NCBI RefSeq assembly: GCF_900105765.1
Contig: NZ_FNTX01000001.1
Span: 1,770,387-1,834,386, forward strand
Length of the DNA: 64,000 bases
From: Ruania alba
GTDB lineage: Bacteria > Actinomycetota > Actinomycetes > Actinomycetales > Beutenbergiaceae
Direction of reading: 5' to 3'
Shown: piece by piece, positions 1 to 64,000 of the stretch
How the letters are laid out: each line of letters opens with the position of its first letter
How positions within the stretch are numbered: position 1 is the stretch's first letter
The notes under the pieces: model-generated
Seen by the model: only the letters and a program-made list of their open reading frames with translations
Told to the model about the DNA's origin: nothing
Databases searched by the model: none
Program-made: the position numbers and the translations under genes

Positions 1-183
1 GGTGGCCGGTGAGGTCCCGGCCCGTTCGGCGAGCTCGGTGATGGACAGCTCCAGCGGGGCCGTAGGGTCCTCGAGGAGAACATCGGCGATCTTGTCCATC
101 GCCGCGGACATCAACGGGCGGTTGGCATGGATACGCTCAGCCACCCGGAGTGTCCGGTCGACCTCGGCCTGAGCAATCCGCAC
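1..183 (-). CDS. MurR/RpiR-family transcriptional regulator, partial (N-terminus)
   Basis: The reverse strand reads out of the window from a GTG start at 183, giving 61 residues. The visible part matches the N-terminal helix-turn-helix of RpiR-type sugar-phosphate regulators: an early helix with DKIADVLLEDP, then the recognition region with LSITELAERAGTSPAT. GAGAGGG about 7 nt upstream supports GTG 183 over ATG codons at 202 and 205. It is divergent from the sugar-kinase-like gene at 266, so an amino-sugar regulator next to its target is a reasonable inference. The SIS effector domain lies outside the window. Confidence 0.75.
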   Translation of the reverse strand, partial: MRIAQAEVDRTLRVAERIHANRPLMSAAMDKIADVLLEDPTAPLELSITELAERAGTSPAT

Positions 184-224
184 GTGAAAATCCCTCTCGC
201 ATCATTGGTGAAGTACGTGAAAGG

Positions 225-262
225 TATTCTCAACCAGGTCACTCGTCAAGCCAATCGGAGGA
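225..262 (+). promoter_or_regulatory. Candidate promoter -10 and RBS of the BadF-family kinase
   Basis: The 82-bp divergent spacer holds TATTCT (225-230) as a good -10 and GGAGGA (257-262) four bases before the GTG at 266. A loose dyad (TGAAA...TTCTCA) surrounds the -10 and could bind the adjacent RpiR protein, but it is weak. Confidence 0.4.
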
Positions 263-265
263 ATC

Positions 266-1252
266 GTGACCAATTGTTATCTCGGGATCGACGCCGGCGG
301 GACCTCGACCCGTGCCGCCGTGGTCCGTGCCGACGGCACCTGCGTCGGTGTGGGGCGTGCCGGCAGCGGGAACCCGATCAGCGCCGGACCCGACCATGCC
401 GCCGCACAGGTCCTGCTCGCCACCCGCCACGCACTCGAGGACGCAGGCATCGGCGCGGACCGGATGGTCGGTGGTATCGCAGCGATGGCGGGAAGCCGGG
501 TGGCTCGCCACGCGGACTGGCTGAACGATCCGCTCCACGAGGCCGGGATCGGGATCTCGTTGACCCTGGAGCCGGACCTGCTCGCCGCCTTCCTGTCTGC
601 CACGCCGCAGCCGGACGGCTATGCGGTGGTCGCCGGTACCGGTGCCGTGGCCGTGCGCGTACGCGGCTTCGAGCTCGAGGCCGTCACCGATGGCTTGGGA
701 TGGCTACTCGGTGATGCGGGATCAGGGTTCTGGATCGGCCACCAGGCAATCCGGCACGCCTTGGCCGCGCTGGACGGCCGTGCCCCGGCGTCGACACTCA
801 CGGACGCGCTCCTCGAGTCGCTGGAGCTCGATCCGGAGGCGCCAGCGGAGGTGGAGGGACGCCCGGGTGCGATTCAGCACGCCGTCGACCTGCTCTACAC
901 CTGGCGCCCGGTGGAACTCGCCCGGTTGGCGCCCCTGGCCTTCACGGCCGCACAGGCGGGCGACCCTGCTGCCGTCGAGATCGTCGACGAAGCCGGGCGC
1001 GCACTGCGTGCCGCGCTCACCTCGATGCTCGTCCCAGAGGTGTCCGGACCATTGGTGTTCGGCGGGAGCGTGCTCACCCAGCAGCCTGCGGTGGCCTCGG
1101 CCGTTGCCGCCGCGGTGCCGGGCCAGGAACCGCTGCTCACCTCCGACGGGTTGGTCGGCGCGGCCGTGCTGGCGCTCCGTCGAGGCGGCGTGACGGTGTC
1201 GGAGGCGACCTTCGACCGCCTCAGTGAGACGATCGCGGCACGGCGGAACTGA
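266..1252 (+). CDS. BadF/BadG/BcrA/BcrD-family ATPase, N-acetylglucosamine kinase-like
   Basis: This 328-residue protein of the ASKHA fold shows the phosphate-1 loop GIDAGGTST (residues 7-15), phosphate-2 VAGTGAVA (about 122-129) and the DGLGWLLGDAGSG motif (142-154) characteristic of GlcNAc kinase-like BadF proteins. Length and single-domain form fit a sugar kinase rather than a 2-hydroxyacyl-CoA dehydratase activator. The GTG start has GGAGGA just upstream. The divergent RpiR regulator supports a role in amino-sugar phosphorylation, likely cytoplasmic GlcNAc or a related sugar; the exact substrate is inference. Confidence 0.8.
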   Translation: MTNCYLGIDAGGTSTRAAVVRADGTCVGVGRAGSGNPISAGPDHAAAQVLLATRHALEDAGIGADRMVGGIAAMAGSRVARHADWLNDPLHEAGIGISLTLEPDLLAAFLSATPQPDGYAVVAGTGAVAVRVRGFELEAVTDGLGWLLGDAGSGFWIGHQAIRHALAALDGRAPASTLTDALLESLELDPEAPAEVEGRPGAIQHAVDLLYTWRPVELARLAPLAFTAAQAGDPAAVEIVDEAGRALRAALTSMLVPEVSGPLVFGGSVLTQQPAVASAVAAAVPGQEPLLTSDGLVGAAVLALRRGGVTVSEATFDRLSETIAARRN

Positions 1253-1259
1253 TCCCCGC

Positions 1260-3335
1260 TCACGCGGTGGCGGAGGTCATCTGCCGCAGCTCCTTCTTCA
1301 GGTCCGCGATCTCGTCCCGCAACCGGGCGGCAAGCTCGAACTGCAGTTCCTCGGCTGCGGCGTGCATCTGGTCGTTGAGCTGCTGGATGAGGTCCGCCAG
1401 ATCGCTCGCCGCCGCACCGGCGAGACTGTCGCGCCCGCTCGGCACGGGAGCCTTGCCCTTGGCCTTCCGGTAGCCGCCCTCGAGGAGTTCCTTGGTATCG
1501 ATGTCCTCGCGGGTGAGCATGTCCGTGATGTCGCCGATCCGCTTGCGCAGCGGCGTCGGGTCGATCCCCATCTCGAGGTTGTAGGCGAGCTGCTTCTCCC
1601 GGCGCCGATTGGTCTCCTCGATCGCGTGCTGCATGGACGCCGTCACAGTGTCGGCGTACATGTGCACCTGTCCGGACACGTTTCGGGCCGCTCGCCCGAT
1701 GGTCTGGATGAGTGAAGTTCCGGAGCGTAGGAATCCTTCCTTGTCGGCATCGAGAATGCTCACCAGGGAGACTTCTGGCAGGTCGAGCCCCTCGCGGAGC
1801 AGGTTGATCCCGACCAGCACGTCGAAAGTGCCCATCCGGAGTTCCCGGAGCAGTTCGACCCGACGCAGCGTGTCCACCTCGGAGTGCAGGTACCGCACCT
1901 GCACCCCACGTTCGAGCAGATAGTCGGTGAGGTCCTCGGACATCTTCTTCGTCAGGGTGGTGACGAGCACCCGCTCGTTCCGCCCGGTGCGCTCGGTGAT
2001 CTCGGCGAGCAGGTCGTCGATCTGCCCCTGGGTGGGCTTGACCACGACCTCGGGGTCGATCAGACCGGTGGGCCGGATGATCTGCTCCACGACGCCGTCG
2101 GACTGGCTCAACTCATAGTCACCGGGCGTGGCGGAGAGGTACACGGTCTGACCGATCCGCTCGAGGAACTCCTCCCAGCGCAACGGACGGTTGTCCATCG
2201 CGCTCGGTAGCCGGAACCCGTGCTCGACCAGCGTGCGCTTGCGGGACATGTCGCCCTCGTACATCGCCCCGATCTGTGGCACGGTCACATGTGATTCGTC
2301 CACGACGAGGAGGAAATCCTCGGGGAAGTAGTCCAGCAACGTGTGCGGCGCAGTACCCGCCTCGCGCCCGTCGATGTGCCGGGAGTAGTTCTCGATGCCG
2401 GAGCAGGAGCCGATCTGGCGCATCATCTCGATGTCGTAGGTGGTCCGCATGCGCAGCCGTTGCGCCTCGAGCAGCTTGTTCTGCGACTCCAGCGCCGCGA
2501 GCCGTTCCTCGAGCTCCGCCTCGATCGTGGTGATCGCACGCTCCATCCGCTCCGGACCTGCGACGTAGTGCGTGGCGGGGAACAGATAGACCTCCTGCTC
2601 CGAGCGCACCACCTCACCGGTGAGCGGATTCAGGGCTGCCAACGACTCGATCTCGTCGCCGAACATCTCGATCCGCACCGCGAGCTCTTCGTAGACGGGG
2701 ATGATCTCAATCGTGTCCCCACGCACCCGGAAGGTGCCGCGGGTGAACGCCATGTCGTTGCGGGTGTACTGCATGGTGACGAACTGCCGGAGCAGGTCGT
2801 CGCGCTCGACCTGGTCCCCCACCCGCAACGGGACCATCCGGTCCACGTACTCCTGCGGCGTGCCGAGGCCGTAGATGCAGGACACCGAGGCCACCACGAC
2901 GACGTCCCGCCGGGTGAGCAGGTTGTTGGTGGCCGAGTGCCGGAGCCGCTCCACCTCGTCGTTGATCGAGGAGTCCTTCTCGATGTAGGTGTCGGTCTGT
3001 GGGACGTAGGCCTCGGGCTGGTAGTAGTCGTAGTAGGAGACGAAGTACTCGACGGCATTGTTCGGGAGCAGTTCACGAAACTCCGTGGCCAGCTGGGCAG
3101 CGAGGGTCTTGTTCGGCGCCATCACGAGTGTGGGCCGCTGCACCTGCTCGATCAACCAGGCCGTCGTGGCCGACTTCCCGGTACCGGTGGCGCCCAGGAG
3201 CACCACGTCCTTCTCCCCCGCGTTGAGGCGTTCGGTCAGCTGGGCGATGGCGGTGGGCTGGTCTCCCGCGGGTTGGAACTCGGAGACGACCTCGAGCGGG
3301 GCGAGGGTGCGCTGCAGATCGGTGACGGGACGCAT
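1260..3335 (-). CDS. uvrB: Excinuclease ABC subunit UvrB
   Basis: UvrB is the damage-verifying helicase-like subunit of nucleotide excision repair. The 691-residue product has Walker A GATGTGKS (48-55), the beta-hairpin [12 protein letters not shown] that clamps DNA, the DEAD-like DESH box, a helicase C domain and a C-terminal UVR motif that contacts UvrC. I place the start at ATG 3335 ([10 protein letters not shown]) instead of the longer frame to 3383, because TACCGT lies exactly 7 nt upstream, a leaderless pattern, and family members start here. It is divergent from the esterase at 3376. Confidence 0.97.
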
Positions 3336-3342
3336 GGTTCCT

Positions 3343-3348
3343 ACGGTA
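3343..3348 (-). promoter_or_regulatory. Leaderless promoter -10 of uvrB
   Basis: TACCGT on the reverse strand is followed by 7 nt and the ATG at 3335. This decides the uvrB start. No LexA-type box is evident in the 40-bp divergent spacer. Confidence 0.5.
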
Positions 3349-3375
3349 CGCGCGGGGTGTGACATCCTTCCCGTC

Positions 3376-4074
3376 GTGACCACTCAGCCCCGTCCGCAGC
3401 ACCGCCCGACCCTGCTCCCCATCGACGAGGAGCGGGTCGTCTGGTCTGACCCCACCGCCGACCTGCCGACCGCGCTGGCCGACCGTCCGCTGCTGGTGCT
3501 GATGCACGGCTACGGTGCGCACGAGCACGACCTGACTCCCCTGGTTCCCGCGATCGCCGGCAACGCGGTGGTGGCGAGCCTGCGTGCCCCACTGCCGGCC
3601 GGCCCGGGCTACGCGTGGTTCCCGATCGAGGATGTCGAGAACGCCGGGTCACCCGATCCTGCCATCGCCGCCGCCACGACCGCTGGAGTGATGCGATGGC
3701 TCGAACGCACCCAGGCGCTGGCCCGCACCAACGGGCCGGTCGGCCTGCTGGGCTTCTCCCAGGGCGGTGCGATGGTCACGCACCTGATGCGGCACCACCC
3801 GGAGTTGTTCGCGTGCGGTGTGGCCCTCTCCGGGTTCACCGTGCCCGGCCTGGTGGGCGGGGACGAGGCGCTCGCTCAGATCCGCCCTCCGATGTTCTTC
3901 GGTCGCGGGAGCGCCGATCCGTTGATCCCCGCACAGGTGAGCGACCGCACGACGGCGTTCCTCGCCTCCCACACGCAGCTCACCACGCGCGTGTACCCAG
4001 GTCTGGGGCACGGCATCGCACAGGATGAGGTGGACGAGGTGGCGTCCTTCCTCGCCGAGCACCTCAACACATAG
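3376..4074 (+). CDS. Alpha/beta-hydrolase, phospholipase/carboxylesterase family
   Basis: A 232-residue cytoplasmic esterase of the LYPLA/phospholipase-carboxylesterase type. Oxyanion-hole region [11 protein letters not shown] (43-53), nucleophile elbow GFSQGG with Ser128, Asp181 in [10 protein letters not shown] and His212 in GLGHGI form a complete triad. GTG 3376 is chosen since the family begins just before this; CATCCT 7 nt upstream suggests a leaderless message and no Shine-Dalgarno is present. The substrate cannot be told from sequence. It stands between uvrB (divergent) and the OsmC gene. Confidence 0.85.
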
Positions 4075-4185
4075 GCGAGAAGAACGACCGGGCGCGGGCC
4101 GCCGTCGGCTATCGGAATGCTGCAACCTGGGCGCCCAGGGGGCAGGATGGAGATGCATCAGCCATCGACATCTCGGGAGAACCCT

Positions 4186-4614
4186 ATGTCCGTCGTCAGC
4201 AGCGCCAGCACCGCCTGGACCGGAGACCTGTTCAACGGCTCCGGTCGTACCACCTTCGACACCTCCGGTCTGGGCACCTTCGATGTGTCCTGGGACGCTC
4301 GTACCGGTCCGGGCGCCGGAACCACCACCCCGGAGGAGCTCATTGCCGCGGCGCACGCGTCCTGCTTCTCGATGGCCTTCTCGAACGAGCTGGCCAGCAA
4401 CGGGACGCCGCCGGAGACGGTGAACACCTCCGCTGAGGTGACCTTCGTCCCGGGCACCGGGATCACAGGGATCGCCCTGACGGTCTCCGCGAACGTGCCG
4501 GGGATCAGCGAGGAGGACTTTCAGCGGATCGCGGGCGCCGCCAAGGAAGGATGCCCCGTCTCGGGTGCGCTCAAGGCCACCCCGATCACCCTGACGGCGT
4601 CCCTCGCCTCCTGA
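4186..4614 (+). CDS. OsmC-family peroxiredoxin (YmaD/OsmC type)
   Basis: A 142-residue OsmC/Ohr-superfamily protein, expected to be a cytoplasmic dimer reducing organic hydroperoxides. Both reactive cysteines are present: Cys60 in AAHASCFSMAFS and Cys123 in KEGCPVSGAL. An ATG at 4186 preceded by GGGAGA is preferred over the upstream in-frame ATG at 4117, because the family starts only a few residues before the TAWTGDL strand. It belongs to the OsmC rather than Ohr branch by the HASC and GCPVS patterns; its reductant is unknown, mycothiol or lipoamide systems being likely in this phylum. Confidence 0.87.
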   Translation: MSVVSSASTAWTGDLFNGSGRTTFDTSGLGTFDVSWDARTGPGAGTTTPEELIAAAHASCFSMAFSNELASNGTPPETVNTSAEVTFVPGTGITGIALTVSANVPGISEEDFQRIAGAAKEGCPVSGALKATPITLTASLAS

Positions 4615-4626
4615 CCGCAGGCACCA

Positions 4627-5241
4627 TCACGGCCGGTCCGCCTCTGGCGGGCCGGCCGTCTCCTTGGAGCGTGCCGCCGGACCACCATCGGGCCCATGGA
4701 CCGGGTCCGGAGCCGCCGTGACCTCGTCCAGTTGTTCTCGGAACCAGTTCGCGGTGAACTGGCCGGAGGCGATTCCGAAACTGAGCGTCGCGCGCTGGTA
4801 CTCGGCGATGTCCTGGTATCCGTCCGGGACCTCTACTGTCTCGAGGCGCTGCTCGAGAGCCTCGAGGCCGGCAACGTCTGAGTCGATCCGGTCGACGATC
4901 AGGCGGAGCACCGCGACGCGTTCCGCTGGTGCGACGAGGCCGAGGAAGAACTGCCTCGGAAGGACGGCCGTCTCGAGGTCGGGGCCGACGATCTCGCTGG
5001 TCATCCAACGCCGGAACGCGGCACCGCCGGCGTCTGTGACGCCGTACACCTTCTTGCCTCGCGCACCTTCCTCTGTGCTGACCACTTCGATCAGACCGTC
5101 CGCGAGTAACCCGTCCAATGCGCGCTTGATGCTGCCGGAGCTGGCGCTGTAGAACAGCGACGGGCCGGCCTCGAACGCCTTGACGAGCCCGTAGAGACTC
5201 TGCGGACCAATCAGGAGCAAGCCAAGGATCACGTGAGCCAT
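4627..5241 (-). CDS. PadR-family transcriptional regulator
   Basis: A 204-residue PadR protein: winged helix at residues 1-80 (MAHVILGLLLIGPQSLYGL..., wing with GKKVYGVTDAG), then a C-terminal coiled domain for dimerisation (Vir_act_alpha_C-like). TAGCGT six nt before the ATG points to a leaderless transcript. The promoter overlaps a 35-bp palindrome (5265-5299) shared with the divergent hydrolase gene, so autoregulation and repression of the hydrolase are likely. The tail after residue 185 is Pro/Ala/Gly-rich and likely disordered. Effector unknown; many PadR proteins sense phenolics or drugs. Confidence 0.88.
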   Translation of the reverse strand: MAHVILGLLLIGPQSLYGLVKAFEAGPSLFYSASSGSIKRALDGLLADGLIEVVSTEEGARGKKVYGVTDAGGAAFRRWMTSEIVGPDLETAVLPRQFFLGLVAPAERVAVLRLIVDRIDSDVAGLEALEQRLETVEVPDGYQDIAEYQRATLSFGIASGQFTANWFREQLDEVTAAPDPVHGPDGGPAARSKETAGPPEADRP

Positions 5242-5264
5242 GCGGACACGCTAACACCCTTGAC

Positions 5265-5299
5265 TCTCGTAGACATATCTACTAGACCTGTCTACGAGA
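5265..5299. promoter_or_regulatory. 35-bp extended palindrome, probable PadR operator
   Basis: An 11-bp perfect inverted repeat, TCTCGTAGACA (5265-5275) and TGTCTACGAGA (5289-5299), shares its centre (5282) with an inner TCTA-C-TAGA dyad. It overlaps the inferred -35 of padR and lies between TTGACT (5260-5265, -35) and TAGACC (5283-5288, -10) of the hydrolase gene. Binding would block both divergent promoters. Confidence 0.75.
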
Positions 5300-5317
5300 C
5301 ATGCCAAGGAGGTATGG

Positions 5318-6403
5318 ATGACCCCGCCCGACACTCTCGACCGGCTGCACGCCGGCCTCGAACGCCTCACCCGCCGCCGCGCACCAATGCCGGCGCCGCA
5401 AGTCCTCGTTCGCACCCCGGACTGGGATTTCACCTTCGGGGAGCACGATCGTCCGTTCCATTCGGCGAGCATCAGCAAAGTGCTCGCGGCCACTCTGGTG
5501 ACCATGCTCGTCGAACGAGGAGATCTCGACTTCGACACACCTCTCGGTGCCCTGCTGCCGGCATCCGACACCGATCCACTGCCGGCCGCTCCCGGCGTCG
5601 ACATCGCGTCTGAGGTGACCGTCGACCACCTGCTCTCCCACACCAGCGGATTGCCGGACTACTTCGTCACCTCACGCGGCCATGACACCGCCTGCTCGGC
5701 CCGGACGCTCACCACCGATCCCGATCGGCTCTGGACCGTGCCAGAGATTCTCGCCTCGACACGGAACCTCCCACCGGTCGGCCGCCCCGGGGAACGCTTC
5801 TGCTACTCGGACACCGGCTACACGCTGCTCGGCAGAATCACCGAGGAGATCACCGGCACGCGATTCGAGACGGCGTTGCGCGAGCACGTCTTCGACCGGT
5901 GTGGGATGAGTACGACGTCAACGCCCCATGGCGACGCCACAGTGCCCGCCGACCTCGCCCAGCTGGACATCGTGCCCATGTGGATCCGCGGTCACGAACT
6001 CAGCCGTGCACTGTGCCTGAGCGCCGGCCGCGCCGACGGCGGCATCGTGACCATCCCGGCTGATCTGATGCGGTTCCAGGAGGCACTCCACACCGGACAG
6101 CTCATCACCAGGGACCACCTCGACCGCATGCGGCGGCCTCGGAACCGGTTCCGGCGTGGCATCCACTACGGCGCGGGCATGGCCACCATCAAGTTCGGCG
6201 AGTTCGCCCCGCCGTTCTTGCGCGGCGTTGCAGAGCCGGCCGGTGGCATCGGGCTCTCCGCCACCCACATGTTCTACTATCCGCAGCAGCGCGCGCACGT
6301 CATACTGAACTTCCACTCCACCCGCGCGATGAGTCAGAGCTTTCGATTCCACATCACCCTCGCCCGGCTGATCTCGCGGCCCGCGATGAGCGTAGGAGGC
6401 TGA
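5318..6403 (+). CDS. Serine hydrolase, beta-lactamase/class C PBP-like family
   Basis: A 361-residue member of the beta-lactamase-related (Pfam Beta-lactamase, EstB-like) serine hydrolases. The SxxK motif SISK places the nucleophile at Ser51 with Lys54; the second motif is YSDTGY at 163-168, with Asp where Asn is common, a variant also met in esterase-like members. HLLSHTSGLPDY (104-115) is a typical family signature. No signal peptide is visible, so a cytoplasmic esterase or amidase is more probable than a cell-wall enzyme. AAGGAGG (5306-5312) precedes the ATG. Divergent PadR likely controls it; a small membrane protein follows 5 bp downstream. Confidence 0.85.
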   Translation: MTPPDTLDRLHAGLERLTRRRAPMPAPQVLVRTPDWDFTFGEHDRPFHSASISKVLAATLVTMLVERGDLDFDTPLGALLPASDTDPLPAAPGVDIASEVTVDHLLSHTSGLPDYFVTSRGHDTACSARTLTTDPDRLWTVPEILASTRNLPPVGRPGERFCYSDTGYTLLGRITEEITGTRFETALREHVFDRCGMSTTSTPHGDATVPADLAQLDIVPMWIRGHELSRALCLSAGRADGGIVTIPADLMRFQEALHTGQLITRDHLDRMRRPRNRFRRGIHYGAGMATIKFGEFAPPFLRGVAEPAGGIGLSATHMFYYPQQRAHVILNFHSTRAMSQSFRFHITLARLISRPAMSVGG

Positions 6404-6408
6404 GCCGT

Positions 6409-6705
6409 ATGCACATCTCCACCGGCCACTGGGCGGCGTTCGGCGGCGGCGTGCTCGGCGCGAACTGCGTGCCGCACCTGGTCACCGCCGCACGGCGGGG
6501 ACGGATGCTCACCCCGATCGCCGGCGAGGACTCCGGTCCCACCGCGAACCTCGCCTGGGGCGCGATCAACCTGACGGCGAGCGTGGCCCTTGCCGTCAGC
6601 GCCCACCGGCGGCTCGACCGGCGTGCAGAGGGTGCCGTGGCATGCGCGGCAGGAGCCGCCACGTTCGGCCTCTGGGCCTGGGCGTACGAGACCTGGTCGC
6701 ACTGA
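6409..6705 (+). CDS. Small membrane protein, unknown function
   Basis: A 98-residue protein with about three hydrophobic stretches: HWAAFGGGVLGANCVPHLV near the N-terminus, LAWGAINLTASVALAVSA in the middle and AVACAAGAATFGLWAWAY at the end. TAGGAGG sits about 12 nt before the ATG and overlaps the end of the upstream hydrolase gene, from whose stop it is separated by 5 bp, so co-transcription under PadR control is likely. I do not recognise a named family. Being paired with the hydrolase, it may help substrate or product handling at the membrane, which is speculation. Confidence 0.7.
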   Translation: MHISTGHWAAFGGGVLGANCVPHLVTAARRGRMLTPIAGEDSGPTANLAWGAINLTASVALAVSAHRRLDRRAEGAVACAAGAATFGLWAWAYETWSH

Positions 6706-6732
6706 GTCCGGTCGCGGCGAGCCCCGCAGCGG

Positions 6733-7944
6733 TCAGGACGGCGGCGGAACCCAGCCGGTCTCAGCCGCCCAGGCCCGCATCCGCGGCCACGCGTGGTCGA
6801 ACCATGGCTCTTTTGCCTCGGCGTAGTCGCCGGTGGTCTCGCACCGGTCGACCAGCTCCCGCTTGAGCCTCGCGTACTCTGCGCGGGCCCCGGTGTCCGC
6901 GCGCAGCCAGTCCCGGAACAACAGCGCGAACTGCCACCCCGGTCCGTCACGCACGCGCACGTGCAGATTCACGGGCCGGCCAGGGTCGGCGTTGGCATGG
7001 AAGCGCTTGGGCCACACCTCCGCCGGCACGCCATCCTTGGCTGAGTCCCACCAGTGCCCGGGCAGGCGCGGGAAACCCGCCAGGTGAAGCGCCTCCGACA
7101 GGTGATCGGCGGCATCCAGGTCCGCGACGCCCAGCTGGAGGTCGAGCACGTCCTTGGCCACCAGACCGGGCACCGAGGTCGAACCGATGTGGTGGGCGCT
7201 GCGGATCGCGGGTCCCCCGGCGAGGCGCAGCCGTTCGAGCAGATCCTCGGCCTGTGCCGACCAGTCCCGTGGCGCCCCCGGGTCGGCGACGACCGCTGGG
7301 GCCGATGGACGGTCGGCCCGGCGGCCGTCCCGCACATTCTGAGCGTATGGCGCAATCCGCTCAGACCAGACGCACTGTACCTGCGCCACCGTCTGCTCGG
7401 GGGTGCCCTCGTTGTCGATCCACACGTCGGCCACGCGACGCCGGGCGTCGTCGTCAGCCTGGGCCGCCATCCGTGCGCTGGCAGCGCTGGTGTCCATGTC
7501 GCGGTCCCGTGCCAACCGTTCCAGTCGAACACGCTCGGAGGCTCCAACGACGATCACGAGGTGATGGTCCCTGGCCAGGTCGTTCTCCACCAGCAGCGGG
7601 ATGTCGTGAACCACCACTGAACCGGCGGCGATGGTAGCCACTCGCGTCTCGGCTGCCTCCCGTACCCGGGGGTGCACGATCGCATTCAGCCGCGCGCGGG
7701 CTTTCGGGTCACCGAACACCAGCTCGGCCAGCGCTGGCCGGTCGAGCGCTCCGTCGGGCCCGAGAACCTGTGCACCGAACTCAGCCACCACCTCGGCCAG
7801 CCCATCGGTGCCCGGAGCAATGACCTCCCGTGCGAGCACATCGGAGTCCACCACGACGGCGCCCCTCGCCTCGAGCAGTCGTGCCACGCTGGACTTGCCC
7901 GCACCGATGCCTCCCGTGAGGCCGATGCTCAGGGCGTGCGTCAT
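6733..7944 (-). CDS. coaE: Dephospho-CoA kinase fused to a GrpB/UPF0157 domain
   Basis: The first ~200 residues are dephospho-CoA kinase, last step of CoA synthesis: P-loop GGIGAGKSS (11-19), substrate residues VVDSDVLARE (31-40), HPRVR and a lid with RDRDM. A GrpB-type nucleotidyltransferase-like domain follows (about 225-395) with HHIGSTSVPGLVAKDVLDLQ (251-270) and PVNLHVR. The same fusion is known in mycobacterial CoaE, where the extra domain is thought to help folding. ATG 7944 overlaps the upstream pcp stop by ATGA, so translation is coupled. 403 residues. Confidence 0.95.
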   Translation of the reverse strand: MTHALSIGLTGGIGAGKSSVARLLEARGAVVVDSDVLAREVIAPGTDGLAEVVAEFGAQVLGPDGALDRPALAELVFGDPKARARLNAIVHPRVREAAETRVATIAAGSVVVHDIPLLVENDLARDHHLVIVVGASERVRLERLARDRDMDTSAASARMAAQADDDARRRVADVWIDNEGTPEQTVAQVQCVWSERIAPYAQNVRDGRRADRPSAPAVVADPGAPRDWSAQAEDLLERLRLAGGPAIRSAHHIGSTSVPGLVAKDVLDLQLGVADLDAADHLSEALHLAGFPRLPGHWWDSAKDGVPAEVWPKRFHANADPGRPVNLHVRVRDGPGWQFALLFRDWLRADTGARAEYARLKRELVDRCETTGDYAEAKEPWFDHAWPRMRAWAAETGWVPPPS

Positions 7945-8567
7945 GACACGCTCCCGCTCGTCGCCGTGAGGTCGGGCCGCGGGTCGAGGGCCTCCTCGAG
8001 GACCACGTGCAGTGCACGGGCGATGCTCGCCAGGTCCAGCTGCTCGGTGGCAGGCACGTGCACGAATCCGGCACGCCGCCGGCCCGGTTCGGTCTCCGCC
8101 CACGCTGAGGCCCGGTAGAAGACGGCGTTGCAGACGTAGGTCCCCGCCGTCATCGACAGAACGGCTGGAATGTCGGCGGCGTGGAGCGCAACGAGCGCTC
8201 GCTTGACCGGGAGCGACGTCCACAGGCCCGTCGGGCCGCCATCGACCACGGCGACCTCCGCCGGCTGCGCGCCGTCGTTGTCCGGGATCGGTGCATCGCA
8301 CAGGTTCACCGCCAGTCGTTCCAGGCTGATCCCTGGTCGCGCAGCGGCCAGGCCGGTGGCCACGACGAGCGTGGGCTCGTACTCGGCCAACAGACGTTCC
8401 AGACGCTCTGCGGCTCGCTCGTAGGAGACGGGGAGCTGCGCCGTCACCAGCCGTTCCGGGCGACGCCATTGCTCGGCGACGAGCCGGACGGCATCGATCG
8501 ACGGGTTGGTGCGGGCACCGTCGAACGGTTCGAATCCGGTGAGGAGGACGGTCGCGGGTTCGGCCAC
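7941..8567 (-). CDS. pcp: Pyroglutamyl-peptidase I
   Basis: A 208-residue C15 cysteine peptidase removing N-terminal pyroglutamate from peptides in the cytosol. The family opening GFEPFDGARTNPS (11-23) is followed by catalytic Glu83 (SLERLAVN), Cys146 (AGTYVCNAVFY) and His170 (AGFVHVP), so the triad is complete. It is transcribed with coaE (4-nt overlap). Upstream is the rpsA terminator and a 9-bp dyad at 8602-8637 which could mark its promoter region or a second attenuating hairpin. Confidence 0.93.
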   Translation of the reverse strand: MAEPATVLLTGFEPFDGARTNPSIDAVRLVAEQWRRPERLVTAQLPVSYERAAERLERLLAEYEPTLVVATGLAAARPGISLERLAVNLCDAPIPDNDGAQPAEVAVVDGGPTGLWTSLPVKRALVALHAADIPAVLSMTAGTYVCNAVFYRASAWAETEPGRRRAGFVHVPATEQLDLASIARALHVVLEEALDPRPDLTATSGSVS

Positions 8568-8601
8568 GTGCCTACCCTACGGCCCGTCTGACCTAGCATC
8601 C

Positions 8602-8637
8602 GCAGTCTGATTCATTCCCGCCGCTCGGTCAGACTGC
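8602..8637. repeat. 9-bp inverted repeat upstream of pcp
   Basis: GCAGTCTGA (8602-8610) and TCAGACTGC (8629-8637) are perfect complements with an 18-nt loop. GTCTGACC (8586-8593) and another GGTCAGAC copy (8646-8653) add related half-sites. It sits 35 bp before the pcp start and could be an operator cluster or hairpin. Confidence 0.4.
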
Positions 8638-8671
8638 CGCCACTGGGTCAGACGACGGTCGACACAACGAC

Positions 8672-8706
8672 ACCGGCCCGCCACCTTCGCGAGGTGACGG
8701 GCCGGT
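8672..8706 (-). terminator. Terminator hairpin after rpsA
   Basis: A 15-bp stem with one mismatch, arms 8672-8686 and 8692-8706, around a 5-nt loop (TCGCG), begins 14 bp past the rpsA stop. There is no long U tract, only TCGTTGTGTCG after it on the transcript, as is common in high-GC actinobacteria. Confidence 0.75.
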
Positions 8707-8720
8707 GATCGATCATCCGG

Positions 8721-10214
8721 TCAGTTGCCGGTGAGCTTCTCGCGAAGCGCGGCGAGCGCCTCGTCCGAGGCGAGCGTGCCGCCACCCTCGACCGGGGCCG
8801 AGGTGTAGGAGGACTCGGCCGCGGGCTCGGAGGAGCTGCTGCCGCTGCTGGCCGGGGCGGGTGCCGCGGCAGACTCGGCGTCGGCCTCGATGGCGCGCTG
8901 GACCTGAGCCTTGTGGGCCTCCCAGCGAGCGTGCGCCTTCGCGTACTGCTCTTCCCAGGCCTCGCGCTGGGTCTCGTACCCCTCGAGCCACTCGTTGGTC
9001 TCCGGGTCGAAGCCCTCCGGGTACTTGTAGTTGCCCTGCTCGTCGTACTCCGCGGCCATGCCGTACAGCGACGGGTCGAAGTCGTCCCCGGCGAGGTCGA
9101 CTCCATCGTTGGCCTGCTTCAGCGAGAGCGAGATCCGGCGACGCTCCAGGTCGATGTCGATCACCTTGACGAAGACCTCGTCGTCGACCTTCGCGACCTG
9201 CTCGGGCACCTCGACGTGGCGCTGGGCCAGCTCGGAGATGTGCACCAGGCCCTCGATGCCGTCCTCGACGCGCACGAACGCACCGAACGGCACCAGCTTG
9301 GTGACCTTACCCGGCACGACCTGGCCGATGGCGTGGGTCCGGGCGAAGGCCTGCCACGGGTCCTCCTGCGTGGCCTTCAGCGAGAGTGAGACCCGTTCAC
9401 GGTCGAAGTCCACGTCGAGCACCTCGACGGTGACCTCCTGGCCGACCTCCACGATCTCGTTCGGGTGGTCGATGTGCTTCCAGGACAGTTCGGAGACGTG
9501 CACCAATCCGTCCACGCCGCCGAGGTCCACGAACGCACCGAAGTTGACGATCGAGGAGACCACACCGGGGCGCACCTGACCCTTCTGCAGGGTCTGCAGG
9601 AAGGTGGAGCGCACCTCGGACTGGGTCTGCTCCAACCAGGCGCGGCGAGAGAGGACCACGTTGTTGCGGTTCTTGTCGAGCTCGATGATCTTGGCCTCGA
9701 TCTCCTGGCCGATGTACGGCTGGAGGTCGCGGACACGGCGCATCTCCACCAGCGAGGCGGGCAGGAAGCCACGCAGGCCGATGTCGAGGATCAGGCCGCC
9801 CTTGACGACCTCGATGACGGTGCCGGTGACGACGCCGTCCTCTTCCTTGATCTTCTCGATGGTGCCCCAGGCACGCTCGTACTGTGCGCGCTTCTTGGAC
9901 AGGAGTAGACGGCCCTCCTTGTCCTCCTTCTGGAGAACGAGAGCTTCGACCGCGTCTCCGACAGCCACGACCTCGTCGGGGTCGACGTCGTGCTTGATGG
10001 AGAGCTCGCGCGAAAGGATGACGCCTTCGGTCTTGTAACCGATGTCGAGGAGAACCTCGTCGCGGTCGACCTTGACGACCGTGCCCTCGACGATGTCACC
10101 GTCATTGAAGTACTTGATGGTCGCGTCGACGGCTGCGAGGAAATCTTCTTCCGAGCCGATGTCGTTGACCGCGACCTGCGGTGCGTTCGTCGTGGCCGGG
10201 CTGGTGATAGTCAT
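8721..10214 (-). CDS. rpsA: 30S ribosomal protein S1
   Basis: S1 unfolds mRNA on the 30S subunit. The 497-residue product has four S1/OB repeats (roughly 36-105, 123-190, 208-276, 293-362), each ending in the usual VHVSELS or VHISELA pattern, then an acidic and Ala/Ser-rich tail. Four repeats are the actinobacterial form, against six in E. coli. The start is ATG 10214 (MTITSPATTNAP), not the longer frame to 10382, which covers leader sequence with a GCGAG/CTCGC hairpin (10265-10279) that might serve autoregulation. A strong hairpin terminator follows. Confidence 0.96.
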   Translation of the reverse strand: MTITSPATTNAPQVAVNDIGSEEDFLAAVDATIKYFNDGDIVEGTVVKVDRDEVLLDIGYKTEGVILSRELSIKHDVDPDEVVAVGDAVEALVLQKEDKEGRLLLSKKRAQYERAWGTIEKIKEEDGVVTGTVIEVVKGGLILDIGLRGFLPASLVEMRRVRDLQPYIGQEIEAKIIELDKNRNNVVLSRRAWLEQTQSEVRSTFLQTLQKGQVRPGVVSSIVNFGAFVDLGGVDGLVHVSELSWKHIDHPNEIVEVGQEVTVEVLDVDFDRERVSLSLKATQEDPWQAFARTHAIGQVVPGKVTKLVPFGAFVRVEDGIEGLVHISELAQRHVEVPEQVAKVDDEVFVKVIDIDLERRRISLSLKQANDGVDLAGDDFDPSLYGMAAEYDEQGNYKYPEGFDPETNEWLEGYETQREAWEEQYAKAHARWEAHKAQVQRAIEADAESAAAPAPASSGSSSSEPAAESSYTSAPVEGGGTLASDEALAALREKLTGN

Positions 10215-10486
10215 TGAGTGTTGGACTCCGTTGCGGACAGGGATAGTGGGGTACAGGGACGTGCGCGAGGATCGCTCGCAAGGCACACGTGAGAACCCAC
10301 GATCTCCGGTGGGCGGGTGATCCGACGATCTGAATCTCGCCAGTTTCTTCACCCCGCACCCGGTGTGGGCGCAGGAACGCACGAATGACCTCGGTAATCC
10401 TACCCCGCCCGTGGAACTGCTGGCAAAGTGCCTCGTCAGTGCTGCTGGCGGCGGTCACGGGGCCTCGCACGGCGGCGCGCAACAGG

Positions 10487-10492
10487 CATGAT
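10487..10492 (+). promoter_or_regulatory. Leaderless promoter -10 of the methyltransferase gene
   Basis: CATGAT is followed by 6 nt and the ATG at 10499, which fixes the start over the longer frame from 10385. Confidence 0.45.
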
Positions 10493-10498
10493 GGCCGG

Positions 10499-11350
10499 AT
10501 GCAGACAGCGGGCGACGAGCACGGCGACGAGCGCCTCGCCAGTGCCGGATTCCACCAGGTCGATGCCGCAACGAGCCAAGACGCCGCCGCCGCCAACGCG
10601 CGGTGGTGGAGCGAGACCGCCGAGGAGTACCTGGACGAGCACGGCGCCTTCCTGGGGCCGGCCGACTTCTGCTGGTGTCCGGAAGGGGTGCGGGAGTCCG
10701 AAGCGGGGCTGCTGGGACCACTCAGCTCGCTGCGTGGACAGCGCGTGCTGGAGATCGGCGCCGGTGCCGCCCAGTGCTCACGGTGGCTCCGCCGTCACGG
10801 GGTGGATGCCCTGGCCACCGACGTGGCGCCGGGAATGGCCGAAGCGGCCGCCCGGCTGGACGCAGAGACGGGCATCGACGTGCCCTTCCTGACTGCGGAC
10901 GCCCGGGAGCTTCCGCTGGCCGACGCGGCGTTCGACGTGGTCTTCACGGCCTTCGGCGCGATCCCGTTCGTGCCGGACTCCGGTCGTGTGCATGCGGAGG
11001 CCGCTCGGGTGCTGCGTCCGGGCGGACGCTGGGTCTGCTCCGTGACCCACCCGGTCCGTTGGGCCTTCCCGGACGATCCGACCAGTGCGGGCCTGACGGC
11101 GGTGCGTTCCTACTTCGACCGCACTCCGTACAGCGAGGTGGACGCCACCGGTCGGCACGTCTACGCCGAGTTCCACCGGACCGTCGGCGATCACGTCCGC
11201 GAGCTGGTCGCCGCCGGATTCGACGTGCTGGACCTGGTGGAACCGGAGTGGCCGGCGCAGAACACCAACGTGTGGGGCGGATGGGGACCCGAGCGCGGCG
11301 AGTTCCTGCCCGGCACGTTGATCCTGGTGGCTCGACGGCGCACCAGGTGA
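10499..11350 (+). CDS. Class I SAM-dependent methyltransferase
   Basis: A 283-residue Rossmann methyltransferase. Motif I VLEIGAGAAQCSRWL lies near residues 83-97, an acidic post-I loop ATDVAPGMAEAA follows, and LPLADAAFDVVFTAFGAIPFV corresponds to motif IV. The N-terminal part (SQDAAAANARWWSETAEEYLDEHG) resembles the Methyltransf_11/25 proteins found beside rpsA and polA in many actinobacteria. The substrate is not evident. It is divergent from rpsA and convergent with polA, whose stop is 10 bp away. Confidence 0.85.
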   Translation: MQTAGDEHGDERLASAGFHQVDAATSQDAAAANARWWSETAEEYLDEHGAFLGPADFCWCPEGVRESEAGLLGPLSSLRGQRVLEIGAGAAQCSRWLRRHGVDALATDVAPGMAEAAARLDAETGIDVPFLTADARELPLADAAFDVVFTAFGAIPFVPDSGRVHAEAARVLRPGGRWVCSVTHPVRWAFPDDPTSAGLTAVRSYFDRTPYSEVDATGRHVYAEFHRTVGDHVRELVAAGFDVLDLVEPEWPAQNTNVWGGWGPERGEFLPGTLILVARRRTR

Positions 11351-11360
11351 CGGTGCCCGG

Positions 11361-14036
11361 TCAGTGCCCGGCGTCGCGCCAGTTCGACCCGGTTCCCACG
11401 CTCACCTCGAGCGGCACGGCCAGGTCAGCCGCCGCGCCCATCTGCTCCCGTAGCACGGCCTCAGCCACCTCAGCCTCGCCGGGCGCGACCTCCACGACGA
11501 GCTCGTCGTGCACCTGAAGCAACAGACGTGAGCGGAGATTCTGCTCGGTGAACGCGGCCTGCACCCCGATCATCGCCACCTTGATCAGGTCCGCGGCGCT
11601 GCCCTGGATCGGGGCGTTGAGTGCCATCCGCTCGGCCATCTCACGCCGCTGCCGGTTGTCGCTGGTCAGGTCGGGCAGGTACCGACGGCGGCCGAGGATC
11701 GTCTCTGTGTAGCCGTTCACCCGGGCACCGTCCACCACGGAGGCGAGGTAGTCGCGAACACCGCCGAACCGTTCGAAGTACTCCTCCATCAGCCCGCGTG
11801 CCTCACCGGTATCGATCTTGAGCTGGCGGGACAGGCCGAAGGCGCTGAGTCCATACGCCAGTCCGTAGGACATCGCCTTGATCTTGGACCTCATCGAGGC
11901 GGTCACGGCCTCGGGGGCGACGTCGAACACGCGCGAACCGACGAACGAGTGCAGGTCCTCTCCGGACCGGAACGCCTCGATGAGGCCGTCGTCCCCGGAG
12001 AGGTGGGCCATGATCCGCATCTCGATCTGGGAGTAGTCCGCGGTGAGCAGCGACTCGTACCCCGCGCCCACCACGAAGGCCGCGCGGATCCGGTGCCCTT
12101 CCTCGGTACGGATCGGGATGTTCTGCAGGTTGGGGTCCGCGGAGGAGAGCCGCCCCGTGGCCGCGATCGTCTGCGAGTAGGTGGTGTGGATGCGTCCGTC
12201 CGGGGCGACCGTACGCAGCAGGCCCTCCACGGTCTGCCGGAGCCGGATCTGGTCCCGATGGGTGAGCAAGTGCTCCAGGAACGGGTGTTCGGTCTTGGTG
12301 TACAGGTCGGCGAGCGCGTCGGCGTCGGTGGTGTATCCGGTCTTCGTCTTGCGCGTCTTCGGCATCTCGAGATCGCCGAAGAGCACCTCCTGGAGCTGTT
12401 TCGGGGAGCTGAGGTTCACCTCGCGTCCGATGACCTCATACGCCTGCGACGCGGCGTCACGCACGCGCTGGTCGAACTCACGCTCCAGCCCACGCAGATA
12501 CTCGGAGTCTGCGCCGATACCGGCCTTCTCCATCTGAGCCAGCACATCGGCCACCGGCAGCTCGAGATCGGTGAGCAATGCCCCCGAGGCACGGTCGTTC
12601 AACTGATCAGTGAGCACCACAGCGAGCTCGACCACCGCGGCAGCACGCACCGCACTGAGCTCGGCCTCGTCCGGACCGTCGAGCACCAGCATCTGCTGGG
12701 CGCCGTCGGAGCCTTCGGTACGCAACTCGCGACCGAGGAACCGGACGGTGAGGTCGGCCAGCGCATAGGAACGCTGATCCGGGTGGCACAGATAGGCGGC
12801 GGTGGCGGTGTCGAAGCTCACGCCGGCGAGGACCAGCCCACGCCCGTCCAAGCAGTGCCAGCCCGCTTTGGCGTCGTGCAGGACCTTCTCCCGGCCCGGA
12901 TCGGCGAGCCAGGTCGCCAGGGCGGACTCGTCGTCGGGGGTGATCTCGGTCAGGTCCACGGTCAGGACCGCGCCGCCCTCGGCTGCTACGGCCATCCCCC
13001 ACGCATCACCGGCGCCGGAGGCGACGGTGCCACGAACATCCACACCGACCCGGCCGGTGGCATGGGTATCCAGCCACTCCTGCAACCCTCCGGGCGTCAG
13101 CGCCGTGACGTCGAGGTCGAACGACTCGGCCGTCGCGGACTCCGCGTCGCCGGCATCCATCTCGAAGAGTCGGTCGCGCAGCACCCGGAACTCGAGCGCA
13201 TCGAACACCTGGTGCACCTTCTCGCGCTCAAAGGCCCGCCGGGGCAGATCATCCAGCCCGACCGGGAGCTCCATGTCCCGCAGCAACTGGTTCAGCTGTC
13301 GGTTCAGCAGCACCTGGTCCAGGTGGTCCCGGAGTGACTGGCCGGCCTTGCCGGTGATCGACGGCGCATCAGTGACAATGCCCTCGAGTCCCTCATGGGC
13401 GAGGATCCACTTGGCCGCGGTCTTCGGTCCCACACCCGGGACGCCGGGCAGGTTGTCGCTGGTCTCCCCCACCAGAGCCGCGAGGTCGCTGTACTGCGCC
13501 GGGGACACCCCGTACTTCTCCTGCACCGCGGCCGGTGTCATCCGGACCAGGTCGGAGACACCCTTGCGCGGATACAGCACCGTGACCGACTCGTTGACGA
13601 GTTGATACGTGTCCCGATCGCCGGAACAGATGAGCACGTCATACCCAGCTGCCTCCGCCTGCGTGGCCAGCGTGGCCAGGATGTCGTCGGCTTCGAAGCC
13701 CTCCCGGCCCAGCGTGGTGATCCCGAGTGCCGCGAGCACCTCCTCGATCAGCGGGATCTGTCCCCGGAACTCCTGGGGCGTCTCGTCCCTGGTGCCCTTG
13801 TAGTCCGCGTAGGTCTCCTTCCGGAACGTCTGGCTGGAGACGTCGAAGGCCACCGCTACGTGCGTGGGATCCTCATCCCGGAGCAGGTTGATGAGCATCG
13901 AGGTGAAGCCGTAGACGGCGTTCGTCGTCTGCCCGGTGGTCGTGGAGAAGTTCTCAGCAGGGAGGGCGAAGAAGGCACGGTAGGCCATCGAGTGCCCGTC
14001 GATGAGCAGGAGCCGGGGTCGCGCAGTGTCACTCAC
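11361..14036 (-). CDS. polA: DNA polymerase I
   Basis: An 891-residue Pol I acting in Okazaki fragment processing and repair synthesis. Domains: 5'-3' exonuclease (about 10-300; LLIDGHSMAYRAFF, GFEADDILATLA), a degenerate 3'-5' exonuclease domain (320-500) where DxE has become DVR, so no proofreading is expected, and the polymerase domain with TADYSQIEMR, the O-helix region and VHDELVVEV (motif C). GTG 14036 is preferred: TAGGCT lies exactly 7 nt upstream and the family starts at SDTARPRLLLIDG. Confidence 0.97.
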   Translation of the reverse strand: MSDTARPRLLLIDGHSMAYRAFFALPAENFSTTTGQTTNAVYGFTSMLINLLRDEDPTHVAVAFDVSSQTFRKETYADYKGTRDETPQEFRGQIPLIEEVLAALGITTLGREGFEADDILATLATQAEAAGYDVLICSGDRDTYQLVNESVTVLYPRKGVSDLVRMTPAAVQEKYGVSPAQYSDLAALVGETSDNLPGVPGVGPKTAAKWILAHEGLEGIVTDAPSITGKAGQSLRDHLDQVLLNRQLNQLLRDMELPVGLDDLPRRAFEREKVHQVFDALEFRVLRDRLFEMDAGDAESATAESFDLDVTALTPGGLQEWLDTHATGRVGVDVRGTVASGAGDAWGMAVAAEGGAVLTVDLTEITPDDESALATWLADPGREKVLHDAKAGWHCLDGRGLVLAGVSFDTATAAYLCHPDQRSYALADLTVRFLGRELRTEGSDGAQQMLVLDGPDEAELSAVRAAAVVELAVVLTDQLNDRASGALLTDLELPVADVLAQMEKAGIGADSEYLRGLEREFDQRVRDAASQAYEVIGREVNLSSPKQLQEVLFGDLEMPKTRKTKTGYTTDADALADLYTKTEHPFLEHLLTHRDQIRLRQTVEGLLRTVAPDGRIHTTYSQTIAATGRLSSADPNLQNIPIRTEEGHRIRAAFVVGAGYESLLTADYSQIEMRIMAHLSGDDGLIEAFRSGEDLHSFVGSRVFDVAPEAVTASMRSKIKAMSYGLAYGLSAFGLSRQLKIDTGEARGLMEEYFERFGGVRDYLASVVDGARVNGYTETILGRRRYLPDLTSDNRQRREMAERMALNAPIQGSAADLIKVAMIGVQAAFTEQNLRSRLLLQVHDELVVEVAPGEAEVAEAVLREQMGAAADLAVPLEVSVGTGSNWRDAGH

Positions 14037-14042
14037 ACCTGA

Positions 14043-14053
14043 CAGCCTAGGCT
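14043..14053. promoter_or_regulatory. Bidirectional promoter between polA and the thioesterase gene
   Basis: The palindrome AGCCTAGGCT (14044-14053) gives TAGGCT on the reverse strand, 7 nt before the polA GTG at 14036, and CAGCCT (14043-14048) on the forward strand, 7 nt before the ATG at 14056. The two -10 elements overlap almost completely, so both genes seem to be read as leaderless messages from one site. Confidence 0.55.
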
Positions 14054-14055
14054 GC

Positions 14056-14487
14056 ATGACCGACACTTCCGATTCAGCGCTGACCGAGCCGACCGATCTC
14101 ACCGCGTGGGACCTCCGCGGCACACTCGTGGAGAAGCTCGGGATCGAGCTGCTGGAGACACGTCCGGAACGAGCCGTCGGGCGGATGCCTGTCGACGGGA
14201 ACACCCAACCGGCAGGCCTGCTGCACGGGGGCGCCTCGGCTGCGCTCGCGGAGACCCTCGCCTCGATCGCGGCGACGTTGCATGCCGGGCGCGGACGGGC
14301 CGCCGTCGGGCTGGACCTGAACGCCACCCATCACCGGGCGGTACGCACCGGGTGGGTGCGCGGTACGGCGCAGGCGCTGCACCTGGGCCGGACGACAGCC
14401 GCCTATGAGATCGCAGTGCTCGAAGAAGGGTCTGACCGGCGCGTCTGTACCGCACGGTTGACGTGCATGCTCCTCGACTCGGCCTGA
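14056..14487 (+). CDS. PaaI-family hotdog thioesterase
   Basis: A 143-residue single hotdog-fold protein. The substrate-binding helix signature GLLHGGASAALAETLAS (54-70) carries the HGG turn and Glu66 as the likely catalytic acid, as in PaaI/4-hydroxybenzoyl-CoA thioesterases. The acyl-CoA substrate is unknown; an orthologue beside polA is common in actinobacteria. The last 85 bp overlap the convergent GNAT gene tail to tail. Confidence 0.88.
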   Translation: MTDTSDSALTEPTDLTAWDLRGTLVEKLGIELLETRPERAVGRMPVDGNTQPAGLLHGGASAALAETLASIAATLHAGRGRAAVGLDLNATHHRAVRTGWVRGTAQALHLGRTTAAYEIAVLEEGSDRRVCTARLTCMLLDSA

Positions 14488-15110
14488 GAACGCTCCACCA
14501 GCGCAGTGAGGTCCACGCCGCGCGCAGGAGTCTCCGGCAGTCCCCTGCTACGCCGTCGACGTGCAATGAGCTCATCCAACCCTCGGGTGCGCCGTTCCCT
14601 CGTGGCCGACGGCGCGAGTTCGAGACGCCGCAGCACCGAGGCCGTCTCGGCCACGCGGCGGGAACCGGCCGGGGAGAAGCCGAGGCCGGAGAAGAATCGC
14701 TGCTCGCTCCGGGCACCGGTGAGGGGCACGGTGACGATGCGCTCGGCACCGTGCCGGGCCGCCTCGATCGCGCCCTGCTGCATCAGCGCCCGGCCGGCAC
14801 CCTGGCGACGGTGGTCACCGTGCACGTAGAGCGCCTCCACCTGGAGGTAGGGCACGTCACACAGCAGTCCCGGTGAAACACACTGCAGTAAGGCAAGGCC
14901 GATCAGCTCGGAATCGACCTCGGCGATCACGAGCCTGCTCTCCGGCATCTCGAACCATGCGCGTAGGTGCGTCTCGAGGCCCGCCACCTCAGGCGCCACG
15001 AACTGAGGGCCGAGCGGGGAATCAGCCCGCGCGGACCGCACCAGCGGCAGGACCGCTGCCAGATCGGACGGTTCGGCGAGCCGGGCGCGCACGGCGGAGA
15101 GCTTCACCAC
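14403..15110 (-). CDS. GNAT-family N-acetyltransferase
   Basis: A 235-residue protein with an N-terminal GNAT domain: VIAEVDSELIGLALLQ strands at 61-76 and the acetyl-CoA pyrophosphate loop RRQGAGRA at 101-108. The C-terminal 70 residues are Arg/Ser-rich and run over the 3' end of the convergent thioesterase gene. GTG 15110 has GGGAGG 7 nt upstream. Substrate unknown. Confidence 0.85.
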   Translation of the reverse strand: MVKLSAVRARLAEPSDLAAVLPLVRSARADSPLGPQFVAPEVAGLETHLRAWFEMPESRLVIAEVDSELIGLALLQCVSPGLLCDVPYLQVEALYVHGDHRRQGAGRALMQQGAIEAARHGAERIVTVPLTGARSEQRFFSGLGFSPAGSRRVAETASVLRRLELAPSATRERRTRGLDELIARRRRSRGLPETPARGVDLTALVERSQAESRSMHVNRAVQTRRSDPSSSTAIS

Positions 15111-15201
15111 ACTCGCACCTCCCGCTCATGGACGGACGTCGTGGCACACACTACGCCCGAACACCGAAGGTCGGGAGTGCGGGGCACAGATGCGGCGGGT
15201 G

Positions 15202-15879
15202 TTACTTGGAGCCGACCTGGTCGATCACGGCGTCGGCGACCTCACGCATCGTGAGGCGGCGGTCCATCGACGTCTTCTGGATCCAGCGGAAGGCCTCGGG
15301 CTCGCTCAGGCCCATCTTGGTCATCAGCAGCCCCTTCGCCCGGTCCACCCGCTTGCGGGTCTCGAACCGGTCCGTCAGGTCCGCGACCTCGGACTCCAGC
15401 GCTGCGATCTCTTGGTGCCTGGAGAGGGCAATCTCCAAGGCAGGCAGCAGGTCACCCGGGGTGAACGGCTTCACCACGTAGGCCATCGCACCGGCGTCGC
15501 GTGCCCGCTCGACGAGCTCGGTCTGGGAGAACGCGGTGAGGAGCACGACCGGCGCGATCCGCGCCTTGGTGATCCGCTCAGCAGCCGAGATGCCATCAAG
15601 CACCGGCATCTTGACGTCCATCACGACGATGTCCGGCTTGAGCTCGGTCGCCAGAGCAACAGCGGTCTCACCGTCACCGGCCTCACCGACCACCTCGTAG
15701 CCGGCCTCGGCCAGCGTCTCGACGACGTCGAGCCGGATGAGCGCCTCGTCTTCAGCGACCACAGCCCGGCGGGCCGTTCGCGCCTTCGGGGCCTCCTCAG
15801 GCGCGCTCTCCGGCAGTTCAAGGTCGAGCAGGTCGGGGTTGTTCGTCTCCGGCGTCCCGCCGGTGGTCTCATCCGTCAC
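15202..15879 (-). CDS. pdtaR: Two-component response regulator with ANTAR RNA-binding domain (PdtaR-like)
   Basis: A 225-residue regulator: disordered acidic N-terminal extension (1-37), receiver domain with phospho-acceptor Asp88 in DIVVMDVKMP and Lys137 in VVKPFTPGD, then a helical ANTAR domain (about 163-217, ending LTMREVADAVID). ANTAR proteins bind nascent hairpins to stop termination. The M. tuberculosis homologue PdtaR (Rv1626) pairs with histidine kinase PdtaS; no kinase lies here, and its distance from polA is also similar. Start GTG 15879: TAGGAT 6 nt upstream suggests a leaderless mRNA. Confidence 0.94.
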   Translation of the reverse strand: MTDETTGGTPETNNPDLLDLELPESAPEEAPKARTARRAVVAEDEALIRLDVVETLAEAGYEVVGEAGDGETAVALATELKPDIVVMDVKMPVLDGISAAERITKARIAPVVLLTAFSQTELVERARDAGAMAYVVKPFTPGDLLPALEIALSRHQEIAALESEVADLTDRFETRKRVDRAKGLLMTKMGLSEPEAFRWIQKTSMDRRLTMREVADAVIDQVGSK

Positions 15880-15910
15880 AGAGTGATCCTAACGTGCGCA
15901 TACCGGACAG

Positions 15911-15994
15911 TGCCCCGTCCCGGACTCGAACCGGGACGCCCGTGAGGGCAGCCGGGTTTGAGCCGACCGCGTCTGCCTATTCCGCCAACGGGGC
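15911..15994 (-). tRNA. tRNA-Leu (anticodon CAA)
   Basis: The reverse strand folds as a class II tRNA of 84 nt: acceptor GCCCCGT with ACGGGGC, anticodon stem GTCGG/CCGGC around loop CTCAAAC (anticodon CAA, reading UUG), a long variable arm GCCC-TCAC-GGGC and T arm CCCGG-TTCGAGT-CCGGG. The discriminator is A and no CCA is encoded. The promoter is probably TAAGAT at 16026-16031. Confidence 0.97.
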
Positions 15995-15996
15995 GT

Positions 15997-16031
15997 CGCA
16001 GCCCGCCAACAGGCTGCGGTCGGCTATCTTA
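15997..16031 (-). promoter_or_regulatory. tRNA-Leu promoter and leader hairpin
   Basis: TAAGAT (16026-16031, reverse strand) is a good -10, placing the transcript start near 16019. The 5' leader contains CGCAGCC/GGCTGCG (15997-16003 with 16012-16018), which could be a processing hairpin or the arcA terminator. Confidence 0.4.
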
Positions 16032-16066
16032 GCGTGCCTGCGGGACGTGGCTGAACACGAGAGACA

Positions 16067-17305
16067 TCAACCCGGCAGGGGGTCGCGCGCGATCGGGCAG
16101 GTCATGCAGTGTCCGCCGCCACGTCCCCGGCCGAGTTCGGCGCCGCGAATCTCGATCACCTGGATTCCTGCGTCACGCAGCAGCGCATTCGTCACGGTGT
16201 TCCGATCGTAGGTGAACACCACTCCGGGTTCGACGGCCACCGCATTGTTGCCGCTGTCCCACTGCTGCCGCTCCGAGGCATAGGCGTCCCCACCCGTCTC
16301 GATCACCCGCAGCGCCGGCAGCCCCATGGCACGGGCGACCACGTCAACGAAACTGCCCACCCCCTCGTCCCGCACCTCCAGCCCCGGCGCGGTCTCACAG
16401 GGGTACAGGCTGAACGTGCGCACGCCGTCCATGATCGCCGGGTACACGGTCACCACGTCACGGTCGGCAAACGTGAACACGGTGTCCAGGTGCATCGCGG
16501 CCCGCAGCTTCGGCATCCCCGCCACCACCACCTGCCGCGCCGCTCCGGCGTCGAACAGCACCCGGGTGAGCTGGGTGATCGCTTGGCGCGACGTCCGCTC
16601 CCCCATCCCGAGGAGCACCACCCCGTCTCCCACTGGCATCACGTCACCACCCTCGAGGGTCGCCTGGCGCCAGTCCAGTTCGGGATCGCCCCACCAGATG
16701 CGGTCGGCGGAGAAGTCCGGGTGGAAGCTGTAGATCGCCTTCATCAGCAGTGTCTCGCCCCGTCGAGCGGGCCAGTACAGCGGGTTCAGCGTGAGGCCGC
16801 CGTACAGCCAGCTTGTCGTATCGCGGGTGTAGAGCATGTTCGGCAGCGGCGGGAGGAGATACTCCGCGCGAGGTCCGCCCACCTCGGCCAGGGCGAGATA
16901 GGCCGGCCGGAACTCGCCGGGCAGGTCAGAGGTAGCGAGCCCGCCGATGAGGTACTCGGCCACGTCTCGCGCCGGGAGCGTGTCCAGGAATGCCAACGTG
17001 TCCGCGACCAGGCCCAGACCCACCGTGTTCGCCTCGATGGTGCGCTCCAGCAACCACCGGCGCGCCTCCGGCTGCGCCATGGTCTCGGTGAGCAGGTCCA
17101 GCAGCTCCACCACTTCGACGCCGCGGTCGGTGAGCTGGGCCACGAAGTCGGCGTGGTCCTGCTGCGCGGCACGCACCCAGAGCACATCGTCGAACAGCAG
17201 CGCATCGGAGGTGGAGGGAGTCAGCCGCTCGTGCGCGAGCCCGGGTGCGCAGACCAGCACCTTGCGTAGCCGACCCACCTCGGAGTGCACCCCGTGAGTG
17301 ATCAT
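16067..17305 (-). CDS. arcA: Arginine deiminase
   Basis: ADI converts L-arginine to citrulline and ammonia. The 412-residue product has the family opening [16 protein letters not shown] (6-21), the [12 protein letters not shown] substrate loop, the [24 protein letters not shown] motif (split here by no gap), and the C-terminal GGGHCMTCP with nucleophile Cys400. No arcB, arcC or arcD neighbours are present; instead the start overlaps (ATGA) the stop of a nucleotidase-like gene, so it may supply citrulline/ammonia outside the classical ADI operon. Confidence 0.95.
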
Positions 17306-17889
17306 CCCAGGCCTCGGTCAGCCAGCACGGCGCGTACGAACTCATCGATGTGGCGCACCCGGTCGACGTGTGTCACGTGCGCGTTCCACGGCCGGTCCAT
17401 CAGGTAACCACGGGTCCCGGCCGCGCACAGGCGCGCCACGTTGTCGGCGTTGTCGTCGACGAACACGTCGGTACGGACCACGGTCTTGTCCGCGGAGAAC
17501 GTCAGACCGTGGTGGGCGAGGGCGTGCCGGTCCACCCAGGCGCGGGTCTGCTGGCGAACGAGCTCCGAAGTGAGACCGGCGAAGTCGCCACAGCCCCGGG
17601 CGGTGATCAGCTGCACCTGGTGCCCCGCGTCCACGAGGGCCTGCAGCGCCGCACCGGCGCCGGGGAGCGGGTCCGCCGAGTAGAGGGTGCCGTCCTGCAC
17701 CCCACGATGGATGACGGCGTGCCAGGAGTCCGCCGAGCAGCCGTACTCCACGTAGGGGGTCCAGCTGGTGATCTGTGCAGGCGGGCGATCACCGGCGATC
17801 CCGGCCGCCAGGCTGAGCTCGTGGGCACGGCCGGACCAGTCGTAGAGCACGTCGTCGATGTCGACGCCGACAACCAATGGCGATCTCAC
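17302..17889 (-). CDS. HAD-superfamily 5'-nucleotidase-like protein (NT5C type)
   Basis: A 195-residue HAD protein with motif [12 protein letters not shown] (nucleophile Asp10, acid Asp12), motif II in [10 protein letters not shown], and motif IV in [11 protein letters not shown], then the PWNAH pattern met in pyrimidine 5'(3')-deoxyribonucleotidases. The start is GTG 17889, because AAGGAGG lies 8 nt upstream; the frame remains open further but has no support. ATGA overlap couples it to arcA. Substrate is inferred only. Confidence 0.8.
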
Positions 17890-17907
17890 CGTGACACCCT
17901 CCTTGCG

Positions 17908-17933
17908 CTCCGTGCTCCTACTGTGCCACGGAG
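17908..17933 (-). terminator. Small hairpin after the lipoprotein array
   Basis: CTCCGTG (17908-17914) and CACGGAG (17927-17933) form a 7-bp stem between the last lipoprotein stop and the nucleotidase RBS. No U-run follows; it could be a weak terminator or attenuator. Confidence 0.35.
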
Positions 17934-17945
17934 GATCGGCCATTC

Positions 17946-18659
17946 TCAGCCGACCGTGATGCTCTCCACCAACGGGGTGCAGGCAGGTTCGATCACCTGC
18001 CGGGCGCCGTCGTCGGTCCATTGGCAGTAGGCGTGCAGGAGTTGGGTCTCGGAGAACAGCCAGTAGCCCACATAGGAATACTCCGCCAGGCCGATCTGCT
18101 GGGTGATCGCCGGCTGCCCGGCCACCTCCGTCATCTCGGCTTCGCCGAGCGGCTCGGCGTCGATCTGGTCGCGATAGCGCCCGAGCTGCTCCTCCACCGC
18201 CTCCAGGGGTACTCGTCCGCACGCGTCAGCGAACTCGTCCCAGTCGAGCCCGGTGTAGACGACCACCTGGATCACGTTCAGGCCCGGCACGGCAGGGTCG
18301 TTCGGCTCTGCGTACCAGGTGGAGTGGACCTCCTCGACGGGATTGTCCTCGTGGTAGCTGAAGCTCTCGACAAATCCCTCGGGCATCGACCACTGGGCAG
18401 TGGTGAGGTCCAGGTCGGCCAGCTGCAGTTCGTTCTCGTCCGGGGCGTTCTCCCCACACTCCAGCAACTGCGGTGGGATCGTCCGAGGGCCATCACCACC
18501 GCTGTCGCTGCCACTCTCGCTGCTACCAGCCCCATCGCTGCCCGAGTCAGGCTCGCCGTCGGGTCCGAGCTCGTCGACCAGCTGGCAGCCGGTGAGCAAT
18601 GCAAGCGCCGCCGCCAGGGCTGCGCCCGCCGCGACCGATCGTCTCTTCATCGTGCTCAT
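17946..18659 (-). CDS. Lipoprotein of unknown function, array member 4
   Basis: Lipobox LLTGC with Cys25 after an Arg/Lys-rich start marks a lipoprotein (237 residues precursor). A Ser/Gly/Asp-rich linker leads to GPRTIPPQLLECG, then a globular domain ending at VESITVG. Four cysteines beyond the lipobox (in LECG, DACGR, YCQW, PACTPL) match the three upstream paralogues and suggest two disulfides in the extracytoplasmic domain. The YVGYWLFSETQLLHAYCQWT stretch is the best conserved. ATG 18659 overlaps the upstream stop as ATGA. I do not recognise the family. Confidence 0.8.
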   Translation of the reverse strand: MSTMKRRSVAAGAALAAALALLTGCQLVDELGPDGEPDSGSDGAGSSESGSDSGGDGPRTIPPQLLECGENAPDENELQLADLDLTTAQWSMPEGFVESFSYHEDNPVEEVHSTWYAEPNDPAVPGLNVIQVVVYTGLDWDEFADACGRVPLEAVEEQLGRYRDQIDAEPLGEAEMTEVAGQPAITQQIGLAEYSYVGYWLFSETQLLHAYCQWTDDGARQVIEPACTPLVESITVG

Positions 18660-19345
18660 CCGACCTGCACGCTCCCGATCAGGTCGGCACACCCGTCGGC
18701 GATCTCTTCCTGCGCCCGGTCACTCGTCCACTGGCAGCCGATGAAGAGCAGTTCGGTCTGGGAGAACAGCCAGTAGCCGCGGAAGGTGTAGTTCGGGATC
18801 TGCATGGTCTGCGTGACCGCCGGCAGACCCGCCACCTCGGTCAGCTCGGCGCCGTCGAGGGCCTGGGCACCCAGGGCGCTCTCATACTCGGCGACCCGTT
18901 CCAGCATCGCCTCCAGCGGCACACGGTTGCATTCGCGCGCGTACTGTCCCCAGTCCAGGCCCACGTATCCGATGACACCGAGCAGGTCGAGGCTGTCGTA
19001 GCCCGGCTCCTGGGGCACCAGTGTCTCGAGGAACGACTGCTCTTCGTAGGCGAGATCGTCGTAATAGCCGCTGGCTGAACGATATCCCGACGGCACCGAC
19101 CAGCCTCCGTCCGAGGCCACCAGTTCGTCGGTGAGATCCACCTGCGGCTCGGCGGACTCTCCGCACTCGAGCAGCTGTGGCGGGATCGTGCGCGGACCGT
19201 CCTCGCCGGCCGACCCGCCTTGGTCGGTCGATGGCGTCGCGGGACCGTTAGTCGGGTCGCCACCGAGTCCGGGAAGCCCCCGACACCCTGCGAGCAGGAC
19301 CACCAAGGACAAGAGTCCCGCGAGGCGAATCGACCTGCGGCGCAT
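18656..19345 (-). CDS. Lipoprotein of unknown function, array member 3
   Basis: A 229-residue paralogue of its neighbours. Signal peptide with lipobox VVLLAGC (Cys21), a 25-residue Pro/Thr/Gly linker, then DGPRTIPPQLLECG and a domain with conserved Cys in RECNR, GCQW and DGCADL. It lacks the NPVEE/HS segment seen in members 2 and 4 and has a changed centre (YYDDLAYEEQS), so it has diverged. It starts one base after the stop of member 2 and overlaps member 4 by 4 nt, so the three are surely one operon. Confidence 0.8.
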   Translation of the reverse strand: MRRRSIRLAGLLSLVVLLAGCRGLPGLGGDPTNGPATPSTDQGGSAGEDGPRTIPPQLLECGESAEPQVDLTDELVASDGGWSVPSGYRSASGYYDDLAYEEQSFLETLVPQEPGYDSLDLLGVIGYVGLDWGQYARECNRVPLEAMLERVAEYESALGAQALDGAELTEVAGLPAVTQTMQIPNYTFRGYWLFSQTELLFIGCQWTSDRAQEEIADGCADLIGSVQVG

Positions 19346-19346
19346 C

Positions 19347-20078
19347 TCAGCCGACCTCCACGGTGGGGACCAGCTCCGCGCATCCCTGCTCGATCAACTC
19401 CTGGTACTGCCCGTCGGTCCACTGGCAATAGAGGTGCACCAGGTCGGTCTGGGAGAACAGCCAGTAGCCGACATAGTCATAGTTCGACAACCGGACCCGT
19501 TGGCTGATCGCGGGGAGGCCGGCCACCTCGGTCATCTCCGGTTCCCCCAGGAGCTCGGCGTCGATCTGCTCCATATACCCGGCAAGGCGCTCCTCGACGG
19601 CGGACAGCGGCACCTGACCGCACTGCCTCGCCTGCTGCCCCCAGTCCAGCCCCACGTAGATCGCCACGTTCAGCACGTTCAGTGATGGTGCCGGGTCATC
19701 GACCGGCTCGGCCACCCAGAGGCTGTGCAGTTCCTCGACTGGATTGTCCTCGTGGTACCCGCTGGCCTCGGCGTACCCGCTCGGCGTGGACCAGCGGACC
19801 GTCGTCAGGTCGGTCTCGGTGAGCACCAGCGACTCGTCGTCCTCTTCCCCGTCGCCACTGTTCTTGTCGTCCGCACCGGGATCGGCGGACTCGTCACCGC
19901 ATTCCAGCAGCTGCGGTGGAATGGTGCCGCCGTTGCCCGACCCGTCCGACGAACCCTGATCGGACCCCTCGGCCCCGGTGGGATCGGGCCCGCCCGGCAG
20001 CTCCGGCATGCTGCCGCATGCGGCCAGCAGCACGGCGCCAAGCAGCGCCACACTGGCTCGTACCCCGGTCCTGCTCAT
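19347..20078 (-). CDS. Lipoprotein of unknown function, array member 2
   Basis: 243 residues; lipobox VLLAAC (Cys21), acidic/glycine linker, GTIPPQLLECG motif, an additional acidic insert (GADDKNSGDGEEDDE), then the shared domain: TVRWSTPSGY, SGYHEDNPVEELHSLW, NVAIYVGLDW, EMTEVAGLPAISQ, YVGYWLFSQTDLVHLYCQWT. Closest by eye to member 4 (SYHEDNPVEEVHSTW, YTGLDW, GYWLFSETQLL). Cysteines fall in LECG, RQCGQ, YCQW, QGCAEL. An 87-bp gap separates it from member 1. Confidence 0.8.
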   Translation of the reverse strand: MSRTGVRASVALLGAVLLAACGSMPELPGGPDPTGAEGSDQGSSDGSGNGGTIPPQLLECGDESADPGADDKNSGDGEEDDESLVLTETDLTTVRWSTPSGYAEASGYHEDNPVEELHSLWVAEPVDDPAPSLNVLNVAIYVGLDWGQQARQCGQVPLSAVEERLAGYMEQIDAELLGEPEMTEVAGLPAISQRVRLSNYDYVGYWLFSQTDLVHLYCQWTDGQYQELIEQGCAELVPTVEVG

Positions 20079-20165
20079 TCACCCGCTCCCGTCTCTGGTG
20101 ATCTGACAGCACGGTACCGCGACGCCCTGGTCCCGGCCGTGTCGCGGCACGGGGAGGACTCCCCG

Positions 20166-20846
20166 TCAGCCGAAGGCGAGGGAGTCGACCACCGTGTCGC
20201 AGCCGGACGTCACCTCCACCTCGCTGGTGACCCACTGGCAGCCGATCAGCAACAGCTCCCCCTCGCCGATCACGAGTGTGGCGGCCACGATGAAGTCGTA
20301 TCCGGCGTACTGCTGCGCCTCGGTGACGGCGGCCACCCCGTTGCCGACCTCGGCCCATTCCGGCGCGGTCGCGGTGATGTCGCCCTCGCGGTGCCACCGG
20401 TCCAGGAGTAGCTCCACCGCCTTCCGGTCCACCACACCGCAGGCGTCGACGAGCGGTTCCGGGACATCGGTGTAGTGCACCAGGGAGATGATCTCGATAC
20501 CCGTCCCGGGCGAGCTCGGCACCAGGTAGGTGTCCGTCCGCGACTCGGTGATGGGTGCGATCTGGGTGTAGCCACCCTCCTCGTCGAAGCCGTCCGGGTT
20601 GGTCCAGGTGGCCGCGGCCAGGTCGGGCACATCGCCACGGTCCTCGCACTCGCGCAACTGCGGCGGGACAGTCCTGGGCCCACCGCTGGCCCCGTCGCCG
20701 CCGGAGTCACCGCCTCCTGTCCCGGGCGAGCCGGTCGGTGCCGGGTCGCTCCCGTCGTTGCCAGAGCACGCGGCGAGCGGAGCGAGGAGGCCCGCCAGGA
20801 CGATGACGGCGACCGCCCGGGACAGCCGGGCGGTCGCCGTCATCAT
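20166..20846 (-). CDS. Lipoprotein of unknown function, array member 1
   Basis: The most divergent of the four (226 residues from ATG 20846; ATG 20843 also possible). Lipobox LAPLAAC puts the lipidated Cys at 27. GPRTVPPQLRECED, VDACGV, LIGCQW and SGCDTV keep the four-cysteine pattern and order, whereas the central region (GGYTQIAPITESRTDTYLVPSS) is its own. It begins 16 nt after the pyk stop, so it may be transcribed with pyruvate kinase; this could be simple read-through. Confidence 0.78.
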   Translation of the reverse strand: MMTATARLSRAVAVIVLAGLLAPLAACSGNDGSDPAPTGSPGTGGGDSGGDGASGGPRTVPPQLRECEDRGDVPDLAAATWTNPDGFDEEGGYTQIAPITESRTDTYLVPSSPGTGIEIISLVHYTDVPEPLVDACGVVDRKAVELLLDRWHREGDITATAPEWAEVGNGVAAVTEAQQYAGYDFIVAATLVIGEGELLLIGCQWVTSEVEVTSGCDTVVDSLAFG

Positions 20847-20862
20847 GTGTCGCCCGGCAGCG

Positions 20863-22284
20863 TCAGCCGCCCAGCTCCTCGCCCACGGTGTGCACACGGA
20901 TGGAGTTGGTGCTCCCGGACACTCCGGGCGGCATTCCGGCGACGACGACGAGGTTGTCTCCCTCGTCGACCTGGTCGGCGGCCTTGAGCACCACGTCCAC
21001 CTGGTTGATCATGTCGTCGGTGTGCTGCACCTGCGGCACGGTAAACGTCTGCACGCCCCAGCTCAGCGCCAGCTGGTTGCGCACCACCGGCACCGGGGTG
21101 AAAGCCAGCAACGGGATCGCCGAACGCAGGCGGGACATCCGCTTCGCCGAATCCCCTGACTGGGTGAAGCACGCGAGGTACTTGACTCCGAGCGTCTCCC
21201 CGATCTGCGCAGCCGCCTTGGTGATCACCCCACCACGGGTGTGCGGGGTCGCGCGCAGCTTGGCGATCCGCTCGAGGCCGTGCTCCTCGGTGTTCTCGAT
21301 GATCCGAGCCATGGTGCGCACGCAGTCGAGCGGGTACTCACCCACGCTTGTCTCGCCAGAGAGCATCACGGCATCGGCACCGTCGAGCACCGCATTCGCA
21401 CAGTCGGACGCCTCCGCACGCGTGGGCCTCGGCGAGCTGATCATCGACTCCAGCACCTGCGTTGCCACGATCACCGGCTTGGCGTTGCGCAAGCAGAGCT
21501 CGGTGGCGCGCTTCTGCACCATCGGCACCTGCTCGAGCGGCAGCTCCACACCCAGATCGCCCCGCGCGACCATGATGCCGTCGAAGGCATCCACGATCTC
21601 GGGCAGGTTCTCCACCGCCTGCGGCTTCTCGATCTTCGCGATCACGGGGACAGTGCGCCCCTCCTCGGACATGATCGCGGCGACATCCTCATAGTCCGCC
21701 GCCGAGCGCACGAACGACAGGGCGATGAAGTCGGCGCCCTGCTGCAGCCCCCAACGCAGGTCCTCGGCGTCCTTCTCCGACAGTGCCGGCACGTTGACCG
21801 CCACACCCGGCAGGTTCAAGCCCTTGTTGTTCGAGACCGGCCCAGGTACCTCCACACGAGTGGTGACCCGGGGGCCATCCACCGAGGTGACCCGCACGGT
21901 CACCCGGCCGTCATCGATGAGGATCGCGTCACCGGGGTTCACGTCGCCCGGCAGGCCCTTGAAGGTCGTCGAGACGAGCTCCTTGGTGCCCGGCACGTCC
22001 TCGGTGGTGATGGTGAAGGTGTCGCCCTCGGCGAGATAGTGCTTCCCGTCCGTGAACCGGCCCAACCGGATCTTCGGTCCCTGCAGGTCTACGAGTACGG
22101 CGACCGCGCGCCCCGATGCCTCAGCGGCCTCACGGACCCGCTTGATCACGGCGGCATGAGCATCTGCATCGCCATGGCTGCGGTTGATCCGCGCCACGTC
22201 CATCCCGGCGTCGACGAGCGCCTGGACCATCTCAGGGGACTCCGTCGCCGGTCCCAACGTGCACACAATCTTGGCTCTACGCAT
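20863..22284 (-). CDS. pyk: Pyruvate kinase
   Basis: Transfers phosphate from PEP to ADP in glycolysis. The 473-residue protein has RRAKIVCTLGPATES at the N-terminus, ARINRSHGD with K+/phosphate residues, the B-domain lid, VIAKIEKPQAVEN with catalytic Lys, MVARGDLGVELP and the C-terminal allosteric domain. TAAGGT exactly 7 nt before the ATG suggests a leaderless transcript. A GTACAC-CC-GTGTAC palindrome at 22338-22351 lies upstream and could be a regulator site. Confidence 0.97.
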   Translation of the reverse strand: MRRAKIVCTLGPATESPEMVQALVDAGMDVARINRSHGDADAHAAVIKRVREAAEASGRAVAVLVDLQGPKIRLGRFTDGKHYLAEGDTFTITTEDVPGTKELVSTTFKGLPGDVNPGDAILIDDGRVTVRVTSVDGPRVTTRVEVPGPVSNNKGLNLPGVAVNVPALSEKDAEDLRWGLQQGADFIALSFVRSAADYEDVAAIMSEEGRTVPVIAKIEKPQAVENLPEIVDAFDGIMVARGDLGVELPLEQVPMVQKRATELCLRNAKPVIVATQVLESMISSPRPTRAEASDCANAVLDGADAVMLSGETSVGEYPLDCVRTMARIIENTEEHGLERIAKLRATPHTRGGVITKAAAQIGETLGVKYLACFTQSGDSAKRMSRLRSAIPLLAFTPVPVVRNQLALSWGVQTFTVPQVQHTDDMINQVDVVLKAADQVDEGDNLVVVAGMPPGVSGSTNSIRVHTVGEELGG

Positions 22285-22291
22285 ACCTCAA

Positions 22292-22351
22292 ACCTTATGC
22301 CTTCCGACCGACGCGCGAGACGTCCGGCCACGCGGGCGTACACCCGTGTAC
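22292..22351 (-). promoter_or_regulatory. pyk promoter with upstream palindrome
   Basis: TAAGGT (22292-22297) is the leaderless -10. GTACAC/GTGTAC (22338-22343 and 22346-22351) is a perfect dyad centred about -60; a third GTACACC copy occurs at 22379-22385 inside a CCATCCG/CGGATGG hairpin (22373-22391) that follows the gltD stop. Confidence 0.45.
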
Positions 22352-22372
22352 CGGGCGTTCGTCCTGAATTGC

Positions 22373-22391
22373 CCATCCGTACACCGGATGG
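22373..22391 (-). terminator. Short hairpin after gltD
   Basis: CCATCCG and CGGATGG form a 7-bp stem with a 5-nt loop 22 bp past the gltD stop. No U tract, so terminator function is uncertain. Confidence 0.4.
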
Positions 22392-22412
22392 CTGTGTTCG
22401 TCTCTTGAGGCC

Positions 22413-23882
22413 TCAGACAGTCACCTGCATCGTCGTCGGCTCGATCGGGGCCGGCAGCTCGGTCTGGCCACGCAGGTAGGTGTCCACGGCTGCCGCAGCG
22501 GATCGACCCTCGGCGATGGCCCACACGATGAGGGATTGTCCACGGCCGGCGTCCCCCGCCACGAACACCTGCTCGCGGGAGGTGCGGAACTCCTCGTCGC
22601 GGGTGAGTCGTCCGCGCTGGTCGACCTCAAGCTCCAGCTGGTCGACGAGCCCGTCGGTCTGCACGCTGGTGAAGCCCATGGCGAGCAGGACGAGTTGCGC
22701 CGGGATGGTGCGCTCGGTGCCTTCGACCGGCTCCGGGCGCCCGGAGGACATGTCGACCTCCACCACGCGCAGCTCCTTGACGCGCCCGTTCTCGTCGCCG
22801 ACGAACTCGACGGTGGACGTGGCGTAGACCCGCTCGCCGCCCTCTTCGTGGGCCGAGGAGACCCGGTAGATCATCGGGTAGGTGGGCCAGGGCTGGCCCG
22901 CCGGACGGTCGTCGCTCGGGCGCGGCATGATCTCGAGCTGGATCACGTTCTTCGCGCCCTGGCGCAGTGCGGTACCGAGGCAGTCGGCGCCGGTGTCGCC
23001 GCCGCCGATCACCACCACATCCTTGCCCTCAGCAGTGACCTGACCAGGCACGTCCTCACCGAGCGCGGCACGGTTGCCCTGGGGCAGGTAGTCCATCGCC
23101 TGGTGAACACCGTCCAGCTCACGGCCCGGGACCGGGAGGTCCCGGCGCACCGTGGCGCCCATCGAGAGCACCACGGCGTCGTACCGTTCCAGCAGGTCGG
23201 TGCCGGTGAGCTGGCCCTCTCCGCCGATCTCGATACCCGGGCGGAACCGGGTACCTTCGGCCTCCATCTGCTCCAACCGGGCGTCCAGATGACGCTTCTC
23301 CATCTTGAACTCGGGGATGCCGTAACGGAGCAGACCCCCGATACGATCGTCCCGTTCGTACACCGCCACCGTGTGACCGGCGCGGGTGAGCTGCTGGGCA
23401 GCGGCCAGCCCCGCCGGACCGGACCCGATCACGGCCACGGTCTGGCCCGTGAGCTGCTCGGGAACCTGCGGGGTGACCAGACCACGCTCGAACGCCTCGT
23501 CGATGATCGAGAGCTCGATGTTCTTGATCGTCACGGCCGGTTGGTTGATCCCGAGCACACAGGAGGTCTCGCACGGCGCCGGGCACAACCGCCCGGTGAA
23601 GTCCGGGAAGTTGTTGGTGGCGTGCAGCCGCTCGATGGCCTCGTCCCATCGCCCGGTGCGGGTGAGGTCGTTCCACTCAGGGATCAGGTTGCCCAGCGGG
23701 CAGCCGTTGTGGCAGAACGGGATGCCACAGTCCATGCAGCGGCCGGCCTGCCGCGTCAGCGCTGCGGCATCCTCCTCGCGCTTCTCATAGACCTCGTTCC
23801 AGTCCATGATCCGGACGGGGACGGGGCGCCGGGTAGGCAGCTCCCGCTCCCGGACCTTCAGGAATCCCTTGGGGTCAGCCAC
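22413..23882 (-). CDS. gltD: Glutamate synthase (NADPH) small subunit
   Basis: The 489-residue beta subunit passes electrons from NADPH through FAD and Fe-S to GltB. Cys49, Cys52, Cys57 and Cys61 ([14 protein letters not shown]) bind a 4Fe-4S cluster; [13 protein letters not shown] is the FAD fold and [14 protein letters not shown] the NADPH fold. Its start overlaps the gltB stop by 8 bp, so the pair is translationally coupled for equal subunit yield. Confidence 0.96.
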
Positions 23883-26800
23883 GGGTCGCCTCCATCACTC
23901 GGTTCCACACGTCGGGTTCGGCCACGTCGACACCGTCGGCGCGGGCGTCGGCCAGCACAGCGTTCACGCGGGCGTAGGCGGGCGGCAGGACGCGGGTGAC
24001 GCGTCGCCGCACCTCCTCCCGGTCGCCCCTCAGGGCCTCCGCTACCTGCGAGCCGGTGTGCTCGTAGTGCCGGGCGAGGAGGTCCATCACGATGTTCAGG
24101 TCCTCTTCGTCCAACTCGGACAGGGAAAGGTCGCCGGCCGCCAGCGCCGGACCGTTCATCAGATCCGGGTCGAGGTCGAGTACGTAGGCAGTGCCGCCGG
24201 ACATGCCGGCGCCGAAGTTGCGCCCGGTCGGACCGAGCACCAGCACGGTGCCGCCCGTCATGTACTCGCAACCGTGGTCGCCCACGCCCTCGACCACAGC
24301 GGTCGCACCGGAGTTGCGCACGCAGAAGCGCTCCCCGACGACGCCGCGCAGGAAGATCTCCCCAGCCGTCGCGCCGTAGGCGATCACGTTGCCGGCGATG
24401 ACGTTGGAGGCAGCCTCGAAGGTGGCGTCCTCGGTGGGGCGCACGATCACACGCCCACCGGAGAGTCCCTTGCCGACATAGTCGTTGGCGTCACCCAACA
24501 ACCGGATGGTGACCCCGGAGGTGAGGAACGCACCGAGCGACTGCCCGGCGGAGCCGTGCAGCGTGATGTCAATGGTGCCGTCCGGAAGGCCCTTGGCGCC
24601 GTGCGCTTTCGTGACGGCGTTGCCCAGCATCGTGCCGACGGTGCGGTTCACGTTGCGGACCTGCTCGGTGATCTGCACCGGCGCACCGGTCTCGATGGCC
24701 GAGCGGGCCTGTTCGATCAGCACGTTGTCGAGCGCCTTCTCCAGCCCGTGGTCCTGCCCCTTCACACACCGTGGGGCCGAACCCTCGGGCAGGGTCGGCT
24801 GCACCAGGATCGGGGAGAGGTCCAGCCCGGAGGCCTTCCAGTGCTCCACGGCTGCCTTGGTGTCCAGCGCGTCGACGGCGCCGATCGCCTCGTCCAGCGA
24901 CCTGAACCCGAGCTGAGCGAGGTACTCACGCACCTCCTGCGCGATGTACTCGAAGTACGTCACCACGAACTCGGCCTTCCCGGAGAACCGGGTGCGAAGC
25001 TCGGGATTCTGCGTCGCGACACCGACGGGGCAGGTGTCCAGGTGGCACACCCGCATCATCACGCAACCAGAAACGACCAGCGGTGCGGTCGCGAAGCCGT
25101 ACTCCTCCGCACCGAGCAACGCCGCCACGATCACGTCCCGACCCGTCTTGAGCTGACCGTCGGTCTGCACCACGATCCGGTCGCGCAGGTTGTTGGCCAC
25201 CAACGTCTGCTGGGTCTCCGCGAGACCGATCTCCCACGGACCACCGGCATGCTTGAGCGAGGTGAGCGGGCTCGCCCCCGTCCCGCCGTCATGCCCGGAG
25301 ATCAGCACGACGTCGGCGTGTGCCTTGGACACACCAGTGGCGACCGTCCCCACGCCCACCTCAGAGACCAGCTTCACGTGCACCCGCGACTGCGGGTTGG
25401 CGTTCTTCAGGTCGTGGATGAGCTGGGCGATGTCCTCGATCGAGTAGATGTCGTGGTGCGGCGGCGGGGAGATGAGCCCGACGCCCGGGGTGGCGTGCCG
25501 GGTCTTGGCCACCCAGGGGTAGACCTTGTTCCCGGGCAGCTGACCACCTTCACCAGGCTTGGCACCTTGAGCCATCTTGATCTGGATGTCGTCCGCGTTG
25601 ACCAGGTAGTCGGAGGTCACCCCGAAACGGCCGGAGGCCACCTGCTTGATCGCGCTGCGGCGCTTCGGGTCGTAGAGACGGTCCTCGTCCTCACCACCCT
25701 CACCGGTATTCGACTTCCCGCCCAGCTGGTTCATCGCGATCGCCAGGGTCTCGTGCGCCTCGACGGAGATCGAGCCGTAGCTCATCGCCCCCGTGGAGAA
25801 CCGCTTCACGATCTCGCTGACGGGTTCCACCTCGTCGATCGGGATCGGCGCACGCACGCCCTCCTTGAAGTCGAACAGGCCGCGCAGCGTCATCAGGCGC
25901 TTGGACTGTTCGTCCACCCGTGAGGTGTAGTCCCGGAACACGTCGTAGCGGCGGTTCCTGGTGGAGTGCTGGAGGCGGAAGACCGACTCCGGGTCGAACA
26001 GGTGCGGGTCACCCTCACGACGCCACTGGTACTCGCCACCGACGTCCAGACGACGGTGAGCTGGGGAGATTCCGCTGCGCGGGTACGCCGTCGCGTGCCG
26101 GGCGGCCACCTCGGTGGCGATGACGTCGAGGTCCACCCCACCGAGCGGGCTAGCCGTGGCGGTGAAGTACTTGTCCACCAGCTTCTGGGACAGGCCGATC
26201 GCCTGGAAGACCTGCGCACCCCGGTAGGAGTGCACGGTGGAGATGCCCATCTTGCTCATCACCTTGAGCACGCCCTTGCCCAGGCCCTTGATGAGGTTCT
26301 TCACGGCCTGTTCGGGAGTGACCCCCTCGACCACGCCGGAGCGGACCAGCTCCTCCACGCTCTCCATCGCCAGGTAGGGGTTCACCGCGGCGGCACCGTA
26401 CCCGATCAAGAGGGCCACGTGGTGCACCTCGCGGACGTCTCCGGCCTCCACCAGCAGCGAGATCCTGGTCCGGGTCTGCTGACGGATGGTGTGGTGGTGC
26501 ACGGCCGCGGTGAGCAGCAACGACGGGATCGGCGCCCACTCAGAGTTGGACTCGCGGTCGGAGAGCACGATGAAGCTCACACCGCGCTCGATCGCCTCGT
26601 CGACCTCGGCGAAGATCTCCTCGAGACGCGCCTCGAGCGACTCGGCGCCACCGGCCACGCGGTACAGCCCACGGATGGTCACGGACTGGAAGTCCTTGCC
26701 CGGGCCACGGGTGCGCTGGATGTGCCTGATCTTGGCGAGCTCGTCGTTGTCGATCGTGGGGAACGGCACGATGAGTTTGCGTGCATGATCGCCGATGTCC

Positions 26801-28458
26801 GCGAGCAGGTTCGGCTCGGGGCCGATCGCACCACCGAGTGAGGTGACGAGTTCCTCGCGGATGGCGTCCAGCGGCGGGTTCGTCACCTGGGCGAACATCT
26901 GGATGAAGTAGTCGAACAGCATCCGCGGACGTGCCGAGAGCACCGCGATCGGGGTGTCCGTACCCATCGAGCCGAGTGCCTCGGCACCAGTGGCCGCGAT
27001 CGGACGCAGCAGAATGCGCAACTCTTCCTCGGTATAACCGAAGGTCTGCTGACGGCGCAGCACCGAGCTGCGCGAGTGCGCCACGTGCTCCCGGTCCGGC
27101 AGGTCCTCCAGGCGCACCAGGTTGTCCTCGAGCCACTGCGAGTACGGGTAGGCGTCGGAGAGCTCGCCCTTGATCTGTGCGTCCTCGATGACCCGGCCCG
27201 AACCGGTGTCGACGAGGAACATCTTGCCCGGGGAGAGCCGGCCCTTGCGGGCGATCTTGGACGGTTCGATGTCGAGCACTCCGGCCTCGCTGGCCAGCAC
27301 CACGAGCCCGTCATCGGTGATCCAGTATCGCCCCGGGCGCAGCCCGTTGCGGTCCAGCACGGCACCGATGTACCGGCCGTCGGTGAAGCACATGGCGGCC
27401 GGACCGTCCCACGGTTCCATGATCGTGGAGTTGTACTCGTAGAACGCGCGCCGCTTGGCGTCCATGGAGGCGTGGTTCTCCCATGCCTCCGGGATCATCA
27501 TCAGCACGGCGTGCGGGAGCGAACGGCCCCCCAGGTGCAGCAGCTCGAGCACCTCGTCGAAACTGGCCGAGTCGCTCTGTTCCTCGTCGCAGATCGGCAG
27601 CAGCGCACTCATGTCGCCCAGCGCGTCGGAGGCCAGTGTTCCCTGCCGCGCGGCCATCCAGTTCCGGTTTCCACGCACGGTGTTGATCTCACCGTTGTGG
27701 GCCACCATCCGGAACGGGTGGGCCAGCGGCCAGGACGGGAAGGTGTTGGTGGAGAAGCGGGAGTGCACGAGCCCGATCTCGCTGGCGAAGCGCGCGTCCG
27801 ACAGATCCGGGAAGAAGGGCTCCAGCTGGGTGGTGGTCAGCATCCCCTTGTACACCAGCGTGCGACTGGACAGCGACGCGAAGTAGACACCCGCCGTGTG
27901 CTCGGCGCGCTTGCGGAGACGATAGGCACGCCGGTCGAGCTCCTCACCGGACAGTTCGCGATCAGGCGCGGCGACCACGAGCTGCCGGAAGGTGGGCATA
28001 CAGTCGCGTGCCATCTGCCCGACGAGCCCATCGGTGGTCGGCACATCACGCCAGGCAAGGACCTCCAGGCCCTCCTCGACGGCAATCTCGCCGACCAAGG
28101 TGGCGGCCTCGGCCGCCTCCTTGCTGTCCTGCGGCAGAAAGCCCAGGCCGATGGCATAGTGTCCCGCTGCGGGGAGCTCAGCATCCACCACGTCGCGCAC
28201 GAACGCGTCCGGAACCTGGGTCAGGATCCCTGCCCCGTCGCCCGAGTTCTCCTCGGCGCCCACCGCACCGCGGTGATCAAGGTTCGCCAACGCCGTCAGA
28301 GCAGCATCGACGATGTCGCGGCCGGGAGTGCCACGCATGGTCGCAACGAAGGCGACACCACACGCGTCGCGGTCCCGAGCGGGGTCGTACAGACCCTGCT
28401 TCGCAGGTGCCGCACTGAAACGCTCGTAGGGGCTCACGCCCAGCGGGGTGCTGTTCAT
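23875..28458 (-). CDS. gltB: Glutamate synthase (NADPH) large subunit
   Basis: GltB makes two glutamates from glutamine and 2-oxoglutarate. In 1527 residues it has a class II amidotransferase domain whose nucleophile is Cys33 (DACGVAFV) after a 32-residue propeptide, a central domain, an FMN/2-oxoglutarate synthase domain with [11 protein letters not shown] and [11 protein letters not shown], the 3Fe-4S cysteines in [15 protein letters not shown], and the C-terminal GXGXG beta-helix domain ([21 protein letters not shown]). ATG 28458 has TGAGGA upstream. Confidence 0.97.
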
Positions 28459-28542
28459 CCGACCATCCTCACCACCGCAAGGATTCGAGGGCGATCCTGC
28501 GGCATCGATTACGTACTGCTGGGACGCCGTCGACCCATCTTC

Positions 28543-28572
28543 TACCTAAACTTTACCGTGCTTGTGTGTCAG
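28543..28572 (-). promoter_or_regulatory. Candidate gltBD promoter
   Basis: On the reverse strand CTGACA (28567-28572) and TAGGTA (28543-28548) are 18 bp apart, in a locally AT-richer stretch (GGTAAAGTTTAGG) of the 190-bp lgt-gltB spacer. An alternative -10 is TAAAGT (28550-28555). The leader would be about 75-85 nt. I see no other gene in this spacer. Confidence 0.4.
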
Positions 28573-28648
28573 CACGCGTATCTGACCCGGACGGGCGGTC
28601 GGACGGCGGATGCCCAGTGGCGGTGCATCCGGGACGATATCGCACCTG

Positions 28649-29836
28649 TCAGCGCGGAGCGTCGTTCCGACCTTCATCCGAGGCGACAGTCTCATCAGGC
28701 GAACCGCTCGCGGACGACGACGGGGCCGCCGAACCCGATAGGTCCGGCTCCGTCCCGCCATCACTCCCGTCAGTTCCGGCTGCACCGTCAGCGTGCTGCT
28801 GCTCCACGTCGGGCCCAGCCGTATCCGCCGTGTCAGCAACGTTGACCGAATCATGACCGGAGTCACCATCAGCGTCGCCGGAGTCGGTGTCGGTGTCGGT
28901 GTCGGTGTCTACACCGTCATCAGTGTCGTCTTCGGTATCACCCGCGTCGGGCTCGTGTCCGGGCAGCCACGGCGACGGCTCCCGTTCGGGATGCCGGCGG
29001 GAGAGCACGATGAAGATCACCACTGCCACCAGGCCGACCAGGATCGAGGTCCACACGTTCAGCCGGAGCCCAAGGACCATCTCCGCCTCGTCGATGCGGA
29101 GCATCTCGATCCAGACACGACCGAGTGTGTAGACCACGACATACAGCCAGAACACACGACCGTGCCCGAGCCGGAACTTCCGGTCCGCCCAGACCAGCAC
29201 AGCCGCCATGGCGAGGTTCCACACCAGCTCGTACAGGAACGTCGGATGAAACAGGGTGCCGGCGGGGTAGTCCATCCCTTGTGCCGCAAGCACGGACGGG
29301 TCGATCTGCAACCCCCAGGGCAGCGTCGTCGGCGCACCGAAGAGCTCCTGGTTGAAGTAATTGCCGAGCCGGCCGATCGCCTGGGCGATCAGCACGGCAG
29401 GCGCCATGGAGTCCACCACCGTGGACAGACGTAGCCCGGCACGCCGGAGCGCGATCCAGACGCCGATGGCACCCGCTGGGATAGCCCCCCAGATGCCGAG
29501 CCCACCGTTCCAGATCGCGAAAGCGTTCCAGGGGTTCCCGTCCGGCCCGAAGTAGGCGTCCGGGGAGGAGAACACGTGGTAGATCCGGGCTCCGATGATG
29601 CCCAGCGGCACCGCGAGGAAGATCGCATCGAGGATCGCCCCCTCAGGGCCGCCCCGCGCGCGGTAGCGACGCACCGAGATCCATGCGGCGACGGCGATCC
29701 CGGCGAGGATCGCGATGGCATAGGCACGGATCGGCAGTGGCCCCAGGTACCAGGTGCCCTGCGAGGGGCTCGGGATCCCCGCGGCTACGACCGTGGCCTC
29801 CCGGGCAAGGGAAACCGCAGCGGTCACCGCCGTCAC
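28649..29836 (-). CDS. lgt: Prolipoprotein diacylglyceryl transferase with long acidic tail
   Basis: Lgt adds diacylglycerol to the lipobox cysteine of preproteins at the membrane, including the lipoproteins encoded here. Residues 1-285 hold seven hydrophobic segments, the signature GRLGNYFNQELFG and HGRVFWLYVVVYTLGR. The last ~110 residues are Asp/Thr/Ser-rich with a DT repeat coded by four copies of a hexamer (28883-28906), well beyond the usual length. GTG 29836 overlaps the trpA stop (GTGA), as in the conserved actinobacterial trp-lgt order. Confidence 0.95.
   Translation of the reverse strand: MTAVTAAVSLAREATVVAAGIPSPSQGTWYLGPLPIRAYAIAILAGIAVAAWISVRRYRARGGPEGAILDAIFLAVPLGIIGARIYHVFSSPDAYFGPDGNPWNAFAIWNGGLGIWGAIPAGAIGVWIALRRAGLRLSTVVDSMAPAVLIAQAIGRLGNYFNQELFGAPTTLPWGLQIDPSVLAAQGMDYPAGTLFHPTFLYELVWNLAMAAVLVWADRKFRLGHGRVFWLYVVVYTLGRVWIEMLRIDEAEMVLGLRLNVWTSILVGLVAVVIFIVLSRRHPEREPSPWLPGHEPDAGDTEDDTDDGVDTDTDTDTDSGDADGDSGHDSVNVADTADTAGPDVEQQHADGAAGTDGSDGGTEPDLSGSAAPSSSASGSPDETVASDEGRNDAPR
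28883..28906 (-). repeat. Hexanucleotide tandem repeat in lgt
   Basis: Four perfect GTCGGT units (Thr-Asp codons on the reverse strand) in the part encoding the acidic tail. In-frame slippage would change tail length by two residues per unit without a frameshift. Confidence 0.85.
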
Positions 29837-30669
29837 GAGACGGCTCCCGTTCGCGATGCCGCGCGCACACCGGTCGCCAGGTCGGCGGTCAGCGTCCGCA
29901 GATCTGCCAGGGCGGCGGCGCGGTCAGCGTCGGCGCGCAGCAGTGTGCGCACCAGCGCCGAGCCCACGATCACCCCGTCGGCGTACCGAGCGACCTCCTC
30001 GGCCTGCGCGGCCGTGGACACTCCCAGCCCCACGCACACCCGCTCCGCTCCCGCTGCGCGTGTGGCCGCCACGAGCGCCTCGGCGCGATCGCCCACAGCT
30101 GCGCGCGCGCCAGTGACGCCCATCGTGGATGCGGCATAGACGAACCCGCGCGAAGCGGCCGCCGTCAGGTGCAGGCGCTCGGTGGTGGAGCTCGGTGCCA
30201 CCAGGAACACCTTGTCCAGACCGGCTCGGTCAGCCGCAGCGGTCCACGCGCCTGCCTCGTCCGGAATCAGGTCCGGAGTGATGAGGCCGGCGCCACCCGC
30301 TTCGGCGAGGGCATCGGCAAAGGCGTCCACCCCGAAGCGGTGCACCGGATTGAAGTACGTCATCACCAAGGTCGGTGCCCCGGTCTCGGCCACCTCACGC
30401 ACAGCGCGCAGCACGTCAGCCACGCGGGTACCGCCGTCCAAGGCCGCCTGCACGGCCTCCTGGATCACCGGTCCGTCCATCCCCGGGTCGGAGTACGGCA
30501 ACCCCAGCTCGACGATGTCTGCTCCTGCCTCGACGGCAGCGCGAGCGGCAGCGATGGAACCGGCCACATCGGGGTAGCCCACCGGCAGGTACACCACCAA
30601 GGCGGCTCGCCCCTCGGCTCGGGCGGCATCGATCACAGCCGCGGTCTTGGAGGCGATCACCTCAGTCAC
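29833..30669 (-). CDS. trpA: Tryptophan synthase alpha chain
   Basis: Cleaves indole-3-glycerol phosphate to indole, channelled to TrpB. The 278-residue TIM barrel has catalytic Glu in [13 protein letters not shown] and Asp in [12 protein letters not shown], and the phosphate loop [17 protein letters not shown] 30669 overlaps the trpB stop (GTGA). Confidence 0.97.
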
Positions 30670-31964
30670 AGGGACTCCTCCTTCACGTCTGCCGGGTCCA
30701 CCAGGTCGAACCAGGTGGCGGCGGTCGCGACATCCTTGTCCCCTCGCCCGGAGAGGGAGACCAGCAGGACGATCTCGTGCGGGTCGGTCCGGTCGTCACC
30801 GGACGCCGCGGCGTCGGCCAGCTCGTTGCCCAACCGCAGCGCGCCAGCGAGGGCGTGCGCGCTTTCGATCGCCGGGATGATCCCCTCGGTACGGCACAGC
30901 AGCTCGAAGGCGTTCATCGCCTCGGCGTCGGTGACCGGCCGGTACTCGGCTCGGCCGATGCTGGCGAGCCAGGAGTGCTCCGGACCCACCCCCGGATAGT
31001 CGAGGCCGGCAGAGATGGAGTGGGACTCGATCGTCTGGCCGTCCTCGTCCTGCAGCAGGTACGAGCGAGCACCGTGCAAGACCCCAGGGTCACCCGCGGT
31101 GATCGTGGCCGCATGCCGGCCCGTGTCCACCCCGTCACCCGCGGCCTCACAGCCGATCAGCCGCACTGGATCGTCGAGGAAGGCGTGGAACAGACCCATC
31201 GCGTTCGATCCCCCGCCCACACAAGCCACCGCAGCGTCGGGCAGGCGGCCCAGCCGATCCAGCACCTGAGCGCGTGCCTCCTCGCCGATGATCTTCTGCA
31301 GATCCCGGACCAAGGTGGGGAACGGGTGCGGGCCGGCCACGGTTCCGAACACGTAGTTCGTCGTGTCCACGTTGGCGACCCAGTCCCGGAACGCCTCGTT
31401 GATGGCGTCCTTGAGGGTCCGAGAGCCGGTTGAGACCGGAACCACCTCCGCGCCGAGGAGTCGCATCCGTGCCACGTTCAACGCCTGACGGCGGGTGTCC
31501 TCCTCGCCCATATAGATCGTGCACTCGAGGCCGAAGAGTGCCGCCGCGGTCGCCGTGGCCACCCCGTGCTGGCCGGCCCCGGTCTCCGCGATCACCCGCG
31601 TCTTCCCCACCATCTCGGTCAGCAGTGCCTGTCCGAGCACGTTGTTGATCTTGTGCGAACCGGTGTGGTTGAGGTCCTCCCGCTTGAGTAGCACGCGCAC
31701 TCCCCCAGCGTGCGCAGCGAACCGCGGCACCTCCGTCACCGGGCTCGGCCGGCCGGTGTAGTCACGGTGTAGGCCGGCGAGTCGCTCGCCGAACTCCGGG
31801 TCCTGCTTGGCCTTCTCCCAAGCGGCGGTCAGGTCGTCCAGCGCCGCGATCAGTGCCTCCGGCACGAACCGACCACCAAAGTCCCCGAAGTACGGGCCGA
31901 CGGCCTCGCGCAACGCGTGTGCGGCCTCTGTGCTCATCTCTGCTGCCCCTGCCCGAGAGTTCAT
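30666..31964 (-). CDS. trpB: Tryptophan synthase beta chain
   Basis: The PLP enzyme joining indole and serine. The 432-residue product contains [15 protein letters not shown] with the PLP lysine, [10 protein letters not shown], and the phosphate-binding [11 protein letters not shown] 31964 overlaps the trpC stop (ATGA); an internal ATG at 31937 is a shorter option that matches common family starts. Confidence 0.97.
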
Positions 31965-32776
31965 CGAGAACGCACCGCTCGTAGGGCGGGGTGCGCCCCG
32001 GCCGCCACCATGTCCGCCACCGCGGCGCGCGGGTCGCCCTGGGTCACCAGCGCCTCACCCACGAGGACCGCGTCAGCTCCGGCGCGTGCGTACTCGAGCA
32101 CGTCGTGGGGGCCCCGAACGCCGGACTCGGCCACGGTGACGATGCCAGCGGGAACGTGCGGCGCAACCCGGGCGAAAACCCCGCGATGCACCTCGAGCGT
32201 ATGCAGATCCCGAGCGTTGACACCGATCACTCGCGCCCCGGCATCCACCGCGCGGAGCACTTCCTCCTCCGAGTGGACCTCGACCAGCGCCGTCATACCG
32301 AGCGAGTGCACGCGGTCGACCAAGGAGGTGAGCACCGTCTGCTCGAGCGCCGCGACGATCAGCAGCACGAGATCGGCCCCATGCGCGCGGGCTTCCCAGA
32401 CCTGATAAGGCGCCACGACGAAATCCTTGCGGAGCACCGGCACGTCCACCCGGGCGCGCACACCGGCCAAGTCCTCCAACGACCCACCGAAGCGCCGTCG
32501 TTCGGTGAGGACGCTGATGGCGCTCGCCCCGCCGCTCTCGTAGTCAGCGGCCAGACCGGCCGGATCGGCGATCTCGGCCAGCGCACCCTTCGACGGGCTG
32601 GAACGCTTCACCTCGGCGATCACCGTCACCGCGTCTTCCTGGCGCAGCGCGTCGATAGCGTTCTTCGCCGATGGTTGCGCGTCCGCCTGACGCTTCACCG
32701 CGTCGAGCGGGACGGCAGCCTCACGGGCGGCCAGATCCTCTCGGACCCCGCTGACAATGTCTTCCAGAACGGTCAC
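31961..32776 (-). CDS. trpC: Indole-3-glycerol phosphate synthase
   Basis: Ring closure step of tryptophan synthesis. The 271-residue TIM barrel has [11 protein letters not shown] with catalytic Lys, VLRKDFVV, and [11 protein letters not shown]; the final phosphate loop is SGVRGPHDV. It begins with GTG 32776 behind a recognisable promoter, so trpCBA-lgt seems to have its own transcript besides read-through from trpE. Confidence 0.97.
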
Positions 32777-32804
32777 GATCCGCCTCTCGCTCGGTGTGCT
32801 CCCA

Positions 32805-32829
32805 ATGGTAGGTGCTCACCGTGAGCGCC
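32805..32829 (-). promoter_or_regulatory. trpC promoter with overlapping dyad
   Basis: TACCAT (32805-32810, reverse strand) is a good -10, giving a leader of about 22 nt. Just upstream, GCTCAC (32814-32819) and GTGAGC (32821-32826) form a perfect dyad around one base, in the -10/-35 spacer, a position suited to repression. No leader peptide or attenuator is seen. Confidence 0.45.
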
Positions 32830-32880
32830 CGAGCCACCCGCCCGCGTACCGAGCAGAGACGCCACTGCTTTTCGCGCCAC

Positions 32881-33459
32881 TCAGAACATGTTGTACATGT
32901 CGCCGTAGGCGACGCCGATCACCGCGAGGACGATCAGCACGATCGTTGCCGCGATCCCGACGAAGCCCAGGATGATGCCGGCCAGGGCCATCCCGCCGTT
33001 GCTGGCACGCCCCTCGGCCACCGCCTTGCGCGCCATGAATCCGGTGATCACCGCACCGATCGCAGCCAGCCATCCCACCCACATGCAGGTGAGCACGATC
33101 CCGCCGATCCCCAGACCCAGCGACCATCCGCCCAGGGCGTTGTTCTGCCCGCCGACCGGCGGGTATCCGCCGCCGTAGCCGGCATACGCGCCCGGAGCTT
33201 GGTACGCGCCCGGTGCAGCGTCGTAGGGCCCCGGCACACCGCCGGGCTGTCCGTACTGCCCGGGCTGGGGGTACTGCCCGGGCTGCTGCCCCGGTTGTCC
33301 GGCGGAATCGCCGTAGGGGCCGGGCTGACCTGACGATCCGCCGTAGGGGCCGGGCTGTTGCCCCGGGGAGCCGTACGGCGACGACGGGTTCGACGACCCG
33401 CCGTACGGGTCGTTCTGGCCGTATGGACCGTTGCCCTGACCGGGGGGCGGATAGCTCAT
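32881..33459 (-). CDS. DUF4190-type membrane protein with Pro/Gly/Tyr-rich N-terminus
   Basis: 192 residues. The first ~105 are low-complexity repeats rich in Gly, Pro, Tyr and Gln (units such as GGSSGQPGPYG), followed by two membrane helices (LGLGIGGIVLTCMWVGWLAAIG, ALAGIILGFVGIAATIVLIVLA) with the MARKAVAEGRASNGG loop, the DUF4190 pattern. ATG 33459 is backed by GAGAGGTGAAG; the frame is open further upstream but without a good start. Conserved between trpE and trpC in related genomes by my recollection; function unknown. Confidence 0.82.
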   Translation of the reverse strand: MSYPPPGQGNGPYGQNDPYGGSSNPSSPYGSPGQQPGPYGGSSGQPGPYGDSAGQPGQQPGQYPQPGQYGQPGGVPGPYDAAPGAYQAPGAYAGYGGGYPPVGGQNNALGGWSLGLGIGGIVLTCMWVGWLAAIGAVITGFMARKAVAEGRASNGGMALAGIILGFVGIAATIVLIVLAVIGVAYGDMYNMF

Positions 33460-33487
33460 CTCTTCACCTCTCACACATGATGGGCCG

Positions 33488-33943
33488 CTAGGGGCCCAGG
33501 AACGGTTGCACAGCAGGGATGTTCCGCACCACCCAGAACATCGCCACCAGGATGCCCAGCAGCGGCAACCACCGCGGCAGCGCCAACTTCGGCAGGTTGC
33601 GCCAGGACCGCACCGCCCACACCAGCCACAGCACCGCGACCACGGGCAATCCGACCGCCAGCATGGGGTTGGCGTCCCAGGCAGCGACGAGATCCCCGGT
33701 CGCCAGGGCGTAGGTGGTGCGTAGACCACCGCACCCTGGGCACAAGTACCCCGTCAACAGCAGGAACGGGCACATCACAGGGCCGCCATCGTGCGGTTCC
33801 ATCAGGACCACCACGGCGGTCCCGACCACGATCGAGGCGCCGAGTACCGTCGGTGCGATCGTGTCGCGCTTCGCACGCGCGTGGCCGTGCGTCACCGGTG
33901 CAGCCTGCTCGACCGACTCCGGTCGATCAGTCTGCATATTCAC
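33488..33943 (-). CDS. DUF2752 membrane protein
   Basis: 151 residues. The defining motif CPFLLLTGYLCPGCGGLRTTYAL (about 58-80; Cys pair CPGC) sits between two or three membrane helices. Such proteins are common next to DUF4190 genes; function unknown. The start is GTG 33943 or ATG 33937, just after the preceding gene's stop. Confidence 0.85.
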   Translation of the reverse strand: MNMQTDRPESVEQAAPVTHGHARAKRDTIAPTVLGASIVVGTAVVVLMEPHDGGPVMCPFLLLTGYLCPGCGGLRTTYALATGDLVAAWDANPMLAVGLPVVAVLWLVWAVRSWRNLPKLALPRWLPLLGILVAMFWVVRNIPAVQPFLGP

Positions 33944-33948
33944 CAGAG

Positions 33949-34254
33949 TCAGCCGCGAGCCCGTGCCTTGGGGGCCTGACCGTGGCCGGCGGCGCGCAGC
34001 GCCACGCTCACCACAGCACCCACCACGAACACAGCCACGCCTGCCAGGATCACCGGCATCGACGGGAGTACGAATCCGATTCCTGACACGGTGGAAGCAA
34101 TCACACCGAACCAGAAGAGCGCCCAGGCGGCGACGGTCCGACCATGGTTCTGCGGCGGCGCAGCGACAGGGAGGTTCTCGGCCGGATAGTGGCCGCCGGC
34201 TACCGAATCGGCCGACGCCGATTCAACGACACCGGTACGGGACGTGGTGGTCAT
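33949..34254 (-). CDS. HGxxPAAW-motif small membrane protein
   Basis: 101 residues with the motif NHGRTVAAW (a variant of HGxTPAAW, Val for Pro) followed by two membrane helices (WALFWFGVIASTVSGIGFVL, PVILAGVAVFVVGAVVSVAL). GGAGGAGGG lies 8 nt before the ATG. The family is restricted to actinobacteria and tends to lie in the trp locus; role unknown. Confidence 0.85.
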   Translation of the reverse strand: MTTTSRTGVVESASADSVAGGHYPAENLPVAAPPQNHGRTVAAWALFWFGVIASTVSGIGFVLPSMPVILAGVAVFVVGAVVSVALRAAGHGQAPKARARG

Positions 34255-34295
34255 GGACAGGGCCCTCCTCCAGGCAGATCAGTTCTGGGCTCAGC

Positions 34296-34943
34296 CTACC
34301 GGTCCGTGGGGTCCTCGCCGCGGCTCAACGCGTCCCAGTCGGACATCGTGGTGCTCGGGCCTGCGGCCCGCGAGCCGCCGGTCCCGGCATCGTCTCCGGT
34401 CCGCTCACCTGAGCCGCTGTCCTGATCCGAGGTGCTGCGTTCGTAGCGCTGCGCTGCCGCCGCCCATCGCCCCATCCGCAGGGGCAGCACCAACCCGAGC
34501 ACCGCCACCACCGCGCCGAGTGCCAGCGCCACCCACGGGGCCGCCGTCATGCTCACTGCCCCGCCGAGCTCACGCACCCCGGTCAGTTCGGCGGTCGCTG
34601 AAGTGACCGGCGTCCTCGGATCACGCAGGAACGCCACCGACGCGACCACCGCGAGCACACCCCCGAGGGCAGCCAAGACAGCGGCCACCACCCGGGTGAT
34701 GCGTCCGGCGAGCCCGATCGCCAGACCAGCCGCCATGATCAGCAACGCCACGCTGGGCACCAACGGCGCTCCGTCAGTGCCAGTCACGCGGGCGGTACCG
34801 CCTGAGCCGATGGTGGTGCGCACGGGAGCACTGGCCCACTCCAGCAGACTCACCCCGAGCAGGGCGGCACCGCACACGAGCAGGATGAGTACCGCCGTCC
34901 GGCGACTCAACCCTGATCTGGCGGGACCGCTGGGCTTCCTCAT
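34296..34943 (-). CDS. Trp biosynthesis-associated membrane protein (Trp_oprn_chp)
   Basis: 215 residues, four hydrophobic segments, the SMTAAPWVALALG motif and a soluble tail ending DWDALSRGEDPT, both typical of TIGR02234 proteins found after trpE in actinobacteria (Rv1610-like). ATG 34943 overlaps the trpE stop (ATGA). No biochemical function is known; a tryptophan transport or pathway-anchoring role has no direct evidence. Confidence 0.88.
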   Translation of the reverse strand: MRKPSGPARSGLSRRTAVLILLVCGAALLGVSLLEWASAPVRTTIGSGGTARVTGTDGAPLVPSVALLIMAAGLAIGLAGRITRVVAAVLAALGGVLAVVASVAFLRDPRTPVTSATAELTGVRELGGAVSMTAAPWVALALGAVVAVLGLVLPLRMGRWAAAAQRYERSTSDQDSGSGERTGDDAGTGGSRAAGPSTTMSDWDALSRGEDPTDR

Positions 34944-36502
34944 GCAGAACCTTCGGGATCAGCATCGAGACCCGCCACGCCCGCTGCCACCTGGACCGCA
35001 CGTACGGCCGCCGCTGCCTTGTTCCGGGTCTCCCAGTACTCCGCCTCGGGGTCGGAGTCGGCCACCAGTCCCCCGCCCGCCTGCACGCTCGCCTGCCCGT
35101 CCTTGATCAGTGCCGTCCGGATCGCGATGGCCATATCGAGGTCACCGTCGAGGTCGAAGTAGCCGACGGTGCCGCCGTAGATCCCCCGCCGGGCCGGCTC
35201 CAGCTCGTCGATGAGAGCGATCGCGCGTGGTTTCGGCGCCCCGGAGAGAGTGCCGGCCGGGAAGGTCGCGGTGAGCACGTCCACGGCCGAGGCCTCCGGG
35301 CGCACCGTGCCCACCACGGTCGAGCTCATGTGCATGATGTGGCTGAACCGCTTGATCTCCATGAACTCCACCACCGCCACCGAGCCCGCCTCGCACACCC
35401 GGCCCAGGTCGTTGCGGGCGAGGTCCACCAGCATCAGGTGCTCGGCACGCTCCTTCGGATCCTCCAGGAGCTCCTCGGCGTGGGTCCGGTCCTCAGCCGG
35501 GGTACGCCCGCGCGGCCGGGAACCGGCGATCGGGAAGCTCTGCGCTTCCCGGCCGGTCACCTTCACCAGCGTCTCCGGACTCGACCCGACCACGTGGAAC
35601 TCCCCGCCGTCGGCATCGGCCAGGTGCAGGAAGTACATGTACGGGCTCGGGTTGATCGTACGCAGCACCCGGTAGACGTCCAGCGGGTCAGCCGGGCAGT
35701 CCAGGTCGAGGCGCTGGGAGAGCACCACCTGGAACACCTCACCGTCCCGGATCGCCGCCTTGGCAGCCTGCACACTGACGGCGTAGTCCTCCCGAGAGGT
35801 CCGGAACCGCAGCTCCGGCTCGGTGGCCGGGACGCTGCGCAGCGCGTGCGAGCGGGCCGGTGCGGCCAGCCGAGCCTGCATCACGTCCAGGCGTGCCACG
35901 GCGTCGGCGTGCGCCTCGTCCACCCGAGCGTCGGTGTCATCGGCGTTGATCGCGTTCGCGATCAGCCACACGTCCCCGGAGTGGTGATCGATCGCCGCCA
36001 TGTCGCCGACCAGGCACAGCGCGACCTCCGGGACGTTCAGTTCGTCCGGCGGCACCTGAGGCAAGGTGGGCTCCCAGTGGTGGGTCACGTCCCATCCGAG
36101 CGAGCCCACCAGTCCGCCGGTGAGCGGTGGCAGGTGCTCGATACTCGGAGTGTGCAGGGCGGCCAACGTCCCCCTGAGCACATCCAGCACGTCGCCCTCG
36201 GTGGGAACCGACACCGGCACGTCACCGGTCCAGTGCGCCTGGCCATCCCGTTCGGTGAGGATGGCGCGTGCGGAGACGCCGATGAAAGACCACCGGGACC
36301 AGGCGCCGTCGGTGGCGGACTCCAGCACGAACGTGCCCGGCCGACCCGAGGAGAGCTGGCGATACAGGCCCACCGGGGTGACGTCGTCGGCGAGCAGGCG
36401 GCGCACCACCGGGATCACCCGGCGGTGGTTGGCCATCTCCCGGAACTCCGGCAGCGCGGGCCAGGTGGCACCCCACGCGGGCGCGGCGCACGGCTCACTC
36501 AT
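34940..36502 (-). CDS. trpE: Anthranilate synthase component I
   Basis: Makes anthranilate from chorismate. The 520-residue product has the tryptophan-feedback motif LLES-like FVLESATDG in the N-domain, and the chorismate-binding core with [42 protein letters not shown] and [17 protein letters not shown] 36502 lies 8 bp inside the hisI end. No trpG or trpD is in the window, so the glutaminase partner must be elsewhere. Confidence 0.97.
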
Positions 36503-36866
36503 CTCGTCCGCCAAGCGGCAGGAGTCCACCGGCGCGGAAGCAGCTGCGCACGCCGGTGTGGCACGCCGGGCCGATCTGCTCGACCCGCAGCAGCAGGGCG
36601 TCCCCGTCGCAGTCGATCGCCACGGAACGCACATACTGCACGTGGCCCGACGTATCGCCCTTGCGCCAGTACTCCTGCCGGGACCGGGACCAGTACGTGG
36701 CCCGACCCTCGGTGAGCGTGCGGCGCAGTGCTTCGTCGTCCATCCACGCCACCATCAGGACCTCGTCGGAGTCATCGTCCTGCACGACGACACACACGAG
36801 GCCCTGATCGTTGCGGATGAGTCGCTGGGCGACTGCCGGATCCAGGGTGAGGCTCGCATCGGACAC
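36495..36866 (-). CDS. hisI: Phosphoribosyl-AMP cyclohydrolase
   Basis: Third step of histidine synthesis. 123 residues with [31 protein letters not shown] and the metal-binding [24 protein letters not shown] 36866 follows CAGGAT by 6 nt, so it may be leaderless. It is the stand-alone HisI form with no HisE domain, as usual in this phylum. Confidence 0.96.
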
Positions 36867-36920
36867 CCCTCGATCCTGCCATGTTCCGGGCCTGTCGGCG
36901 CCCGCCTGGCCGGGTGACGG

Positions 36921-38714
36921 CTACTCGCTGGCGACGATCCAGGAGGCGTACATCCGCGCGTACACGCCGTCGGCGGCCAGGAGCTCGGTGTGGTTGCCGA
37001 CCTCGACCACGCGGCCGGCATCGACCACCACGACGATGTCGGCGGCCTCGGCAGTGGAGAGCCGGTGTGCGATCGCCACCGAGGTACGGCCATGGGTGAG
37101 CCGGGCCAACGCAGTGCTGATCCGCTGCTCGGTCGCCGGATCGACGGCGGAGGTCGCCTCGTCCAGGACCAGCACGTCCGCATCGGCCAGGTAGGCACGA
37201 GCGATCGCGACCAGCTGACGCTCCCCCGCCGAGAGCGCCTCCCCGCGCTGCCCGACGTCGGTACTCACCCCACCCGGGAGCGTCGCCACCCAGTCGTCCA
37301 GGCCGAGAGTGTGCACCACCTCGGACACGTCCGTGGGTCTGGTGCCGGTCTTCCGGCCGTAGGCGATGTTCCCGGCGATGGTGCCGTCGAACAGGAATCC
37401 TTCCTGCGGCACCATCACCACCCGGTCGCGCAGGTCAGCGAGGGTGAGGTCCCGCAGGTCGGTGTCGTTCAGCCGCACCGACCCCGCCGCAGGATCCATC
37501 ATCCGCGTGAGCAGCTTGGCCAGCGTGGTCTTGCCCGACCCCGTCTCACCCACGATCGCCACGCGTGCTCCCGCCGGGATGGTCAACGTCACATCCTTGA
37601 GCACGCGTTCGGTGCCCGGGTAGGCGAAGGAGACGTCCTGGAAGTGCAGGTCGGCGGGCCCACGGGGCCCCGCCGGGACCGGCCGCTCCGGGTCGGTCAC
37701 GTCTCGTGGCGTGTGCAGAACCGTGATCACCCGCCGCCAGCCGGCGACGGCGTTCTGCATCTCGTTGAGCACCTCGGTGGCCGACTGCACCGGGCCGACG
37801 AAGAGCTGCACGAGGAACAGGAAGGCGAGCAGGCCGCCGACCGTGATCTCACCGGCGAGACCGAGCATCGTGCCCACCACGACGACGGCGCTCAGCGCCA
37901 GGCCGGAGAGCAGCACCCCGGTGGAGAACGCCACTGCCGCGAAGGTCTGGGCGCGCACAGCGGCGCTGCGGTGATCATCGATCGCGGCGTCGACACGACG
38001 CTGGGTCCGCGCATCCGCACCGTAGGCACGGATCGTCTGCGCGCCCACCACCGACTCCGAGATGCGGCCGAGCATGATGCCGACGCGTTCTCGAACGCCG
38101 CCGTAGGCACGGCTGAGGGCCCGCTGGGCCCGCGGCGCGAGGATCACCATCGGTGCGAGCGCTGCCCACACCACGAGGGTCAACTGCCAGGAGTACACGA
38201 ACATCGCCACCGTGGCGGCGGCGATCTGCAGAGTGGAGAGCAGCAGCATCATGCCGCCCCACTGCACGAACATCGAGACCGTGTCCACGTCCGAGGTCAC
38301 TCGGGAGACCAACGAACCGCGCCGCTCGGTGTTCTGGGTCAGCACCGACAGGTCGTGCACATGCCGGAACGCTTTCACCCGCAGCTGCGCGAGGCCGGCC
38401 TCCGCGGCACGGAACAGGCGGATGTTCACCCAGGTAGTGCAGGCAGAGGTGAGCAGCAGCGCGACGCCGCTCAGGGCACACAACTGGATCACCAGCGGCA
38501 CATTCACCCCACCCTCGGCGAACAGACCGCGGTCGGTGGTGAGCTGGACCGCCATCGGCACGATGACCTTGCCGGCCGTGGCGACGATCGCGAGGAGAGC
38601 GGAGACGACGATCCCCTCCTTGATCGCCGGAGAGATCCGGATGCCCTCGCGGATCGTCGCCAGGACCCCGAGGGAGGAGGTCTGCTCGATGTGCGCACTG
38701 GTCGGCTCACTCAT
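36921..38714 (-). CDS. ABC exporter, fused permease-ATPase (second of pair)
   Basis: 597 residues: six-helix exporter membrane domain (about 30-330) then an ATPase with Walker A GETGSGKTT, Q-loop VVMVPQEGFLFDGT, signature LSAGERQ, Walker B VLVLDEATSAVD and H-switch. The signature has Ala where Gly is usual (LSAGE), still within known variation. ATG 38714 overlaps the stop of the partner exporter gene (ATGA), so they probably form a heterodimer like the mycobacterial Rv1272c/1273c or LmrCD types. Substrate unknown. Confidence 0.9.
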   Translation of the reverse strand: MSEPTSAHIEQTSSLGVLATIREGIRISPAIKEGIVVSALLAIVATAGKVIVPMAVQLTTDRGLFAEGGVNVPLVIQLCALSGVALLLTSACTTWVNIRLFRAAEAGLAQLRVKAFRHVHDLSVLTQNTERRGSLVSRVTSDVDTVSMFVQWGGMMLLLSTLQIAAATVAMFVYSWQLTLVVWAALAPMVILAPRAQRALSRAYGGVRERVGIMLGRISESVVGAQTIRAYGADARTQRRVDAAIDDHRSAAVRAQTFAAVAFSTGVLLSGLALSAVVVVGTMLGLAGEITVGGLLAFLFLVQLFVGPVQSATEVLNEMQNAVAGWRRVITVLHTPRDVTDPERPVPAGPRGPADLHFQDVSFAYPGTERVLKDVTLTIPAGARVAIVGETGSGKTTLAKLLTRMMDPAAGSVRLNDTDLRDLTLADLRDRVVMVPQEGFLFDGTIAGNIAYGRKTGTRPTDVSEVVHTLGLDDWVATLPGGVSTDVGQRGEALSAGERQLVAIARAYLADADVLVLDEATSAVDPATEQRISTALARLTHGRTSVAIAHRLSTAEAADIVVVVDAGRVVEVGNHTELLAADGVYARMYASWIVASE

Positions 38715-40576
38715 CCGGACACCTCCGCACGTTCGTCCCGCTCGCGCTGGTAGGCGGTGACCAGGCGCCGGTACCCGGGATCACTGGCCAGCAGCTCAGC
38801 GTGCGACCCGGTCCCGGTCACCTGACCGCGGTCCAGGTGCAGCACAGTGTCCGCCAGTGCGATCGTGGCGTTGCGGTAGGCCACCACCACGACCGTCACG
38901 TCACCGGCGATCTCCCGCAGACCGGTGAGGATCGCTTGCTCCACCACCGGGTCGAGCGCAGAGGTGGCATCGTCCAGAAGCAACAACCGTGGGCGGCGGA
39001 TCAGGGCCCGTGCGATAGCCAGCCGCTGCCGCTGTCCACCCGAGAGGGAGGCTCCGCGCTCTCCGATGACCGTGTCCAGGCCGTCCGGTAAGGCGTCCAC
39101 GAACGAGTCTGCGCAGGCGATCCGCAGGGCCTTCCAGACCTCCTCGTCGGAGAACGGTCGGTCCTCGGTCCCGTCGCCGAGGGTGACGTTGTCGCGCACC
39201 GTGTCCTCGAAGACGAAGGCCTGCTGGGCCACCAGCGCGACCGTCCCGGTGCGGTTGCCACTGCGTATCTCGCGCAGATCCACGCCGTCGTAGCGCACGA
39301 CTCCCTCGGACGGGTCGCGGAGCCGGGCGAGCAGGTCCACCAAGGTGGACTTTCCGGCTCCGGTCGAGCCGACAATGGCGAGTGTGCGACCTGCGGGGAC
39401 CTCGAAGCTGACGTCATTGAGGATGGTCCGCTGTCCGTCCGGGGAGTCGGCGTCGGGTGCGCGGAGGGTGACCGCCTCGACAGCGAGATGCACGCCATCG
39501 GCATCGTCCAGGGTGCGGTCCCCCTCGGAGAGATATCCGCGGGCGTCGATCACCCGGGAGATCCGGTCGTGCCCGACCAGCGAGCGGGGCAGGTCACCGA
39601 GCACGAACCCGATCGCGCGCACCGGGATCGCGAGCACGGTGAGCAGATAGGAGGCAGTGATCACGTCCCCGGTCTCGATCGCTCGGGCGGCGACCCGGCT
39701 GGACCCGACGGCGAGTACCAGCAGGGTGGCCAGCGCGGGCAAGAGGTCGATGACCGGGTCGAAGACCGAGCGGATCCGCCCCACACCGACGTTCGCCGCA
39801 CGCAGGCGGTCGGCTGCGGCGGTGAAGCGCTCCTCCTCGATCTCGACGGTGCCGAGGGACTTCACGACTGCGGCAGCTTCGAAGCTCTCGTGGGCGACGT
39901 CGGAGACCACGGCCCGTTCGTGCTGCACCTGGGTGACGGCGGGAGCCATCCTCCGGCGGTACACGGCGTTGGCCACCAGGATCAGTGGCAGCATGCTGAT
40001 CCCGATCGCGCCGAGAAACGGATCGGCCGCGAGCATGGCGCCGCTGGCCACCACGATCATCGCGATCACTCCGAGCGCGAACGGTAGCGGGCCGAAGACG
40101 AATCCCGCTGTCTCGGCGTCGGCGTTGGCGTTCGAGAGCAGCTGCCCGGCCGGGTGCTTGCGGTGCCAGGTCATCGGCAGACGCAGGTACTGGCGGGTGA
40201 CGGCGCGGCGATGCCCCGCCTGCACGCCCAGGGCCGCCACCCCGGCGAAGGTGCGTCGCAGCGCGACCCCGACCGCGGTCGCCGCTGCGATGACCAGCAG
40301 GATCGCTCCGGCTGCCCAGAGGGTGCTCGACGAGATGCCCGGCCCCGTGAGGGCTGGCACGACCACCCGGTCGGTCACCTGACCCAGGGCCCACCCGGAG
40401 GCGACCATGGCGATGCCGTAGCCCACGCTGGCGCCGATGGCGATCGCGAACGGACGGGGCTGAGACTTCAGGCCACGCCCCAGGAGGAGCAACGAACGCC
40501 GGACGGCGCTGCCGGAGAGTGCGTGCGGGCTGTCAGGGTCTGGGTGGGTGTCCGGGCCGGATGGCACGGTGGGCAT
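38711..40576 (-). CDS. ABC exporter, fused permease-ATPase (first of pair)
   Basis: 621 residues: N-terminal hydrophilic segment, six-helix exporter domain (about 50-320) and ATPase with Walker A GSTGAGKST, signature LSGGQRQ and Walker B LLLLDDATSALD. The Walker B carries Asp-Asp where Asp-Glu is normal, so the catalytic Glu is Asp; in heterodimeric exporters this marks the degenerate ATP site. The H-loop His is also replaced (VVAYRNA). That fits pairing with the next gene. Start ATG 40576 is chosen over 40651 for family fit and GGGAG upstream. Confidence 0.9.
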   Translation of the reverse strand: MPTVPSGPDTHPDPDSPHALSGSAVRRSLLLLGRGLKSQPRPFAIAIGASVGYGIAMVASGWALGQVTDRVVVPALTGPGISSSTLWAAGAILLVIAAATAVGVALRRTFAGVAALGVQAGHRRAVTRQYLRLPMTWHRKHPAGQLLSNANADAETAGFVFGPLPFALGVIAMIVVASGAMLAADPFLGAIGISMLPLILVANAVYRRRMAPAVTQVQHERAVVSDVAHESFEAAAVVKSLGTVEIEEERFTAAADRLRAANVGVGRIRSVFDPVIDLLPALATLLVLAVGSSRVAARAIETGDVITASYLLTVLAIPVRAIGFVLGDLPRSLVGHDRISRVIDARGYLSEGDRTLDDADGVHLAVEAVTLRAPDADSPDGQRTILNDVSFEVPAGRTLAIVGSTGAGKSTLVDLLARLRDPSEGVVRYDGVDLREIRSGNRTGTVALVAQQAFVFEDTVRDNVTLGDGTEDRPFSDEEVWKALRIACADSFVDALPDGLDTVIGERGASLSGGQRQRLAIARALIRRPRLLLLDDATSALDPVVEQAILTGLREIAGDVTVVVVAYRNATIALADTVLHLDRGQVTGTGSHAELLASDPGYRRLVTAYQRERDERAEVSG

Positions 40577-40749
40577 GCGAGGACGACTCCCTCGAAGGGC
40601 TGCGGGCGGCGCGAGCCCGGCAGGCGGGCGCTGTGGCGAAACGGACGGCACCTATCTTGGCACAGCCGGTCGCGCGCGTGGTAACGGTCTCAGGTGCTGC
40701 GGGGGACGGGCAGTGCAGAGGTTGACGACGGTGTGCGAGGCTGTGCTGC

Positions 40750-41379
40750 ATGTGGGCGCAGCAGGAACAGGTGGACCTGGTGTCGACGATGCGTGCGGCC
40801 GGTCCGGACGCGCCCACGCTGTGCGCCGGGTGGCGGACCCGGCACCTGGCCGCCCACCTCTACCTGCGTGGCCACCGGCCCTGGGCGCTGGCGACTAGTG
40901 CCGACGATGCGACCATGCGCCTCGGCGATCAGTGCGCCGAGGCCCACACCTACGAGCAGCTGCTCGCCGATTTCATCGCCCCGCCACGGGGGCTGGCCGG
41001 TGCATCCGGGCTTCGTCGCGTCTCCGCCCGCGCCGACGATGCGGTGAATCTGCTCGAGTACGTGGTGCACCACGAGGACGTGCGGCGGGCGGAGACGCTC
41101 CCGCCACCGCGCGAGCACGACCAGGGAATGCTCGATGCGGTGTGGCGGCGCGTGGCGGGGATGGCTCGAATCGCCTACCGGACGGCACCGGTCGGGGTGA
41201 TCCTCGTCGTCCCGCACGGTCCGCGGCTGCGGGCCCGCCGGGACTCGGACGGGGTCGCCGTGATCGGTCCCCCGGTGGAGCAGGCCCTGTATGCCTTCGG
41301 GCGCCGGGACCAGAGCGACGTCACGTTGCACGGGGCGCCGGACGCCGTCGCCCGGATGCGGGACTGGGCCGCATCCTGA
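40750..41379 (+). CDS. TIGR03085-family (maleylpyruvate isomerase/DinB-like) protein
   Basis: 209 residues. The N-terminal DinB-like half has LCAGWRTRHLAAHLYLR (metal His) and the middle EYVVHHEDVRRAE (metal His pair), as in mycothiol-dependent maleylpyruvate isomerase relatives and TIGR03085. The C-terminal half is the small alpha/beta domain of this family. Window genes for mycothiol synthesis (mshC) are consistent with thiol-dependent chemistry, but activity is unproven. GAGGCT 7 nt before the ATG hints at leaderless transcription. Confidence 0.8.
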   Translation: MWAQQEQVDLVSTMRAAGPDAPTLCAGWRTRHLAAHLYLRGHRPWALATSADDATMRLGDQCAEAHTYEQLLADFIAPPRGLAGASGLRRVSARADDAVNLLEYVVHHEDVRRAETLPPPREHDQGMLDAVWRRVAGMARIAYRTAPVGVILVVPHGPRLRARRDSDGVAVIGPPVEQALYAFGRRDQSDVTLHGAPDAVARMRDWAAS

Positions 41380-41412
41380 CCGCATACCGCCGCGCCGGCG
41401 CCGGCGGCGGCT

Positions 41413-42183
41413 TCAGCGAACGGGCAGGCCAGCCGCGCGTAGCGCGTCCTTGACCGCGCCGACCGTGAACGTTCCGAAGTGGAACACGCTCGCCGCGAGC
41501 AACGCGTCGGCCCCGGCACGCGCAGCCTCGACGAAATGCTCCGTGCTGCCGGCGCCGCCGCTCGCGATCAACGGCACCCTGACCTCAGACCGTACCTGGG
41601 CGATCATCTCCAGGTCGAAGCCCGCGCTCGTACCGTCGGCGTCGATGGAGTTCAGCAGCACCTCGCCCACGCCCAGACGTTCGGCCTGGCGGACCCACTC
41701 GAGGGTATCGATCCCCGTGCCGCGGCGGCCCCCGTGCGTGGTCACCTCGAAACCCGAGGGTGTCACGGTGTCGCCTCGAGTACGCCGAGCATCCACGGAG
41801 AGCACGAGCACCTGCGAGCCGAACCGCTGCGCGATCTCGGCGATCAGCTCAGGGCGTGCGATCGCCGCGGTGTTCACCCCGACCTTGTCCGCTCCGGCGC
41901 GCAGCAACGCATCCACGTCGTCCACGCTGCGCACTCCGCCACCGACGGTGAGCGGGACGAACACCTCCTCGGCGGTGCGACTGACGATCTCCTTCGTGGT
42001 GGCGCGCCCCTCGGTGGAGGCGCTCACGTCCAGGAAGGTGACCTCGTCGGCGCGTTCGTCGTCGTACCGGTGCGCCAGCTCGACGGGGTCGCCGGCATCT
42101 CTGAGGTTCTCGAAGTTGACCCCTTTGACGACGCGGCCAGCATCGACGTCCAGGCACGGGATCACGCGTACCGCAACGCTCAC
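41413..42183 (-). CDS. hisF: Imidazole glycerol phosphate synthase subunit HisF
   Basis: Cyclase subunit of the HisFH complex. The 256-residue barrel has [14 protein letters not shown] with catalytic Asp near residue 11, [19 protein letters not shown] with the second Asp, and [10 protein letters not shown] phosphate loop. The start is GTG 42183, overlapping the FKBP stop (GTGA), not the longer open frame. Unusually it is coupled to the proteasome-side operon rather than to hisA/hisI. Confidence 0.96.
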
Positions 42184-43103
42184 TCGGCTCCCCCCTCGGT
42201 ACCGTCCATCGGGGAGACGGCGAGCACATCGATCACGTACACCAGGGTATCGTCCCCGAACGCCTGCTCCGGGGGCACGATCAGCATCACCTGGGATCCG
42301 ACGGTGGCGTCCACCAGACCGTCCTGCCACCCATCGATCAGGCCGGTGAAGGCAATCGTGGTGGGCCCCTGCCCCTCGGACCAGGTGCCGTCCACCACCT
42401 CGCCACTCTCCCAGGAGACAGCGGTGTAGCGCACGGTGACGGCGTACTCGGCACGCACCTGGGTGCCCTCGCCACGCTTCAGGGTGACGATGCGCAACTC
42501 CGTCGGTGGCTCAGTATCGGGGATCTCGACCGTGGGTGCTCCGGTCTCGTCCAAGGTCACCGAGGGGACGTCGTCAGGGGGTTCGACGGTCTCGCCCCAC
42601 GCCCGGGTGTGCAGCACGTCATAGACGATGACGACCGGTTCGGGAGATTCCGCCGTGCCGAGCTCAGCGCGGAGCAGCCGGGTGCCCTCGGCGACGCCGA
42701 CGAGCTCGGAATACAGGGGACCTGCGGCGGCTTCGGTCACCTGCATGGTCTGTGGCTGCGACCCGTAGATATCGCCCACCACATCGCCGGTGTCGGCATC
42801 CACCGCGATGTAGGAGACCAGCGCCAAGTCGCCGTCGGCAAGTGTCGGCCCGTCGCCCTCGATCACCGTGGTCGTGGCGGTCTCGGTGATCTCCAACGGC
42901 GCCTCGAACACGACCTGCGGACGGACCCCGAACTCGCCGGCCACCTGCACCTGGTCGATCGTGGGAGTGGGCTCCACGTCCGGCTCCGTGCAACCGGTCA
43001 GCGCGAGCAGGACTGCCAGCAGACCGAGCACCGGCCGCAGCAGAACACGCGACCGCCGGCGTGCGCGACGCCGGGTCGAACGAGGTAAAAGGGTGGCAGA
43101 CAC
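42180..43103 (-). CDS. FKBP-type peptidyl-prolyl isomerase lipoprotein
   Basis: 307 residues. Arg-rich n-region, hydrophobic core and lipobox LLALTGC near residue 36 mark a lipoprotein anchored outside the membrane. Two FKBP-like domains seem present (about 60-175, degenerate; 200-300, with [29 protein letters not shown] and [11 protein letters not shown]). GTG 43103 is supported by TAGGAT 8 nt upstream, whose TAG is also the pafA stop codon. Likely an extracytoplasmic folding factor. Confidence 0.9.
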
Positions 43104-43111
43104 GAGTGCCG

Positions 43112-43117
43112 ATCCTA
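43112..43117 (-). promoter_or_regulatory. FKBP promoter -10 overlapping the pafA stop
   Basis: TAGGAT on the reverse strand begins with the TAG stop of pafA and ends 8 nt before the GTG at 43103, so a separate leaderless transcript is likely within the operon. Confidence 0.45.
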
Positions 43118-44512
43118 CGCGCCGAGCCCGGCTGCGTCCGCCGGAGGGCCCGTCATCGAGGCGATCAGGCGGTCGACCCGGTCGTCCTCGGAACGGAACG
43201 GGTCCTTGCACAGCACCGTGCGTCCCGCACTGTCGTTCAATTTCAGGTGCACCCAGTCCACTGTGTAGTCCCGACGGCGAGCAGTCGCCGCCTGCACGAA
43301 CTCCCCGCGCAACTTCGCGCGCGTCGTCTGCGGCGGGTTCGTCGCGGCTTCGTCGATCTGCGCGTCGGTCACCACCCGGCTGACCATGTCCCGCGCAGCA
43401 AGCTTGGCGAAGAGCCCATCCTGGGCGGAGATGTCGTGGTAGGCCAGGTCCAGACGCAGCACCCGCGGGTCGGAGAGCGGCACACCGTGCGAGGCGGTGT
43501 ACCGATCCAGTAGCCGCTTCTTGATGGCCCAGTCGAGGTCACGGTCGACCAGGGACAGGTCACCGCTGCGCAGCGCCTTCAGCCCGCGGCCCCACAACTC
43601 CAGGATCGTATCGTCGTATGGCCCCTTCTCCTGGGCGGAGGAGAGGAAGTCCCGGGCCCTGTCGAGGTAGACCTGCTGCACCTCCACGGCCGAGTACCGG
43701 GCGCCGGTGGCCAATGTGACGGGGGTGGTGGCGGTGATGTCGTGCGAGATCTCACGCAACGCCCGCACCGGGTTCTCCAGGCTCAGGTCCGGGAACAGCT
43801 GGCCCGCCTCGAGCATCCGCAGCACCAGGTCCGTCATCCCCACCTTGAGCAACGTCGTGGTCTCGGACATCGAGGAGTCCCCGGAGATCACATGCAGCCG
43901 CCGGTACAGCTCGGCGTCAGCGTGCGGCTCATCGCGGGTGTTGATGATCGGCCGGGACCGCGTGGTGGCCGAGCTGGTGGCCTCCCAGAGGTGGTCAGCG
44001 CGTTGCGAGAAGCAGTAGACGGGACCACGAGAGGTCACCTGGATGTGTCCGGCACCGGTGAGCACCTGCCGGGTGATGAGGAACGGCACGAGCACATCCG
44101 CGAACCGGCCGAAGTCTCCCCGACGGCGGATCAGGTAGTTCTCGTGGCAGCCGTAGGAGTTTCCTGCCGAGTCCAGGTTGTTCTTGAACAGGTGCACCCG
44201 CCCGGGCACACCATCCGCGTCCAGGCGTTCCTGAGCGTCCCTGACGAGTCCTTCCAGGATGCGCTCGCCGGCCTTGTCGTGGGCCACCAGCTGGGCGAGA
44301 TCGTCGCACTCGGCCGTGGCGTACTCCGGGTGCGAACCGACGTCCAGGTACAGGCGTGCGCCGTTGCCGAGGAAGACGTTCGACGATCGTCCCCATGCCA
44401 CCACCTTGCGGAACAGGTACCGCGCCACCTCTTCGGCGGAGAGGCCGCGCCCTTCCGGCGCTGCGCAGGTGACGCCGAACTCGGTCTCCAGGCCGAAGAT
44501 CCGGCGGATCAT
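43115..44512 (-). CDS. pafA: Pup--protein ligase
   Basis: PafA joins the C-terminal glutamate of Pup to substrate lysines. 465 residues of the carboxylate-amine/glutamine-synthetase fold: [12 protein letters not shown] (ATP/Mg Glu), [16 protein letters not shown] with catalytic Asp, [21 protein letters not shown] and [13 protein letters not shown]. It lacks the Dop-loop insertion, which distinguishes it from Dop at 46298. ATG 44512 overlaps the prcA stop (ATGA). pafB/pafC do not follow here as they do in mycobacteria. Confidence 0.96.
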
Positions 44513-45228
44513 GCGGGTCCGGTCCCTGCTCGAGCGCCTTCGTCAAGCAGCGTGCCCAGCGCGTCAGGGTCCAACCGGCGGAATGTACGCCGCGTTCGGG
44601 TGCGGTCGAGCACGGCTGCTTCGAGGTGCTCGGTCGGGATCCGCCGTCGGTGGCCGGACTCGTCCGTGCCGAGAGTGCCCACGGCGAGCGCGAGCACCTG
44701 CGCCAAGGTCAGGCCGGTGCGCCAGTGCTCACCCACGTGAGCACCGAGGCGCTCGGCCGCGCCACCCATCACCACGTGCCCGGGCTCGTCGGCCACCGAG
44801 CCGTCGTACCCGAGCCGGTAGATCTGGTCCTCGTCCTGGCCGGAACCGACCTCGACGACGGCGATCTCGACCTCGAGTGGTTTGGACTCGGTGGTGAAGA
44901 CGGCGCCGAGGGTCTGGGCATAGGCGTTCGCCAGGCCCCGTGCGTTCACGTCCACCCGGTCGTAGGAATAGCCGCGCAGGTCGGCGTAGCGCACACCGGC
45001 CACCCGCAGGTTCTCGAACTCGTTGTACTTGCCCACGGCGGCAAAGGCGATGCGGTCGTAGATCTCGCTGATCTTGTGCAACGCACGAGACGGGTTCTCG
45101 GTCACGAAGGCGATGCCGTCGTCATATCCGACGACGATCACCGAGCGGCCCCGTGCGATGCCCTTGCGCGCGAAGTCCGCCCGATCCTTCATCAGCTGCT
45201 CGGGTGAGACGTAGAACGGCTGGGTCAT
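44509..45228 (-). CDS. prcA: Proteasome subunit alpha
   Basis: Outer-ring subunit gating the 20S proteasome. 239 residues with the N-terminal gate [29 protein letters not shown] and alpha-type core ([14 protein letters not shown]). No catalytic Thr. Its start overlaps the prcB stop (ATGA). Confidence 0.96.
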
Positions 45229-46058
45229 GCCTGACGGTTCCTCTCCGGCAGTGCGGCCACGCGGGCCACCGCCTCGGCCAGCTCACTGTCCGGCACCCGT
45301 TCGTATCCGGCCTCGCTCACCCGGGCGACGGTTGGATAGATGCCTCGCTCGACGTCCGGCCCGCCGGTGGCGGAATCGTCGTCGGCCGCGTCCATCAGGG
45401 CGTGCAGCACCGTCTGGATTCCCTCCTCGGCGCTCAGGCCAGGACGCCAGACCTTCTTCAGCGACCCCTTCGCGTACACCGAGCCGGACCCGATGCTGTG
45501 GTGCTCAGTCTCCTCGTAGCGGCCACCCACGACGTCGTAGGAGAAGATCCGCCCGGCGCCGGTGCGCGGGTCGTAGCCGCCGAACAGGGGCAGGGCCACC
45601 AGCCCGCGCAGTGCCATGCCGAGATTGCCGCGCACCATGGACCCGAGCCGGTTCGCCTTCCCTTCCAGGGAGAGCAAGGTGCCCTCGATCTTCTCGTAAT
45701 GTTCGAGCTCGAGCTGGAACAGCCGCACCAGATCCACCGCCAGGCCGGCCGTCCCGGCGATGCCCACCGCCGAGTACTCGTCCGCGGGGAACACCTTCTC
45801 CATCTGACGGTGCGCGATGGTCGACCCCATCGTCGCTCGCCGGTCCCCGGCCATCACCATGCCCCCGTCGTAGGTGAGCGCGACGATCGTGGTGGCGTGC
45901 GGGGAGGCGGCGACGGGCGTGCTGCCCTCCGGCGGGCCGACCCCGGGCATCAGCTCCGGTGCGTAGGAACTGAGGAACTCCACGAACGAGGCGCTGCCCG
46001 GCCGGGTGAACGCGGCGGGGAGCCGGTCCGGGTACTGCTGGTCGGCACGAGCGGTCAT
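45225..46058 (-). CDS. prcB: Proteasome subunit beta
   Basis: Catalytic inner-ring subunit. 277-residue precursor; autocleavage before Thr56 ([11 protein letters not shown]) removes a 55-residue propeptide, giving mature N-terminal Thr with GDRRATMG and Lys-containing core. ATG 46058 overlaps the pup stop (ATGA); the frame stays open far upstream but that region is dop antisense-frame noise. Confidence 0.96.
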
Positions 46059-46243
46059 TGCCCGCCCTTCTGCACGAAGCCACGCACGAAGGACTCCGCA
46101 TTGGTCTCCAGCACGTCGTCGATCTCGTCCAGGAGCGAGTCCACCTCGGTGTCCCGGGCCTGGGCCGACGCGGCCGGGGGCGGCGGGACCTCGTCGTCGG
46201 GGCGCGGCTCGGGAGTGCGCTGGTCGAACTGTCGTGGCGACAT
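46055..46243 (-). CDS. pup: Prokaryotic ubiquitin-like protein Pup
   Basis: 62-residue, mostly disordered tag. The C-terminal half ([20 protein letters not shown]) is the helix that binds Mpa coiled coils, ending VQKGGQ. The last residue is Gln, so Dop must deamidate it before ligation. AAGGAG lies 7 nt before the ATG. Confidence 0.97.
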
Positions 46244-46297
46244 CAGTTCTCCTTCTTCTGGTGGCCGGGCGGTGCCTCACTCCTGCGTAGTTCGATC

Positions 46298-47917
46298 CTA
46301 CGTGTCTGGCGGCTGCGGTGCGGTGAGTGCAGCCAGCAGTGACGCGGCGTCGGGGTGCTGGTCCAGCAAAGCACCCACGTGCTCCCGCGTACCCCGGTGC
46401 GGGTCGCTCATCGGGACCCGCTGGAGCGCAGGTGCGCCCTCGACGTCGAACACGATCGCGTCCCAGCTGGCGGCGGCCACCGCACCCGGGTACCGCCGCA
46501 CCGCCTCCCCCCGGAAGTACGCCCGGGTGTTGGTGGGTGGGTGCAGCACGGCATGGTCGACCTCGTCCTCGGTGACCACGCGCTCCACAGCACCGGCAGC
46601 GCGCAGCTTGCCGTAGATGCTGCGTTCGGGGCGCAGGTCCGACCACTGCAGGTCCGTGGCGGCCAGGCGCGGGGAGTCCCAGCCGAGACCGTCGCGCCGG
46701 CGCATCGCCTCCATCACCCGGAGCTTGGCCAGCCACTCCACCTCCCGCGCGCAGCTGGTCGGGTCGCTCCCGAGCCGCGTGAGCAGGTCCGACCAACGGT
46801 CCAGCACATCGACGGTCTGGTCGTCGGGCGTGATCCCGGTGCGATCGGCCTGCTCGCGCACGGCGGTGGTGAGGACCTTGCAGTAGGCACGTTGGATCTC
46901 CAACGCAGTCATCCGCCGTCCGTCGTCCAGCTCGAGCTCACGGGTCAGGCTGAGGTCATGACTGACTTCGTGCGTGGCCTCGACGGGGTCGGCCAGGCGG
47001 AGAGCGGCCAGCTCCAGCGGAAGCGACCCCTGCTCCAGCAACCACAGCAGCAGCGAGGTGGTCCCGACCTTGAGGTAGGTGGACATCTCCAGCAGGTTGG
47101 CGTCGCCGACGATGACGTGCAGCCGCCGGTACCGGCCCGCCTGGGCGTGCGGCTCGTCACGGGTGTTGATGATGGGGCGGCGCAACGTGGTCTCCAGCCC
47201 CACCTCGGCCTCGATGAAGTCAGCCCGTTGGGAGAGCTGGTACCCGGGCGTCTGGCCACGCTGGCCGCGGCCGAGCCGCCCCGCACCGCAGAACACGGGC
47301 CGGGTCACCAGGAACGGCGTGAGCGCAGCGATGATGTCCTCGAACGGCACCGCCCGATCTACCAGGTAGTTCTCGTGGGTGCCATAGCTGGCGCCCTTGC
47401 CGTCGGTGTTGTTCTTGTACAGGGCGACGTCCGGCATCCCAGCGATCTGCGCGAGCAGCCGGGCCGAGCGCAGCAGTACCTCCTCACCGGCCCGGTCCCA
47501 CAGCACCGCATCACGTGGTGTGGTGACCTCCGGGCTGGAGTACTCCGGGTGGGCGTGGTCGACGTAGTAGCGGGCGCCGTTCGGAAGGATCACGTTCGCC
47601 ACGGTGGCCTGCTCGGGCTGGGGTGAGGGACGCCGTCGGAGGGTGATCCGGTGCAGGTCCCCCTCGGGGGCCGGGTGCAGCGGATCGTCGGTGAGCAGGC
47701 TCGGGTCGGCCGCGGCACGATCCAGGCGGAAACCGCGAGCATCACACAGCGGGTCCTCGTCCTGGTAGTCCCACCGAGCGCGCGCGGCAGCGGGCATCCC
47801 CTCGTTCGCATACGCCGTGACCAGTTGCGCTGACATCAGCATCGGGTTCGCGCCCGGGTTGCCGACCCCGAGCAGGCCGTACTCGGTCTCGATGCCCATC
47901 ACCCGTCGCACACTCAC
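46298..47917 (-). CDS. dop: Pup deamidase/depupylase Dop
   Basis: Dop turns the Pup C-terminal Gln to Glu and removes Pup from substrates. 539 residues with [11 protein letters not shown], the longer Dop-loop region ([20 protein letters not shown]), [14 protein letters not shown] with catalytic Asp, [20 protein letters not shown] and [16 protein letters not shown] 47917 is fixed by TAGGCT 6 nt upstream (47924-47929), another leaderless case. Pup follows 54 bp downstream. Confidence 0.96.
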
Positions 47918-47934
47918 GGGTTCAGCCTATGCGT

Positions 47935-49635
47935 CTACAGGTACTGACCCGTGGGGTTCAGGTTCTCGATCGTCCGGCTCGCCTGGGGTGCACCCTTGTG
48001 CTGCACGATCGTGCGGATGAACACGATCCGCTCCCCCTTCTTGCCGGACACGCGGGCCCAGTCGTCCGGGTTGGTGGTGTTCGGCAAGTCCTCGTTCTCT
48101 TGGAACTCGGCGACAACACCGCTGAGCAGGTGCTCCACCCGGATCCCGCGCACGCCGGTGGCGAGCAGGTCCTTGATGGCCTGCTTCTTCGCCCGGTCGA
48201 CGATGTTCTGCACCATCGCTCCGGAGTTGAAGTCCTTGAAGTAGAGGACCTCCTTGTCACCGCTGGCGTAGGTGACTTCGAGGAACTCGTTCTCCGGATC
48301 CTCGGAGTACATCCGGCCCACCACGCGCTCGATCATCGCCTCCACGGCGGCCTCGGCGTCCCCACCGTGCTCGGCCAGGTCGTCGGGGTGGATCGGCAGG
48401 GCGGAGGTGAGGTACTTGCTGAAGATGTCCCGCGCAGACTCCGCGTCCGGCCGCTCGATCTTGATCTTCACGTCCAGCCGCCCGGGCCGCAGGATGGCCG
48501 GGTCGATCATGTCCTCGCGGTTCGAGGCCCCGATCACGATCACATTGTCCAGCCGCTCCACGCCGTCGATCTCGGCGAGCAGCTGCGGCACGATCGTCGT
48601 CTCCACGTCCGAGGAGACGCCGGTGCCACGGGTGCGGAACAACGACTCCATCTCGTCGAAGAAGACCACCACCGGCACGCCCTGGGAGGCCTTTTCCCGG
48701 GCGCGGGAGAAGATCAGCCGGATGTGCCGCTCGGTCTCCCCCACGAACTTGTTCAGTAGCTCGGGGCCCTTGATGTTCAGGAAGTAGCTGCGGGCCTGCG
48801 AGGTGGCCGCGCCGTCAGCCGGGGCCACCTGCCCGGCGCCCGCAGCGCCCCTGGCGTCCCGCGCCGCCGTCTGCGCCAGCGACGTGGCCACGGCCTTCGC
48901 GATGAGCGTCTTGCCGCATCCGGGCGGGCCGTACAGCAGCAGCCCCTTCGGCGGCTTCAGCCCGTGCTCGAGGAACAGGTCCGGGTGCAGGAACGGCAGT
49001 TCGACAGCGTCCCGGATCTGCTCGATCTGCCGAGCCAGGCCGCCGATGTCGGCGTAGGCGACGTCCGGCACTTCCTCGAGCATCAGGTCTTCGACCTCCG
49101 AGCGTGGGATCAGCTCGAAGGCGAAGTGGGTGCGGGTGTCCACGGTGAGCGCATCGCCCACCCGCACGCCGGACTCCACCAGCGGTCCGGCGAGGCGGAT
49201 CACCCGCTCCTCCTCCGCGCGGCCCAGCACCAGGGCACGGTCTGAGTCGATGACCTCCTTGACCGTGACCAGCTCGCCGACCGGTTCGAACCCGCCGGCG
49301 GCCACCACGGTCATCGCCTCGTTGAGCTGCACCTCCTGGCCGGGCCGCAACGAGTCCGCCACAACGTTGGGCGACATTCCGACGCGCAACTTGCGGCCCG
49401 AGGAGAGCACGTCCACGGTCCGGTCCGGGTGTGCGTTGAGGAAGATCGCATAGTTGCCGGGCGGCTTCGTCATCTCCTCCAGCTGGGAGCGCATCTCTAC
49501 CAGCTGCGAGCGCGCTGTGGTCAGGGCGGTGACGAGGCGTTCGTTCTTCGCAGCGAGCGAGGCGGCCTGCTCGGCCAGCTCTCGTTCGCGAGCGGAGTCG
49601 GTCCGGTCGGTGTTGCCACTGCTCCCGGTGACCAT
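47935..49635 (-). CDS. mpa: Proteasome-associated AAA ATPase (Mpa/ARC)
   Basis: Unfolds pupylated proteins into the 20S core. 566 residues: coiled coil (about 15-58) for Pup, two OB folds (60-185), AAA domain with Walker A GPPGCGKT (236-243), pore loop KFVGE, Walker B FFDEME (325-330), and C-terminal GQYL, the proteasome-docking Tyr motif. An Ala/Gly-rich insertion (about 257-282) between Walker A helix and pore loop is longer than in mycobacteria. AGGAGGG precedes the ATG; TAGAGT (49667-49672) overlaps the trmI stop and is a likely -10. Confidence 0.96.
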
Positions 49636-49664
49636 CTCGGGGCTCCCTCCTGCTCGCGGTCCTT

Positions 49665-51914
<2,250 letters not shown>

Positions 51915-51922
<8 letters not shown>

Positions 51923-52616
51923 GCAGCAGGCGGTCCTGGACGCTACCGCCGACGATCTGACGCAGCTGTGCCACCGTCACCCCGGTCAGGCTGGACAGAC
52001 GGCTGCGGCCGGGTGCCGCCGGGATCGGAACCTTGGCCTGCACCCCCAGGACCGCGGCACCCGAGGCTTCCGCCGACGCGAGCCCGGGCAGGGAGTCCTC
52101 GATGGCCACGCACGCCGCCGGGTCCACTCCGAGTTCCTCGGCAGCACGCAGGTAGGGCTCCGGGTGGGGCTTGCCCTGGGTCACCTCGTCCCCGGTGACG
52201 ATCACCTCGAACGGGCACGGGTCCAGCCCGGCGAGTACGACGTCCGTGAGGCGCCGCCAGGACATCGTGACCAGTGCGCACGGCACCCCAGCAGACCCGA
52301 GCTCGGTGAGCAGCTCCCGCGCGCCCGGCCGCCACGGCAGCCCTTCGGTGGCGATCTTGTCGATCACCCGGGCGATCATCTCGTCGATGATCTCCTCGAC
52401 GGTCCCGCGCAGACCGGCACGGCGTTGCAGCTCCGCGGCGGAGACCTGCAGCGGGAGCCCGACGAGGTCCTCGGCCAGGCTCTCGTCCCAGGTACCGCCC
52501 TGCTCGGCGGACATCGCCAGCTCGACGGCGATCCAGTACGGTTCCGTGTCGACCAGAGTGCCGTCCATGTCCCAGAGGACCGCGGCCAGATCGGTGTCAG
52601 TGGTGGTGTGGGGCAC
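51915..52616 (-). CDS. HAD-superfamily phosphatase, subfamily IA
   Basis: 233 residues with motif I WDMDGTLVDTEPYW (Asp16 nucleophile, Asp18 acid), cap domain, motif II LVTMSW, Lys in TQGKPHPEPYLRAAEELG and motif IV IEDSLPGLASAEASG. This is the beta-phosphoglucomutase/2-deoxyglucose-6-phosphatase-like group; substrate undetermined. First gene of the long leftward run to hisF. Confidence 0.9.
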
Positions 52617-52711
52617 CGGCCCAGTCTAGATGCTCACCCGGCTCGCCGGTGGCGGCCCTGCGATGGCCGGTGGCCGCCGTCGGCAGGGTGGGAACGCCGT
52701 ACGCTGGTGCG

Positions 52712-53620
52712 GTGACCAGTCAGCCACGCCACCGCGGAACCCATCCTGAGGAGCAGCAGGGCCAGCACAGCGAAGCCGTCGATGTTCCCCCGGCGATGCT
52801 GATCGCTGCGTTCGAGGGCTGGAACGACGCCGGCTCCGCGGCCAGTACCGCGCTCGCGCAGATCGCTGAGGCCTGGGACGTCCGCGAGGTGGAGAGCCTG
52901 GACGTGGACACCTTTCACGACTTTCAGGTGAACCGCCCGATGGTGGGCCTGAGCGAGGAGGGCGAACGCACGCTCACCTGGCCGAGCACCACAATCTCGC
53001 TCACCGTCTCCCCCACGCTGGGGCGCCGGATCGTTCTCGTCCAGGGGGTGGAGCCATCGATGCGGTGGCGGGAGTTCTGCCGCCAGGTGCTCGACGTCGC
53101 CGAGGATCTGGGCGTGAGCACCGTGGTGTGCATGGGGGCACTCCTGGCGGACGTGCCGCACACGCGCCCGATCCCGGTGCAGACCAGCTCGGACGACCCA
53201 CGGGTGCAGGCACTGCTGGACGTCGAGGCGAGCGAGTATGAGGGTCCCACCGGGATCACTGGCGTGCTTACGCACATGGCGACCGAGCGTCGTCTGCATG
53301 CGTTGAACGTCTGGGCCGCCGTGCCGCACTATGTGGCGCAGCCACCGTCGCCGAAGGCCACCCTCGCCCTGCTGACGGCGCTGGAAGAGCTCCTCGGCGA
53401 GCCCACCCCGGTCGGTGAGCTGGTCGAGGACGCGAAAGCCTGGCAGGACGGGGTGGACGAGTTGGCCGCCGAGGACCCCGAGGTGGCCGAGTACGTGCAC
53501 CAGCTCGAGGAGGCGAAGGACACCGCCGAGCTCCCCGAGGCCTCCGGGGAGGCGATCGCGCGGGAGTTCGAGAAGTACCTGCGCCGCCGCGACCCCGGGC
53601 ACGGGAGTATCGGCGGCTGA
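52712..53620 (+). CDS. PAC2-family protein
   Basis: 302 residues. The PAC2 (proteasome assembly chaperone-like) fold is recognised by MLIAAFEGWNDAGSAASTAL, the central VLVQGVEPSMRW, GALLADVPHTRPIPV and VWAAVPHYVAQPPSPKATLALL. GTG 52712 follows TACGCT (52700-52705) by 6 nt, so a leaderless start. The actinobacterial family is often beside the proteasome block (Rv2125-like), but assembly activity in bacteria is unproven. Confidence 0.9.
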   Translation: MTSQPRHRGTHPEEQQGQHSEAVDVPPAMLIAAFEGWNDAGSAASTALAQIAEAWDVREVESLDVDTFHDFQVNRPMVGLSEEGERTLTWPSTTISLTVSPTLGRRIVLVQGVEPSMRWREFCRQVLDVAEDLGVSTVVCMGALLADVPHTRPIPVQTSSDDPRVQALLDVEASEYEGPTGITGVLTHMATERRLHALNVWAAVPHYVAQPPSPKATLALLTALEELLGEPTPVGELVEDAKAWQDGVDELAAEDPEVAEYVHQLEEAKDTAELPEASGEAIAREFEKYLRRRDPGHGSIGG

Positions 53621-53628
53621 GCCTGCGC

Positions 53629-54888
53629 CTACCCGCGGAGGTCCACCCCGAAGAGCGCGTCTGCGGCGTCGGCGAACAGGGCACGGTCCTGCGCGGCCGC
53701 CCCACTGAGCTGGTCCACCCACGCATCCATCGCGCGCAGGGCGGTCGGCGTGTCCAGGTCGTCCGCTAGGGCGGCGCGCACCTGGTCGAGGTGGTCGGTG
53801 GCGTGCTGTTGGGGGGTGGCACTGCCATCGCCGACGGCGTCCCGCCAGCGCCGTAGGCGTGCTGTGCCCTCGTCGAGGTGCTCGTGGCTGAACTCCCAGG
53901 AGGCCCGGTAGTGCCGGGAGAGCAGGGCGAGGCGGATCGCCCGCGGGTCGACGCCGTCGGCGATGAGCCGGGAGACGAAAACGAGGTTCCCGCGGGACTT
54001 GCTCATCTTGTGGCCCTGGTAGGCGACCAAGCCGGTGTGCACGAAGGACCGCACTGGCTCGTCTGCCGGCCCGTCCTCGATGCGGCCGTCGCCCAGGTAG
54101 CGCAGGTGGCTGGTCCCCATGTCGTGGTGCGGAAAGATCAGGTCCTCGCCGCCGCCCTGCACGGAGATCGGCAGGCCGAGGTACTCCGAGGCGATCGCGC
54201 CGCACTCGATGTGCCAGCCCGGGCGGCCCTGGCCGAGGGAGTGACCATCCCAGTGGGGTTCACCCGGCCGCTCACCCCGCCACAGCAGCGGGTCGAGCGG
54301 GTGTCGCTTCCCGGGGCGGTCGGGGTCTCCCCCGCGCTCGCCGAACAGTTCGGTCATCGTGGTCTCGTCCAGGTGGGAGACCGAGCCGAACCGGGGGTCG
54401 GCACCAAGGTCGGCGTAGACGTCCTGGTCCACCCGATACGCGGCACCGGCCGCGACGAGCCGCTCCACCGCTGCCGCCACGAGGTCCACGGCTTCGACCA
54501 CGCCGATGTAATGGTTCGGTGGGATCACCCGCAGGGCCGTCATGTCCGAGGCGAACAGCGCCACCTGGTCGGCGGCCAGGTCGCGCCAGTCCACGCCGGT
54601 GGCGTCGGCGCGCTCGAGCAGCGGATCGTCCACATCAGTGATGTTCTGCACGTAGGACGTGTCCACCCCGGCGTCCCGCCAGACCCGGAGCAAGGTGTCG
54701 AACGCGACGTAGGTGAACGCATGCCCCAGGTGCGTGGAGTCATACGGCGTGATGCCGCACACGTACAGGCGACCTGCGCCGTCGGCGGCCGGGTCGAACG
54801 CACGGTCGGTAGCCGTGTCGTGCAACCGGAGGGCGTGCCCTCGTCCAGGGAGCGTGGGGAGCGCGGGAGAGGTCCAAGATTGCACCAT
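53629..54888 (-). CDS. mshC: L-cysteine:1D-myo-inosityl 2-amino-2-deoxy-glucopyranoside ligase
   Basis: MshC adds cysteine to GlcN-inositol in mycothiol synthesis. 419 residues related to cysteinyl-tRNA synthetase: zinc Cys44 in LYVCGITPYDSTHLGHAF with HLGH at 53-56, GWHIECGAIA with another zinc Cys, HHDMGTSHL and KMSKS. It lacks the tRNA-binding tail of CysS. ATG 54888 is given; GTG 54885 is 6 nt after TAGGCT and may be the true leaderless start. Confidence 0.95.
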   Translation of the reverse strand: MVQSWTSPALPTLPGRGHALRLHDTATDRAFDPAADGAGRLYVCGITPYDSTHLGHAFTYVAFDTLLRVWRDAGVDTSYVQNITDVDDPLLERADATGVDWRDLAADQVALFASDMTALRVIPPNHYIGVVEAVDLVAAAVERLVAAGAAYRVDQDVYADLGADPRFGSVSHLDETTMTELFGERGGDPDRPGKRHPLDPLLWRGERPGEPHWDGHSLGQGRPGWHIECGAIASEYLGLPISVQGGGEDLIFPHHDMGTSHLRYLGDGRIEDGPADEPVRSFVHTGLVAYQGHKMSKSRGNLVFVSRLIADGVDPRAIRLALLSRHYRASWEFSHEHLDEGTARLRRWRDAVGDGSATPQQHATDHLDQVRAALADDLDTPTALRAMDAWVDQLSGAAAQDRALFADAADALFGVDLRG

Positions 54889-54913
54889 CTCAGCCTAACC
54901 ACTCTCAGCAGTC

Positions 54914-54989
54914 CGGAACTATCGACGGGCCGGAGAACACTGCTGCTGAATGCGGCAGTGCTGGTCTCAGGACCGTCGATAGTTCCCGG
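54914..54989 (-). terminator. Long nested inverted repeat after uppP
   Basis: GGAACTATCGACGG (54915-54928) and CCGTCGATAGTTCC (54973-54986) are perfect 14-bp complements; with one extra base the stem grows by GG/CC outward. Inside, CACTGC and GCAGTG make a second hairpin. It starts right beyond the uppP stop on the reverse strand. It can terminate uppP, but its size and nested form also resemble a small mobile palindrome (REP/MITE-like). Confidence 0.6.
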
Positions 54990-54990
54990 G

Positions 54991-55836
54991 CTAGCTGGAT
55001 GGAAGTGGCTCCAGCACCCCACCGATCAACAGCACCACCACGATCGCGGCGAGCACGATCCGGTAGTAGACGAACGGGCGGTAGGAGTAGGTGGAGACGA
55101 TCTTCAGGAAGGCGATGATCACCACGTAGCCGACACCGAAGGCGACGATCGTGGCGAGCAGGGTGAGACCGAAGCCGGCCTCTCCCCCGGTGCCGCCGCT
55201 CTTGAACAGCTGGTAGAAGCCGGATCCGAGCACGGCCGGGATCGCCAGCAGGAACGAGTACCTGGCGGCGGCTTCGCGGGTGTAGCCCATCAGCAGACCC
55301 GCGGTGATGGTGCCGCCGGAGCGGGAGACCCCGGGCACCAGGGCGAGCGACTGGGCGAACCCGTAGAGCCACGCGTGCTTCCAGGTCAGCTCGGTCAGCA
55401 CACGCTCCTTGCGCCCCTTCAGATCCGCGATCCCGAGGAAGACCGCGAACACGGCGAGCACCAGGGCGGTGAGGTACAGGTTGCGCAACGCGTGCTCGAT
55501 GGCGTCCTGGAAGAGCAGACCGAGGAGCACGATGGGGATCGATCCGCAGATCACGAACCAGCCCATCCGGGCATCCGGGTCACTGGCCGGCATCTGGCGC
55601 TTCCATGGTCCGATCGGCAGGGACTGTGCCCAGTGGCTGATGATGCGGGCGATGTCTCGCCGGAAGTACAGCACCACGGCGGCCTCGGTGCCGATCTGAG
55701 TGATCGCTGTGAAGGCCGCACCGGGGTCCTGCCCCATCAGGTCGCCGACGATACGCAGGTGCGCGCTCGAGGAGATCGGGAGAAACTCGGTCAGTCCTTG
55801 CATCAGCCCCAGGACGAGGGCTTCCCACCATGTCAC
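54991..55836 (-). CDS. uppP: Undecaprenyl-diphosphatase
   Basis: Recycles the undecaprenyl carrier for cell-wall synthesis. 281 residues, about eight membrane helices, with the BacA signatures [21 protein letters not shown] (E and S residues) and [18 protein letters not shown] 55836 ([10 protein letters not shown]) is preferred over TTG 55845: TATCGT is 8 nt upstream and the protein then begins where the family does. Confidence 0.95.
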
Positions 55837-55886
55837 GAGGGTCAACGATAACCGCCGGACCTCCCGCTCCGGGTACCCTCGCTGGC

Positions 55887-56843
55887 ATGGAGATTCGGCG
55901 CGTCGGCACCAGTGGGTTACGCGTCTCGTCGGTGGCCCTGGGCACGATGACCTGGGGGCGCGACACCGACGAGCACGAGGCCGCCGAACAGCTCAAGGTG
56001 TTCCTCGAGGAGGGCGGCACGCTGCTGGACACGGCCGCCACGTACTCCGGTGGCGTGGCCGAGGAGGTCATCGGCGCCATGCTCGGGCAGGTGGCCGACC
56101 GGGACGAGGTGGTGATCTGTTCCAAGGCAGGGGTCCGCGACGGCCGGGTGGACGCCTCCCGTGGTGCGCTCCTGGACGGCCTGGACGCCACCCTCGCCCG
56201 GTTGGGAACCGATCACCTCGACCTGTGGCTGGTGCAGGCGCCGGACCCGGGCACACCGCTCAGCGAGACGGTCTCGGCCCTCACCTATGCCGTGCGTAGC
56301 GGACGCACGCGGTACGTGGGGCTGTCGAACCACCCCGCGTGGCAGACCGCCCGGGTGGCGACTCTGCTGGAAGCGGAGAAGGTGCCGATGACCGGCGTCG
56401 AGATGGAGTACTCGCTGCTGCAGCGCGGCGTGGAGAGAGAACTGCTGCCGGCCGCCCAGGACCTCGGCATCGGACTGCTCGCCTGGTCTCCCGCAGGACG
56501 GGGCGTACTCAGCGGCAAGTACCGGCGTTCCGTCCCGGCCGACTCCCGGGCCGCGTCCCCGCACCTTCGGGGATTCGTCGAGCCCTACCTCAACGATCGA
56601 GCTCGTGGCGTGGTCGAAGCGGTCGCCACGGCCGCCGACGGGCTCGGACGCGCGCCGATCGAAGTAGCCCTGGCCTGGGTGCGAGACGCACCCGGGGTGG
56701 CCAGCGCCGTCGTCGGGGCTCGTACACCGGCCCAGCTGCGCGGCACGCTGGCAGCCGACGACCTGCAGCTGCCCGAGGAGATCCGGACGGCTCTCGACGA
56801 GGTCACCGAACCGGCCACCGGTTACCCCGAACGGCGCGGCTGA
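55887..56843 (+). CDS. Aldo/keto reductase-family protein with altered active site
   Basis: 318-residue TIM barrel. Asp48 (LLDTAATY), Tyr53 and Lys80 (CSKAGV) of the AKR tetrad are present, but the fourth position is Gln117 ([10 protein letters not shown]) where most members have His. NADPH-site patterns ([27 protein letters not shown]) remain. The activity may be changed or lost; AKRs with Gln or Asn here do exist. TACCCT lies 7 nt before the ATG. Confidence 0.87.
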
Positions 56844-56846
56844 GGA

Positions 56847-57143
56847 TCAGTCGCGCCCCGCGTCGACGTCCAGGTCGTCGTGGTCGTCCGCGTCGTCGAG
56901 ATCATCGTCCTCAAGGTCGTCGTCCTCGAGGTCATCCTCATCACCGTCGTACACCACGAACGGGGTGTCCACGCCGTACTCGTCGTAGAGCAGCTCGTCG
57001 TACGCCTCGAAGGCGTCCGCGAGCGTGCCTGCCGCGTGCAGCACCGCGGGATCGTCCTCGTCCTGGGCGGCCTCCACAGCGTCGAGATGGGACTCGAACG
57101 CCGTCAGAACGCGGTCGAGCGCTGCACGTAGATCCTTGGCCAT
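56847..57143 (-). CDS. Small acidic protein, conserved hypothetical
   Basis: 98 residues: a helical N-terminal part (RAALDRVLTAFESHLDAVEAA), a conserved-looking core LADAFEAYDELLYDEYGVDTPFVVYD, and a tail of Asp/Glu repeats (LEDDD units). TACCGT 6 nt before ATG 57143 fixes the start. Similar small proteins exist across actinobacteria, sometimes named primosomal without evidence. It ends 3 bp from the convergent aldo/keto reductase gene. Confidence 0.75.
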   Translation of the reverse strand: MAKDLRAALDRVLTAFESHLDAVEAAQDEDDPAVLHAAGTLADAFEAYDELLYDEYGVDTPFVVYDGDEDDLEDDDLEDDDLDDADDHDDLDVDAGRD

Positions 57144-57275
57144 GGCCTGACGGTAGCACCTCGACCCGGGCCTGCGGAGAGCCAATTTCCGTGCCGGACG
57201 CGGTGCGCGTGCGGACCTGCTCCTCATCCGGCGCGCCGATGCGAGGAGGTGCACCTTCGCACTATCGTGGCGCGT

Positions 57276-57494
57276 ATGGCATCGGTGAGTCGCACACGTC
57301 GAGGATCGGCTGCACAGTACGAGTTCCGCGTGGTGACGATCCGGCCGCCCGCGAGCCGCTCGGACGTGCGCCAGCTCCTCACCGACGAGGCCGAGTACGG
57401 CCGGTGGGAACTCGCCCGGCACCGCATCTACATGGGCGGTCTGCGGAAGGTGTGGCTGCGCCGCAAGATCATTCGCGTGCACAGCACCTTGTGA
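57276..57494 (+). CDS. DUF5703-family protein
   Basis: 72 residues, basic, with YEFRVVTIRPPASRSDVRQLL and AEYGRWELARHRIYMGGLRKVWLRRKIIRV, the full DUF5703 pattern. TATCGT 7 nt upstream indicates a leaderless start. Its place near uppP and the M20 gene matches mycobacterial order (Rv2137c-like). Function unknown; the basic beta-rich form could bind nucleic acid. Confidence 0.88.
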   Translation: MASVSRTRRGSAAQYEFRVVTIRPPASRSDVRQLLTDEAEYGRWELARHRIYMGGLRKVWLRRKIIRVHSTL

Positions 57495-57503
57495 GCCTGC
57501 GGG

Positions 57504-58835
57504 TCAGCAGGTGCGCAGCAGCCGCTCCAGCACTCGCACGCCGAACTCCACGGCCGCCACCGGCACCCGCTCATCCACGCCGTGGAACATCCCCGCGAAA
57601 TCCATCTCGGCGGGCAGCTGCAACGGTGCGAAGCCATATCCAGTGATGCCCAGATCGGCGAGGTGCTTGTTGTCGGTTCCGCCGGAGAGCATGTACGGCA
57701 GTACTGTCGCCCCTGGGTCCTCGGCGTCCAGGGCGGCCACCATCCGATCCACCAGGTCACCGGTGAACGGCACCTCCAGGGCGATCGCGCGCTGGACGTC
57801 CTCGAACCGGACGCCGTCACCGGCGAGCTCACGCAGGGTGGCCATCGTCTGCTCCTCCTGCCCGGGCAGGAACCGCACGTCGATCACCGCCTCAGCACTG
57901 CCGGGCACCACATTGGCCTTGTAGCCTGCGTCGAGCTGAGTGGGGTTGGAGTACGCGGACAGGGTGGCTCCGACGAACTTGCTGGTGGAGCCGAGCGCCT
58001 GCACGAGCATGTCGACCGAAGCCGGGTCATCCGGATCGAACGGCAGCCCGGTGAGCTCGGACACCCCGTCCAACAGGGCGCGCACCGTGGGTGAGAGGTC
58101 CCTGGGCCAGGTGTGCGCGCCGATCCGGGCGACCGCCCCGGCAAGCCGGGTCACCGCGTTGTCCGTATTGATCTGAGAACCGTGACCGGCGGTGCCTTCA
58201 GCGATCATCCGCATCCAGGCGAGGCCCTTCTCGGCCGTCTGCAACAGATAGGCACGGCGCCCGCCCAGCTCGACCGAGTAGCCGCCCACTTCGCTGATCG
58301 CCTCGCTGGCCCCGGCGAACAGCTCGGGCCGATTCTCCACCGCGTACCGGGCGCCGTAGGTACCGCCCTGCTCCTCGTCGGCGAAGAAGGCGATAATCAG
58401 GTCCCGTGGGGGCTGCCACCCGGAACGCTTCATGTCCCGCACCACGGCGAGGATCATCGCGTCCATGTCTTTCATGTCCACGGCTCCACGGCCCCAGATC
58501 ATGCCGTCCATCTCGTCGCCGCCGAACGGGTCCATCTTCCAGTCGCGCGCCTGCGCGGGCACCACGTCCAGGTGGCCGTGCACCACCAGGGCGGGGCGAG
58601 TGGGGTCAGTGCCGGGGATGCGCAGCACCACGTTGGCGCGGCGGTCCGCGGACTCGAAGTACTCCGGTTCGTAGCCCACCTCGGTCAGCAGGCCCATCAC
58701 ATACTCGGCAGCCTCCCGCTCCCCCGGCCCGGAGCTGTCCCCGTAGTTGGAGGAGTCGATCCGGATCAGGGCACGGCAGATGGCAACGGCATCGAGCTCG
58801 GCCGGGGTAGGAGTAGGCGTGGTGTCGGTGGCCAT
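57504..58835 (-). CDS. M20-family metallopeptidase/deacylase
   Basis: 443 residues of the ArgE/DapE/ACY1/CPG2 group. Zinc site: HGHLDVVP (His, with catalytic Asp two on), GRGAVDMKD (bridging Asp), FFADEEQGG (catalytic Glu and zinc Glu), and late His in GGTDNKHLADLG. A dimerisation lid domain is inserted (about 200-310). Substrate likely a dipeptide or N-acyl amino acid. Its ATG shares one base with the stop of the upstream M3 gene (TGATG). Confidence 0.9.
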   Translation of the reverse strand: MATDTTPTPTPAELDAVAICRALIRIDSSNYGDSSGPGEREAAEYVMGLLTEVGYEPEYFESADRRANVVLRIPGTDPTRPALVVHGHLDVVPAQARDWKMDPFGGDEMDGMIWGRGAVDMKDMDAMILAVVRDMKRSGWQPPRDLIIAFFADEEQGGTYGARYAVENRPELFAGASEAISEVGGYSVELGGRRAYLLQTAEKGLAWMRMIAEGTAGHGSQINTDNAVTRLAGAVARIGAHTWPRDLSPTVRALLDGVSELTGLPFDPDDPASVDMLVQALGSTSKFVGATLSAYSNPTQLDAGYKANVVPGSAEAVIDVRFLPGQEEQTMATLRELAGDGVRFEDVQRAIALEVPFTGDLVDRMVAALDAEDPGATVLPYMLSGGTDNKHLADLGITGYGFAPLQLPAEMDFAGMFHGVDERVPVAAVEFGVRVLERLLRTC

Positions 58836-60916
58836 CAGAGGAGTCCTTTGCGTCGCAGCAGCGGTTCGATCACGGAGTCACGACCACGCAGGTCGCGGTA
58901 GGAGGCGAGGGGGTCCCGGGCGTGCCCACGGCTGAGCAGCGCCTCTCGGAAGCGTTGACCGGCGGTGCGGTTGAGTCCGCCGTCGGTGCCTTCGGCCGCC
59001 TCGTCGCGGAACCAGTCCACGGTGTCGGCGTCGAGCACCTGACTCCAGATGTAGGAGTAGTAGCCGGCGTCGTACCCGCCGCCGAAGGTGTGGTTGAAAT
59101 AGGTGGAGCGGTAGCGCGGCGGCACCAGGTCGAGCGCCACCCCGGCCTTCTGCAACGCTGCCGCCTCGAACGCCTCCACCTCGCCGGGTGTGGTGGGAAC
59201 CTGTTCCGGGGTGAGTTGGTGCCATGCCTGGTCGAGCATCGCGGCGGCCAGGTACTCGGTCGTATCGAAGCCGACGCCATAGGCCTGGGAGGCGCGCAGC
59301 TGGTCGAGGGTGTCGACCGGGAGCGCCTCGCCGGTGAGGTGGTGGCGGGCGAAATGGGCAAGCACCTGCGGGTGCCACGCCCACATCTCGTTCACCTGGG
59401 AGGGGTACTCCACGAAGTCCCGCGGCACGGACGTGCCGGCAACGGAGGGATACCGCACCGCGGTGAACAGCGCGTGCAGGGCGTGGCCGAACTCGTGGAA
59501 CGCAGTGATCACCTCGTCCCAGGTGAGCAGGGTGGGCTCCCCGGGGGCAGGACGGTTGATGGTGAGGTTGTTCACCACCACCGGTCGATGCCCGAGCAGT
59601 TCGGAGGCGTCCAGGAGGGTGTGCATCCATGCTCCACCGCGCTTACCCTCGCGAGCGTAATAGTCGCCGAGGAACAATCCCAGCGCGGTGCCGTCGGCCT
59701 CGTGCACCTCGAACACCCGCACGCCGTCGGCGTAGCCGATCAGGTCGGGGCGTTCTGTGAGTGTGATCCCGTACAGCTGACCGGCGGCATAGAAGACACC
59801 GTCGGTCAGGACCCGGTCCAGCTCCAGATAGGGGCGTAGCGCCTCTTCGTCGAAGGCGTAGCGCTGCCCGCGCACCCGGTCGGCGTACACCGCCCAGTCC
59901 CAGGCGGCGAGCTGGGCATCCGGTGAGTCCGCCTGCAGAGCGATGGTCAGGTCCTCCGCCTCACGCATCGCGTTGCGCGCCGCCGCCGGGGCCAGCCGGG
60001 CGAGCATCCCGTTGACGGCGTCCGTCGTCCCGGCCGTGGCACCTTGCGCCACGTAGTCAGCGTGGTGGGCATAGCCGAGGAGTTGGGCGCGTTCGGCCCG
60101 CAGGCGCGCCAGGTCCAGCACGATCTGCCGGGTGTCCGAGGCGCTGTCCAGCCCGGTGCCGCGGCTCAGCGAGGCTGTGTGCACGCGTTCCCGGAGGGTG
60201 CGGTTGGTGGTCTGTCCGACCACTGGCTGAGGTGTCGGCAGTCCGAGCGTGATCAGGTACCCCTCGCGGTCGCGGTCCTGCGCTGCTTCCCGCAGGGAGG
60301 ACACCGTGCCGGCCGAGAGGCCGGCGAGCTCCCCAACATCGGGCACGTGCACGGCCGCTGCTTCCATACCGGCCACGACTCGTTGGGAGAACTGCGTCTC
60401 CAGTGACGTGATGCGACCGTTGAGCTCGCGTAGGTGCGCCTTGTCGGCGGCTGAGAGGGTGATCCCCGCGCGCTCGAAGAGGGTGCGGTAGCGGTCCAGG
60501 ACCCACCGTGTCTCGGCCGGCGTGGACTCGTCGAGGTTGCGTGCCGCCTCGACGATCCTGGTGTAGATGCGATCGTCGAGCCACAGGGCGTCGGAGTGGT
60601 CGGCCAGGCGTGGCGCGACCTCGGCCTCGATCGTGCGGATCTCGTCGGTGGCGGCCGAGCTGACCAGCGTGAAGAAGACCGCCTGCACCCGGTCCAGGAG
60701 CGCACCGGAGGACTCCAGAGCGTCAAGCGTGTTGGCCACAGTCACCGGTTCGGGATTGCTGGCGATGGCCTCCCACTCGGCTCGCTGCTGCGCCAACCCC
60801 GCCTCGAAGGCTGGGCGGAAGTGCTCGACGCGGACCGCCGCGAAGTCCGGTAATCCGTACGGCAACGGCGACGGAGCCGCGAAAGGATTGGCGGCTGGGA
60901 GGGAGGTCGAGGGCAT
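58835..60916 (-). CDS. M3-family peptidyl-dipeptidase (Dcp-like)
   Basis: 693 residues, cytoplasmic, thimet-oligopeptidase fold. Zinc motif HEFGHALH and downstream Glu region NEMWAWHPQVL; C-terminal substrate loop with FGGGYDAGYYSYIWSQVLD, typical of Dcp/OpdA. It releases dipeptides or short peptides; together with the adjacent M20 enzyme it could finish degradation of proteasome products, which is inference from position. Confidence 0.93.
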   Translation of the reverse strand: MPSTSLPAANPFAAPSPLPYGLPDFAAVRVEHFRPAFEAGLAQQRAEWEAIASNPEPVTVANTLDALESSGALLDRVQAVFFTLVSSAATDEIRTIEAEVAPRLADHSDALWLDDRIYTRIVEAARNLDESTPAETRWVLDRYRTLFERAGITLSAADKAHLRELNGRITSLETQFSQRVVAGMEAAAVHVPDVGELAGLSAGTVSSLREAAQDRDREGYLITLGLPTPQPVVGQTTNRTLRERVHTASLSRGTGLDSASDTRQIVLDLARLRAERAQLLGYAHHADYVAQGATAGTTDAVNGMLARLAPAAARNAMREAEDLTIALQADSPDAQLAAWDWAVYADRVRGQRYAFDEEALRPYLELDRVLTDGVFYAAGQLYGITLTERPDLIGYADGVRVFEVHEADGTALGLFLGDYYAREGKRGGAWMHTLLDASELLGHRPVVVNNLTINRPAPGEPTLLTWDEVITAFHEFGHALHALFTAVRYPSVAGTSVPRDFVEYPSQVNEMWAWHPQVLAHFARHHLTGEALPVDTLDQLRASQAYGVGFDTTEYLAAAMLDQAWHQLTPEQVPTTPGEVEAFEAAALQKAGVALDLVPPRYRSTYFNHTFGGGYDAGYYSYIWSQVLDADTVDWFRDEAAEGTDGGLNRTAGQRFREALLSRGHARDPLASYRDLRGRDSVIEPLLRRKGLL

Positions 60917-60988
60917 CCCTCATTCTTACCTGATGCATGACCGGAGCGAGTTCGTCCGAACCGGTCGCACATCGCGGGTCTCATGTCG

Positions 60989-60994
60989 TACACT
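60989..60994 (+). promoter_or_regulatory. Promoter -10 of the small RNA
   Basis: TACACT, seven bases before the predicted 5' end near 61001. No clear -35. Confidence 0.45.
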
Positions 60995-61000
60995 TTTTGA

Positions 61001-61135
61001 CAAGCCGGGATCAGTCCCCGTCCCCCTCGGAGGCGTAGAAGTTCCGGTCAGCCGCGACGGCCGAACGGCCCCCTCTGAACGGCCGATCGCGCGGCGGCCC
61101 CGACTGCGCCAGACGCGTCGGGGCCGCTTTCATTC
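61001..61135 (+). ncRNA. Candidate small RNA, 6C-like
   Basis: A ~135-nt transcription unit with no ORF: -10 TACACT (60989-60994), a first hairpin closed by CCGGGA/TTCCGG (61005-61010 with 61042-61047) exposing CCCCC at 61022-61026, a second closed by CGGCCG (61058-61063 with 61080-61085) exposing CCCCC at 61069-61073, and a perfect GC-rich terminator. Two stem-loops with C-runs are the hallmark of the actinobacterial 6C RNA, although runs here are five C. Name by structure only; a covariance search would settle it. Confidence 0.55.
61094..61134 (+). terminator. Rho-independent terminator of the small RNA
   Basis: GCGGCCCCGAC (61094-61104) and GTCGGGGCCGC (61117-61127) form a perfect 11-bp stem, extended inside by GCG/CGC past one bulged T, and followed by TTTCATT. 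No annotated + strand gene precedes it, which is the main argument for the small RNA. Confidence 0.8.
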
Positions 61136-61203
61136 TGCGTGGGTCGCAGGCCTTCCGGTGGGCGTTAGACCCGCCGCTCCTCGGTCGAGCACCGGCAACC
61201 GGC

Positions 61204-61242
61204 TGTGACACGGTTCACATCGTGAACCGTTCCGGCTATCGT
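61204..61242 (+). promoter_or_regulatory. Subtilase promoter with Crp/GlxR-type site and overlapping palindrome
   Basis: TTCACA (61214-61219) and TATCGT (61237-61242) are -35 and -10 with a 17-bp spacer. TGTGA-N6-TCACA (61204-61219) matches the Crp/GlxR consensus exactly and covers the -35, at about -38 to -42, a class II activator position. A second dyad, ACGGTTCAC (61210-61218) and GTGAACCGT (61222-61230), overlaps it and could bind a repressor. Confidence 0.65.
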
Positions 61243-61297
61243 CGGACGGTGTCCCACAGCCGGGACACTCCCGAAATCACGAATGAGGAGACCCTTC

Positions 61298-64000
61298 ATG
61301 CGTCGATCTTTCCGGTCCGGCACTTCCCGGACGAGGCGCGCGGCCATTGCGATCGGCGGTGCAGCGGCTCTCGCGCTGACGACCGCCATCCCGATCAGTG
61401 CGGCCTCAGCCGACGACGTCACCAGCCTCGGTTCTGCCTCCGACTACGGTGCGGCCGCGGAGCCGACCGGCCTGCAGGCCGAGTCCTCCCCGACAGGGGC
61501 CTGGTTCGTCGAGACCTCAGGCGCGCCCACCAGCCGAGGCGGGAACGCTTCCGAGAACTCCCGGCACGCTCGGGAGGTCCGGGCAGAAGCCGAGGCCCTC
61601 GGTGTGGACATGGAGGTCCGCGAGGAGTTCTCGGCCCTATGGGCCGGTCTATCGGTGAATATGACCGACGACGGTGCAGCCCTGATGGCGCGAGCCGAGG
61701 GAGTGCAGGCGGTCTACCCCGTGCTCACGGTCTCCGTCCCGCCGACACCCACGTCGACGGAGAAACCGGAGATGGGCACGGCCGTCACACTGACCGGTGC
61801 AGACATCACCCAGAGCGAGCTCGGGTACACCGGCGCGGGCGTGCGGGTGGGAATTATCGACACCGGCGTCGACTACGACCACCCCGACCTCGGAGGTACT
61901 GGCGAGGACACCACGTTCCCGACCGACCGAGTACCCGTGGGTTACGACTTCGTGGGAGACGACTACAACGCGGACTCCGGCTCGGCCGCCTACCAACCCG
62001 AGCCTCGTCCCGATGACGACCCGGACGACTGTCAGGGCCACGGCACGCACGTGGCCGGAATCGCCGGCGCGAGTGGTGACCCGACGGCAGACGGCGTCCG
62101 GGGCGTGGCCCCGGACGTGACCTTCGGTGCGTACCGGGTGTTCGGCTGCGACGGTTCCACCACGAGCGACATCATGATTTCGGCGTTGGAGCGTGCCCTG
62201 GCCGACGGGATGGACGTGGTGAACATGTCCATCGGCGCCGCGTTCGCCACATGGCCGGAGTATCCGACCTCGGTGGCCAGCAGCGCACTGGTGGACGCCG
62301 GTGTGGTGGTCGTTGCCTCAGCGGGGAATTCCGGGGATCTCGGGCTGTGGGCCACCGGTGCTCCGGGGACGGGGTCCGACGTGATCGGAGTGGCCTCCTA
62401 CGACAACGTGGAGTTCACCACCACCTCCTTCACCACCGAGCCCGACGGCGGGGTGTACCCGTACATCACGGCGTCCGGTGGTGGTGAGGCACCCACGAGC
62501 GGGACCCTCCCGCTGGCCGTGGCGGACGCTCCGCTCGCCTGTGAACCGCTTGCCGGTGACTACACGGGGCAGGCTGTGGTGGTCCAGCGTGGCGACTGCT
62601 CGTTCCACATCAAGGGCGTGCACGCCGAGGAGGCGGGCGCCGCGGCGATGGTGCTCTACAACAACGTCGACGGGCTAGTCAGCCCGACGGTGGCCGGCGA
62701 CCCGCCGGTGACGATCCCTGTGGCGGCGCTCTCGTTGGCCGATGGGGCCAACCTGGTCGCGGCAATCGAGGACGGCTCGGCGACGGACCTGGCCTGGTCC
62801 GACGAGGTTATCTCGGTGCCCAACCCGACCGCGGGTCTCATCTCCGACTTCAGCTCCTACGGCATGGCCGCGGACCTGAGCCTGAAGCCGGATCTGGGCG
62901 CACCGGGTGGGCAGATCTGGTCCACGGTCCCGCTGGAGCAAGGCGGATACGGGTCGAAGAACGGAACCTCGATGGCGGCACCCCACGTCGCGGGCGGTAT
63001 CGCGTTGCTGCTGGAGGCACGCGCCGATCTCGGTCCGGCCGAGATCCTCGACGTGCTGCAGAACTCGGCCGACCCGACGCTGTGGTCGCTGAACACCGAC
63101 GTCGGACTGCTCGAGCCGGTCTTCCGGCAAGGCGCCGGCATGCTCGACATCGACGACGCCATCCTCAGCACCGTGCGGGTCTCCCCCGGTGAACTCTCGC
63201 TCGGAGAGAGCGAGGGCGGACCGGTCTCGGAGACGTTGACCGTGCAGAACGACGGTGCGCAGGACGTGACGTACACGATCACCCACGAGGACGCGATCTC
63301 CACAGCGGGGAACCCGGACGACCCGGGCTTCTTCTACGGCGAGAGCACCGTGGACGTGCGCGAGTCGGTGACCGTTCCGGCCGGAGGCGAGGTGTCCTTC
63401 GACGTGACCGTCTCGCCGGCCGCGGACCTGGAGCAGGCACTCTACGGGGGCTATCTCACGCTCATGCCGGAGGACGGCGAGCCGGTGCGGGTGCCCTACG
63501 CGGGATTCGCAGGCGACTATCAGGACCTCCCGTTGCTGGGTGACATCGGGGCGAACGACCTCCCGGTGCTCGGACAGCTGACCGCCTGCGACCGCCTGGT
63601 CGGCGTGGACTGCACCTGGAACGGCACGTGGAACCTGATGCCGGACGGCGCGACGTACTCCATGGCCGAGGGCGACGTCCCGACGGTCCTGGTGCACCTG
63701 GACGCGCCGGCACAGTCGGTGGATCTGACGGTGTATGCAGCCGTCGACGGTGAGCGCGGTGAGCCGATCGGCTCCACGGCCACCTTCCTGGACACCGACT
63801 ACGTCGGCCGTAGTGGCGGTGCCGCTGCGTTCACGCCCTACACCTGGGATGGCGTGCTCGGGTCCGTGTACCGGGCCGGACGGCACAACCAGGACTGGGC
63901 GGTGCCGGACGGTGACTACATCATCGGGCTGACCGCCGTGAACGCCCTCGGCGACCCGGACAACCCCGATCACGTGGAGACCGCCGAAACGGCGGTGTTC
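61298..64000 (+). CDS. Secreted S8 subtilisin-like serine protease, 3'-truncated by window
   Basis: 901 residues visible. A signal peptide with Arg-rich n-region ends near ISAASA|DD. A propeptide (about 60-150) leads to the catalytic domain: Asp188 (GIIDTGVDYDHPDL), His248 (CQGHGTHVAGIAG), Asn in VVASAGNSGD and Ser558 (NGTSMAAPHVAGG). A PA-type insert (about 400-510; QRGDCSFHIKG) sits between His and Ser, and Fn3-like beta domains follow after ~625, as in lactocepin/C5a-peptidase-type or Streptomyces secreted subtilases. GAGGAG 7 nt before ATG 61298 sets the start. Likely an extracellular protein-scavenging enzyme under cAMP-type control. Confidence 0.93.
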   Translation, partial: MRRSFRSGTSRTRRAAIAIGGAAALALTTAIPISAASADDVTSLGSASDYGAAAEPTGLQAESSPTGAWFVETSGAPTSRGGNASENSRHAREVRAEAEALGVDMEVREEFSALWAGLSVNMTDDGAALMARAEGVQAVYPVLTVSVPPTPTSTEKPEMGTAVTLTGADITQSELGYTGAGVRVGIIDTGVDYDHPDLGGTGEDTTFPTDRVPVGYDFVGDDYNADSGSAAYQPEPRPDDDPDDCQGHGTHVAGIAGASGDPTADGVRGVAPDVTFGAYRVFGCDGSTTSDIMISALERALADGMDVVNMSIGAAFATWPEYPTSVASSALVDAGVVVVASAGNSGDLGLWATGAPGTGSDVIGVASYDNVEFTTTSFTTEPDGGVYPYITASGGGEAPTSGTLPLAVADAPLACEPLAGDYTGQAVVVQRGDCSFHIKGVHAEEAGAAAMVLYNNVDGLVSPTVAGDPPVTIPVAALSLADGANLVAAIEDGSATDLAWSDEVISVPNPTAGLISDFSSYGMAADLSLKPDLGAPGGQIWSTVPLEQGGYGSKNGTSMAAPHVAGGIALLLEARADLGPAEILDVLQNSADPTLWSLNTDVGLLEPVFRQGAGMLDIDDAILSTVRVSPGELSLGESEGGPVSETLTVQNDGAQDVTYTITHEDAISTAGNPDDPGFFYGESTVDVRESVTVPAGGEVSFDVTVSPAADLEQALYGGYLTLMPEDGEPVRVPYAGFAGDYQDLPLLGDIGANDLPVLGQLTACDRLVGVDCTWNGTWNLMPDGATYSMAEGDVPTVLVHLDAPAQSVDLTVYAAVDGERGEPIGSTATFLDTDYVGRSGGAAAFTPYTWDGVLGSVYRAGRHNQDWAVPDGDYIIGLTAVNALGDPDNPDHVETAETAVF

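Follow-up and report, generated by a model that had tools for sequence, protein, structure and literature searches.

Location and organization of the element

The window, a 64 000 nt stretch of the 4.83 Mb genome of Ruania alba, contains an intergenic gap of 381 bases (60917–61297) between a peptidase M3 gene on the minus strand and an S8 subtilase gene on the plus strand. A putative small RNA gene, hereafter the element, lies within this gap. The features of the locus are as follows.

58835–60916, minus strand: peptidase M3 (dcp-like) gene, Pfam PF01432; divergent neighbour with its start at 60916
60989–60994, plus strand: −10-like hexamer TACACT, read directly
61001–61133, plus strand: proposed small RNA gene of ~130 nt, based on conservation, covariation and shared layout; exact ends predicted
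61004–61048, plus strand: hairpin 1 with C-rich loop, C5 run at 61022–61026; from the fold and the loop sequences
61051–61092, plus strand: hairpin 2 with C-rich loop, C5 run at 61069–61073; from the fold, the loop sequences and both-side changes at two pairs
61093–61134, plus strand: hairpin 3, an intrinsic-terminator-like stem (61093–61128, outer pair G-U) and tail; from the fold
61204–61242, plus strand: separate S8 promoter-like region, TGTGACACGGTTCACA and TTCACA-17-TATCGT; from the promoter scan
61283–64000, plus strand: S8 subtilase gene with PA and Fn3-like domains, Pfam PF00082, PF02225 and PF06280; continues past the window end

The S8 gene has two possible starts, 61298 or, 15 bases earlier and in frame, 61283. 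The hexamer, the hairpins, the terminator stem and the gap were found by direct reading and by folding to lie where a sequence-only reading of the window had placed them, with some caveats. The hexamer, called promoter-like, resembles a −10 and has the counterparts TATAGT, TACAGT, TAGAGT or TAGCAT in relatives. It stands 6 nt 5′ of the element start in 13/16 copies, namely those of Ruania, Occultella and a further genus (g4); the three copies of the Pseudactinotalea group have TAGCAT, and there the spacing differs. No −35 is recognizable at the element and no conserved −35 was seen among the copies, while a sigma-70 scan found no promoter at the element itself and a single site, 61214–61242, ahead of the S8 gene. 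Both of the C5 runs ascribed to the loops are present, but in the MFE fold of the window copy, and likewise in those of the Ruania copies, part of the hairpin 1 run is paired. The terminator had been called very strong; the tail is just TTTCATT (61128–61134), and a terminator scan (5 T in 8) returned none at the element. Given the missing −35 and the interrupted T run, the hexamer can count as no more than a −10, and the terminator combines a strong stem with a modest tail.

The S8 gene lies downstream of the element on the same strand in 16/16 loci and the M3 gene adjoins the element in 15/16, so that the element sits between the two peptidase genes in 15/16 loci. The exception, L013, is a locus on a 4.8 kb contig; here, upstream of the element and at the expected place of the M3 gene, Rfam matches a group II intron at positions 787–880 (57.6 bits). 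With the S8 match taken from residue 44, the distance from element to S8 is 279 nt at the window locus and 797, 1185 and 1221 nt in L006, L007 and L008, respectively. In these three Ruania genomes element and S8 are separated by an opposite-strand gene for a SpoU-type RNA methylase (called by Pfam in L006 and by reading of the sequence in L007 and L008).

Within the S8 promoter-like region, TGTGACACGGTTCACA (61204–61219) is a perfect TGTGA-N6-TCACA that overlaps the S8 gene's −35-like hexamer. The motif is presumably CRP/GlxR-like, and exact copies of it are found 3′ of the element in 11/16 loci.

RNA structure and sequence conservation

The stretch 60995–61135 folds at −71.6 kcal/mol, compared with −57.5 ± 4.0 for shuffled sequences (z −3.5; 0/200 shuffles as good), and the narrower stretch 61001–61133 gives z −3.3 with 1/200 shuffles as good. 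Folding of 13 of the 16 copies (L004, L011 and L012 were left out) returned the same layout in 13/13, two hairpins with C-rich loops followed by a terminator-like hairpin, with z values from −3.34 to −7.42. The hairpins are thus kept in relatives, a check that the sequence-only reading had itself proposed.

In a model-based structural alignment 97.3 % of cells pair; 14 of the 16 aligned sequences had gone into the model, and the alignment leans to its own structure. Changes on both sides of a pair number 20 cells, against 5.6 ± 1.9 in shuffles (0/500) and at most 3 in slid controls. They fall on 8 of 38 pairs, against 4.4 in shuffles (3/500) and at most 2 in slid controls, and include three pairs in the apical helix of hairpin 3. 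The covariation score is 0.199, against 0.132 in shuffles (0/500), and no slid control exceeds 0.066. This alignment shows no excess of further pair types (23 versus 21.8; 162/500 shuffles). RNAalifold, run on a sequence-only alignment, gives covariation a small share, −1.88 of −49.83, and 7/38 pairs are changed on both sides.

The loops are the best-kept part of the element, both cores being invariant or nearly so. The loop 1 core, CCGTCCCCCTCGG, is present in 15/16 copies, L013 being the one that deviates. Loop 2 follows the pattern CGG-C5/6-TC-C/T-G in 16/16 copies, with C5 in the window copy and C6 in the 15 others, while loop 1 has C5 in 15/16. Several alignment columns contain one-base gaps that are unfit for a reading frame, which argues against a protein product. 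Comparison indicates that the element is a conserved, clade-restricted putative small RNA gene. Conservation, covariation, the −10-like hexamer with its fixed spacing in 13/16 copies and independence from the neighbours lend good support to the earlier proposal of an orphan transcription unit encoding a C-rich-loop small RNA.

Distribution among relatives

A homologue of the element is found beside the same genes in 16/24 family genomes: 8/8 of Ruania, 4/4 of Occultella, 3/3 of the Pseudactinotalea group (g8; Pseudactinotalea terrae, P. suaedae and Actinotalea caeni) and 1/1 of the further genus g4. A DNA search recovered the element in 14/24 family genomes, and a covariance model built from those 14 copies (R1) extended this to 16/24 with E values of 4.1e-6 or better. 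Across the other 273 genomes drawn from the order R1 had two weak matches, with E values of 0.31 and 0.93, and on reading both lack the two C-rich loops; across 296 class genomes it was beyond chance in the window's own genome alone, with seven others at E 0.49–0.96. The two-loop pattern matched 8 records in a genome collection of 84 980 species, all from Ruania, Occultella or the Pseudactinotalea group. A plasmid collection gave no match, and the two-loop pattern was not found in viral contigs. As the filters of searches over 40 genomes can miss weak matches, and as the two-loop pattern is narrow and does not fit L013, more distant relatives of the element may exist.

Among 15 relatives the element is 65–95 % identical to the window copy, compared with 48–74 % upstream (50 bases ending 10 nt 5′ of the element) and 46–66 % downstream (70 bases 3′ of the element), and its identity is above that of both flanks in all 15. 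The value of 65 % belongs to L090 and is rough, since that match, 119 nt long, stops before the full 5′ end and hairpin 1 is misaligned; a fold of a longer stretch of L090 has the same three-hairpin layout. In Occultella the element is 81–83 % identical, and the parts of the neighbouring proteins contained in the loci are ~66 % (M3) and 55–57 % (S8) identical.

Relation to 6C and other known RNAs

The sequence-only reading had suggested an RNA of 6C type. PMC4046766 describes 6C as two stem-loops with typically six C each, and as ~100 nt by Northern blot in C. glutamicum. PMC12395582 describes probed B11 of M. marinum as three stem-loops, with six C in loop 2 and nine C in loop 3; loop 3 is both terminator and active loop, and a C-rich loop represses mRNAs by pairing, as compensatory mutations showed. 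For M. abscessus, PMC10470900 reports six G in the eccB4 5′ UTR that are able to bind either C-rich loop of B11, and repression is kept in single-loop mutants.

The Rfam scan of the window gave no match to the 6C family, RF01066, at the gathering score (47 bits), and a 421 nt stretch of the site gave none at E up to 5. Loci of relatives were likewise without a match, in eight at the gathering score and in six at E up to 10. Above its cut-off RF01066 was found in 64/148 class genomes and in 0/24 family genomes. At E up to 10 some match appeared in 21/24 family genomes, none above the cut-off; 13 of the 16 carriers of the element are among these, and their best match (29.9 bits; L048, G018), the one among the carriers' matches that was read, is without two C-rich loops. 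In the opposite direction, R1 run over 31 6C or 6C-like loci gave weak matches. The highest-scoring of them, at 20.9 bits (E 0.048), lies outside the 6C place; those overlapping the 6C place occur in 5/31 loci at 9.2–17.9 bits.

The layout differs as well. The element is actinobacterial and small (a predicted ~130 nt, beside the ~100 nt given for C. glutamicum 6C), with two hairpins bearing C-run loops (C5 and C5 in the window), all of which it shares with 6C (B11 in mycobacteria). However, whereas the last hairpin of B11 is C-rich and itself the terminator, both C-rich hairpins of the element precede a separate terminator-like hairpin whose loop is not C-rich. In the 16 of 30 above-cut-off 6C loci that were read, the motif closes with the second C-rich hairpin, and at least three T follow this hairpin directly in 9 of the 16. 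The 6C of an order relative, L024, adjoins ssd- and TadA-like genes (names from translations); the element does not lie beside such genes.

TadA itself was found in 24/24 family genomes. Rfam scans of 18 of these 24 TadA loci (one per genome) returned no 6C at E up to 10, and a hairpin finder run over ~1.5 kb upstream of TadA in 24/24 gave two weak matches (scores 8.5 and 8.0), which were not accepted. This finder is positive in 29/30 6C loci, the centre of the short locus L038 falling outside its coverage, and it reaches threshold in just 2/16 copies of the element, so it is no test for elements of that kind.

The best RF01066 match of the family, 37.9 bits (E 0.003), is L045 in G022, which lacks the element. 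Two C-rich hairpins can be read in L045, and it may be a true 6C; for that reason a loss of 6C across the whole family is not established. L045 is located elsewhere than ssd/tad, which makes this neighbourhood the usual 6C site at most and no strict feature.

By the tests made, the element is 6C-like in its predicted loops and outside the 6C family, given the lack of an RF01066 match at the site or in relatives' loci, the weak model matches and the differing layout. The covariance-model check named in the sequence-only reading thus came out negative, and membership of 6C in the family sense was not borne out.

Alphaproteobacterial ar7 (RF02342) is the sole Rfam family with a weak match across the whole element, through the stretches CCCCGUCCCC and CCCCCUCU. 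With 13.8 bits (E 1.9), where the gathering score is 60, this match is at chance level. The sX13 RNA of Xanthomonas, a gammaproteobacterium, is reportedly also a small RNA with C-rich loops, and is likened to the element here by description.

As neither the Rfam scans nor the literature search produced a match, the element is regarded as undescribed. The literature searched, mostly without subscription papers, yielded no earlier description of the element for small RNAs of Ruania, Occultella or Pseudactinotalea. For Occultella and RNA, among the matches listed, titles other than PMC9130861 do not concern small RNAs. In that paper a table names Ruania and Occultella, and its subject, Ms1, is another RNA (PMC9130861).

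Candidate targets

Target prediction from the loops, also proposed in the sequence-only reading, yielded no supported target in S8 leaders, at nuoK and ackA, or from the motif GAGGGGG before RTG. In the window's genome this motif is not enriched, with 195 occurrences versus 335 for the reversed pattern; the locus was examined for 30 of the 195. The genes nuoK and ackA were picked because GAGGGGG precedes their starts in the window's genome. At least four G in the 25 nt before the nuoK start are found in 5/15 readable carriers, a count that leaves out G017 (row short of the start), and in 4/8 non-carriers, so the nuoK tract does not follow the presence of the element. For ackA a G-tract is present in 4/17 carrier rows (G017 has two) and 0/8 non-carriers; as these rows lack an anchor at the true start codon, the difference carries little weight in either direction. 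Both genes are counted as unsupported.

Pairing of the loops with the S8 leader is unsupported too, being not beyond shuffles for 16 species and two loops with 200 shuffles each (best 18/200). Two Pseudactinotalea loci, L089 and L090, have GGGGGG directly after the −10-like sequence of S8, complementary to the C6 loop. Their pairing with loop 2 is equalled by 30 and 37 of 200 shuffles, and no six-G run was seen in the other S8 leaders. With three computed target tests giving no support, the mechanism set out below rests on the loops and on analogy.

Proposed mode of action and alternatives

The element looks like its own transcription unit. It probably encodes an autonomous small RNA of ~130 nt whose C-rich loops would pair in trans with G-rich stretches of mRNAs and block their translation. 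Comparison of the copies supports the RNA structure, the loop sequence, the element's own −10-like hexamer, the terminator-like stem and independence from the neighbours; transcription, action by loop pairing and repression are the predicted parts of the proposal. Transcription would start ~6–7 nt after TACACT and stop after the third hairpin. Two stems would then expose the C-rich loops, one UCCCCCU-like and one CCCCCCU-like, through which the RNA would most likely base-pair in trans with several mRNAs, at G-rich stretches in or close to their ribosome binding sites. Such pairing would block translation in the way of 6C/B11 in mycobacteria, and this 6C-like mode of action is a best guess.

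A different origin is unlikely, namely that the element is a highly diverged true 6C RNA which has acquired a separate terminator and a new location. The same bacterial class, the two C-rich-loop hairpins, the lack of an above-cut-off 6C in the family (0/24) or beside TadA, and the R1 matches that overlap the 6C place in 5/31 loci would all fit such a descent. However, RF01066 stays silent even at relaxed E values (up to 5 for the window stretch, up to 10 for the loci of six relatives), the second C-rich hairpin is the terminator in 6C/B11 and not in the element, and the site differs from the 6C site of L024, the order relative that was read closely. The neighbourhood suggests another reading, in which the element acts in cis on the S8 protease gene, as its leader or attenuator. 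S8 is indeed downstream on the same strand in 16/16 loci, and no S8 homologue (E 1e-30) was found in the eight family genomes without the element; however, this co-occurrence may be a single event in one clade. The S8 gene has its own promoter-like region 3′ of the terminator stem, and in L006, L007 and L008 an opposite-strand gene intervenes over distances of 797, 1185 and 1221 nt. Because of this promoter-like region and the intervening gene, the RNA is unlikely to be just an S8 leader, and a role of this kind is considered improbable.

The C-rich loops could also bind a protein, or the RNA could serve as a decoy, instead of pairing with mRNA. A loop sequence kept almost to the letter and three computed tests without a supported target are compatible with this; however, no partner is known and the nearest studied analogue, B11, works through pairing, so there seems little chance that it is correct. 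Autonomous action through loop pairing is accordingly the reading preferred here. Going beyond it, a speculative and rather doubtful scenario is that a separate RNA family was born in the Ruania–Occultella–Pseudactinotalea clade, independently reached the 6C solution of paired C-rich loops and replaced a lost 6C as global C-loop regulator, with its pairing loops freed from the terminator.

The element would add an RNA family absent from the Rfam 15 scans made here. It would also provide a natural test of what a 6C-type RNA needs, its C-rich loops being free of the terminator constraint. Additionally, a 6C-like regulator in a group without an above-cut-off 6C would make function and replacement comparable.

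Family genomes without the element

The M3 gene is present in 7/8 non-carriers at 56–69 % identity. The remaining one, G002 (genus g3), has a distant M3 relative (32 %) and no close M3 homologue, and S8 and the element are missing from this genome as well. Its nuoK is 85 % identical to that of the window, compared with 85–96 % in carriers and 69–73 % in the other non-carriers. Perhaps the whole region has been lost from G002.
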